From positions 1-40,751 of the IMG/VR virus record IMGVR_UViG_3300031857_000457: a stretch of 40,751 bases of DNA. The stretch is one strand, 5' to 3'. The DNA comes from a virus. The position numbers were made by a program, and so were the translations under genes. Positions 1 to 40,751 of the stretch are shown here, in pieces. How positions within the stretch are numbered: the first letter of the stretch is position 1; each line of letters opens with the position of its first letter. The notes under the pieces were generated by a model. The model was not told the origin of the DNA. It ran no database searches and saw nothing but the letters and a program-made list of their open reading frames with translations.

Positions 1-69
1 GAGATCCACCGCATCATCGCAGCGGACAACGCCAAGCGCGACAGCTTACTGAAGGATTGGAAACCATGA
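1..69 (+). CDS. 3' end of an upstream phage protein (partial)
   Basis: Frame 1 is open from the window edge to a TGA at 67-69, giving 22 hydrophilic residues rich in Lys, Arg and Asp. The next gene starts with an ATG at 66, so the two overlap by four bases (ATGA), the same junction seen all along this operon. That pattern is the main reason to believe this is the tail of a real gene. Function cannot be inferred from so short a piece. Confidence 0.6.
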   Translation, partial: EIHRIIAADNAKRDSLLKDWKP

Positions 70-830
70 CCGCACTAGCAAAACACGACAATCGCAACGA
101 GGTTGCCAACTCGACGCCTGCCTACACCGCCGAGGTCCGCGTTGTGATGGAACTGCTCAACCGGGCAGACCTCCCGATGGACCGCGCCGAGGCCCTGCTT
201 TCACGTCTCGACATGATCCGTGAACGCGATGAGGCCGCAGCCTACAACGAAGCCATGCGCCAGGTTAAGGCCAACCTGCCTGTCGTGGGGCGATCGACTG
301 CGAACTCGCACACGAAGAAGAACTACGCCGACCTCGCTGACATTGCGGCGGTCTGCGATCCGGTCATCGCTGCGCACGGGTTCTCGACCGAATACTGGCC
401 GTTCAACAGCGAGAAGCCGGATCATCTCGGCATCGGCTGCACCGTCTCTCACGCCAACGGCCACAAGCGCGAGTACCGCGCCGACGTGCCGCTGGATGGC
501 GCTGGCGCAAAGGGCAACGCCAACAAGCCTGCCATCCATGCGTGGAAGTCCACCATGACCTACGGACGCCGGGCGCTCAAGGAAGCCATCTTCGACATCG
601 CCACCACCGACGATGACGGCAACGGCGCCATGCCCCAGCACGTCGAGGTCGAGTTCATCTCTGACGAGCAACTGGATGAGCTTCGCGCCGAGATGACGAA
701 AACCGGAACCGAGGAAAGCAAGTTCGCCGCCTACCTGAAGGAGCCGACGCTGGGCGCCCTGACGGTCGAGAAGTTCAAGCAGGCAATGGCGGCGCTGAAG
801 GCCAAGGCCGAAGCTATGGGTGTCAAATGA
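66..830 (+). CDS. erf: ERF-family single-strand annealing recombinase
   Basis: About 254 residues. It carries the ERF-superfamily pattern: a helical N-terminus, the central YADLADIAAV stretch followed by P-(x)n-HGFSTEY, and the later TYGRRALKEAIFDIAT-DDDGN block, corresponding to the conserved Y-R-x-(A/L)-L...GI-x-(D/E)DDD region. ERF proteins anneal single-stranded DNA during phage recombination and genome circularisation. I chose ATG 66 over the in-frame TTG at 57 because GAAGGA lies about 8 nt upstream and the ATG overlaps the previous stop by 4 nt. The next gene is a YqaJ-type exonuclease, the usual partner of a phage annealing protein, which supports the call. The C-terminal third is Lys/Ala-rich and variable, as in other family members. 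Confidence 0.88.
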   Translation: MTALAKHDNRNEVANSTPAYTAEVRVVMELLNRADLPMDRAEALLSRLDMIRERDEAAAYNEAMRQVKANLPVVGRSTANSHTKKNYADLADIAAVCDPVIAAHGFSTEYWPFNSEKPDHLGIGCTVSHANGHKREYRADVPLDGAGAKGNANKPAIHAWKSTMTYGRRALKEAIFDIATTDDDGNGAMPQHVEVEFISDEQLDELRAEMTKTGTEESKFAAYLKEPTLGALTVEKFKQAMAALKAKAEAMGVK

Positions 831-1447
831 TTGAGCAAGGTAGCATCGAGTGGAAACAGGCCAGGCTAGGCCGCGTCACAGCTTCCCGTGTCGCTGATGT
901 CATCGCCAAGACCAAGACGGGCGTGTCAGCCTCGCGCGCCAACTATGAGGCGCAGATCATCTGCGAGCGCCTGACGGGCGTTGTGGTCGAGGGCTACACG
1001 AACGCGGCCATGCTCCACGGCATTGAAACCGAACCGCAGGCGCGAGCCGCCTACGAGTTCATGCGCAATGTCGATGTCGTGCTGGCAGAGTTCGTGGAGC
1101 ATCCGCGCGTGCCGATGAGTGGCGCATCTCCCGATGGATTCGTAGGCGATGACGGGCTGATCGAGATCAAGTCACCGCAACAGGCTGCGCATCTCGAGAC
1201 GCTGCTCACCAACAAGGTGCCGGCCAAGTACGTCACGCAAATTATGTGGCAGCTTGCAGTCACCGAACGCAAGTTCTGCGATTACGTCTCGTTCAACCCG
1301 ACCTTCCCACCGCACCTGCAACTGTTCGTGCAGCGGGTTCACCGCGACGAGGCGATGATCTCCGAACTGGAACGGGAAGTGCTGGCGTTCCTCGCTGATG
1401 TGGATCGCAAGGTGTCCCAGCTTCAGCCGCGAGCGGAGGCAGCGTGA
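827..1447 (+). CDS. YqaJ-type (lambda exonuclease-like) recombination nuclease
   Basis: 206 residues beginning with the family signature GSIEWKQARLGRVTAS (consensus G-S-x-E-W...R-x-G-x-x-T-A-S). The nuclease core is visible as GASPDGFVG followed by LIEIKSP, that is the D-(x)n-E-x-K catalytic motif of the PD-(D/E)XK fold. The enzyme is expected to resect double-stranded DNA 5' to 3' and hand the single strand to the ERF protein encoded just before it. The two genes share ATGA at 827-830, so synthesis is probably coupled. Size and motif order match standalone YqaJ proteins; no domain appears to be missing. Confidence 0.9.
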   Translation: MIEQGSIEWKQARLGRVTASRVADVIAKTKTGVSASRANYEAQIICERLTGVVVEGYTNAAMLHGIETEPQARAAYEFMRNVDVVLAEFVEHPRVPMSGASPDGFVGDDGLIEIKSPQQAAHLETLLTNKVPAKYVTQIMWQLAVTERKFCDYVSFNPTFPPHLQLFVQRVHRDEAMISELEREVLAFLADVDRKVSQLQPRAEAA

Positions 1448-1956
1448 TGGGCTTCCCGCTCTTTGCCAAAGTCCGCGAAGTCATCATCCCCGAAACCGGG
1501 GAAGTGGTTCGCGCGCTCGTGCCTGACAATGCGATGTCAGCCGAGACGCTGGCAAAGGTGCGGGCAGGACGGACGGTTCACATCGTCACTGAGACAGCGC
1601 GCAACTATGACCAGCTCAAGTTGCTCTGGGCGATGGCCGAGAAGATCCACCAGAACAGCGAGCGGTTCGATAGCCGAGAGCATGTTGTTGAGGAACTGAA
1701 ACTCAACACGGGCCACGTCGAACGCAAGTACATCCGCGTGCCAGGATTGAAGACGCCCGCCTTCCTCGAATGGCCCGCATCGATCGCTTACGAGTCGATG
1801 ACGCAGGCCGACTTTCAGGCGTGGCTGGAAAAGGCGCTGGCCTATGTGCGTGCTGAAATCTGGCCGGGCCTGCCTGAAGGCGCGATCAAGGACGAGATCA
1901 CGGCGATGCTGGGCGACGATGTCTGGCCGACCGACAAGAAGCGGAGGGCTGCGTGA
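1447..1956 (+). CDS. Phage recombination-associated protein, DUF1367/NinB-like (uncertain)
   Basis: 169 residues from ATG 1447; GTG 1444 is an alternative. The ATG overlaps the exonuclease stop as TGATG. The middle holds RNYDQLKLLWAMAEKI, and the C-terminal half holds FLEWPASIAYESM and DFQAWLEKALAYV. This layout (R-N-(x)n-L-W-A ... P-x-S-I-x-(F/Y)-(x)2-M ... F) recalls the uncharacterised phage family DUF1367 and, more weakly, NinB, both common beside recombination genes. I see no catalytic motif. The position directly after ERF and YqaJ suggests a helper in recombination or replication. The family assignment is from memory of the pattern and should be treated as tentative. Confidence 0.5.
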   Translation: MGFPLFAKVREVIIPETGEVVRALVPDNAMSAETLAKVRAGRTVHIVTETARNYDQLKLLWAMAEKIHQNSERFDSREHVVEELKLNTGHVERKYIRVPGLKTPAFLEWPASIAYESMTQADFQAWLEKALAYVRAEIWPGLPEGAIKDEITAMLGDDVWPTDKKRRAA

Positions 1957-2465
1957 GCGCCGCTGCCCGTCTCGCCCCTTCCCTGTCTGCTGACGCTCTG
2001 GCCCGCATGAAGCGCATCGAGCGCGCCGCGTTCTACAAGACGCGCAAGGATGGACAGCCAGCCGAGTACGTCAACGTCGAGGCGATCTGGCTGCTGCATG
2101 GCGGGCGATGCTGCTGCGATCATGTCCGCTATCCAGGCTGCGGCGGAAAGCCGATCGACCCGGAGCAGAAGGGCAATCATCCAGACGCGCCGACGCTTGC
2201 GCACGTCGAGGCCCGCCGTCGCAGGTTGAGCGGATCGCATGGCCCGGAGAACTGTCGCTGGTGGCGGGCTGAATGCAACGCAGCGATGGCCGCAGTCGAA
2301 GCGCGAGACGATGGCGTTGGCAATCGCATGGCCGTGAACTGGTCAGCCAAGGACGAGCCGCAGCTAGTCGAGACGCGGCGCTCAGAAGCTCCGAGCAAAT
2401 GGCAGAGCGCCGGGTTCTCCAAGACGCTGCGCCGCAAGATGAATGGAAAGGTAGTAGCACGATGA
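1953..2465 (+). CDS. HNH-like zinc-containing nuclease domain protein
   Basis: 170 residues, GTG start with GGAGGG about 6 nt upstream and a GTGA overlap with the preceding stop. A Cys cluster (GGRCCCDH, PGCGGKPID) is followed by APTLAHVEARRR, then SGSHGPENCRWW and ECNAAM. This fits the HNH scheme A-H-x ... G-(x)n-H-x-x-x-N ... C-N found in small phage nucleases near recombination genes. A role in resolving or nicking recombination intermediates is possible but not shown. The C-terminal third is basic (Lys/Arg-rich) and could bind DNA. The histidine spacing is looser than in canonical HNH proteins, so the call is moderate. Confidence 0.55.
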   Translation: MSAAARLAPSLSADALARMKRIERAAFYKTRKDGQPAEYVNVEAIWLLHGGRCCCDHVRYPGCGGKPIDPEQKGNHPDAPTLAHVEARRRRLSGSHGPENCRWWRAECNAAMAAVEARDDGVGNRMAVNWSAKDEPQLVETRRSEAPSKWQSAGFSKTLRRKMNGKVVAR

Positions 2466-2545
2466 CAGCCACTGATGAACTACGCCCGCGCCAGACGGTC
2501 AACGTGGTGCGCTCGACGTGCGCGAAGCTGCGGAGGGCGATATGA
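2462..2545 (+). CDS. Micro-ORF of 27 residues bridging two overlapping genes
   Basis: ATG at 2462 overlaps the HNH-like gene's stop as ATGA, and its own stop (2543-2545) overlaps the next ATG (2542) in the same way. The peptide is polar and basic (ends CAKLRRAI). Its last codons contain the GGAGGG ribosome site of the next gene. It may encode a peptide or may exist only to carry ribosomes across the 76-nt interval. No family is recognised. Confidence 0.4.
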   Translation: MTATDELRPRQTVNVVRSTCAKLRRAI

Positions 2546-2817
2546 GCAACCTCATTGTGAGCAACACAGTTGAAAGCCTAGCCTATGACTTAGCCGACTG
2601 GCTGAAGTACCTTTCCGACGATCTGGAAAGCGAAGTTCAGGGCCGATACGTCCAGCCTTACGATGAACTGCACCCTGCACTGAAGCGCCGCTACACGCGC
2701 GACATGCAGCCCGTGGTGCAGGCCCGCGCATTGCTGCGCCACGCACGGGACGTGCTGCCCGACTGGCCGCGTCCAGAACCTACCTACAACCCAACAGAAG
2801 GCGAGGGCGAGGCATGA
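2542..2817 (+). CDS. Small hypothetical phage protein
   Basis: 91 residues from ATG 2542. The start is fixed by CGGAGGG about 6 nt upstream and by the ATGA overlap; an upstream in-frame GTG at 2518 is less likely. The protein is predicted helical and acidic, with a W-L-x-Y-L-S-D-D-L segment, a Tyr/Pro-containing middle and an acidic EGEGEA tail. I do not recognise a family. It belongs to the block of small early genes between recombination and methylation functions. Confidence 0.65.
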   Translation: MSNLIVSNTVESLAYDLADWLKYLSDDLESEVQGRYVQPYDELHPALKRRYTRDMQPVVQARALLRHARDVLPDWPRPEPTYNPTEGEGEA

Positions 2818-2993
2818 GCAACGTCATCCCCCTCCGCCCCCACGCGCCCATCGCCCTGCCAGACGACACCATCCGCGCCGACTGCGAACGCCTGATGCGG
2901 AGGCTTGTGCGTGACGGACGCACGCCTGAACGCGAAATGAGATTGTTGGCCGATCTGCTGGACCACATTATTGTGCGGGTGGAGCAACCTTGA
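2814..2993 (+). CDS. Small hypothetical protein, 59 residues
   Basis: ATG 2814 overlaps the preceding stop (ATGA), and its stop TGA at 2991-2993 overlaps the TTG start of the methyltransferase (TTGA). The 59-residue product starts MSNVIPLRPHAP and continues with an amphipathic helical stretch (CERLMRRLVRDG ... REMRLLADLLDHI). The double four-base overlap makes it very likely translated. No family is recognised. Confidence 0.6.
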   Translation: MSNVIPLRPHAPIALPDDTIRADCERLMRRLVRDGRTPEREMRLLADLLDHIIVRVEQP

Positions 2994-3853
2994 GTAAGCC
3001 TCTCGCCATCGACCTGTTTTGCGGCTTGGGCGGCTGGACCGAGGGCCTGCTTGCCGAGGGCTACCACGCGCGCGGTTACGATATTGAAGCGCATGAATAT
3101 GGCGAGGAAAAGTACCCCGGCGAGCTGATCCTTGCCGACGTGATGAGCTTGCACGGCTCGCAGTTCAAGGACGCAGCCCTGATCGTGGCAAGCCCGCCTT
3201 GCCAGGAATTCAGCTACATGGCGATGCCGTGGAGCCGGGCCAAGCAGATCGCGCGGGCCTTGCGGGGTCAGGACACGTTCCCCGAAGGCTACACCGGCTC
3301 ACGCACCATAGCAGAACTGACGGCGCTGTTTGATGCCTGCTTCCGCATCCAGCGCGAGGCGTCGGAAGCTGCTGGGCGGCATATCCCGATGGTGGTCGAG
3401 AACGTTCGTGGGTGCGTCCCGTGGGTCGGGCCAGCCGCATGGAATTACGGCAGCTACTATCTCTGGGGCGATGTGCCGGCGCTGATGCCGCAACGGCTCG
3501 ATGCACTCAAAAACCCCGGTTTCCGCTTTGATGGATCGGGCCGCAGCTTCCAGACCGAGAGCGTCGATCGGCATGTCGCTGAAGGCCGCAAGCATTACGG
3601 CGACTGGTTCAATGATCCACTGTCGCCATCGCGCCAGGGCGGTCAGTCGAAGCCGCGGGAAGGCGTGAAGGGCGCTGGCGCTGGCTGGTTCAACGACGCC
3701 AAGCGCAGCGGCGGAACCGAGACGGGCTACCTGTCCCGCACCGGCAGCAAATCCCCCGCCCGCAAAGCCGCCAGCGCAAAGATAGCGAAGATCCCGCTGC
3801 CGCTCTCGCAATGGATCGCGCGCACGTACAAGCCAGCGAGGCAAGCAGCATGA
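2990..3853 (+). CDS. Cytosine-C5 DNA methyltransferase-like protein
   Basis: 287 residues, TTG start with GGAG 7 nt upstream and a TTGA overlap. Motif I (DLFCGLGG, residues 8-15) binds S-adenosylmethionine. Motif IV is SPPCQEFS with the catalytic Cys at 71, and motif VI is the ENV triplet at 137-139. A clear QxRxR motif VIII is not seen, and the region after residue 190 is Gly/Ser/Lys-rich and low in complexity, so the target-recognition part is divergent or short. No restriction enzyme gene adjoins it. A phage-borne orphan methyltransferase most plausibly protects phage DNA from host restriction; alternatives are an epigenetic role or loss of activity. The methyltransferase fold is well supported, the specificity is unknown. 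Confidence 0.82.
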   Translation: MSKPLAIDLFCGLGGWTEGLLAEGYHARGYDIEAHEYGEEKYPGELILADVMSLHGSQFKDAALIVASPPCQEFSYMAMPWSRAKQIARALRGQDTFPEGYTGSRTIAELTALFDACFRIQREASEAAGRHIPMVVENVRGCVPWVGPAAWNYGSYYLWGDVPALMPQRLDALKNPGFRFDGSGRSFQTESVDRHVAEGRKHYGDWFNDPLSPSRQGGQSKPREGVKGAGAGWFNDAKRSGGTETGYLSRTGSKSPARKAASAKIAKIPLPLSQWIARTYKPARQAA

Positions 3854-3963
3854 CCCCCGACGAAATCCTCTATGAAAGCGTCATGCTCGCCGCGCCGATG
3901 GCGCTGGTGGGCGTGGTGATGTTCCTGGCGGTGTGGCTCTGGCCGATGGGAGGGAAGCGGTGA
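3850..3963 (+). CDS. One-helix membrane micro-protein, 37 residues
   Basis: ATG 3850 overlaps the methyltransferase stop (ATGA), and the TGA at 3961-3963 overlaps the next GTG. The peptide has a short acidic N-terminus (MTPDEILYES), a hydrophobic stretch of about 20 residues (MLAAPMALVG ... VWLW) and a basic end (GGKR), so it should sit in the inner membrane. Its end also holds the GGGAGGGA ribosome site of the next gene. Function unknown. Confidence 0.55.
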   Translation: MTPDEILYESVMLAAPMALVGVVMFLAVWLWPMGGKR

Positions 3964-4394
3964 GTGCAAGTCAAGCAATCGCGCGCCTGCGAGAGTTGCG
4001 GGGCAAGGCGTACAAAGGCAAGTGGTCCGTCAATGGCGAGTTGGGCATTGAGGGTGAGCGGTCAAGCGCGACCGATTACGATCCGCTCGTTATTGGCGGC
4101 TTGAAGGGCGGCAGGGGATATATCGAGTATCCCCATTATTCGCTCTACAGCCAGCCCACGAAAACGGAAGGCAAAGCCAACGCCGCCGCCCGCCTCGACG
4201 AGCTGGAGCGGGAGAATGCGAGGATGCGCGAAGTGCTCAGCGATGCAATTGGCGTGGCGTCTCAGCATCGCGTTGCCGCGCTGGACGCAGAGTTCGGCGC
4301 ACGCGGGGACCGGACCCGCCCCCTGTCTGACGCTGACTGGCACGCATTCCAAGACCGCGCACGCGCAGCACTAGCGGGGAGCGGTGAGAAGTGA
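3960..4394 (+). CDS. Hypothetical early protein with C-terminal coiled coil
   Basis: 144 residues from GTG 3960, chosen because GGGAGGGA lies upstream at the right distance and the start overlaps the previous stop (GTGA); a longer in-frame start at 3933 is not favoured. The N-terminus is basic (RLRELRGKAYKGK). A Gly/Tyr-rich middle follows, then a probable leucine-zipper-like helix (ARLDELERENARMREVL). The coiled coil suggests self-association. I do not recognise the family. Confidence 0.65.
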   Translation: MSASQAIARLRELRGKAYKGKWSVNGELGIEGERSSATDYDPLVIGGLKGGRGYIEYPHYSLYSQPTKTEGKANAAARLDELERENARMREVLSDAIGVASQHRVAALDAEFGARGDRTRPLSDADWHAFQDRARAALAGSGEK

Positions 4395-4813
4395 GCCGCC
4401 TGGAGCCCCTTCTCACCTTGTCGGAGGCCGCAGCCGAGTTGCAGGTCACGACGGATGACGTAGCTGACCCTGTGCGCTGGGTCCGGGACAAGGTAAGGGC
4501 TCTTAAACTGGATGTCGTGAAGGTTGGCCGGACGCCGAAACTGCCGCTCAGAACCGTGGCCGCGCTGAGGGAACTGATTACATGTCGCTACGACTCTGGC
4601 GTCGAGAGGATGGCCGCTCCCCTAACTGGTACGTCATGGGGACCGTCACCGTCTGGCGAAACGGTCGCAAACGCCAGCTTACCATCAAGCCGCAGAGCAC
4701 TCGCACGAGTGATCGAGCTGAGGCAGAAGCGATCCTCCTCCAGATCGCCAGCCGATACCAGCGCGGAAACATTGAGAACCGGGATGCACCCCAGACCTTC
4801 GGCGATCTCGTGA
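4391..4813 (+). CDS. Excisionase/AlpA-like HTH protein with tail overlapping integrase
   Basis: 140 residues, GTG start in a GTGA overlap. Residues 7-65 resemble small MerR/AlpA-type winged HTH proteins: LLTLSEAAAELQV forms the first helices, then a W-V-R-D-K-V-R segment, then VVKVGRTPKLPLRTVAALREL, the usual wing and C-terminal helix. Such proteins next to an integrase are typically excisionases or directionality factors. The frame does not stop after this domain: the last 77 or so codons overlap the first 232 nt of the integrase and encode Ser/Arg-rich sequence that looks like a shadow of the integrase frame. The functional part is probably residues 1-70; the original stop may have been lost. 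Confidence 0.6.
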   Translation: MSRLEPLLTLSEAAAELQVTTDDVADPVRWVRDKVRALKLDVVKVGRTPKLPLRTVAALRELITCRYDSGVERMAAPLTGTSWGPSPSGETVANASLPSSRRALARVIELRQKRSSSRSPADTSAETLRTGMHPRPSAIS

Positions 4814-5664
4814 ATACCTATCTGGATGCCGGTAAATCAGACCGGTATCTCGTGCCGATCCTGCGGGCCTTGGCGGATCTTGAGGTTCCCGAACTGACGC
4901 AGGCCAAGATCGACGCGGAGGCCCGGAAAGCCTACCCAAACGCATCTTCGGCAACGATCCGGCGCCAGTGGCATGGGGTTATCAGCGCCGTGATCAGGCA
5001 CTCCCGCATCCCCTTCGCCCTGACGCTCCCGGAGGGCTCGCGATCGACCACCCGATTTTGCACGCCCAAGGAAGCCGAGGCCATAGTCAGGGAATGCGCT
5101 GCCGGGCGCTACAAGGACGCTTGGAAGCCAGCCCTAGCCGAAACCCTGTTCGGAACCGGATGTCGCGCTGGGGAGGCCATGAAGCTGGATGGCGCGCGGG
5201 ATGTGAGCCTGGAATATCGGACGATGACCTTCCGGGACACGAAAAACGGCACAGAGCGCACGGTTGAGCTATTGCCGCGGACGCTCGCTGCCCTGTCCCG
5301 TCTGGAGAATGTCGGAAGGCCCGGCCCGCTGTTCAGGAAGCCCGGTGGAGGGGCTTATGCCGAGAAGGTAGAGGTGGGAGGCCATCAGCTCCGCTTCCTC
5401 TATGCAGCCGCTGAGAGGGCTGGCGTGCGCGAGTTTCACCCGCACATGACCCGGCACACCTTTGCGACGTGGTATTACGCCCAGACGCATGACACGCTCG
5501 GCCTGCGCCGGCGCTGCGGCTGGCGCCAGCCGTCGATGGTCGATCGCTACACGCACATCGCGCCCGCTCAGATCGGACTGGACGCAATCGCGCTTGGATG
5601 GGATTTCAGGGAGAAAGTTGGAGCGGCATTGGAGCACGCTCAATCGGAGGAGAAAAAGGCATGA
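4582..5664 (+). CDS. int: Tyrosine site-specific recombinase (phage integrase)
   Basis: 360 residues. The catalytic domain is complete: Arg195 in FGTGCRAGEAM, Lys221 in RDTKNGTERT, the box II H-x-x-R-H at 288-292 (HMTRHTFATW), Trp314 in RCGW replacing the second His as in many integrases, and the nucleophile Tyr323 in DRYTHI. The N-terminal part (to about 150) holds an arm-binding-like beta region and the SAM-like core-binding helices. It should integrate and excise the phage at a host tRNA-Ser gene, whose 3' part begins 27 nt after its stop. The 3' end of the gene also contains two copies of a putative arm-type site (5617-5635). Confidence 0.95.
   Translation: MSLRLWRREDGRSPNWYVMGTVTVWRNGRKRQLTIKPQSTRTSDRAEAEAILLQIASRYQRGNIENRDAPQTFGDLVNTYLDAGKSDRYLVPILRALADLEVPELTQAKIDAEARKAYPNASSATIRRQWHGVISAVIRHSRIPFALTLPEGSRSTTRFCTPKEAEAIVRECAAGRYKDAWKPALAETLFGTGCRAGEAMKLDGARDVSLEYRTMTFRDTKNGTERTVELLPRTLAALSRLENVGRPGPLFRKPGGGAYAEKVEVGGHQLRFLYAAAERAGVREFHPHMTRHTFATWYYAQTHDTLGLRRRCGWRQPSMVDRYTHIAPAQIGLDAIALGWDFREKVGAALEHAQSEEKKA
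5617..5635 (+). repeat. Putative integrase arm-type sites, left arm (two copies)
   Basis: GTTGGAGC at 5617-5624 and ATTGGAGC at 5628-5635 are direct repeats whose starts are 11 nt apart, about one helical turn. They lie inside the last codons of the integrase. Three more copies of the same 8-mer lie right of the tRNA-derived segment, so the layout (two sites, core, three sites) resembles the arm sites of lambda-type attP regions. The repeats are seen directly; their role is inferred. Confidence 0.5.
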
Positions 5665-5690
5665 ATATCAATGCCAAATATCTCAACTCC

Positions 5691-5754
5691 GCACCCCTGC
5701 TAAGGGTGTATACCGGTAACGGTATCGAGGGTTCGAATCCCTTCCTCTCCGCCA
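5691..5754 (+). other. attP core: 3' part of tRNA-Ser(GCU)
   Basis: The segment folds as the 3' part of a serine tRNA. Anticodon stem CACCC/GGGTG (5692-5696, 5704-5708) encloses the loop CTGCTAA with anticodon GCT (5699-5701). A long variable arm (TACCG-GTAA-CGGTA), a T arm with TTCGAAT, the acceptor 3' strand CCTCTCC, discriminator G and CCA (5752-5754) follow. The preceding 27 nt do not resemble a D arm or a GGAGAGG acceptor 5' strand, so no complete tRNA is present. Phages that insert in tRNA genes carry such a 3' copy to restore the gene on integration. Identity starts at the anticodon stem, which suggests strand exchange in the anticodon loop. Confidence 0.85.
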
Positions 5755-5830
5755 GCGCTGCCTTGAAAAAACAAGGATTTCCGGTAGACTGGCGCTCTGG
5801 AACGGAGCGCGCGAAATGACGCGCCATGAC

Positions 5831-5889
5831 GCTCCAACCCGGATCAAGACGGGAACATCCGCCCAAGAACATTGGAGTCGCGTTGGAGC
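5831..5889 (+). repeat. Putative integrase arm-type sites, right arm (three copies)
   Basis: An inverted copy GCTCCAAC at 5831-5838 and two direct copies, ATTGGAGT at 5871-5878 and GTTGGAGC at 5882-5889, the latter two again 11 nt apart in their starts. They lie in the gene-free stretch 5755-5916 between the tRNA segment and the first minus-strand gene; the only other thing I see there is a weak 5-bp hairpin with an A-rich loop (5761-5776). Confidence 0.5.
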
Positions 5890-5916
5890 CGGTTGCCCGT
5901 GCGTTCCCCGCAGCCA

Positions 5917-6135
5917 CTAACCCGGCTCCTTGACGTGAACGCGCACGGCCCGCTCTGGTAGCCACCTAGAGCCCGCCTGTACGAAGCACGTATGGTCCCG
6001 CCACTCGTAAGCGAAGCCCGACCTGTGCCACCGCGTATGGCAGTCCTGAGCCATCCCGGTGAGCCAGATACCAGACGCCACGAGCCCGGCAACACCGACG
6101 CTGAGAAGCGCGAGCGTGGCCGGGCTGAGACGCAT
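5917..6135 (-). CDS. Small one-helix membrane protein at the end of the lysis cluster
   Basis: 72 residues from ATG 6135; it starts 4 nt after the stop of the upstream gene. A hydrophobic segment at about residues 5-27 (ATLALLSVGVAGLVASGIWL) could be an uncleaved signal anchor. A Cys/His/Trp-containing tail of about 45 residues (DCHTRWHRSG ... DHTCFV) would then face the periplasm. The lysis-module position and small size suggest an accessory membrane protein, for example an antiholin-like factor, but no motif shows this. No clear ribosome site is seen, so coupling to the upstream gene is likely. Confidence 0.55.
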   Translation of the reverse strand: MRLSPATLALLSVGVAGLVASGIWLTGMAQDCHTRWHRSGFAYEWRDHTCFVQAGSRWLPERAVRVHVKEPG

Positions 6136-6139
6136 GGGA

Positions 6140-6379
6140 CTACAAGCTGACCTTGGGGCGGTTCGGGTACATCAGGTGCCAGCAGAGCAGGTAGACGCCG
6201 ACCAGCGCGAGGAAGTCGAACATCACGCCGAGGTCGAACCTGCCGGCGATCATGTCATCGAACGGGTCGAGGCCGATGAGGCGAACGCCGATGATCCAGG
6301 TTGCGAGCAGGCAGTAGAACACGGCTCGGATCGAACCCCAATCCGTCTTCCCGTCTTCACGAACGATCTTGAAGCCCAT
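6140..6379 (-). CDS. Small two-helix membrane protein, holin candidate
   Basis: 79 residues; CGGAGGG lies about 8 nt upstream of ATG 6379. A basic and acidic N-terminal 15 residues precede two hydrophobic segments, about 17-38 (RAVFYCLLATWIIGV...) and 51-70 (VMFDFLALVGVYLLCW), ending in a basic tail (YPNRPKVSL). Two helices, small size and the position just after the spanin genes fit a class II holin, which would let the endolysin act or trigger lysis. Holins share little sequence, so this rests on topology and context. The endolysin here carries its own C-terminal helix, so this could instead be an accessory or antiholin. Confidence 0.6.
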   Translation of the reverse strand: MGFKIVREDGKTDWGSIRAVFYCLLATWIIGVRLIGLDPFDDMIAGRFDLGVMFDFLALVGVYLLCWHLMYPNRPKVSL

Positions 6380-6422
6380 AGTCGTAGCCCTCCGAAATGC
6401 GCCGAGGCGCGGGTTGTGCTGG

Positions 6423-6692
6423 TCAGACTTTGCAGCCAGCGCCTAGAAACTGGTTCGCATTGGCGACGACATAGTCGCGCGCGTCCTGCGGCCAGAGATC
6501 GTATTGTTCGCGGGTGATTTGCTGCGGGACTTGGCCCCGGCAGAACTCAAGGTGAAGCTGGACGCGCAGTTCCTCGATCGGCTTCACGGCTTCCTTAATC
6601 TCGGAAGATGACGCGCCCAACTTGGTCTGGCACGACATCAGAAGCGGGAAAGCTAGGGCTGTTATCGCGAGCCTCGATGGCTTCATCAGCAT
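6423..6692 (-). CDS. Rz1: Outer-membrane spanin lipoprotein (Rz1-like)
   Basis: 89 residues from ATG 6692 (AGGA about 8 nt upstream); an ATG 6 nt later is possible. A short signal peptide (MLMKPSRLAITALAFPL) ends in the lipobox LMSC, so Cys19 should be acylated and the protein anchored in the outer membrane. The mature part is polar, with a helical SSEIKEAVKPIEELR stretch. The gene begins inside the Rz-like gene in another frame and runs past its end, the classic overlapping Rz/Rz1 layout. With Rz it should span the periplasm and disrupt the outer membrane at lysis. It is longer than lambda Rz1 and less proline-rich. Confidence 0.75.
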   Translation of the reverse strand: MLMKPSRLAITALAFPLLMSCQTKLGASSSEIKEAVKPIEELRVQLHLEFCRGQVPQQITREQYDLWPQDARDYVVANANQFLGAGCKV

Positions 6693-6915
6693 TGGTTCGT
6701 TCCTCGGATATGATTTCGGTTGCACGCTCGTTCACTGCGGCTTTCACTTCGGCCTGCTTGCGGGCGATCTTCTCGCGCTCGTCCTTGCGGCCCCTGCCCT
6801 CCGCTCGCATGTCCACGAACTTCAGGAAGATGATGGCCGCGAGAGCCCACAGCACCCAATCCGGGATGCGCTTGAGGAAACCCCAGATGCCAGTCCCGAT
6901 CGCTGCGAGGTTCAT
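6595..6915 (-). CDS. Rz: Inner-membrane spanin (Rz-like)
   Basis: 106 residues from ATG 6915, which overlaps the lysozyme stop as ATGA; a longer open frame to 7023 lies inside the lysozyme gene and is not the start. An N-terminal amphipathic stretch precedes one transmembrane helix (about 19-33, WVLWALAAIIFLKFV). A long charged helix predicted to be coiled coil follows (GRKDEREKIARKQAEVK ... VNERATEI). Single N-terminal anchor plus periplasmic coiled coil is the i-spanin design. The embedded Rz1 gene supports the assignment strongly. Family members are found by topology and not by sequence. Confidence 0.75.
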   Translation of the reverse strand: MNLAAIGTGIWGFLKRIPDWVLWALAAIIFLKFVDMRAEGRGRKDEREKIARKQAEVKAAVNERATEIISEERTNADEAIEARDNSPSFPASDVVPDQVGRVIFRD

Positions 6916-8033
6916 TTCAGATCCGTCTTCGCTTTGCGCTGCCCGTACTTGTAGAGCGCAAACCCGATGACCACGACGACGAGCCACGTCAGCAGCTCGC
7001 GGTTGCCTTCGTTGTTGATCCACTCACTGACCCCACGCGGCAGGAAGTTCGTGGTGCCTACAGCGGTCACCGCCAAACCCCAGAAGCGCTTTGAAAGCAC
7101 CATGTCCTTCGGCTCGATGCTCGCAGGCGCTGCATCCTTCGGGAGCGGGGGCGGCTTGACGGCTTCAACGGGAGCAGGCGCCGGTCGAGCCGAAGGTACT
7201 GGCTGGGGAGCTGGGACCGTTGGCTTGACCGACACCGCTTCCGAGGAACCACTCGCGGAAGTCTTGATTGCAGTGCCAGCCGACGCTGGGCCGGGCAGCG
7301 GCGCCGGCTGGACCGCCTTGCTTGCGATCGGCACGACCGCAGGCTCAGCTTTGATGGGGGTGGAGAGGACAAGCTCGTCGTCCAGAGGCGGCAGGGCAAA
7401 CCGCTGCGCCACAGAAAGTACGTCCTTGAACTGTGTCTTTGAGAGTACGCGGTCTGTTCCGACATTGCCGGGTGGGCGCTCGCGCACGAGAGCGACAGCA
7501 TCGTCAGCGCAGGCGACAGTCCATGAATAGCCCATCCACAAGCAGGCTTCACTATATCGACGCCTGAGCAATCCACGCAGCGCCTGCTTGTGCTTGCCGC
7601 TTGTTGAGTAGAGCCACGCTCCAAACTGGTCTGCTGCGTCATCGAAGCGATTGGCGTTGACGTGCTTGAGAAGGGTTGAACCGCCGAGGGCGTTGATCCC
7701 GCAGTTAAAGGCGAAGCAGACGAGCGCTGAGAACTGGTTTGAGTTGAGCGGGACCGTCACTAAACGCTTGACCGCGGCTTCATACTCAATGAGCTGATCC
7801 GCCAGAAGCGCCCGCGCGCTTGCCTCGTCGCTGAGCCTGTCGGTTGGCAGAACCTCCATGCCGCCGAAATACTTCGTGCAACCATAGCCAATGGTCAACA
7901 TATCGCCAGGGCAGATGTACGGCTCCATTGCCGCGCCGCCCGGCGTCAACGGAACGCTACCGTCTTGCGGCCCCCGCTCGTACTCGGTGAGAAGTTCTAG
8001 GCCGAACTCGTTCAGCCTGTGATGATCGTTCAC
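6912..8033 (-). CDS. GH24-type lysozyme with Pro/Ala linker and C-terminal membrane helix
   Basis: 373 residues from GTG 8033, picked because it overlaps the Hsp70 stop as GTGA; an upstream GTG at 8045 is the alternative. Residues 10-170 are a phage lysozyme: a likely catalytic Glu in TEYERG (E19), then MLTIGYG, NQFSALVCFAFNCG and a C-terminal RRRYSEACLW helix. These match the FEG...TIGYGH...ALVSFxFNxG pattern, with an insert between the Glu and TIGYG. It should cut the glycan backbone of peptidoglycan. Residues about 225-305 are a Pro/Ala/Val-rich linker. The end (SKRFWGLAVTAVG ... LLTWLVVVVIGFALYKYGQ) looks like small holin-type membrane proteins and has a helix at about 347-363. The fusion to a membrane segment is unusual. 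Confidence 0.85.
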   Translation of the reverse strand: MNDHHRLNEFGLELLTEYERGPQDGSVPLTPGGAAMEPYICPGDMLTIGYGCTKYFGGMEVLPTDRLSDEASARALLADQLIEYEAAVKRLVTVPLNSNQFSALVCFAFNCGINALGGSTLLKHVNANRFDDAADQFGAWLYSTSGKHKQALRGLLRRRYSEACLWMGYSWTVACADDAVALVRERPPGNVGTDRVLSKTQFKDVLSVAQRFALPPLDDELVLSTPIKAEPAVVPIASKAVQPAPLPGPASAGTAIKTSASGSSEAVSVKPTVPAPQPVPSARPAPAPVEAVKPPPLPKDAAPASIEPKDMVLSKRFWGLAVTAVGTTNFLPRGVSEWINNEGNRELLTWLVVVVIGFALYKYGQRKAKTDLK

Positions 8034-9553
8034 GTTGAGCCCCACTCAATGTCGCCGCACATTCCGTAAGCCTCGCCCCGGCTGTTGAGGCCGACCGTGA
8101 ACGGCACGCGAGCGCTGCGCGGGTCGCCCGGCTCAAGCGGAACGTCGATCGAATGCAGCAGCTCGCAGGACGCAGCGCGGTCATGGTCGCCGGCAACGAT
8201 GCGGACAGGCATCACGCTCTGGCCGGGCTCGCGGTTGGTTAGGATGAACGGGAGGACGCGTTCCGATGGGTATGGCGTTCCTCTCGGGATGACCACGGAC
8301 GCCACGCCCTCGACCTTGTCGTAAACCTCGACGGCGATTGACCATGACGTGATGTCGGAGATGGTCAGGTCGGACTTCCGGCCTTCCAGCACAGCAGCAC
8401 GGATGGCTGCGCCGAGCGCCACGGCAATTTCACAGTCGATGTCTGTTTTTGCTTCCTGCCCGAATACCTCTTTCGCCATCGCTTGCACGGCAGGCATCCG
8501 GCTTCCACCGCCGACGAGGACCACGTCGTTTAGATCTCGACGAGCGCTGAAATTGGCGTCCTTCCGCGTAGCCTCTGCGATGGCGACGAGGCACGCCGCG
8601 CGCATCCGCTTCAGAAGGTCTTGCGAGAGATGTTCCAGCAACGGGCGATCGACGGTGTAGTCCATGTGCAAGTCCGTCCCGCCCGGCGAGCGGTCGAAAT
8701 CCTTGATGCGGAACTCGCTCTTGATCTTGCGGGAGAGGCGCTTCTTCACGTCCTCGGATTCCTGAAGAACCAGGCTCATCGCCGTGTCATCGACGGCAAG
8801 GTCCGTTCCCTCGTGATCGGTCGCCCACTGATTGACGATGTACCGGCCCAAGATCGCATCCACATCGGAACCACCCGTGATGCTGGACCCACCTGTGCCA
8901 AGCACAGAGACGAGCCCTGACCCGGTCTGGATGATCGACACATCCGTGGTGCCGCCGCCCACATCGAGGACGGCAATGCGGCGAACCTTTTTGAAATCGT
9001 AGCCGTATGCGAGCGCTGCCGCGGTCGGCTCGTCCATCAGCTCGACATAGGCAAGGCCAGCCATCCGACCAGCTTCCTCGACGGCCTTGCGCTGGCTTGG
9101 GGAGAATGTCGCCGGGACACAGATCACCGCCGCATCCGGCTTCTCGCCCTTCCACTTTGCCGTCGCCGCATCAAGCAGCTTGGCAATGAGCATCGAGCAG
9201 ATTTCAACGGGGCTGTACGTGTGTCCGTCCGGTCCTTGATAGTGCAGCGTGCCATCGGGAGCGCCTACCGTCTGGTAGCCCTGATCTTCGTCCGGGTGCC
9301 ACATTTCACCCAGCTTCCGCTTTGCCAGCCTGAAGCAGAAATCGGGGAAACGCTTGCCGCTTTCGATGCCATCAAGGCCGACGAATATCTGGCTCTCGCC
9401 CGGCCCTACGGCGTCAGCGGGGACGATAGTGACGACCGAAGGCATGAGCGGCGAGCCATCTACAGAGATGACTTCTGGCACGCGCCCGTTGTACCAGGCG
9501 ATGCTGCTGTTCGAGCTACCTAAGTCGATTCCGACCACGCGAGAGAGTTTCAT
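8030..9553 (-). CDS. Phage-encoded Hsp70 (DnaK-like) chaperone, shortened C-terminus
   Basis: 507 residues; ATG 9553 overlaps the previous stop (ATGA). The ATPase domain (1-392) has every Hsp70 hallmark: phosphate-1 loop GIDLGSSNSS (8-17), a conserved Lys in LAKRKLG (78-82), DEPTAAALAYG (174-184), phosphate-2 loop DVGGGTTDVSI (197-207), GGSDVD, and the adenosine loop VLVGGGSRMPAVQ. Residues 395-507 keep the start of the beta substrate-binding domain (LTISDITSWSIAVEV, then VVIPRGTPYPSERVLPF). The alpha-helical lid and the terminal tail of DnaK (about 638 residues) are absent. ATP hydrolysis is expected; client binding may be weak or specialised. No DnaJ or GrpE gene lies nearby. Its neighbours are a membrane protein and a lysozyme, both coupled by 4-nt overlaps. 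Confidence 0.93.
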   Translation of the reverse strand: MKLSRVVGIDLGSSNSSIAWYNGRVPEVISVDGSPLMPSVVTIVPADAVGPGESQIFVGLDGIESGKRFPDFCFRLAKRKLGEMWHPDEDQGYQTVGAPDGTLHYQGPDGHTYSPVEICSMLIAKLLDAATAKWKGEKPDAAVICVPATFSPSQRKAVEEAGRMAGLAYVELMDEPTAAALAYGYDFKKVRRIAVLDVGGGTTDVSIIQTGSGLVSVLGTGGSSITGGSDVDAILGRYIVNQWATDHEGTDLAVDDTAMSLVLQESEDVKKRLSRKIKSEFRIKDFDRSPGGTDLHMDYTVDRPLLEHLSQDLLKRMRAACLVAIAEATRKDANFSARRDLNDVVLVGGGSRMPAVQAMAKEVFGQEAKTDIDCEIAVALGAAIRAAVLEGRKSDLTISDITSWSIAVEVYDKVEGVASVVIPRGTPYPSERVLPFILTNREPGQSVMPVRIVAGDHDRAASCELLHSIDVPLEPGDPRSARVPFTVGLNSRGEAYGMCGDIEWGST

Positions 9554-10794
9554 TCTGCGGCCACTCCCATTGCGAGGGTGTCAATTGTCGAAGTCGGCCC
9601 GATGACAAGCAGGCGCTCGGTCTTGTCGGCCCGGCGCTGATGTTGAGCCGCAAGCCCGCCCAGACGTGAGCGGCGCTCCTGCTCCGTCATCTCAACCGGC
9701 TCGACCAGAACGATCGGCTCAGGCTCTGGCGTGACCACTGGTGCGGGTTCTGGCTCTGGGGCTAGTTCGATGGCCGGGGGAGGCTCAACCGCTACAGGCG
9801 GGGCAGCTACAGGCTCAGGCGGGGCTGAGTAGGCTGCAACCGCAGCGTTCGTCTCCGCAATGATCCGCGCCCGCTCCTGCTGGTGCCGCAGTGCTGCAAG
9901 CTCGTCGGTCCACTCCCGGTCGCGCTGCGCCTCGGTCGAGCTGATGTCGGTGATGTACGCCCACAGGGAAAGCGATCGCGCTCCCTCAAGGGTGCAGAGC
10001 ATGATGATGAGCCACGCCCACGCCCAGAAGGCTGCGTTCGCCGCATCGGCCTGCTGGATCTGCAATAGGCGCCGGTCGCTTGTGGCCTGCTGCACGGGGC
10101 TTGCCTGCCCCTGCATGAGCCCATTTTCTCGGGCTTTCAGGGTTGCCAGTTCGCCTTGGATCGCCTCGCCACGCGCACGCATGGCGCTCTCGGTCTTGTC
10201 CTGTCTGATGCCATCGACGGAGCCAAAATAAAGGCCCTGAGCGAGCAACAGCGATTGAGCCTTGCTGATGCCCTCCGGGGACATGCTCGCCATGACGGTC
10301 TGTTCGGTCTTCAGTTCTGCGATCTGCGTCCTGACGCGCTCAAGCTCTGCGCCAGTCCCGCTAATCGCTGCCTGCTGCGCCACGCCAAGCGTTGCAGCTT
10401 CTTCGCCGGCAAGCGCCGCCTTGGCCGCAAGCGAGGACGAGCTTTCAGCAAACCTGTCCGAGAACACCACTCGGGCTCCATTTTCGGCGTTGTGCACACC
10501 GACAGCCGCAAGCCCCAAGAAGATAAAAGCCCCGGCAATCTTTCTCGACATTGTCGATGCCGTGAGCATCCTGATGAACGCCACGGTCGCGAGCAATTCA
10601 GCGCCGAGGACCGCGAACACCAGCGCCAGCACGGGGAGAGCGCTAAGCCATGTCCAGTTAGCCGTTGCCACAACGCCAGTGACGCTCAGAGACGCGAGGC
10701 CAAAGGTGATGATGATGACGGCGAACAGCGCGAACTTGCGTGTTGCGTCAGCCTCGTTTTTGAATGCGAGGAAGTTATCGAGAAATTTCGTCAT
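9550..10794 (-). CDS. Four-helix membrane protein with peptidoglycan-binding-like loop
   Basis: 414 residues; AAGAGGG lies upstream of ATG 10794. Hydrophobic segments at about 21-43, 49-74, 86-104 and 255-272. Positive residues before helix 1 and between helices 2 and 3 (RMLTASTMSRK) put those parts in the cytoplasm, so residues 105-254 should be periplasmic. That loop is helical and holds SKAQSLLLAQGLYFGSVDGI followed by a T-E-S-A-M stretch (177-205), matching the PG_binding_1 pattern (A-Q-(x)2-L-(x)3-G-(x)2-G-x-V-D-G-(x)n-T). The cytoplasmic tail (276-414) is charged, then Pro/Glu-rich. The protein could tether a cytoplasmic partner, such as the adjoining Hsp70, to the cell wall. Partner and role are inference. 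Confidence 0.7.
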   Translation of the reverse strand: MTKFLDNFLAFKNEADATRKFALFAVIIITFGLASLSVTGVVATANWTWLSALPVLALVFAVLGAELLATVAFIRMLTASTMSRKIAGAFIFLGLAAVGVHNAENGARVVFSDRFAESSSSLAAKAALAGEEAATLGVAQQAAISGTGAELERVRTQIAELKTEQTVMASMSPEGISKAQSLLLAQGLYFGSVDGIRQDKTESAMRARGEAIQGELATLKARENGLMQGQASPVQQATSDRRLLQIQQADAANAAFWAWAWLIIMLCTLEGARSLSLWAYITDISSTEAQRDREWTDELAALRHQQERARIIAETNAAVAAYSAPPEPVAAPPVAVEPPPAIELAPEPEPAPVVTPEPEPIVLVEPVEMTEQERRSRLGGLAAQHQRRADKTERLLVIGPTSTIDTLAMGVAAE

Positions 10795-10814
10795 GCCCAG
10801 CCCTCTTGTCGCTT

Positions 10815-11243
10815 CTAAGCGCGTTCAGTGATCCAGAAGATCAGCAGCGCGCTAAGGATGGTCAGCGCGAAGCCGACCACGTAGCGGATGAACTCCTGAC
10901 GTGTGCGTTTTGCTTCATCGGCGGCGCGCTCGTGCTGGTGCGAAAGCATCAACTCAACCCGGCCAATGATGGCCGCTGACTGCGCATCGTTCGCCGTTTT
11001 CACAAGCTCAGAAACGCCGGTCATTGAATCGCGCAAAGCCATTTCCCACTCTCTCTTCAACTGTTTCATGTCGTCCGCGCTGACTGCTCTCTCCAGCTCC
11101 TTGAGAAACGTATCGAACGCTGCCTCAAATCGTGTTCTGAGAACCGCAAGATCACGCTCGGCATTGCCGATACGATCAATGCGCGCGAACGCGTCGCGCT
11201 GCCGCTCGATCTCTGCGATCTCGCGCTGGATTATCTCGGTCAT
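10815..11243 (-). CDS. Coiled-coil protein with C-terminal membrane anchor
   Basis: 142 residues from ATG 11243 with a G-rich ribosome site (GGGGCAGGG) upstream. About 115 residues of charged helix, likely coiled coil, are followed by one hydrophobic segment at the extreme C-terminus (FIRYVVGFALTILSALLIFW), leaving the bulk in the cytoplasm. Tail-anchored proteins of this kind occur in phage late clusters, but I recognise no family. The gene lies 20 nt before the four-helix membrane protein gene, so all of these products may meet at the inner membrane. Confidence 0.65.
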   Translation of the reverse strand: MTEIIQREIAEIERQRDAFARIDRIGNAERDLAVLRTRFEAAFDTFLKELERAVSADDMKQLKREWEMALRDSMTGVSELVKTANDAQSAAIIGRVELMLSHQHERAADEAKRTRQEFIRYVVGFALTILSALLIFWITERA

Positions 11244-11266
11244 GCCCTGCCCCGTAGCTCAGTCCC

Positions 11267-11944
11267 TCAATCACCGCGTCGCGTCAGCAGCCCAAGCAGA
11301 CGGTCGATCGATGCCTCACGCGGATTGGCCTGATCCGTCAGCATGTGCTCTCGACGAAGCCGGGCCTTCTCGACGTTTAGCTGCTCTGAGAGGTGCCTCT
11401 GTCGAGTAGCTGACAGAACCTGGATGACCGCCACGGCTTCGGCCTCGTCCTGTTCGAAAGCATCGAGCAGCATGTCGCCGGTCACGTCTTCGTAGCCCTC
11501 GCCCACCTGCCCATAGTCCGACATCAGCGCGTCAGGGGCGGGCAGGAGCGGGGCCTCTGGTTCAGCGGGGGCGGCTTCCAGTTCAGCAACACGCGCGCGG
11601 AGGGCTGCCAGTTCTTCATCGCGGGGATCGGGCGCGGATGCAGGCGGCTCTACGACCAAGGCATCGACCGTCACCTCGGGCATCTGCTGGACAGGCGGTG
11701 CGCGCCACACCGGCCTGGGCGGCAGGGGCGGGGCTGTATCTGGCATACCTGCGTAACGTAAAAACGCAGCGAAGCCTGTCTCGTAGGCTTCCACTTCGGC
11801 CAGCGTCTCGGGGTGCCAGCCGTAGGATTTCGCAAGTTTGCGGAAACAGTCGGGACTGCCTGACGCACGCAGTCTGTTTTCAGTTTCGGCATCCTGAAGG
11901 ATGCGCTGCATTTCCGTCTCGTCGTCGGTGAGGTTGTCTAACAT
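11267..11944 (-). CDS. Hypothetical protein with Pro-rich linker and helical ends
   Basis: 225 residues; ATG 11944 shares its last base region with the tailspike stop (TGATG), so translation is coupled. The N-terminal 75 residues are helical, acidic and aromatic (SYGWHPETLAEVEAYETGF). Residues about 70-140 are Pro/Ala-rich with a short heptad-like stretch (EELAALRARVAELEA), and the end is a charged helix. There is no membrane segment or catalytic motif. Its place directly after the tailspike could suggest a tail-assembly helper, but it also heads the Hsp70/membrane-protein block. No family recognised. Confidence 0.6.
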   Translation of the reverse strand: MLDNLTDDETEMQRILQDAETENRLRASGSPDCFRKLAKSYGWHPETLAEVEAYETGFAAFLRYAGMPDTAPPLPPRPVWRAPPVQQMPEVTVDALVVEPPASAPDPRDEELAALRARVAELEAAPAEPEAPLLPAPDALMSDYGQVGEGYEDVTGDMLLDAFEQDEAEAVAVIQVLSATRQRHLSEQLNVEKARLRREHMLTDQANPREASIDRLLGLLTRRGD

Positions 11945-14589
11945 CAGGGCGCTCCTGCCGCTCGCATGTAATCCGTCATTCGCCAGATCGTCCCGTCCTC
12001 GCAGCGCCAGCGCGCGACATCGCCCGCCGCCGTGGTTACGTTTGCGCCGCCCTTGTTGATGAGGTTGGCGCTGTTCGTTAGCTGCAAGACGCCGTCGAAG
12101 ATTGTCTCGATGACGCGGCCTGGTCGGTCCGTGCTGAAGCCCGTGATCGTGGTTGTGCCGGTGATGTGGACGTAGTCTCCTCTCACGTTCCTGAGCGTGA
12201 CCGTCGTGGCCGAGGCGACATCAGCCGCGCGCACGCCGCCGATGGAGGGGGCGGTTTGCACAAGCTGCCTTCCACTCAGGTCGTTGACCTTGGCGCTTGA
12301 GAGCCCCTCAAAGGGCACGGCCAGCACTGTGATCTCGCCTGCGGGAACGTTGGCGGCGATGTTGACGCCGTATCTGGTGAAGGCCGTCGCCGTTATACCG
12401 CCGACGTTTTCAACGACAACACCATAGCAACCGCCCGAGAATGTCATCACGTCATAGTTGCCGGATGTGGGGCTCGCCGAGATCTCTGCGGAAACCTTGA
12501 TCTGAGAAATCGAGTTGAAGACCGTCGCACCCGAAGTTCGACCAATGAACTGAACCGCGTCAGCGTTGCCCATCGTGCCGTGTACGTTGAAGGTGCCGGA
12601 CACAACTTCCGTGTCCGTCGCGGTGACGCGCAGGATCGGGTGCCCCGTCGTTGGCGGGCCTCCTTTCCGCACATCGAGGAAGTTACATGCCTCCATGCCG
12701 CCAACGGTCCAGTCGTTGTTGTCGTGCTTGATATCAATCCCGCAGGTGATCGTGTCGTCGCAATGGAAGTGGCCCCACTCGATGCCGACGACCCGCGTGT
12801 TGTCGATTTCGAACGCGGTGGCGAAGCGGTGCGCGGCGACCGTAGTGTGGCCGACCCAATGGTCAATCCTGTCGTATGAGTTCGTGTTGCGCGCGACGCT
12901 GATACCTTTCGTACCCGCGGCTGGAACTTCCGCGGCGCCCTCAAGCCAGAACTCGCCGTAGTGGTGGATGTCACCCGCGTGGTTAAAGATGCGCAAACCA
13001 AACTGGTCCGCGCAGTACACGTTGATGTTGTCGAACACGGTCCTGTAGACGTGCGGAGCGACACGGCCGAGAGCCGCGCCGAGTACGAACGCGTTGACAA
13101 AATTCACGTTAGTCATGTCGAACGTGTCGGCGTCGATAACGGTGATGTACGAGAACACGTTGACTTCGGTGGTGCCTTCTACCCCGTTCACCCGCACGTA
13201 CACGCCGGTCCCAAGCCCGTGCGCGGTGGATGTGACGCGCGCTTTTCCAGAGCCGTTGTTGACGACGTTTGTGATGGCCGTTGCAGGCAGGCCGAGCGCG
13301 AAGCCGTTGCGCACGTTCGTGCCGATGGAGTTGTTCATCATGTTTCGGTAGTGGCTCCCCCGGCAGTTGACCTGACGGAAGAAGTAGTGAGAGCCGCCGC
13401 CGGTCATTACCGGCACAATCCCGTCATAGGTGCGGTCAACCACGTAGGCGCTTGGAGAACCACAGCGGATAATGTCGCTGGTCGCGTGCGTGCCGATCCA
13501 TTGGGTGACGCCAGTACCCTGATGGGTGATGCTGGACCGGATGCCCGCGAAGGGCGTGTTCCAGTAGTAGGCGCGTCCCGGCCACTTCACGAGCCTGCGG
13601 TTGAGCTGGTGAGCCAGTGTCTCAAGGGCCGTCGCGATCGGTGAGCAATCGACCGCCGCGTCGCCAGACTTCGCCCCGCCCCACTCAGCAATCACCCCGT
13701 CACTGTCATCCTCGCGGATGAAAGCGCCCGCCGATCCGGTCAGCGCCGTGCCGGGAACATAGAACGCTGTCAACGGGTCGTTGGTGACGTTGGCAGAGTT
13801 GTCCGACGCGCTCCAGCGGAACCGCCCGCCGCCACGGTCGCCCGCCGTGGTGCGACACATGAGAATGTAGGGGATCGATGCAGACGGGCTATCGAGCCCG
13901 AGGGCTTGCAGAGCGACCAGGTTCGCAACTGGCATGGGCAGGCCAAGCGCCTTGCAGATGCCATGCGCCGTGGAGGCAACGAAAGCGGAGGACCATAGCG
14001 CTCCCAGCGCCGCGCTTAAAGCCGCGGCCCATCCAGAGCCAAGCGTAACATCAACGGTGAGGTCCGCCGCCGTCGCATAGGTGATCTCGCCAGCCGTGTT
14101 GCGTGCCAGGAATTGCGTCGCGGATGTTGGAGGCGAAGGAAACGCCACGTTCGCCGTGGCATCCGCAAACTGCAGCGCCGGCACACGATCCAGCCGCGCC
14201 TTCAGTTCCTGCTGGAACTCCGCGAGCTTGTCGAACCGGCTCTCGAGGCTGGAGGAGTTGAACGACCCGCCCGTCGTCAGGTCGAGATCCTGCGTGTAGT
14301 TCTGCACCCGTTCAGCCACGATGCGCTGCGAGGATGTCAGCACCGCCTGCGAGCCGATCAGCGTGAAGGTGCGCGCATCCTGCGTACCTCCCACTGTGTA
14401 ATCCGTGTTTAAAACCAGCAATGTTCCGCTGCTGTTGGTATCGGTGGAGGCTGCGTACCGCGTCAGCTTCAGATGCCCCGTGGACACCAGCCTGATGGCG
14501 ACACTGGAAGCATCGACGAGGCTGTAAGGCCCGAGCGTGCCGTTGCCGGTCACGACAACTCTTGGCGTACAGGCTGTTGTAAGGGTCAT
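11944..14589 (-). CDS. Tailspike / tail fibre protein
   Basis: 881 residues; GAGGA lies about 10 nt upstream of ATG 14589. The first 130 residues are a beta-rich adapter ending in a short helical bundle (SLESRFDKLAEFQQELKARL), a layout shared with N-terminal tail-fibre domains that attach to the podovirus tail. The central and C-terminal parts are Gly/Asn/Thr/Val-rich with repeated short strands, fitting a pectate-lyase-like beta helix. Tailspikes of this type recognise and often cleave host surface polysaccharide. No active site can be named from sequence alone. Position after the giant internal protein matches T7 gene 17. The C-terminus (MRAAGAP) ends cleanly; I see no intramolecular chaperone domain. 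Confidence 0.8.
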   Translation of the reverse strand: MTLTTACTPRVVVTGNGTLGPYSLVDASSVAIRLVSTGHLKLTRYAASTDTNSSGTLLVLNTDYTVGGTQDARTFTLIGSQAVLTSSQRIVAERVQNYTQDLDLTTGGSFNSSSLESRFDKLAEFQQELKARLDRVPALQFADATANVAFPSPPTSATQFLARNTAGEITYATAADLTVDVTLGSGWAAALSAALGALWSSAFVASTAHGICKALGLPMPVANLVALQALGLDSPSASIPYILMCRTTAGDRGGGRFRWSASDNSANVTNDPLTAFYVPGTALTGSAGAFIREDDSDGVIAEWGGAKSGDAAVDCSPIATALETLAHQLNRRLVKWPGRAYYWNTPFAGIRSSITHQGTGVTQWIGTHATSDIIRCGSPSAYVVDRTYDGIVPVMTGGGSHYFFRQVNCRGSHYRNMMNNSIGTNVRNGFALGLPATAITNVVNNGSGKARVTSTAHGLGTGVYVRVNGVEGTTEVNVFSYITVIDADTFDMTNVNFVNAFVLGAALGRVAPHVYRTVFDNINVYCADQFGLRIFNHAGDIHHYGEFWLEGAAEVPAAGTKGISVARNTNSYDRIDHWVGHTTVAAHRFATAFEIDNTRVVGIEWGHFHCDDTITCGIDIKHDNNDWTVGGMEACNFLDVRKGGPPTTGHPILRVTATDTEVVSGTFNVHGTMGNADAVQFIGRTSGATVFNSISQIKVSAEISASPTSGNYDVMTFSGGCYGVVVENVGGITATAFTRYGVNIAANVPAGEITVLAVPFEGLSSAKVNDLSGRQLVQTAPSIGGVRAADVASATTVTLRNVRGDYVHITGTTTITGFSTDRPGRVIETIFDGVLQLTNSANLINKGGANVTTAAGDVARWRCEDGTIWRMTDYMRAAGAP

Positions 14590-14645
14590 GCGCTATCGTT
14601 CCTCGCGAGGGGCGGGGTTGGGGAGGCTGCTAGGTGTGGGTCGGG

Positions 14646-17600
14646 TTAGTTGGCTGGTGGCGGGCCGAAGAAGATGGCCGCAGGGTTGTCAGTCTCGCCG
14701 TTGAAGTAAGCCTGCGCGCCGCGGATCGACGCATCCACCTGGCTAGCCGGATAATGCAGGACGATGCCGAGCGCGCGGTTGGCAGGACGCCAGAAGTTCT
14801 TGTCCAGCCCGCCTTCCTCTTCGTCGATGATCTTGCCCTCTGCCACAGCAGATCCGAGCTGGTTCATCACGTCGAAGAACATGAGGCCGGCAGGCCCCTT
14901 GTAGCCGTAGCTGTCATCGCCTCGAGCAGAGCCTGCAAACTGCGAGATGCCGACGAAGGGGCCGAACAGGAAGGCGATCTGCTCGCGTGCGTACTTCTCC
15001 GCCCACTCCTCCGGCTCATCGTCCTCGCCCACGCCCTTGGTGATCAGGTCCAGCGCCATCTTGCCCGCGACCGGGACGGCAGCGAGGATGATCATGTCGA
15101 AGCCCAGCGCCATGATCTGTCCCATCGTCCTCGCATTGCGCACGCGCTGGATGCCAAGGTTGTAGGTCGTGATCATGTAGCTCATAAAGTTGGTCAGGAT
15201 GCGCAGCAGGGCGCCGTACTTGACCCCTGCCCCGGACTGCATGGCCGCAAGCTGGTAAATCTCGCCCCCGCCCTGCGCATCGACAACGGCCTGGTCAGCC
15301 ATCGCGACAGCATCTTCCTCGGACGCGCCCGTGCTTTGCGCCTTGAAATACGCGCCCCACCATGTCGGCACATCGACGGATGCAAACTGGACGTTCGACA
15401 TCAGCGCAAAGCCGTTGCGAACCATGAAGTTGTGCATCGCCCGCAGTTCGCGCGGGATGAACCGGGCGATGAAGTCTGGCGTCCACTTGCTTTTCATGGC
15501 GTCCAGCAGGGAAGCCATCTCCGGGCTCTGGTTCTGGCGCCGGTTGCGCATGAACTCGGACTTGCGCATGGCGTCTCGAGCAGCCGTGTAGAGCGGAACC
15601 CCGCCGCCAGCCGTCTTTGCGTATCCCATCGCCACCCACGGCCCGCCGACACGGACGATCGAGTTGGATGCGCCGAGGATCTGGAGCGATGCAGTCGCCA
15701 CCTTCCACGACAGGCCAACCACGGTCGCTCCGTTGCGGAGGTGAGCCAGAAGCCCAGACGTTCCATCCATCCCGAACTTGGCGGTGATGATCTGGTTGAC
15801 GACCTGGTTGTAGATCTGCCGGCCATGACGGCTGATGATGGCTTCCTCGACGGCGGGCTGCTTCAGGATGCGCCCGATATCGAACAGCGTCTCTTCCGTG
15901 GCGATCGACTTGGCGACCTCGTCCAGATGCTGCGTGATGACATCCAGAGCGGACAGGCGCAGCGGCAGCGTGACCTTGCCCTCGACGCGCTTCTTGCCAA
16001 AGCCGGGCTGCGAGCGTGTGCCAATGCCACCCGTCTGCCGCTTGGCGTCCGCTTCCATCGCCCGCTGGCCTGACTTCGAAGACGTGCGCGGGTCATACTT
16101 GATCGGATAGTATCCGCCACGATAGATGCCGAAACGTGTCGCAACCTGGAGCGGCTCGACCTTGTCCATCGGCGCAGCGTGGACCGCCTCATGCACGCGG
16201 TTGGCTTCAGGGAACCATGTGTCCATGTAGTCCCAGACGCTCTGCACCCAGTCCCAGTCGCGCTTCTCAAGCGAGTCGAGAACCTCCTGAACCTGCGCGT
16301 CGTTCCACCCATAGGCGTCCATGATGCGCTGGCGGTTCTTCTCGTTGCCCCAGTTGAGCGCGATGGCGAGACGGCCCTGCGTGGTCAGCGATCGGCCAAT
16401 GCCTGCGAACTGGCGACGATCGCGGTAGAAGCGTTCCTGCTCTGCGGTCGTGTAGACCCCGAACAGGCCAGCGACATCCTCGCCCATCTGCTTGCGGATC
16501 GTGGTGAGCTTGCCGAACGCTTCGTTGAGCGGCCTGACGATATAGCGCCAGAACACCCCGCCTTCCTTGCCGCCCGCGAACTGGTGCGCCAGCGATTGCA
16601 ACGTCCGGTGCATGGCGAAGTACATCTGGATCGAGGTCTTCACCTTCTCGCCAGGCGTGTCGGTTTCCAGCGGCTCTGGGCCTTTATCGTTCGGCTGGTT
16701 CGCCTCGATCTCTTCAGCGATATCCTCTGCCGCGAGCGACAGCTTCCGACGCTCGCCGTCCTTGATCAGCCGGTCCTTCAGGGTCGCGAGACGCCAGATC
16801 AGGTCGGCCTCGTCGCGTACCGCCAGAAGCTCCTGCACCGTGATCGACTTGTAGTTCTGCGCATCCACGCCATCCGAGAGGCGGGCAAGCACGCTGCTGC
16901 GCTCGATCGCTTCAGCCGCTGCGATCTGCTGCTGCTCTACAGATAGCGTCGGATCGGCGTAGGCTGCGAACGGGTCGATGCCCGCCATCTGCGTCTGGAT
17001 CCACGCCGATCGCGCCTGACGCTGGTTCTCCGCCTTCCGGCTTTCGTTGCGGAGCTGGTAGTCCGACAGCAGCCCGCGCATGTTCTCGGCGTATTCCTTG
17101 CCGGCAGAGAACAGCCGCGCCAGCTTGGACTTGCTCTCATAGGCAAGCAGGTGCTTGCGGGTCTTCTCGATCTGCTCCGCGAGCTTCTTGCCCTCGGAAT
17201 ACATATACGAGTTCAGCAGCCGGTACTTCGCATACTCCGCAGCCTTGGCCGGGTCTTTCTCCTTGATCGCCTTCTCGGACCAGCGGCGTTCGAGCGTGAG
17301 GTACTGGTTGTAGTTCAGCACCTCGCGGACCTGTTTGGAGCGGAGGTTCTCGATCGCCTGCTGTTTCAACGCGTTGGTCGCAATGCGCTGCCCGCCTGCC
17401 TCGGCAAGCGCTTCCAGTTCGATCTCCCACTGGCGATGCTGAAGCTCATTGCGGGCGTATTCCTCGGCCTTCGCCATGATGGTCCCGTCACGGAACACAT
17501 CGCCATTGCGCTCGATCATGCGGCGGCGGGTTTCCTCACGGATCAGCTTGTCACGCAGCGGGCCTTGCTTCAGGCCGTCGAGCAATGCTTTGCCGTTGGG

Positions 17601-20600
17601 CATCTTGAAGAACGGGGCTGCTTCATCCGGGCCGATCGCGTTCTCGCCCTGTCCGGTCAGCATCACGGCCAGCTTGGCGCGTAGGGCCGCTGTATCCTTC
17701 TCGTGGATGTTGATGTCGTTCTGGTCGAACCAGGCTTCCCAGCGTTCAGCGTTGGCGATCATGCTGACGGTCGGGATGTCGTCGCGGCGGTAGCGCGGGG
17801 CCTGCCCGTCAATGTCGGCGCGCAGCGTGTCGAGGAATTGCGCCGGCGTCGGCAGCTCTTCCCCGTCGAAATAGCCAGCCTCCCATGCGGCTTCGATGGC
17901 CTGCTGCATGTCATAGGAGCGCGAGCGCTTGCTGTCTTTCGTCGGGTCTGCGATCAGCCCGCGCGCGGCCTTCTTCTCGCCAATGATCTTCAGTATCTCG
18001 CCGTCCGTGTCGCGGATGCCCCTGTAGCTGATACGGCCCTCGCCCTGTCCGATGTTGCGCGGCGTCGAGAGGAATTTCCACAGCGACTTGGGCGGCGTCT
18101 CGTTCAGCGTCTTGCGGATGTCGCGGACTGTCGCAAGGTACATATCGACATCGTTCGCGGTCGCGCTGAAGGCTGCAACCTCGGGCGGGATTTCTGCCAG
18201 CGCCTGTTCGCCATACTGCTCGCGGACGGCTTGCAGGTTGAGGCGCATCAGGGGGAGATCAGCGGGCGGGGTGGTTGTTCCCTTGCCGGTCTTTGTCTGG
18301 AAGAGCGGGAAGCCTCTGGAGAGTATCTTCGCTCGCATCTGCGGCGTGATCTGCATCGTGTAGACGGTTGCGCCGTTCGGGTAGTCCGCAGACTGCACCG
18401 TCGAGACCTTGACCTCGGCGCCCATCTGGCGCGCGATCTTCTCAAGCGCACCGCGCACGTTGGTTTCGTAATGCTGCGCCGCGTCAGCGTTGCCCTGAAT
18501 GATCGTGGATGTCTGCGCTGTCGGAACCGACACGCTGCCCATCCGCTGCTTGGCCGCTTCAAAGACAAGAGCCCGAACACCAGCGTTGACCCAAGTGGAC
18601 GTGCGCGCAAGCAGGGGCGCGGTCAGCATGGAATCGATGTCGTTCTGGACCGCCTCTTCCGCCTCGGCGCGCGTCTTGCCCAAGCGGGTCATGTAGACCT
18701 GAATTTCGCTTTCTCGGTTGCTCTGCATCGCCTCCTTTTCTCGGCGCAGTTGCTGGGCTTCGTCCGACTGCAACTGGCGCAGGAAGAGGGACTTGTTCCC
18801 ATCAGCATCCTTGCGGACAGACCAGAGGATATTGACGACCTCGCCCGGCTCGCCGGAATGCGTGGACCCGGTCAGGTCATCATGAAAGCGAGCGGGGAGC
18901 AGCATGCGGATTTCGCCGCTCTTTGTTGCCTCTCCGTCAAGATCGTAATCCTCGGGCTCCAGACGCCGAGAGCCGTTGCCATACGAGCCCTTGTCCACGA
19001 GAGGAATGCTATCGGCCAAGTCTTCGCGTGTCGTCTTGCGAATGACCGTTTCTTCGCCAAGGTCCGCAAACAACTCGCCAATCCGATTCTGGACCGCGTA
19101 CTTGACGCTTGACGTGAGCAGTAGGTTTTCGGCCTCCGCCGCTGGGATGACTTCATAAACGCCAAGACGGATAGTGATGGTTTCTACCAGCGGCTTATCT
19201 TTGAGCCCCAGGTGAGTGAAACTCCTGTAGACAGGAATATCGACTGACGAGACGCGCATCGGGTCGCCGCTATACCCGATCACCATCTCGTCTTCCTTGA
19301 ACTGAAGGACGATTGTGTCTCCGTCTGACGTGTCCAGCGTGAATGTGCGAACGCCGCGTTCAACGCGGGGCTCAACCCAGCGATTGGCGAACCAGCCGCG
19401 ATCATGCAGGCTGAGCGACTCCCAAAGCTGCCGCTTGTTCATCTTGCGGATCGCAGCCCGCGCCTTCGCCGGATCGAAGATGGCGTCTGCCCGCTCGATC
19501 ATGATGCGGTTGGCGTCTATGATATCCAGAACGACGGAGCGAAGCTCAGCGCCTTTCAGCGGCTCGCCCGCCTCGCGCTGCGCTTCAGCCACGGCGTCAT
19601 CAAGGCCGAGCTGGTCAAGCTCTTCGAATGTCGGTCGTGACGTTCCTCTGCCCTTCGCCAGCGAGTTGCGCGCTGCCTGCCAGCCCATCTGCCAGATGCC
19701 ATCGGGAACGCGCTGTGCGGCTTCCTGCGCTGCGCTGTAGAAGCCCATCGCGTCGAGTTGGCGGGGGGCTACGGTTTGGGCTAGGCTTTGGGGGCCGGTC
19801 CCCGCATCCCCACCGAGAACGTCTCCACCGGGTTCTCCGCGCGCGGCTTCTCGTACCTGGCGATCTGCGCTCTCAAGCCCTGAACGAATGGCGTCTCCTT
19901 GCCACCGTTGGCCGTCAGGCGCCTTTGCAGGGCTTCCTTCAGATATTCCAGCTGAGATGCCATCAATCTTCTCTTGATACTGGTGACTGAAAGCCACTTG
20001 CGTATCGTACCAGAATTGACCAGCAAAAGAAACGCCTTCGACGGTTTCAGACACGCGATCGGCAATGGCTTCTAGCTCGTCCGCCTTCTGTTTGATCTTA
20101 GCGGCAAGCGCCGCATCGTCCAACCCACTCAGGTTGTCCATGCCGTAACGCTGTTCAAATTCAGGGACATACTGCAGGCGAACGCCGACAGCGGCTGGCA
20201 TCGCCCCGCCCATGCTTTCGGCCATCCGGCGACCGTCAACAATCACGGTCAAAAACTCAACACCCTCTTTAGCCAGGTCGGCCAGCACCTTCTCAAGTTG
20301 TTCCTTCGATGCGGCGCTGCGAAGGTAGATCTCGACGCCGGGCCGGTGCCGCAGCGGATCGAACTCCTCACCCGCCCGCAGAACGCGCGAGAGGAACGTG
20401 CTGTCCTGGCGGGCAGCTTGGGCCTGAACAAGCATTTCACGCCATAGCGTGTTGGCGTTGTAGCCCTCACGCGCGACTACCTCGAGATCCAGCGAACGCT
20501 CGGCCCCGCCGTAACGTCCCTCAGTCGATAGCGCCTTGGAGCCCAGCACCGCGCTTTTGTCGTCGGCCTCATAGATAGCCTGACGGACGGCAGCTCCCAG

Positions 20601-23600
20601 CCGCGCCATGTCGGAATCGGTCGGCACAAAGTCGATGCCCTGCGTGTCCTGCGACATCTGGATCGACAGGCCACCAACAAATCGATCGACCTCACGCTCC
20701 AGCGCCGCAAGTTCGCCCTTCGCCGCCACCTTCTCCAAGGCGAGGCTTTCGAGCTTGGCCTTGGCCCGCTCCACATTGGCAAGCAATCGGGTTGCTTCAG
20801 CCGGCGGGCGAACGATCTTGCCCAGTTCCGCCATGCGCTTCTTGGAGCCCTTGACCTCGCCCGACTCCAGCTTGCGCAGCTCTTCGATCTCGTCAGCGTG
20901 CTTGGCCTCGTGGTCCTCGATCGCCTTCAGCGCGGGAGCCGTATCCTGGTTCGCCGCTGTTACGGTCGCGGTTGGTGCGGAGGCGTCGATAATCCTGCGA
21001 AGCTCCTTGACGCGCTCCTGCTGAGAGGTGCCGGTAAGGTTGGCCTCAAGTTCAAACGAGCCGCCCTCGCCTGCGGAGTTCGTCCAGTTGTTGATCGTCC
21101 AGATTTCCTTCTCGATAAACCAGACAACGGCTTGCAGGTCGTCATCGTTGATCTCGGCAAGGCCGGCGTCGGTTTGCAGTTCGGGGTCGGCGCGAATGGC
21201 CGCAACCGCTGCAGTGAATGCGTCCTGCCCAAACCCGAATTGCAGCGTCGTCGATCCATCCTCCCGCATATCCCCGGAGAGGCTGACCTCGACCATGCTG
21301 GGCAGGCGCCGCCCGCCAGTCAGGCGTTGCAGAAGACGCGCAGCCCAGACATCGATCGTGGCCCTTGAGCGGAACCCAATCAGGTTGCCGCTGAAGTTGA
21401 GCGCCTTGGGCGCCGTGCCGCCCCGGGCAATGTCGGGGTCGGAGTTCTTGACGACACGCCACAAGTCAACCATCGCGCGGATGACGTTCTTGCCGTTGAA
21501 CCCGTACTTGGCATCCGATTCCTTGGTCGGAAGCAGGCTGTCGGATATCTCACGGGCATCGCGCACTGCAGCGAGCTTTGCCTTGTACTCGGGCAGCGCC
21601 TTGATCTTGTTCTTGCCCAGGCCCTCGTCCAACCGTTCGTTGAACCAGGCGCGAAAGTCCGTTTCAACGGCGTCGAGATTATCGGCCCACGCTTCCCATT
21701 GCAGGATCAGGCCGTCGAAATCGCCGCGGCTGGCACGACGCAGCGCCTCGACCGCGTTAGCCCAGTTGCCCCGCACTGGCGTGTTTGGGCTGGTGGCCCC
21801 GAGGAGATCCGCGAAAAGGTCGCCGAGGCCACCGAACTCGTGCCGCAGGCGCGTCCGCATGGCCTTGTACCAGCCAGCCTGCGCGAGGATGTTCTGCGCG
21901 TTCTTGTCGCCATTGGCGGCTCGGCGAAACACCGAGCGCACCTCTTCAAGCATTGACCGCGCGACACTGTTGACGCGCCGATCGTAGGCGGCAGTCCCAG
22001 GCTCTAGCTGCCTGCCGTTGGAGTCGGAGCTGAAGGTATACGGCACGTTCTGGTACTGGTGCGCAACCTTGCCCTTCTCGATCTCGGTACGCACGTAAAC
22101 CAGCGGAGCCCAGCCTTGAGCTATCGGGTGCGCGGCCTTGTGAGAGCGCACGGCATCCGTAATCTCGCGCACAGAGAGGCCCGTCTCAGCAGCAGAGGCG
22201 TTGATCGCTTCTCGCTCTGCCGCGGAAATCGCAACACGCTCTGCCAGGGTGCGCTCGCCACGCTCCGCAACCATCTGCAGTCGCTCGATGGCCTTTGCCT
22301 GCTCGGTCTGCGGCAGCGACCGCATTGCATCAGCCTCGGCAGCAGCTTCCTCCGCTGCCGCCTCGCGCGTATCGCGATACTGGCCCGTCGAGAGCCAGTA
22401 GAACGCCCGCTGCTCAGGCCGCTCGTCGATCTCGGACTGGACTTCGCGACGGACTTCGCGCTCCTCATCGGTCCACGCTGACTTCTGCGTGCGCTGGTAC
22501 TCGTCCATCAGGCGGGCCATGAGCGCAGCCTCAGCGCGTTCACGGGCTGCGGCGTACCGTTCCCGCATACGCTCCAGAAACTTCTCCTTGCGCTCCGGCT
22601 TCCACAGGCCCTTGGGGTCTTGCGCCTTGAGGATTGCCTGCGCCATCGCCTCGCCGTCGCGCGCAATCCCGACATGCACCGCCTTGATGGCTTCGTCGGT
22701 CGCGAGCATCCGGTCGAACACCTGCCGGATTTCATCGTTGAGGTTCGCCCTGCCACCAATGCGGGAGACGAGCCCCTTGTAGATGCTCAGCAGCCATTGC
22801 TTGAAGCTGGCGAACACAGAGCGGAGCGCCGTTGTGGGAGCCTTGCCGTCCATGAGGTAGGCTTCGAAACTCTCGGCAAAAGCCTCTTGCAGTTCGACGC
22901 CCTGCTTCGTGAACGAGCCGTCCGCGTTGAACATCGCGTCCCAGTTCGGGGACTTGCCGTGCCATTCGAGGACGGCTGCAAGCTGCTCCAGCACGAACGG
23001 GTGCGGGTTCTCGGTCTTCGACATCCGCCAGAGGGTGTCGAGATACCAGTGCGATCCTTCGTGGGCGAGGGTGGAGAGGTTGGCGCTTTCGAACAGGCGG
23101 ACCACATTGCGGTCGGCGCGGGGGGTGAAGTCGCCGCGTGTCTCTTGAGCTAGAATAAACGGGTCATCATAAGCGTTGCGAAGCACGCCGTCCGGTGTGG
23201 CAATGTCAACTTCGTTCAGCGCTTCCTGCCACCGATCATATGCCTCTTCATTCTTGCGATCGCGCTCTGCGTCGGCGGCTTCCTGTTTTTTCTCAGCCTT
23301 CGCAGTGAGCTTGGCTATCTCCCTTTCGTAGGCAGCATCCTTCTTGGCGTCAGCCTTCTCTTCGGCCTTCTCTATGGCCTTGTCACGCGCGCCTTCGGCC
23401 TTCTCTATGAGGGCGTCGAAGGTAGCTTGAGCCTTTTCTATTTTGTCGTCGAATGCGGCCTCGGCTTTGTCTATTGCGGCCTGAAATGCCGCGTCGATGC
23501 GCGCTTCTGTCTCTGGATCGATATTGTCGCCGTCGAGTTCGCTATACGCCTCGTCAACAACATCTTGAGCGGCGGACTCAGCGGCTACCTGGACGACCTT

Positions 23601-26339
23601 CGCGGCGCTTTCCGCATCCGTGAAAGCAGCCTGCGCTGCCTCTTCGGCGGCTAAGTACTTGGCTTCGGCGGCTTCCGTTTCAGCCTCAACGAATGCGTCA
23701 CGCTCAGCGTCAAGCTTCTCGTCAAGCGCATCTTCAGCCGCAGTCCGCTCATCGTCTATCGCATTGGCGAGCGTCTCGTGTTCAGCGTCATTGGCCGCGA
23801 CCTCGTCCTCATACTCCTTGTTGAGCGCCTCCCACTCCGAGACATCGGCTCCCATTTCTTTGGCGCGCTTCAGGCGGGCCTCATCCGAGATATCCAGATC
23901 GCCAGTCTCTTGCGCCAGAGACTTCGCGCCTTCCAGCGCCGCGCGCCGCTCCTCGATCTTCGCCTTGTGCTTCGACGCCAGAGCCTTGACGCGGTTGGTC
24001 GCGGTCTTCGCATCAGCGTCGGGATAAAGCGCCGTCGCTATCTCCGCATTGCTGGAGCCCTTGGCGCGCATGTCGATAAGGCGCTGCGTCGGGGTGGCGT
24101 CTTCTGCAATCGACTGCGGCAGTGCGCCAGCTTCCGGCTGCTCGCCCGACAGGGACGCGACGATGTCGAAGCCCTGCTCTTTCCACAGCGTCTCGGGGTC
24201 AACGCCCGTCCGCAGGGCCAGCGTCTCGACCATCGAGCCAACAAGCTCTGCCTGCGTGTTGGCTGCATCCGCGTTGAAGATGCCCGTGGCTGTAACCTGC
24301 TCGCGGATCGTGTTGCGGACCCGGTCGCCGCTGTCGGCAAATGCCTGATCCGTCGAGCGCCGATCCTCGCGCGCCGTGGCCTCTGCCTCGAATGCCGCCT
24401 TCGCCGCTTCGCTCTCGCGCGCCGTGAAATCATCAGCACGAAGCCGCATGTCGGGCGCGAACGCCTGATGCATCGTCTCGCCAGAGACGCCGATCTCCTT
24501 CATCGACGTGGACAGGCCGGCAGCGTAGTTCCCAGCAGGGATAACCACATCCTCGCCGGTATCGATCGCCGTGACCATCTCGTTCGGGTCGATGCGGAAC
24601 GCCTGCGCAATCTGCTCGACGCTGACGCCCTTTTCCTGCGCCAATGACGTGATGGCTTCAGGCGCGATCCGGACGCTTTCCAGCGGGCCGTCCTTCGTGA
24701 CCTGGTTGACCAGTTCCCGGTATTTCTCGGGCAGGCGCTTCAGCAGCTTCGAATCCTTGGCATTCTGCGCCATCGCGTCGAAGGTCTTGGAAAGCTGTTC
24801 GGTGCGCTTCTGTCTCGCGTTCTTGTCGATCTGGTCGCCCGCAGCCTGCACGCCCTGCGCAACCGTCGTCGTGACGCCTGACATGATGGTAGACGCAACG
24901 AGCGTCTCGAGGGCAGCGTTCGGACGTTCAGCCAGGAACTCGCCCAGCGTCTTGTCGGGGTTCAGTTCGATGAACGTCGAGGCGTCCTGAAGGAATGTCG
25001 CGACCTGTTCGGTAATGCCTTCAGCAGCAGCCTGCCGGAAGAACGTCTTGGCGAACGAGCTATCCTTTGCCAGATCGTCCACGAGGAACTTGAGCGGAAT
25101 GAACTCGGTCGCCGTCTCGATGCCGCCTTGCGTCAGACCGTAGATCAGGCTGTCAGCGAATGACTTGCCGGCGTCACGCGCCTCACCGAAAGCGCCGCCC
25201 GCAGTCGTGGCGCCCATCGAGCCAGCGCCCACCACAGGGCTTTTCGTGATGGCCGTGATGATGACGGACGTGATCGTGGACGGGGCAGATTGCGCTGCGC
25301 CATAGATACCGCGCTCAAGCCATGTCTCGCCTACAGGCGCGTTCGCCTTGCCGCGGATAGCAGCTTCGCGCCGCCGCATGTCGGCGCTGAGCGCGCGATC
25401 GATCTGCTCGTTCACCAGCCCGAACTTGCCCGGAAACCAGTCGGGAAGGGCCTTGTAGATTTCCATGTTGGATTCGGCCAGCATCTGGTCGAGGCCGTAA
25501 AGCTGCTCAGGGATCTTGTCCACGAAGCCGGATTGCAGCGCCTGCCCGACCTTATCCAGCGACAAGTTGCCGGGGCTGAAGAACGCCTGCGTCTGCTCCC
25601 ACCAGCCGAGGTTCTCGACATCATCGTGGGCGACCTCGAGGTTGATCGGATCGTCCAGCCAGCTTCGCAGCTTTGGTGCGCTCGTGCGCGCAAAGTCGAG
25701 TTGCGACAGCACGTCCATCTTGCGGAAGGCTTCAACGTCGCTCTCGACTTCAGCGCGATTGGCGCCGGTCCTGTTCGCAAGGTCCAGCGCCTCAGCGGCC
25801 TGATCAGGCGTGCTGGTCTGGCCCAACAATGCGCTGCGTGTGCGCAGGTTGGATTGATCGCCATCGCGCTTGTCGCGATACGCCTTCATCTCGGCAATGT
25901 CTTCAGGCGTCAGTCCTGCTACGGGACGCTCTGGCCCGCCCGAGCCCATGCCGACAAAGCTCTCCCCTTCCGGGGCCGCTGGCATCGCGAGTTCGGGCGT
26001 CCAGTTGTCAGGCCCGCCAAATCCCTGCTCGTCACGCATCGGATCGTCAATGTCGGGAGCGCCCATGCGATTGAACACGCCGCCCGGTAGGGCATCCGCG
26101 TTTGGCTGCGGGTCGCCATTCGTCCTGACACGCCAGCCGCCCGTCACGGGCTCTGGGGCATCGATCGGTGATGTCCCGCCATTCGGATCGAACCGCTTGA
26201 CCGGCGTGTTCATCAGCTCCTTGAGCTTCGCGTCGGACTTCTCGCGATAGCGGCGCGCTTCCTCGATGTCGCGCTGCTCCTGCCCAGCGCGATCGACCTC
26301 GACAACGCGAGATGCGGATGAGAATGGGATGACTGGCAT
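14646..26339 (-). CDS. Giant polyvalent internal virion/ejection protein with HEXXH metallopeptidase
   Basis: 3897 residues in one uninterrupted frame, at the T7 gene 16 position. Regions: hydrophobic Gly/Ala segments near 350-385; a long Ala/Glu coiled coil (about 830-1046); a zinc metallopeptidase with HEGSH at 1093-1097 and a likely third ligand in EAFAESFEAYLMDGKAP (E1152 or E1156); a block at about 1460-1770 with LLGATSPNTPV and TIDVWAARLLQ resembling an uncharacterised phage family (possibly DUF7178-like); a block near 2480-2690 with LRQLQSDEAQQ and terminal GFPLFQ, a module common in phage polyvalent proteins; a helical C-terminus (about 3100-3897) resembling LPD38-type polyvalent domains. 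It is probably injected with DNA. I see no T7/N4 RNA polymerase motifs and no SLT transglycosylase motif. Confidence 0.85.
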   Translation of the reverse strand: MPVIPFSSASRVVEVDRAGQEQRDIEEARRYREKSDAKLKELMNTPVKRFDPNGGTSPIDAPEPVTGGWRVRTNGDPQPNADALPGGVFNRMGAPDIDDPMRDEQGFGGPDNWTPELAMPAAPEGESFVGMGSGGPERPVAGLTPEDIAEMKAYRDKRDGDQSNLRTRSALLGQTSTPDQAAEALDLANRTGANRAEVESDVEAFRKMDVLSQLDFARTSAPKLRSWLDDPINLEVAHDDVENLGWWEQTQAFFSPGNLSLDKVGQALQSGFVDKIPEQLYGLDQMLAESNMEIYKALPDWFPGKFGLVNEQIDRALSADMRRREAAIRGKANAPVGETWLERGIYGAAQSAPSTITSVIITAITKSPVVGAGSMGATTAGGAFGEARDAGKSFADSLIYGLTQGGIETATEFIPLKFLVDDLAKDSSFAKTFFRQAAAEGITEQVATFLQDASTFIELNPDKTLGEFLAERPNAALETLVASTIMSGVTTTVAQGVQAAGDQIDKNARQKRTEQLSKTFDAMAQNAKDSKLLKRLPEKYRELVNQVTKDGPLESVRIAPEAITSLAQEKGVSVEQIAQAFRIDPNEMVTAIDTGEDVVIPAGNYAAGLSTSMKEIGVSGETMHQAFAPDMRLRADDFTARESEAAKAAFEAEATAREDRRSTDQAFADSGDRVRNTIREQVTATGIFNADAANTQAELVGSMVETLALRTGVDPETLWKEQGFDIVASLSGEQPEAGALPQSIAEDATPTQRLIDMRAKGSSNAEIATALYPDADAKTATNRVKALASKHKAKIEERRAALEGAKSLAQETGDLDISDEARLKRAKEMGADVSEWEALNKEYEDEVAANDAEHETLANAIDDERTAAEDALDEKLDAERDAFVEAETEAAEAKYLAAEEAAQAAFTDAESAAKVVQVAAESAAQDVVDEAYSELDGDNIDPETEARIDAAFQAAIDKAEAAFDDKIEKAQATFDALIEKAEGARDKAIEKAEEKADAKKDAAYEREIAKLTAKAEKKQEAADAERDRKNEEAYDRWQEALNEVDIATPDGVLRNAYDDPFILAQETRGDFTPRADRNVVRLFESANLSTLAHEGSHWYLDTLWRMSKTENPHPFVLEQLAAVLEWHGKSPNWDAMFNADGSFTKQGVELQEAFAESFEAYLMDGKAPTTALRSVFASFKQWLLSIYKGLVSRIGGRANLNDEIRQVFDRMLATDEAIKAVHVGIARDGEAMAQAILKAQDPKGLWKPERKEKFLERMRERYAAARERAEAALMARLMDEYQRTQKSAWTDEEREVRREVQSEIDERPEQRAFYWLSTGQYRDTREAAAEEAAAEADAMRSLPQTEQAKAIERLQMVAERGERTLAERVAISAAEREAINASAAETGLSVREITDAVRSHKAAHPIAQGWAPLVYVRTEIEKGKVAHQYQNVPYTFSSDSNGRQLEPGTAAYDRRVNSVARSMLEEVRSVFRRAANGDKNAQNILAQAGWYKAMRTRLRHEFGGLGDLFADLLGATSPNTPVRGNWANAVEALRRASRGDFDGLILQWEAWADNLDAVETDFRAWFNERLDEGLGKNKIKALPEYKAKLAAVRDAREISDSLLPTKESDAKYGFNGKNVIRAMVDLWRVVKNSDPDIARGGTAPKALNFSGNLIGFRSRATIDVWAARLLQRLTGGRRLPSMVEVSLSGDMREDGSTTLQFGFGQDAFTAAVAAIRADPELQTDAGLAEINDDDLQAVVWFIEKEIWTINNWTNSAGEGGSFELEANLTGTSQQERVKELRRIIDASAPTATVTAANQDTAPALKAIEDHEAKHADEIEELRKLESGEVKGSKKRMAELGKIVRPPAEATRLLANVERAKAKLESLALEKVAAKGELAALEREVDRFVGGLSIQMSQDTQGIDFVPTDSDMARLGAAVRQAIYEADDKSAVLGSKALSTEGRYGGAERSLDLEVVAREGYNANTLWREMLVQAQAARQDSTFLSRVLRAGEEFDPLRHRPGVEIYLRSAASKEQLEKVLADLAKEGVEFLTVIVDGRRMAESMGGAMPAAVGVRLQYVPEFEQRYGMDNLSGLDDAALAAKIKQKADELEAIADRVSETVEGVSFAGQFWYDTQVAFSHQYQEKIDGISAGISEGSPAKAPDGQRWQGDAIRSGLESADRQVREAARGEPGGDVLGGDAGTGPQSLAQTVAPRQLDAMGFYSAAQEAAQRVPDGIWQMGWQAARNSLAKGRGTSRPTFEELDQLGLDDAVAEAQREAGEPLKGAELRSVVLDIIDANRIMIERADAIFDPAKARAAIRKMNKRQLWESLSLHDRGWFANRWVEPRVERGVRTFTLDTSDGDTIVLQFKEDEMVIGYSGDPMRVSSVDIPVYRSFTHLGLKDKPLVETITIRLGVYEVIPAAEAENLLLTSSVKYAVQNRIGELFADLGEETVIRKTTREDLADSIPLVDKGSYGNGSRRLEPEDYDLDGEATKSGEIRMLLPARFHDDLTGSTHSGEPGEVVNILWSVRKDADGNKSLFLRQLQSDEAQQLRREKEAMQSNRESEIQVYMTRLGKTRAEAEEAVQNDIDSMLTAPLLARTSTWVNAGVRALVFEAAKQRMGSVSVPTAQTSTIIQGNADAAQHYETNVRGALEKIARQMGAEVKVSTVQSADYPNGATVYTMQITPQMRAKILSRGFPLFQTKTGKGTTTPPADLPLMRLNLQAVREQYGEQALAEIPPEVAAFSATANDVDMYLATVRDIRKTLNETPPKSLWKFLSTPRNIGQGEGRISYRGIRDTDGEILKIIGEKKAARGLIADPTKDSKRSRSYDMQQAIEAAWEAGYFDGEELPTPAQFLDTLRADIDGQAPRYRRDDIPTVSMIANAERWEAWFDQNDINIHEKDTAALRAKLAVMLTGQGENAIGPDEAAPFFKMPNGKALLDGLKQGPLRDKLIREETRRRMIERNGDVFRDGTIMAKAEEYARNELQHRQWEIELEALAEAGGQRIATNALKQQAIENLRSKQVREVLNYNQYLTLERRWSEKAIKEKDPAKAAEYAKYRLLNSYMYSEGKKLAEQIEKTRKHLLAYESKSKLARLFSAGKEYAENMRGLLSDYQLRNESRKAENQRQARSAWIQTQMAGIDPFAAYADPTLSVEQQQIAAAEAIERSSVLARLSDGVDAQNYKSITVQELLAVRDEADLIWRLATLKDRLIKDGERRKLSLAAEDIAEEIEANQPNDKGPEPLETDTPGEKVKTSIQMYFAMHRTLQSLAHQFAGGKEGGVFWRYIVRPLNEAFGKLTTIRKQMGEDVAGLFGVYTTAEQERFYRDRRQFAGIGRSLTTQGRLAIALNWGNEKNRQRIMDAYGWNDAQVQEVLDSLEKRDWDWVQSVWDYMDTWFPEANRVHEAVHAAPMDKVEPLQVATRFGIYRGGYYPIKYDPRTSSKSGQRAMEADAKRQTGGIGTRSQPGFGKKRVEGKVTLPLRLSALDVITQHLDEVAKSIATEETLFDIGRILKQPAVEEAIISRHGRQIYNQVVNQIITAKFGMDGTSGLLAHLRNGATVVGLSWKVATASLQILGASNSIVRVGGPWVAMGYAKTAGGGVPLYTAARDAMRKSEFMRNRRQNQSPEMASLLDAMKSKWTPDFIARFIPRELRAMHNFMVRNGFALMSNVQFASVDVPTWWGAYFKAQSTGASEEDAVAMADQAVVDAQGGGEIYQLAAMQSGAGVKYGALLRILTNFMSYMITTYNLGIQRVRNARTMGQIMALGFDMIILAAVPVAGKMALDLITKGVGEDDEPEEWAEKYAREQIAFLFGPFVGISQFAGSARGDDSYGYKGPAGLMFFDVMNQLGSAVAEGKIIDEEEGGLDKNFWRPANRALGIVLHYPASQVDASIRGAQAYFNGETDNPAAIFFGPPPAN

Positions 26340-28024
26340 CAGTCACCGACCACGGCGTTATAGGCGGCAAGCGCCTCTTCATTCGAAGGCGGACGCCCAA
26401 GCCGCGTGGTCTGCTGCGCCGTGACGCGGCGGTACAGATCGGCATCGAAATTGAGCGCCAGGTTCACACCAGCTCCATACTTCTTGGCGTCATACTCGCC
26501 CATCGATTGCAGTACGACCTTGCGGGACTGGTCTGGGGTGATTGGCTTGCCGCCCTGCATGGCTGAAAGCGCCTTGGCGTTCTTGTAGAGGATGCCCTCG
26601 AACACGAATTTCGGCGTGGCGTTTGTCTTGTCCGAGTTCATCAGCGACGGGGCAAAGCGTTGGGCCTCTTTGGTCACGTCCTGCAGCACAGCATCGATCG
26701 CATTGGACGTAGGCCCGGTCTGGATCATCTTGTCGCGCATCGACTCAACGGCAATCTGGTCTGTCCCCGTCATTGCCTTGAAGGTGGCCTGCAGCTCTGC
26801 CGGCCACGAGTTGTAGCCTTCCATGAAGGCGCGCGGATTGCTGTTCGATAGCGATTCAAAGCCGAACTTGGCGACGTTGCTGCTCAATTCGAGTTGCGCC
26901 TTCTCAGCCGCAGACATGCCCGTCTCGCGGGTCTTCGCAGCTTCCAGTGAGTTCGCCAGCGATAGCGTGCCGGCATCAGTGACCCGGCTCAGAAGGCTGG
27001 CGGGGGCATTGGCAACTGTGCCGCCCTTGAGAACGTGGTCAGCCAGTTGCTTGCCGATGTCGTCCTGCTCACCCTGCTTGGCGAGCTTGTCCTGCTGTAG
27101 CCGCGATGCGAGGTTCTTCTCGACCTCCTGCCGGCGCCCGACATCTTTCTCGCCGCGGGCCAGCTTCAGAGCGCCCTGATAATCCCCACCAGACTGCTCC
27201 CAGTACTTGTCCGCGTCCCCCTGCGCCTCGAAGCCGTTCTGCTCGTTCAGCAGCACAGCCCTCGTCGCGGTGAAGGACTTGTCGTCGATCTTGCCATCTT
27301 TCTTCGCAGCATAGAGCGCCTCGGTTGCACCCTCGTAGTTCTTGGCCTGGCGCATCCCATCGATCGCGTAGAGCGTGCGCTCCGTGTAGGCCTTGCGAAA
27401 CCCCGTCTCGAGTTCCGCCAGAGCCTGCGCGCCCCTGTCTGGCGCCATCAGGCCAGACTTGACCTGACCGCTGATGTACTCATGCGTGGCCGTGAAGTTC
27501 GACGTGAAGACTTCCTCCGACTGGTCGAGGTCAGCAAAGCCCTCAACCGTCTTCGCAACGGTCGCGATGGTCTCCGCTGTAGCGTTCTCGAGCTGCTTCT
27601 GGCGGGTCGCGCCCCGCATCTCCGTCAGGCCACTGAACCCAAGGTCGCCCGTGTACTTGTCCCAGACAGCCTTCGCCTTGCCGCCGGGGATGGTCGCCCC
27701 GTAGTTCTTGAAGATTGCGTCTGAACGCTCCTGGTAGACCTTTTCGTAGTCTTCCGGCTTGACGTTCGGGTCTTCAAGAATAGACCGCTTCGCCTTGTCC
27801 AGTTCGGAGCGTGTGGCGTTCGTGGCCGTAACGATCTTGCGGTCGGTCTCGGCTTCCTGAAGCTTGTTGCCGAACTCCAGCATCGCCTTGCCGACACCGT
27901 CCAGCGCCTCAGCCGCAGCACGCTGCCCGCTGAAATCGGGGATCGGGATATCCACAACGCCGCGCGTGTTCTGCGCCGCACTGGGGTCGAGCCCCATCTG
28001 TTGTGCGCGAGGTATACGTGCCAT
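26339..28024 (-). CDS. Internal virion protein, T7 gp15-position
   Basis: 561 residues; ATG 28024, and its stop overlaps the giant gene's ATG as TGATG. The protein is hydrophilic and nearly all helical, with a degenerate N-terminus (PIPDFSGQRAAAEALDGVGKAML) typical of phage internal/ejection proteins and no membrane segment. By position between the gp14-like protein and the giant gp16-like protein it should be the gp15 counterpart, part of the trans-envelope DNA ejection tube. The segment upstream of its start lacks a good ribosome site and is occupied by a gene on the other strand, so a native leader may have been disrupted. Confidence 0.7.
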   Translation of the reverse strand: MARIPRAQQMGLDPSAAQNTRGVVDIPIPDFSGQRAAAEALDGVGKAMLEFGNKLQEAETDRKIVTATNATRSELDKAKRSILEDPNVKPEDYEKVYQERSDAIFKNYGATIPGGKAKAVWDKYTGDLGFSGLTEMRGATRQKQLENATAETIATVAKTVEGFADLDQSEEVFTSNFTATHEYISGQVKSGLMAPDRGAQALAELETGFRKAYTERTLYAIDGMRQAKNYEGATEALYAAKKDGKIDDKSFTATRAVLLNEQNGFEAQGDADKYWEQSGGDYQGALKLARGEKDVGRRQEVEKNLASRLQQDKLAKQGEQDDIGKQLADHVLKGGTVANAPASLLSRVTDAGTLSLANSLEAAKTRETGMSAAEKAQLELSSNVAKFGFESLSNSNPRAFMEGYNSWPAELQATFKAMTGTDQIAVESMRDKMIQTGPTSNAIDAVLQDVTKEAQRFAPSLMNSDKTNATPKFVFEGILYKNAKALSAMQGGKPITPDQSRKVVLQSMGEYDAKKYGAGVNLALNFDADLYRRVTAQQTTRLGRPPSNEEALAAYNAVVGD

Positions 28025-28030
28025 TCTAAA
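28001..28030 (+). promoter_or_regulatory. Possible sigma70-type promoter for the lipoprotein gene
   Basis: TTGTGC (28001-28006) and TCTAAA (28025-28030) are 18 nt apart, followed 26 nt later by a strong GGGAGGAATTG ribosome site and ATG 28057. The -10 element sits in a short AT-rich island within GC-rich DNA. Both hexamers match the consensus only in part. A plus-strand promoter is needed because all surrounding genes run the other way. Confidence 0.25.
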
Positions 28031-28056
28031 TCACAACTTCGCGCTGGGAGGAATTG

Positions 28057-28407
28057 ATGCGAAAGCTCGCTTTCGTCGGATTGTTCATGCTTGGCTCGTG
28101 CGCAATTGGTGCGCCGACTGTGAATAGCTTCGTCACGCCTGACGGAAAATCAGCATCGCTGATCCACTGCGGTGGGATGCTGGCGACCATCGCCACATGC
28201 CATGAAAAGGCACGAGAACTCTGCGGTGGGGACTACATCGAAATAAACCGATCGATCACGACGCGAGCTATTCCCAGCGGCGGGTCCACCGAGAACAGAT
28301 CAATCGAAGTGGTCTGCGAGACAATGTCCACCTCATCCAGCAATAGCGCTGGACCTACATCCTCGGGTAGGTCGCGGCATGGTGGTTGGGACAAAAGTAA
28401 ATCTTAG
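28057..28407 (+). CDS. Small secreted lipoprotein, probable moron
   Basis: 116 residues, the only plus-strand gene inside the virion block, lying between the gp14- and gp15-like genes. GGAGG precedes ATG 28057. A signal peptide (MRKLAFVGLFMLGS) ends in the lipobox L-G-S-C (Cys15). The mature part has SLIHCGG, ATCHEKARELCGGDY and IEVVCET, a Cys pattern (C...C-(x)3-A-(x)3-C-x-G-x-Y...C) like small host lipoproteins of Gram-negatives. The tail is Ser/Gly-rich. Opposite orientation, its own translation signals and a possible promoter suggest expression from the prophage, for example for superinfection exclusion or surface change. Its stop overlaps the stop of the convergent gp14-like gene by 3 nt. 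Confidence 0.75.
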   Translation: MRKLAFVGLFMLGSCAIGAPTVNSFVTPDGKSASLIHCGGMLATIATCHEKARELCGGDYIEINRSITTRAIPSGGSTENRSIEVVCETMSTSSSNSAGPTSSGRSRHGGWDKSKS

Positions 28408-29000
28408 CCACCCAAACCACCACGTCGCGGCTTGCCCGACGCCTTGCCCCTGCTCTGAGATGCATGCCCCGCGGCGTTGGATGATGAGGTAGACATTCCG
28501 CCCGTTGCAAATGCTGAAGCAATGTCGGAGCCCAGCTTCTCCACGCTCATTATCGTCTGCGCCGTGGTTGCCAGCTTCTGCGCGCTCGCGTTCAATCGTC
28601 CCTGCTGGAGACCCGTCGCGCCCGCGTACCGCCTCGTGGTCGCCTCAAATCGGAGCTGACGCGCCGTGTCCTCGGCGTTCGCCATCTGCATCAGCTTCTC
28701 GATGCTGGCGCTCTTGATCGTCTCGTCCGTAATGGCCTGAACCGTGGCGTCCGTTGTGTCGCCGCCGCCCGCTGCTGCCGCCGCACGCTGGGACGACAGG
28801 ATCTGCTTGGCGCGCTGGTTGATGATGTCCGCGTTATAGGTGCCGACCGCAACTTCACGCGCGGCCTGCGTCTCAAGCTGCTTCGCCTCGCCCATGCCCG
28901 AGACCAGCGCCGCCTGACCCGCCATAGTCGATGCCTTCGCCGCAGCCATACCCGCTTTGTGCGACACCCCGATACCTACGGCCTGTAGAATAAAGCTCAC
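28404..29000 (-). CDS. Internal virion protein, T7 gp14-position
   Basis: 198 residues from GTG 29000, with AAGAAGGA about 10 nt upstream; ATG 29024 is an alternative start with a poorer site. The N-terminus contains a mildly hydrophobic stretch (SFILQAVGIGVSHKAGMAAAK). The rest is Ala/Gly/Thr-rich helix (YNADIINQRAKQIL ... AAAAAGGGDTTDATVQ), and the end is Ser/Gly/Arg-rich. This composition and the place between gp13- and gp15-like genes fit T7 gp14-like virion core proteins, which insert into the outer membrane during DNA ejection. Its start lies inside the preceding gene by 128 nt. Confidence 0.65.
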   Translation of the reverse strand: MSFILQAVGIGVSHKAGMAAAKASTMAGQAALVSGMGEAKQLETQAAREVAVGTYNADIINQRAKQILSSQRAAAAAGGGDTTDATVQAITDETIKSASIEKLMQMANAEDTARQLRFEATTRRYAGATGLQQGRLNASAQKLATTAQTIMSVEKLGSDIASAFATGGMSTSSSNAAGHASQSRGKASGKPRRGGLGG

Positions 29001-29346
29001 GCCGCCATTCCTTCTTCGAAGCATCCACCGGCAGGAACCCCAGCCTCAACAGCCAGGCTTCAGCCCTCGGGATGTCATAGTTGCAATCGGCCCAGATGGC
29101 AGGAACGCCTGCATCGTCCATCCGCCTGAACATATCCAGCGTCGTCGCGTGGACGCTCGCAGGACAGCCGGGGCGCATCGCGAAATTGCCCCACCACTTC
29201 TCGTTCTCGTCCACCCAGATCAGCGCAAGGGCGACCAGTTCGCCATCCCGCCGCAGCACGAACCCGAAGAACCGGCTGGGATGCGGATACTCCTCCACCC
29301 CCCACTCAATGAAGTGGGACACATCGAGGTTCTCGCGCGAAATCAC
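28873..29346 (-). CDS. GNAT-like acetyltransferase domain protein, T7 gp13-position
   Basis: 157 residues, GTG 29346 in a GTGA overlap with the nozzle gene stop. Residues 20-115 look like a small GNAT fold: FFGFVLRRDGELVALALIW (strands 2-4), an acidic turn, MRPGCPASVHATTLDMF in place of the acetyl-CoA loop and helix, and AEAWLLRLGFLPVD near the end. Phages with T7-like gene order often carry such a protein at the gp13 position. The canonical R/Q-x-x-G-x-G/A acetyl-CoA loop is not clear, so activity is doubtful. The last 40 or so residues are Gly/Tyr/Arg-rich and overlap the next gene by 128 nt, which may be a run-on tail. Confidence 0.55.
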   Translation of the reverse strand: MISRENLDVSHFIEWGVEEYPHPSRFFGFVLRRDGELVALALIWVDENEKWWGNFAMRPGCPASVHATTLDMFRRMDDAGVPAIWADCNYDIPRAEAWLLRLGFLPVDASKKEWRRELYSTGRRYRGVAQSGYGCGEGIDYGGSGGAGLGHGRGEAA

Positions 29347-31643
29347 GCAGACTTCTCGTTCGTCTCCAGGTGAGGCACCAGCCCCAGAACAGTTGCAGGC
29401 CCCGCTGTCGGCATCGACAGGCAGACACGCGGATCCTTGCTCGTCGCACCCGCGAACGGCTTGTTGATGTCGTCCGTAATCCCGACCATCGGCGCGTCAA
29501 AGGTCACCGGATCATCGCCCTTGATCGTCTCCATGTTGGTGAAGTCACGGCCCCACTTCAGGGCGCCCGGCGCTGTCCGGTAAGGCAGGAGCCCGATGCG
29601 AGTGACCTTCCGGTCCTGCGTCATCGCCGTACCCATCGATGCCCCGCCCATCACCCGCGGCGACTTGTACTTGCCTTCATAGAGCAGGCCCGTGATTGCA
29701 TAGCTCGCCGCATAATCCAGCGTGATGGCCCCGCTCGTGACCGTGTACGGCCCCTGCTGGTAGCCATCGGTCCACGAATAGACCGTCCTGCCCTCGAGGT
29801 GGGTGAGCCCGGTGATGGCCGTCGTCGCAGCCCCGGAATACACAACCGCACCACGTAGGCGCCAGACCGTTGACATCGTCGCCCATGCCTCGGGTGCGAG
29901 CTTCTCGACATGTCTTACCGTCGAGCCGTTCACTGTCCGCCGCACGATGAAATAGACGCTGTCCTCAACGTCACCAGGAAGGCAGCAGACGCTTTCGTAG
30001 TAGGCCCCGGTATCCACCAGCCTGCACCACGCAACCACGCCCTCGATCGGCTCATAGAGCAGCACGGCCATCCGGCCATCGTCGCACGGGAGCCATATTC
30101 TCGGCTCTGGATTGTACTGTACCGCACACTCAATGAAGCCGTCCGCTGATCCCTCGTCGCCGGCGACCGTCCGGTGCAGCCGGGTCAGCTCGTTGAGTTC
30201 ATACTTGTTGCCGTCCGAGACCATGCGGAACAGCTTGCGGGTCGATCGATCAATGAACGCCGCATCGGCATCCACCGCGATTGCCTGCGCATCAGCCGAG
30301 CCGCGCCTTGACCTTGGCCGCGATGCCGCATTGGTCGGCGTCAGGATGTCGTCCTGCGTGTTGGAGCTGACCTCGGCCTCGCGCGCGTCCATGCAGATCA
30401 CAAGCTTGTCCACACCAAGCATGGAGCGAACCGAACCCCAGCCGCCCGTTACCCGGCGTGTGAATGCATCCGCATCGTTTGCCCCGATCTCAAAGCCTTC
30501 GAAGTCATCCGACTCAGACGCCCAGAAGCGATCATCCCTGCCCGCCCACAGCCTGCCATCTGACAGTGCAATGGCCGCAGGCCATCCCGCAGCATCCGAC
30601 CAGGCCGAGAACGCCCAGTCCGTCGTCGCCGTCGTCTTGCCCACCGGGGTCAGAACATCGACCGTAGCCGAGTTGTCCGCCTCGACGCTGTGGATACGGA
30701 CAATCCCGTCCGTCGATCCGTTGGCGTGCTGGAGTACAATCGTCGCCGTGCCGCTCGTCCATGCCGTCGCCAGCACCCGGTAATAGATGATCTGGTTGTC
30801 GAGCGCGTCGTTGTACTGCGTGTCGGTCGTTCCCGTGTGCGTCTGGTACGTCACCCAGTTGAGTTCGCTGCCAATGCTTCGCTGAAGCACCAGCGTTCCA
30901 GTGAACACGCCCGTGATGGTGAGCTGAAGGTTGCGATTGGTGGTCGCGCCCGTGACCTTGGCGCTTGCCGAATACTCGGCCAGAGCGTCGATCGATGCCG
31001 TGATGTACTGGCCCTGATGGGTGATCTTCATCAGGGCACCAGCATGGGTGGCCCTGAAGATCGGCGCTGATGCAGTCAGCGTCCCAGCGCCGGTATTGGT
31101 GCTGCAAGTCATCGTCGAGGTCGTGATGTTGAGGTTCGAGAACGGCCCATTCTCCGGCTGGTACTTGCGAAGGCTCCACGATTTGGCCCCGCGCCGCTCC
31201 AGAACCCGCGTCTGCACGCCCCTGGTCGTGATCCATGCAACGTCGAAGCTCTGCTCCATCCGAAGGGACCGCAGCGTATCTTCCTGCCACGGGGTCTCAA
31301 GCGTCAGGTCGCCAGCCCCGAGGCTCGTGAACCCGATCAGGTTCGACTTGCCCTCTGTTGCCCCGACATATCCCGTATCTGGCAGGCGGAACTCGACGTA
31401 ATAGGGCGAGATGCCAGGCGTGAACGTGATGAGATGCTGGCCGGGGTAAAGCGTCAGGTCAGTGAATATCTCCTGCCCGCCCGCAGTCGTTCCCGCCCGC
31501 ATCTTCAGCGGACGGCGCGTCACCTCGAACGAGAGCGTCACCTCGTCAGCCGGCGCGGTTGTCGTTATAGCCGAGCGTGCGATTGCCTCACTGCCTGCCG
31601 TCGTGACGAAAGCAACGTCAGCTCCTGATACCGTGATACCCAT
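29343..31643 (-). CDS. Tail nozzle protein, C-terminal part (T7 gp12-like)
   Basis: 766 residues; ATG 31643 overlaps the preceding stop as TAATG. It is beta-rich with Trp/Tyr-containing strands and carries features of podovirus tail tubular protein B: DTLRSLRMEQSFDVAWI, then VLERRGAKSWSLRKYQPENG, resembling the conserved Q-S-x-D-x-x-x-(I/L)...L-x-R-x-G...W-x-L block. Later DGRLWAGRDDRFWASESDDF and the C-terminal DRKVTRIGL also match the family style. It should form the lower tail tube. The normal N-terminal segment of the family lies in the separate upstream gene, so the protein is split over two chains. Confidence 0.72.
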   Translation of the reverse strand: MGITVSGADVAFVTTAGSEAIARSAITTTAPADEVTLSFEVTRRPLKMRAGTTAGGQEIFTDLTLYPGQHLITFTPGISPYYVEFRLPDTGYVGATEGKSNLIGFTSLGAGDLTLETPWQEDTLRSLRMEQSFDVAWITTRGVQTRVLERRGAKSWSLRKYQPENGPFSNLNITTSTMTCSTNTGAGTLTASAPIFRATHAGALMKITHQGQYITASIDALAEYSASAKVTGATTNRNLQLTITGVFTGTLVLQRSIGSELNWVTYQTHTGTTDTQYNDALDNQIIYYRVLATAWTSGTATIVLQHANGSTDGIVRIHSVEADNSATVDVLTPVGKTTATTDWAFSAWSDAAGWPAAIALSDGRLWAGRDDRFWASESDDFEGFEIGANDADAFTRRVTGGWGSVRSMLGVDKLVICMDAREAEVSSNTQDDILTPTNAASRPRSRRGSADAQAIAVDADAAFIDRSTRKLFRMVSDGNKYELNELTRLHRTVAGDEGSADGFIECAVQYNPEPRIWLPCDDGRMAVLLYEPIEGVVAWCRLVDTGAYYESVCCLPGDVEDSVYFIVRRTVNGSTVRHVEKLAPEAWATMSTVWRLRGAVVYSGAATTAITGLTHLEGRTVYSWTDGYQQGPYTVTSGAITLDYAASYAITGLLYEGKYKSPRVMGGASMGTAMTQDRKVTRIGLLPYRTAPGALKWGRDFTNMETIKGDDPVTFDAPMVGITDDINKPFAGATSKDPRVCLSMPTAGPATVLGLVPHLETNEKSA

Positions 31644-32179
31644 TATGGTATGTACCCGCCCTCGGACGTGAGTATCGAGGCATAGTCAATGTCCAGATAG
31701 AACGGGTCGGACACATCGCTGGTGCCGCCCGTGATCGGGGCCGCGCCGCCTGACGACGGAGCCGCAGATTGATCCGTGAACGCGCCGATCGTGGCATTCG
31801 CGCCAGTGATGGTCACATACGTCGCCGTCGCATTGTCAACGAACCGCATCTGGTTTGCCGATAGCTCGAGCGCGTAGGAAATCTCCCGCGACCGGACGAA
31901 CGGACGCAGGATGCCGAGGCTCTCGCCCTCCGTGACAATCTCGGACGTACCGTTCTCGTCGAGGATAACCGTGCCGCCCTCGTCCGTGATTTGCGCCAGC
32001 GCCGTCACATCGTCGAGGAACTTGGAGCCTGGAACCTTGCTCATCCCGCCATTGGTATACGGGAAACAGTTCTCCATCGTCTCAGCGAGGCGGGAGTAGA
32101 TATCGAGATCAGCCCGCGCCAGCGTCTGCTTGTCAGCCTCGCCACCGTTGAGCGCGAGGACGGTGAGGTTCGCCTTCAT
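31643..32179 (-). CDS. Tail nozzle protein, N-terminal part (T7 gp12-like)
   Basis: 178 residues from ATG 32179 (ATGA overlap with the HNH gene stop; an upstream GTG at 32191 is less likely). The first 110 residues match the start of phage nozzle proteins: LNGGEADKQTLARADLDIY, then NGGMSKVPGSKFLDDV, and RPFVRSREISYALELS with NQMRFVD (family form G-E-x-S-P-x-L-x-G-R-x-D-L-x-x-Y ... R-P-G-(x)n-F-x-F ... Y-x-L-E-F ... (M/L)R-F). The C-terminus is Ser/Gly-rich and ends just before the second chain starts. The DEGGTVILDENGTSEI stretch recalls a motif in the protein at 38612-39010. Confidence 0.68.
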   Translation of the reverse strand: MKANLTVLALNGGEADKQTLARADLDIYSRLAETMENCFPYTNGGMSKVPGSKFLDDVTALAQITDEGGTVILDENGTSEIVTEGESLGILRPFVRSREISYALELSANQMRFVDNATATYVTITGANATIGAFTDQSAAPSSGGAAPITGGTSDVSDPFYLDIDYASILTSEGGYIP

Positions 32180-32745
32180 ATGTGCCGCCACACTTTCCCG
32201 AGCACAATTTTTGAGATCATGGACTGCGACACACCGTGTTGCCGCGCCAGCCGCCCCTGAGCAACTTTGTCTGGATTGGCGCGAATCGACAGGACATCAT
32301 CATTGGTGAGCTTGGCGAAACTATTGTCTTCGCCAAAATGGCGTGTGCCGTGAATGTACTTGTCAGCGGCGTTCTCTTTCGCCGTGGCCCAACGAATGTG
32401 CTTCCAGTTTACGCAGCTAGAATTTCCGCACGAGTGCGCGGCGTGGAGGTTCTTGGATGAAGGAGCGCCGTTCGTGCGTTCACAAATGAACCTATGGACG
32501 AGCAACCGTTTCCCGTTCAGCGTGACGCGCCCATAGCCTTTGCTGCATTTAGCCCCCGGCCATTCGATGCACTCATCGCCGTCCTGAGTAATCAGCTCCT
32601 CTAGGTAAACGTGGAGAGCGCCCCGATCAGGTCCGCCACCAAGCGGATCGCCGTGTTTGCGCCACCGCGAATAGTGTCGCTCGCAAAAGCCATGTCCGAA
32701 GCACCAGCGCTCACAGTCAGCTACAGAGCAAACCTGTCTACCCAT
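32176..32745 (-). CDS. Free-standing HNH homing endonuclease
   Basis: 189 residues; ATG 32745 lies 8 nt inside the gateway gene's end, and its stop overlaps the next ATG. N-terminal Cys/His cluster (CSVADCERWC ... FCERHYSRW) may bind zinc. The HNH_3-type core is LLVHRFICE, then HAAHSCGNSSCVNWKHIRWATAKENAAD (catalytic His in AAH, Asn in VNW, His in KHI). The C-terminus has a helix-turn-helix (QGRLARQHGVSQSMISKI), the NUMOD-like DNA-recognition end of homing enzymes. Base composition is visibly less GC-rich than the genes on either side. It separates gp11- and gp12-like genes that are normally adjacent, which suggests recent insertion. Confidence 0.88.
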   Translation of the reverse strand: MGRQVCSVADCERWCFGHGFCERHYSRWRKHGDPLGGGPDRGALHVYLEELITQDGDECIEWPGAKCSKGYGRVTLNGKRLLVHRFICERTNGAPSSKNLHAAHSCGNSSCVNWKHIRWATAKENAADKYIHGTRHFGEDNSFAKLTNDDVLSIRANPDKVAQGRLARQHGVSQSMISKIVLGKVWRHI

Positions 32746-33340
32746 TGTAGCGCCGTGAGAAACCGTAGCGCGCTTTCTCGTACTCGCCCGGAGGGATTAC
32801 GAACGGCCCGTTCTGCTGCGCGTCCCACAGCTTCGCCTCGGTGATATTGCGCCGCATCGTCTTGCGCAGCTCGTCCTTCTTCACGTCAGACGAGCCGATG
32901 ACCGGGCAGACCTTCCACGCCAGTTGGGCGGCGAGCGCGCCGGCAAAAACTTCCGGCCACATGCCTGGACTGTCGATCTTCTCGCCATCGACATAGTCCA
33001 GCCATGTAGTCTCGGAATCAGTCAGGATGCGACCGCCGAAATCCAGATACGGGATCTGGCTGGCGGTCGGTGTTGAGACAGACGCTACCTTGACGATGCG
33101 CTTGCACTTCGCAGGCTTGGTGAAGCCATAAGCCCAACCGTCTGGGGTCGGGCTTACTGCGGCGAGTTGAAACTTGACGAGCGAGAAGTTCCAGGTGTGA
33201 ACCTCGAACAGCTTCTTGACCTCACGGTCGTAAGCCTGCGTCAGTCGTACAACCCATGTGCTATCGTCATCCGACCCGCTTGAGGGCGGTTCGCCCAGAT
33301 GTTCAAGCGCGTCGTTGATAACGTCCGTCTGCGTCGTCAT
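32738..33340 (-). CDS. Tail gateway/adaptor protein (T7 gp11-like, tail tubular protein A)
   Basis: 200 residues; ATG 33340 overlaps the preceding stop (TGATG). It opens with the family hallmark DVINDALEHLGEPP (form V-N-x-A-L-x-x-L-G), followed by WVVRLTQAYDREVKKLFEVHTWNF (form Y-(x)3-R-(x)4-H-x-W-N-F), then WAYGFTKPAKCKRIV, and later FAGALAAQLAWKVCPVI and a helical AKLWDAQQNGP. These match tail tubular protein A, the ring that joins portal and nozzle. Length is typical. Confidence 0.88.
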   Translation of the reverse strand: MTTQTDVINDALEHLGEPPSSGSDDDSTWVVRLTQAYDREVKKLFEVHTWNFSLVKFQLAAVSPTPDGWAYGFTKPAKCKRIVKVASVSTPTASQIPYLDFGGRILTDSETTWLDYVDGEKIDSPGMWPEVFAGALAAQLAWKVCPVIGSSDVKKDELRKTMRRNITEAKLWDAQQNGPFVIPPGEYEKARYGFSRRYNG

Positions 33341-33867
33341 CAGACAGCCTCAGCATCCAGTCGAGTGTCTGCGGCGGTGCGCGGCTGGCGACCTCGTCGC
33401 TTGGGCGCTTCACCATCATCCGGTTCGCCGCCCAGTTCGATGATCTTTGCGCGGGCCTGCTCCGATGAGTTGAACATCGCAGCCTTCTCGACGCCCTTGA
33501 AGAAGACCGTCCATTTGCGCTCGATGCCCATGTACTGCATCGACCAGCCTGCCGGCAGCGTGCCGTGCTCGAACACCACAGGCCCATGAATGGCCGAGGT
33601 GATGACCTTGTCCACCGATCCAAGGCAGGCGCGGACCATCAGGCGCACATACCAGGACCAGTCAGCCGGGCGCACGTCAATGAAGTCGCCCTCACGCAGA
33701 AGCTTGTCGGTCGGGCCACGGGCCTGCATCCGTCCGAAGTATTCCGGCGCCAGTACGTCCTCGATCGTATGCCCAACAGGCAGGGTCGCAACGTAGGTGC
33801 CAAATTGTTTGCCGTCGTGCTCGATCTCCAGAACGTTCTTCGTCGGGCAGCGCATCGGTTCGGCCAT
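33340..33867 (-). CDS. Hypothetical virion-block protein
   Basis: 175 residues; TGGAGA precedes ATG 33867. The first 125 residues are compact with many aromatic residues (APEYFGRMQARG, RPADWSWYVRLMV, WSMQYMGIERKWTVFF). A basic, Asp/Glu/Arg-rich tail with a KRRGRQPR segment follows and may bind DNA or protein. It lies between the capsid-block terminator and the gateway gene. It could be a head completion or minor structural protein, but I do not recognise it. Confidence 0.6.
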   Translation of the reverse strand: MAEPMRCPTKNVLEIEHDGKQFGTYVATLPVGHTIEDVLAPEYFGRMQARGPTDKLLREGDFIDVRPADWSWYVRLMVRACLGSVDKVITSAIHGPVVFEHGTLPAGWSMQYMGIERKWTVFFKGVEKAAMFNSSEQARAKIIELGGEPDDGEAPKRRGRQPRTAADTRLDAEAV

Positions 33868-33876
33868 GTTGTCTCC

Positions 33877-33910
33877 AGAAAGTTAAGGGCGGGGACCGAA
33901 GCCCCCGCCC
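33877..33910 (-). terminator. Rho-independent terminator after the capsid genes
   Basis: Read on the minus strand, 33910-33887 forms an 8-bp GC-only stem, GGGCGGGG with CCCCGCCC, closing a GCTTCGGT loop that contains a UUCG tetraloop. The T-rich stretch TTAACTTTCT (33886-33877) follows. It is downstream of the capsid and the 110-residue gene and upstream of the next gene, where T7-like phages often place a leaky terminator. Confidence 0.75.
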
Positions 33911-33924
33911 AGTTGGTCGTCGCC

Positions 33925-34257
33925 TTACGAGTTGGTGATCGTAATCGCCAAGCCGTTGGTCAGGTCTGCGGCGCCGGCAGTCGAGATGCCGAGGACGAGG
34001 TGGATGTAGGTCGCCGTCAGGATGTTGGCGGTGCCAGCAGCCGTCCTCATTTCCGCCGAGGTGGTCGGAACAGCAGTCGTCCAGATGCGGATGTAGACGA
34101 TGTCGCCCTTCTGCATTCCGCGCTCGAGAGCGTCAGAGATGTAGTTGATTGCATACGTCGTCGCATTGCTATCGACCGTGTCGTAGACCCAGGTCGTCAT
34201 GCCGAGAGGTCCGCCAGTCTGCGAAACCATCCCCAGAGTTGCAGGAGTATAAGCCAT
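33925..34257 (-). CDS. Small capsid-block protein, possible decoration or minor head protein
   Basis: 110 residues; AAGGA lies upstream of ATG 34257. It is Thr/Ala/Gly-rich and probably beta-structured (MAYTPATLGMVSQTG ... TTWVYDTVDSN), with a middle YISDALERGMQKGDIVYIRIW and a Thr/Ala-rich end. It follows the capsid gene directly and precedes the terminator, so it should be made in large amount; a head decoration or capsid-associated role is plausible. No family can be named with confidence. Confidence 0.6.
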   Translation of the reverse strand: MAYTPATLGMVSQTGGPLGMTTWVYDTVDSNATTYAINYISDALERGMQKGDIVYIRIWTTAVPTTSAEMRTAAGTANILTATYIHLVLGISTAGAADLTNGLAITITNS

Positions 34258-34283
34258 AGTTCAGTTCCTTCCGTTCTGGGTGA

Positions 34284-35138
34284 TTACGCGATGGACGCGG
34301 TGTCGTCGTGAACAGCGCGGTAAACGCCACGCGGAAGCACAAGCGCGGCGCAATGGATCGTTTTGACCCAGGTTCCGTATCTGTCCTCTTCGTCCTCGTA
34401 GTACATGTGCGTCTGCGGCTCGCCGTCGATCTGGTGGCCGATCGCGTTCATGTCGTAGATGTAGCACTTGGCAGTGGCGCCGCCCTTGCCGGTGAGGCCG
34501 GTGTGGCGCAGCCACTTGACGCCAAGCCATTCCCTGTACTGGCCAACAGGCGGTGCGCCTTCGACCAGCGGCTTCACGGAGTTGAAGTCGATCGAGACGA
34601 AGTCGTTGATCGTCTCCATCTGGAGCCAGGCGTTCGGGGTGATGACGCCCCAGATGTTGCCGTTCCATTCAACGTCAGCGTTCTGAAGCTGGGAGACCCA
34701 GGTCAGGAACGTGGACTTGACGCCGAAGTCGATGGCGTTGCCCGAGTTGATCGCGTTGGACGACGCATCGAGTGCGTCGATGATCGACTGGTCGATGGCC
34801 TTGTTGATCGCTGCACGACCCTTGCGCTGTTGGGCAGCGCGGGTGTTCGGGTTGGCCCTGAACAGGTCGAACGAGTCGATCTGGAACTTCTTGAAGTGCT
34901 CTTCCATCGTGCCGGTCGCCTGAGAGAGACCAAGCTGGGACACGGGGATGAGGCCGTCGCGCGTGCGGACGTTGGCCGCATCGGAAGGATCGACAACGTC
35001 CCACTTCACCGTCGATCCGTGCTGCGCGCCGTCGTTGCGGACGGTCTGCTTGAGGAGCGAGGGCTCGCGTTCGTAGTCGAACTTGAACTCGTCGTTATAC
35101 TGCGTCCGAAATTGGGACGTGATCTGGTTAACAGCCAT
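34284..35138 (-). CDS. Major capsid protein
   Basis: 284 residues from ATG 35138; the AAGGA site overlaps an earlier in-frame ATG (35147), so the later start is preferred. It begins with ITSQFRTQYNDEFKFDYERE and LLKQTVRN, an arm seen in HK97-fold capsids of small temperate podoviruses. A helical KAIDQSIIDALDAS spine-like segment and WGVITPNAWLQME follow, then a beta-rich C-terminus ending GVYRAVHDDTASIA. Gene order (scaffold before it, terminator after it) and size support the call. No protease gene is seen nearby; assembly relies on the scaffold protein. Confidence 0.85.
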   Translation of the reverse strand: MAVNQITSQFRTQYNDEFKFDYEREPSLLKQTVRNDGAQHGSTVKWDVVDPSDAANVRTRDGLIPVSQLGLSQATGTMEEHFKKFQIDSFDLFRANPNTRAAQQRKGRAAINKAIDQSIIDALDASSNAINSGNAIDFGVKSTFLTWVSQLQNADVEWNGNIWGVITPNAWLQMETINDFVSIDFNSVKPLVEGAPPVGQYREWLGVKWLRHTGLTGKGGATAKCYIYDMNAIGHQIDGEPQTHMYYEDEEDRYGTWVKTIHCAALVLPRGVYRAVHDDTASIA

Positions 35139-35195
35139 GTGCTGCATCCTTTGTGTGATGAATGACAGAAATGGCGATGCCGTCCGCCGCGTGGG

Positions 35196-35273
35196 TTACT
35201 CGTTGCCGAGGGCCGCGTGGCAGTCTTCGAAAAGCTCGCAGGGCTGTTTCCAGGTTACTGCGCGCTGAGCCAT
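35196..35273 (-). CDS. Possible 25-residue micro-ORF between scaffold and capsid genes
   Basis: ATG 35273 with GATCAGGG upstream, stop TAA at 35198-35196. The peptide is mixed in character (MAQRAVTWKQPCELFEDC...). It fills part of the 177-nt gap between scaffold and capsid genes, which otherwise shows no clear promoter or terminator. Translation is uncertain; the interval may only be the capsid leader. Confidence 0.2.
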   Translation of the reverse strand: MAQRAVTWKQPCELFEDCHAALGNE

Positions 35274-35315
35274 CAACCCTGATCGCCGGGGGTGACAGTC
35301 AGCCTGGTGATCCGC

Positions 35316-36257
35316 CTAGTGAGAGGCAGACCGATCTTCATGGCGCTGTTTGGCGTCATAGAGTTCTGCGAGACGTTTCTGCGTCTCGGGAGAATTGTAC
35401 TTGGCGCGGTTGGTCGCACGCAGCGCCAGCAGGCCGTCCAGTTCGCTCTGGATCGTCTTGCTTGCATCCGCGCCATTGCGACCGGCCTCGAGGAAGATCG
35501 GATCCTCCATCGTCTCGCGGCCAATGCGCGCCATCGCCTTGATGAACTGAGCATTGTCGCCCAGCAGGGAGCCGTCCGCGAACTGCATGTCCGCGATATC
35601 CGACCATTCCTTGCCGAAATAGTGCGCCGCCGCAGCCTTGGCGAAGCCGACATTGCGAGCCTTCTCAGGGCCAGGCCACAGCTTGCTCAGCATCTCGTTG
35701 GTCACTTCAGCCTGACGCGCAGCCGTCGCAAGCGCATAGGCCACAGCCGTCTCGGCTTCCCGATAGTAGAGTTCGTGCGCCGCATTGATCACAGCCGGAT
35801 CAGCATAGACGCCGCCCTTGGAATGCAGGAACGCCGTGATGTCGGTCAGGCGCTCCTTGTCCGTGTCGTTGGGCTCATAGCCCTGCGGCGGCTTGGTCTT
35901 GATCTCGTACTTGTCCGGTGTCTCGGGGATGCCGCGCGCCTTGGCATAGGCTGCACGGTCCTCGTCGGTCGCATCATCGCCGGGAATGGACACACGCCGC
36001 GGGTCCGTCGCCTTCGATCGGACTTCCTTGTACGCCTTGGCGAACGAGCCCTCGTCCGTGAACCGATCCAGCTCCTTGCGGAACTTGGCGTCTTCACCAG
36101 CCAGCTTGCCGCGCCAGTCATAGTCCGATGACGTCTCGCTCGCCTCTGCGGGGGCAGCTTCTGCCTTCGCCGGGACCGCCTTTGCTTCTGCCTTGGGTGC
36201 GGGCGCAGCCTTTGCCGGCGCTTCCACAACTACTGTTTCTGCGGCTTCTTCAGCCAT
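35316..36257 (-). CDS. Capsid assembly scaffolding protein
   Basis: 313 residues; ATG 36257 overlaps the preceding gene by 8 nt. The N-terminal 45 residues are Ala/Pro/Lys/Glu-rich and disordered. DWRGKLAGEDAKFRKELDRF and then ARGIPETPDKYEIKTKPP follow, a stretch typical of podovirus scaffold/assembly proteins. The rest is charged helix (FLHSKGGVYADPAVINAAHELYY and similar). The C-terminus is basic and helical, where scaffolds bind coat protein. It lies immediately upstream of the capsid gene, as T7 gene 9 does. Confidence 0.82.
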   Translation of the reverse strand: MAEEAAETVVVEAPAKAAPAPKAEAKAVPAKAEAAPAEASETSSDYDWRGKLAGEDAKFRKELDRFTDEGSFAKAYKEVRSKATDPRRVSIPGDDATDEDRAAYAKARGIPETPDKYEIKTKPPQGYEPNDTDKERLTDITAFLHSKGGVYADPAVINAAHELYYREAETAVAYALATAARQAEVTNEMLSKLWPGPEKARNVGFAKAAAAHYFGKEWSDIADMQFADGSLLGDNAQFIKAMARIGRETMEDPIFLEAGRNGADASKTIQSELDGLLALRATNRAKYNSPETQKRLAELYDAKQRHEDRSASH

Positions 36258-36570
36258 TCTCAGTCTCCATTGCCTTGCGGACGCCCGTGGTCACAAGCCT
36301 GACCTCGGCTATGCTGAGAAGGGTTGCCCCGACCCAGCGCTTGCCCGCGTTGAATGCCCATGCTTCGGACGACATCATCTGTTCGCCAGCGACGACGCCC
36401 GTCATACTGAGCAGGTATTGAACGAACCACGCCTGTTGCGGTCCCGACGCCCTGGCAGACATCACAGCCTTGATGGCTGCAATGTCGTCCACGGTGAGCG
36501 GCGGGGCCTGGTCAGGGCGAAGGGCGATCCGCTCTGGTTCAGGGATAACGGATCGCCGGTCGTCAGCCAT
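36250..36570 (-). CDS. Hypothetical virion-block protein, 106 residues
   Basis: ATG 36570 is chosen because the frame upstream of it lies inside the preceding gene and looks non-coding; it overlaps that gene by 8 nt. The protein has an acidic/basic N-terminus and a helix-rich body (DDIAAIKAVMSARAS, AWFVQYLLSMTGVVAG, AFNAGKRWVGATLLSIAEV). A hydrophobic helix near residues 55-70 may be buried. It precedes the scaffold gene. No family recognised. Confidence 0.55.
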   Translation of the reverse strand: MADDRRSVIPEPERIALRPDQAPPLTVDDIAAIKAVMSARASGPQQAWFVQYLLSMTGVVAGEQMMSSEAWAFNAGKRWVGATLLSIAEVRLVTTGVRKAMETENG

Positions 36571-36769
36571 CCGTACCCGTCCGCGGCTCCTCGGAAGGAG
36601 CCACTTGCGGGCGCACGAAGGTGGCGATGTCCACGCGATCCATAGCGAGGAGCGCGTCGATGACAGCGATGCCGCCGCTCGCCTGATTGGCGCGACCAAC
36701 GGCCTCTTCCTTCATTTCGACCAGAGCCTTGCGCCTGGCCTGAAGGGATTTGCTCTCTTCTGGCGTCAT
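36563..36769 (-). CDS. Small helical hypothetical protein, 68 residues
   Basis: ATG 36769 overlaps the preceding stop as TGATG. The product is a charged helix (SLQARRKALVEMKEEAVGRA) followed by a short hydrophobic patch and a Pro/Glu tail (APSEEPRTGTDG). The 1-nt overlap before it and the 8-nt overlap after it indicate coupled translation. Function unknown. Confidence 0.55.
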   Translation of the reverse strand: MTPEESKSLQARRKALVEMKEEAVGRANQASGGIAVIDALLAMDRVDIATFVRPQVAPSEEPRTGTDG

Positions 36770-37278
36770 CAGGTCAACGTGATGCCGAGGAGGCCGGTCG
36801 TGGTCTGATACCACAATTTGCCCGTTCCCGTGATGGCCGTCGCAGCCGCTGCCTGATCGGCATACGGGCCAGCAATATCGCCCAGCGTCAGGAAGCCGTT
36901 GAGCGCGACAGCCGAGATCAGCTCGTCGAAAGTCATCGATTTCGGCACGCCGCCGTCCGACACCATGATCGTATCAGTGGCGGGAACCACAGCCGATCCA
37001 AGCATGGTCGTCGTGATGCCAGCGATCTGCGCCGCGACCGATTCGGCAACCGTGATCGTCTTCATCACGCCTGCATCCGAGAACAGGTATTCGTCCGTCG
37101 CAGCCGCGCCCGATCCCGTCATCTCCGTGGTGATAACCACAGGGATGGCCGCGAACAGTTCCGGCAGCGTCATGCTTTTCGAGCCGGATGTCGTGGCCGA
37201 TACATCGACCACAGGCACCAGGTCACCAACAGCAGCGTTTGCGCCCGTTAGGGCAGTCATAGCGCTAATCTTGCCCAT
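36769..37278 (-). CDS. Repeat-containing virion protein (fibre-like motif)
   Basis: 169 residues; ATG 37278 follows a TGATG junction. Three imperfect internal repeats share a D-x-x-x-x-x-D...K-(S/T)-(M/I)-T-x-x-(E/D)-(L/S) pattern: VGDLVPVVDV...KSMTLPEL (about 18-43), TDEYLFSDAGVMKTITVAES (about 61-80) and TDTIMVSDGGVPKSMTFDEL (about 101-120). This pattern occurs in many phage tail fibre and tail-associated proteins. The C-terminus (TGKLWYQTTTGLLGITLT) is beta-rich. A minor structural or head-fibre role is plausible. Confidence 0.6.
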   Translation of the reverse strand: MGKISAMTALTGANAAVGDLVPVVDVSATTSGSKSMTLPELFAAIPVVITTEMTGSGAAATDEYLFSDAGVMKTITVAESVAAQIAGITTTMLGSAVVPATDTIMVSDGGVPKSMTFDELISAVALNGFLTLGDIAGPYADQAAAATAITGTGKLWYQTTTGLLGITLT

Positions 37279-37425
37279 CAGGCATTCTCCTCGTTTAGCT
37301 TGGTTGCACCGTCTTCGTTCAGCATGTCTTCGCCCGCTTCTTCAATCATGTTGGAGCCGGGCGAAGCTCCACCAATAGTATCGTTTGCATTCAGCTTGCA
37401 TTGTCCCGCTCAACTTGGTGGCCAT
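37278..37425 (-). pseudogene. Decayed, internally deleted copy of the 38612-39010 gene
   Basis: ATG 37425 starts MATKLSG, matching MATKLNG of the intact gene, but the frame stops at 37342. In the next frame the sequence reads KLNANDTIGGAS...MIEEAGEDMLNEDGATKLNEENA and ends in a TGA at 37280-37278, matching the intact gene's KLNANDTIGGASGG...DEDGTTQLFEEAA. The middle (about 85-90 residues) is missing. The interval is 148 nt, one base more than 49 codons, so a single-base shift separates the two halves. Both ends keep the TGATG junctions of a working gene. Either a frameshifted relic or a sequencing slip in a 48-residue gene. Confidence 0.7.
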
Positions 37426-38612
37426 CAGTCGGCAACCTCAACCAGCGAGAACCTTGCCTTGCACGACGTGTCGTTGGTGTCAGTCGTGGCCTCGACCCAC
37501 ACGGCGCTCTTCTCGCCAACTACCAGCGGCTGAGGCATACTCAGGTCCAGGTGTCCGTCGCCCGCAGAGGTATCGATGAGATAACGAAACACCTCGTACT
37601 TCGCGTTGGAAACGGCGCTGAATACCCAAATCTTGAATGTGACCTTGGGCGTCGAACCGCCGCTAAGCTTCTCGGCATTGAGGAAGATGAAGTCGATCAG
37701 CGCCTGATAATTGTCGCGAACGAAGAAGATGACGTTCTGCGTCGTTCCCTCGCCTGTCGCGATCAGCCCCTGCGTGGCGCCGCCCGTCGTCGCCGTGATG
37801 GTGATCGTCCCGGCGTTCGCCTTGCCCGATCCCGCCAGATAGACCGCCGCGCGATTGATGCCCAGCCACGTTGATGTCGTGACGACCGGCGTCGTGCCGT
37901 TCAGCAGCACCACCTCGATCTGGCTGTTCCAGTTCGCGTCTACCCCATAGACAACCACGCCGTGCGCGCCTGTGCCGCCATCGATATCCGAGTTGGACGA
38001 GCAGGTGAACGTCAGCGTGCTGGCCGCAGCCAGTGGCGTGAACGTCCCGCCGAAATTCGCGACAATCTCTGTTCCTATGTCTACGTCAGAATTGTATCCG
38101 AAATTGTTCCAGGTCGTGACGCCCGCGCGCCGTCCAAGCGCCGCCTCGTACTGAAAGTGCGAGGGCCGAACAGCCGCAGCGTCGGCATCGTTCTGAAGCG
38201 TCTGGTTGATGCTCTGGTTAGGTAGCCGAAACGTGCCGTACTGCGTCGATAGCCGGAAATAGCTCTGCGCGCTGGACCCGTTCAGGTAGCGGACGCGACA
38301 CGTCCGCTTGCCCTTGACCGCAATGTGAAACTCACCCGTGTTCGCCGCGACCGCATACGTCAGCGTGGTGTCGTAGTTCGCCCCTCCGTCAATCGACAGG
38401 TCAACGTACAGCGTGCCGGCGACGTTGCTCTTTAGCGTCACCATCACGTCCGGATAGGCGTTAAGTTCGGCTGTGCCAGTGAATGTCGCCCCGCCCGCCA
38501 ACGTCGCGGTGGTCGAGTTTACCGTGCTGATGTAGGCGTCGGCGCTGATTGAAAGCGGGTTGGCCTCGGTGGTCGGGCCGTCTGACGATCCGCCACTCCT
38601 AGTCAAGCCCAT
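37425..38612 (-). CDS. Beta-rich virion structural protein (second MGLTRS protein)
   Basis: 395 residues; ATG 38612 in a TGATG junction. The N-terminus MGLTRSGGSS repeats the MGLTRS of the protein at 39047-39601. The body is rich in Thr, Ala, Val and Gly with alternating strands (VDLSIDGGANYDTTLTYAV; KVTFKIWVFSAVSNAKYEVF), as in head fibre, decoration or tail-associated proteins. No catalytic motif or repeat unit stands out. Its place between portal and scaffold suggests a minor head protein. I do not recognise a named family. Confidence 0.6.
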   Translation of the reverse strand: MGLTRSGGSSDGPTTEANPLSISADAYISTVNSTTATLAGGATFTGTAELNAYPDVMVTLKSNVAGTLYVDLSIDGGANYDTTLTYAVAANTGEFHIAVKGKRTCRVRYLNGSSAQSYFRLSTQYGTFRLPNQSINQTLQNDADAAAVRPSHFQYEAALGRRAGVTTWNNFGYNSDVDIGTEIVANFGGTFTPLAAASTLTFTCSSNSDIDGGTGAHGVVVYGVDANWNSQIEVVLLNGTTPVVTTSTWLGINRAAVYLAGSGKANAGTITITATTGGATQGLIATGEGTTQNVIFFVRDNYQALIDFIFLNAEKLSGGSTPKVTFKIWVFSAVSNAKYEVFRYLIDTSAGDGHLDLSMPQPLVVGEKSAVWVEATTDTNDTSCKARFSLVEVAD

Positions 38613-39010
38613 CAGGCGGCTTCTTCAAAGAGTTGGGTTGTTCCGTCTTCGTCAAGGACAGCAGAGCCGCCCTCCTCAAAGATGTCCAGCACGCCGCCAG
38701 AAGCGCCGCCGATGGTATCGTTTGCGTTGAGCTTTCCTCTCACCGCCCAGTTGACTGGGCCTGTGTCGAAGGTCGTGGCCGTGAGCCGGAAGGTCGTGGC
38801 GCAGCCCTCTGGCACGTCAACTATGTGCGTCCCGCTCGCCGTGAACGTGTCCGTCGTCTGCCAGTCGAGGTCGTCCAGCAAATCCTGCTGAAGCGCGACC
38901 ACATTGGTTCCCGCCTCGATCTCGATGCGCAGGACGAACGCCTGGTAAGCCGTGAAAACAATTGTCGGCGTATTCGCGGCGGTGATCGCCCCGTTCAGTT
39001 TCGTAGCCAT
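38612..39010 (-). CDS. Small virion protein with terminal EEGG...LDEDGT motif
   Basis: 132 residues from ATG 39010, with AAGGAT about 12 nt further upstream than the 36-nt gap allows a promoter to matter; its stop overlaps the next ATG (TGATG). Residues 1-95 are a beta-rich domain (VFTAYQAFVLRIEIEAG, GTHIVDVPEGCATTFRLTA). The end, KLNANDTIGGASGG then FEEGGSAVLDEDGTTQLFEEA, is a short acidic motif also seen, in part, in the nozzle N-terminal chain. A shrunken copy of this gene follows the next gene. Likely a minor structural or head-surface protein; family unknown. Confidence 0.6.
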   Translation of the reverse strand: MATKLNGAITAANTPTIVFTAYQAFVLRIEIEAGTNVVALQQDLLDDLDWQTTDTFTASGTHIVDVPEGCATTFRLTATTFDTGPVNWAVRGKLNANDTIGGASGGVLDIFEEGGSAVLDEDGTTQLFEEAA

Positions 39011-39046
39011 GCCAGTATCCTTAATGGTCGCGTGGATGGAGGCGCG

Positions 39047-39601
39047 TTACGCCTTATAGAAAATCTCGACCAGATAGCTCTCCAGCGTCACGGTGTCAGC
39101 CGCGTTGGCAAGCTGGCCTGTGATGACGAATGTCGTAGCGACGGCGGTGTTGATCGCCGCTGTAGCGGGGGCGATAGAGATGGCAGCAAAAGGGTTTGTG
39201 ATCCCTGCTGGAACGCTGATCTGTGAGGACGCAGAGTTGCGGTTCCAGATGGTCCGCTGGGGCTGGTGCGTTACGTTAGTGGTGGTCGCGTACCCCAAGA
39301 AATCTGTGCCCGATATTGTGTCCCACCTAAAGCGCGTGGTCTTGATGTTGGCGTTGTTGTTGTTGGTTGTCAGCGCCGTTACGCGGATAGTGCCGTTCGG
39401 CCCTATCGCGCCTGCGGGGATGGTGATGGTCGCCAGCGCAGTCTCGCTCGTGTTACCTGTGTGGGTGACCGCTACGGCTGAAGCGGCGAGGACGCGCCAG
39501 CCCTCGGTATCCTTGATGAAACCGCTGGTGTTGTTGTCTACGGCGACGAGGGCCGTCAGTGTCTCGGCATAAGACTCGACGAGTGACCGTGTCAGGCCCA
39601 T
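39047..39601 (-). CDS. Beta-rich virion structural protein (first MGLTRS protein)
   Basis: 184 residues; ATG 39601 overlaps the portal stop as TGATG. Starts MGLTRSLVESYAETL, then a Thr/Ala/Asn-rich body (TALTTNNNNANIKTTRFRW; TNPFAAISIAPATAAINTAV) with predicted strands and a final VTLESYLVEIFYKA. It resembles small phage head or tail decoration proteins in composition only. It shares its first six residues with the protein at 37425-38612, suggesting a common docking end or an old duplication. Confidence 0.6.
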   Translation of the reverse strand: MGLTRSLVESYAETLTALVAVDNNTSGFIKDTEGWRVLAASAVAVTHTGNTSETALATITIPAGAIGPNGTIRVTALTTNNNNANIKTTRFRWDTISGTDFLGYATTTNVTHQPQRTIWNRNSASSQISVPAGITNPFAAISIAPATAAINTAVATTFVITGQLANAADTVTLESYLVEIFYKA

Positions 39602-40751
39602 CAGGCACCCTCCATCGCTTGTTCAAGCTTGTTGATGTTCTCAGGCCGCGCCTTGAGCCCGACCTCGAGCACCTGCGCCTGTTCCATCTTCTGCTGCTGC
39701 TCGGCCTGCGCCTGTTGGCGCTGCTCACGCATCTCAGAGACTTGCTTCGGATCACGCGCCCAGTCTGTCGGCGTGTCGCCCATCGCACCGCGTGTGACCT
39801 CGTCCCAATCGACATTGTCGAGGCTGTCAGGCGCGATCTGTGCCTGTAGCGTCATCCTGGCGACCAGAGCCTCAGCCTGCTGCGTCCTCAGTTCACGATA
39901 GGCGATCGATAGCGGCGTCTCGAACTCGAAATCGACCTGTGCGCCCTGCAATCCATCGGGCATTCCCTCGGGAAGCTGCGTGGCCTCGTCTAGGTCACCG
40001 AACGCGCCCTTGCTCCATGCACGCTCGAACACCGCATCCATCAGGATAGCGTTCTCGCTCTCCATCGGCTCGAAGATCGGGGCGGCAGAGCGGACGTATT
40101 CCTCGATCCACTTGCCCGCCTCGTAGGCGGTCATCTGCTTGTCGGGCATCTTGAACAGGTCTTGCCAGAATGCACGGCCCTGGTTCATCGCCAGCCGGTC
40201 TGTCAGTTCAATCCCATAGCGCGGGTCGCCCGACTCGAGGTTCTCGATGACCTTCCGGTTGCCGTCTCCCATTGCGCTGGCGTCGTAATAGGTGATTGCG
40301 CCAGCCCGCAGGTTGATCTCACCGACCACCGCGTCATGAGCCGCGACCTTGGGCGGATCCACTTTCCATTCGACGCTCTTGAGCAGCGCCTGCTGGGCAA
40401 TGTTCAGGGTCCGCGCATCAGCCAGAGCCACGCCGGCACAGGGCGATCGACCGTAGGGCTCGCCCGAGACCGTCATCCAGCGCCGCACCAGGTACGGGAA
40501 CCAGTTGAAATGGCCCTCGCCCAGCCCGGCTTCCTTCTCATCGACCCCACAGGCCATGTACATGCTCATGTACTTCGCGCTTTTGCGGGGCTTCTCGGTC
40601 TTGTCGTAGGTGTACTCTTCGACAGGTGCGACACAGCGCTGGACCTGGACCTCGCGCTCGGGCTCCTTGTCCAGCGTCTCACGCCATTCACGCGGCAGGT
40701 TGGCCTTGCCGAACAGCCCAGCGCACTGACGCAGCGTCATGTGCATCCGCT
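39601..40751 (-). CDS. Portal (head-tail connector) protein, 5' end outside window
   Basis: The frame is open to the window edge, so at least 381 residues (from 40746) of a protein normally over 500 are present; the internal ATGs near the edge are not the true start. Podovirus portal features: FNWFPYLVRRWMTVSGEPYG, then GRSPCAGVALADARTLNIAQQ (form Y-G-x-(S/G)-P...D-x-x-x-L-N), a central FETPLSIAYRELRTQQAEAL, and a C-terminal Gln/Glu-rich helix (EMREQRQQAQAEQQQKMEQAQ) that would line the crown. It forms the DNA channel at the head vertex. Terminase genes are expected beyond the right edge. Confidence 0.85.
   Translation of the reverse strand, partial: RMHMTLRQCAGLFGKANLPREWRETLDKEPEREVQVQRCVAPVEEYTYDKTEKPRKSAKYMSMYMACGVDEKEAGLGEGHFNWFPYLVRRWMTVSGEPYGRSPCAGVALADARTLNIAQQALLKSVEWKVDPPKVAAHDAVVGEINLRAGAITYYDASAMGDGNRKVIENLESGDPRYGIELTDRLAMNQGRAFWQDLFKMPDKQMTAYEAGKWIEEYVRSAAPIFEPMESENAILMDAVFERAWSKGAFGDLDEATQLPEGMPDGLQGAQVDFEFETPLSIAYRELRTQQAEALVARMTLQAQIAPDSLDNVDWDEVTRGAMGDTPTDWARDPKQVSEMREQRQQAQAEQQQKMEQAQVLEVGLKARPENINKLEQAMEGA

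Follow-up and report, generated by a model that had tools for sequence, protein, structure and literature searches.

The window analysed here is a whole linear IMG/VR contig of 40,751 bp, without an end repeat, in which a portal-like gene runs to the right edge of the record and the tail gene has its nearest counterparts in BcepC6B, phiV10 and pelagiphages. The plus-strand frame at 2990-3853 is C5 cytosine methyltransferase-like and matches the first quarter of PF00145 alone (residues 7-77), and on the minus strand a single open reading frame of 3897 aa (14646-26339) takes up almost 30% of the record. The minus-strand gene at 8030-9553, which adjoins the endolysin gene, was at first read as a terminase; this reading was dropped for that of a 507-aa DnaK/Hsp70-like protein (NF001413, 3.3e-85, below the curated cut-off), found at 76-97% identity in 14 viral contigs and unexpected by us for a phage of about 40 kb. 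The region between the methyltransferase-like and the DnaK-like genes contains the following features.

4418-5916, no strand assigned: integrase/attP cassette, exchanged as a whole for different integrases and attPs in the most closely related phages
4582-5664, plus strand: tyrosine integrase gene (int), 360 aa, PF00589 at 4.8e-19
5617-5635, plus strand: left (P-arm) putative arm-type pair GTTGGAGC-N3-ATTGGAGC, 11 nt start to start
5690-5754, plus strand: proposed attP core, tRNA-Ser(GCU) from the anticodon stem to CCA, 65 bp, exact match to four chromosomal genes
5692-5696 and 5704-5708, plus strand: stem CACCC/GGGTG flanking the anticodon loop
5697-5703, plus strand: anticodon loop CTGCTAA, predicted 7-nt overlap for strand exchange (exchange point inferred)
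5755-5761, plus strand: GCGCTGC, by which the core extends into the host flank; identical in the genome L016
5831-5838, minus strand: fifth repeat copy, inverted GTTGGAGC, candidate extra arm site, 77 nt past the tRNA end
5871-5889, plus strand: right (P'-arm) putative arm-type pair ATTGGAGT-N3-GTTGGAGC, starting 117 nt past the tRNA 3' end

The int gene ends just ahead of the core and includes the left pair in its coding sequence. Its product carries the R-K-H-R-H/W-Y signature of the tyrosine recombinases, with R195, K221, H288, R291, W314 and Y323 invariant in a nine-member alignment. The AlphaFold2 model built from an alignment of 36 window and viral sequences (pLDDT 92), used instead of a single-sequence fold that was poor (pLDDT 42), comprises a predicted beta3-alpha N-terminal domain at residues ~4-64 (strands 4-7, 16-26 and 29-39, helix 45-64), followed by the core-binding and catalytic domains. 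Such a three-strand-plus-helix N-terminal domain has been described for arm-binding integrases (PMC8138268), and Foldseek matched the model to Tn1549 Int, XerH, XerA and the full-length lambda Int 1z1b (E 2.1e-7). The N-terminal domain was not called by Pfam; the predicted structure nevertheless points to an arm-binding domain of the kind found in the lambda/Tn916/L5-type integrases. The relatives of the integrase were obtained by a six-frame genome search and by a profile scan, which returned 80 viral contigs, while exact-peptide scans of the viral and genome contigs gave no match.

The core sequence, CGCACCCCTGCTAAGGGTG...CTCTCCGCCA, is 100% identical to the 3' part of the tRNA-Ser(GCU) genes in four alphaproteobacterial metagenome-assembled genomes (MAGs; L016-L019) of the Hyphomonadaceae type, two of which bear this family name in their titles, and in the Lake Erken MAG L016 the identity extends over 72 bp (5690-5761, BLASTN). 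Thus, the tRNA-Ser 3' half recognised in the preliminary description, which had proposed a search of host genomes for genes with this exact 3' end, is an exact copy of chromosomal sequence over 65-72 bp, so that integration would restore the tRNA. ARAGORN reported no tRNA in the whole window, as expected for a core that is only part of a tRNA gene, and a 36-nt core pattern scan of the viral contigs gave no match. A near-identical second tRNA in G015 (C67), considered as an attR, proved to be complete and to lie among the same genes, and it probably reflects MAG strain variation. The identity with attB begins at 5690, 7 nt 5' of the anticodon loop, which is the same tRNA nucleotide at which the 70-bp repeat of the integrated relative in genome G173, described below, begins. 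Integrases using anticodon stem-loops exchange strands in the loop, and by analogy the exchange most likely takes place in CTGCTAA (5697-5703).

The 8-mer RTTGGAGY occurs around the core at 5617, 5628, 5831 (inverted), 5871 and 5882; re-measurement bore out all these previously reported positions and strands, as well as the start-to-start spacing of 11 nt in both the left and the right pair. The five copies, spanning 273 bp, are five of the eight in the window, and this window-wide count is unremarkable and alone has little meaning, being 8 against 4.4 expected, with at least 8 reached by 9 of 100 shuffles. Within the 273 bp, about 0.027 copies are expected from the base composition against the 5 observed. 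When the region 5590-5960 was shuffled with dinucleotides preserved, any 6-mer with at least five copies appeared in 2.1% of the shuffles, and two separate 11-nt-spaced pairs of one 6-mer in none of 2000. The left pair lies within the 3' coding end of int, 80 nt ahead of the anticodon loop, in a part encoding a protein tail that is unconserved among the family members; it is not a peptide repeat because 11 nt is not divisible by three. The inverted copy at 5831 matches perfectly, and among eight other elements a comparable one was found only in that of genome G037, 44 nt ahead of the right pair versus 40-41 nt in the window; in our judgement it may be a real site, with doubt somewhat the stronger.

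The closest relative of the integrase, with 46% identity over the full length, belongs to the integrated element of G173, which has an intact tRNA-Ser(GCU) at one end and, about 28.7 kb away at the other, the int homologue, behind which the 3' part of the tRNA is repeated exactly over 70 bp; both attL and attR were thus observed at a single tRNA in this relative. Over the 74 kb examined there, GTGCAG-N5-GTGCAG is present as a pair at exactly two places, in the int 3' end, 79 nt ahead of the anticodon loop, and 116 nt past the tRNA end, the corresponding distances in the window being 80 and 117 nt. In G126, where the element occupies a tRNA-Thr, TTGGGCAA pairs stand at 80 and 117 nt and solely at the two ends of the element, and in G091 pairs of another motif of its own stand at 81 and 116 nt. 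The right pair starts at 116 nt also in G359 and G341, where the integrase is oppositely oriented relative to the tRNA, and lies closer in some relatives, namely at 97 nt in G308 and G370, whose left pairs are at 81 and 77 nt, respectively, and at 108 nt in G037 (tRNA-Arg), all five following the same plan with motifs of their own. All these distances are to be read with a register uncertainty of ~2 nt between different motifs, and the members of G359/G341 and of G308/G370 are similar pairs that are not fully independent.

A lysogen of the phage itself was not found: among the four genomes with the matching tRNA-Ser, there was one distant integrase match (26%), on another contig, and a search for prophages of its type across 398 genomes from the order yielded four tail matches, of which the best (G181) lies on a 15-kb contig with a capsid match and without an integrase relative. 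The exact 8-mer was not found in the relatives either, and it is the layout alone that recurs. The preliminary description would have given up its reading if the 8-mer were absent around the attP of close relatives; the letters are indeed not kept but the arrangement is, and such a test must, therefore, be applied to the geometry. As a separate observation, G432 (L090) and the Sinorhizobium meliloti pSymB sequence L086 carry a reversed 5' part of tRNA-Ser(GCU) downstream of a related int, where integration seems to employ this anticodon loop too, in reverse orientation.

An unbiased scan was made of 59 int 3' regions (58 viral contigs and the window) for two tandem pairs that resemble each other and stand on opposite sides, at spacings from 8 to 20 and with a threshold of at least 36/42. 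The only spacing standing out is 11 nt, at which 10 regions, the window included, reached the threshold, as compared with 0-1 at each of the 12 other spacings, while in most of the 58 viral relatives the same scan gave no clear two-sided pair. In the int 3' ends of 16 family members, an 11-nt pair with at least 7/8 matches is present in 7, where 0.37 would be expected and none of 1000 shuffles gave more than 4. The clearest viral case is L160, in which a tRNA-Thr 3' part has CCGTGCAAAATCCGTGCA to either side; the right arm of this contig (L160:1918-1991) contains at least six tandem CGTG-type sites, including CCGTGAA and CCGTGCA pairs, which is more than in the window. Because the relatives repeat 11-nt pairs at the same positions and the scan singles out this spacing, both pairs in the window are well supported as arm-type sites, and the comparison thus places repeated putative arm-type sites on both sides of the core, as in an attP.

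The backbone similarity between the window and its closest phage relatives ends at 4394-4417 and resumes at 5917 (L006) or 6052 (L004), and the viral contigs sharing the DnaK-like gene have other integrases and attPs in this slot where their int region is present; by these break and resume points, int and both arms behave as one exchanged cassette. In the phage relative L005, whose integrase is of another type, TCGGGACTATGTCGGGA pairs flank a tRNA-Leu part on both sides. The contigs L002, L004, L012 and L005, with integrases of other kinds, have a tRNA-Leu 5' part beside 11-nt-spaced pairs, and integration there would replace the 5' part of the tRNA, and probably its promoter too.

The repeats might instead be sites of some other DNA-binding protein, such as an excisionase, a repressor or an autoregulator of int, that flank the core by chance. 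Binding to repeats in one arm is common among excisionases, and an inverted copy like that at 5831 would fit a regulator; however, excisionase sites are usually confined to one arm, whereas the same pair stands here on both sides of the core, and pairs recur at both ends of the integrated relatives and in the int 3' ends, their motifs changing from one integrase to the next, which makes this explanation quite improbable. The record is linear and without end repeats, and tandem prophages can hold an attP-like internal junction, so that the window could also be read as a junction of integrated or tandem prophages or as a chimeric assembly. Against this stand the phage genes on both sides, the backbone common to both sides of the slot in L002-L006 and L012, and the presence of both arms, since only one arm would be expected at an attL or attR, as is seen in G173; we hold such an origin to be very unlikely. 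The same flanking genes and common backbone, together with the match of the core to chromosomal tRNA-Ser(GCU) genes, uphold the earlier assignment to attP rather than to attL or attR. A merely accidental clustering of the 8-mer, with meaning in the tRNA core alone, might appeal to the unremarkable window total of 8 and to the choice of the 8-mer after the fact, but the 0/2000 shuffles and the recurrence of the layout in independent relatives contradict chance for the two pairs and leave this account next to no probability.

The segment 5617-5889 is, therefore, with high confidence interpreted as the intact attP of a temperate podovirus-like phage of aquatic Hyphomonadaceae-type Alphaproteobacteria, whose integrase would use paired arms and an anticodon-loop exchange with the host tRNA-Ser(GCU) gene. 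In this mechanism, the N-terminal domain of the integrase would bind the paired arm-type sites at 5617/5628 and 5871/5882, and the catalytic part would bind the core half-sites formed by the anticodon stem. The strands of attP and the host gene would be exchanged in the anticodon loop, after which the phage-borne 65 bp would rebuild an intact tRNA beside the right arm, giving attL, and attR would arise beside int, where the displaced 3' part of the tRNA would come to lie. What we infer here is that the integrase binds the pairs, where precisely the strands are exchanged, and that factors for bending or excision are needed; in a search for IHF sites nothing rose above background, with only 2-mismatch IHF-like strings between the core and the arms, a kind of string of which the window has 97.

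Similar plans have been described in several systems, the likeness to most of which is one of attP layout alone. In the Cluster J mycobacteriophages Omega and BAKA, attP is located 3' of int, ~100 bp away, with a core starting in the anticodon loop of the tRNA and with direct arm-type repeat pairs P1/P2 and P3/P4, one on each side (PMC3706429). The window shares the position of attP, the core from the anticodon loop and the paired direct arms on both sides, but differs in the tRNA (tRNA-Ser instead of tRNA-Leu), the motif (RTTGGAGY instead of TGCATAC..), the host (Alphaproteobacteria instead of Actinobacteria) and the place of inverted copies, which lie at the start of int in Cluster J and, as one copy, in the right arm here. 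Paired direct arm-type sites are also found in the attPs of Pixie, Giles and L5, where Pixie has two on the left and three on the right plus one inverted (PMC3203893); the direct pairs are alike, while the number and orientation of the extra sites differ, and these phages are likened to the window by attP layout alone. The same basis of attP layout alone applies to the alphaproteobacterial ICEMlSymR7A of Mesorhizobium (IntS), with a 283-bp attP and five arm-type motifs that are all reported to be required for efficient integration (PMC11963761), which is a conjugative element with the motif TGKTGGTATC and not a phage.

Lambda has five arm-type sites bound by a heterobivalent Int with an N-terminal arm-binding domain (PMC4880445; PDB 1z1b, 5j0n), and the window agrees with it in the total of five (putative) sites and in the (predicted) N-terminal domain. 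Unlike lambda, it has a tRNA-gene core, two tandem pairs rather than P1,P2 and P'1-3, and no recognisable IHF site. Hence the lambda-type plan of two left and three right arm sites claimed previously is supported as regards the 11-nt pairs, which are found at both junctions (attL and attR) of integrated relatives as well as in intact viral attPs, and the predicted lambda-like N-terminal domain, whereas the third right site (5831) is weak, and the arrangement is closer to the paired type of L5, Giles and Omega than to that of lambda. On the whole, the earlier interpretation was largely right. Since paired arms are known in Cluster J and in L5/Giles/Pixie, and five motifs in ICEMlSymR7A, both the mechanism and the plan are already known, and by this analogy the attP of the window is an ordinary one of the lambda/L5 type.

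The contribution of the comparison is how little the geometry varies across an alphaproteobacterial integrase family with changing arm motifs and tRNA targets. The proposed geometry would place the left pair 77-81 nt before the anticodon loop, within the coding end of int, and the right pair mostly at 116-117 nt past the tRNA 3' end, with 11 nt within the pairs; that it is fixed while the arm motif shifts from integrase to integrase and the tRNA target varies is a reading for and against which, from the sequences compared, we see about equal grounds. If it is true, the arm motifs would be readable by position in any member and could be matched to residues of the N-terminal domain. The attP-int module is complete and supported by comparison, with tRNA-Ser(GCU) as a clear candidate target; no such module was found described for freshwater Hyphomonadaceae-type Alphaproteobacteria, and it could become a site-specific integration vector, while a constant spacing with a drifting motif may offer a route to predicting arm-site specificity from sequence.
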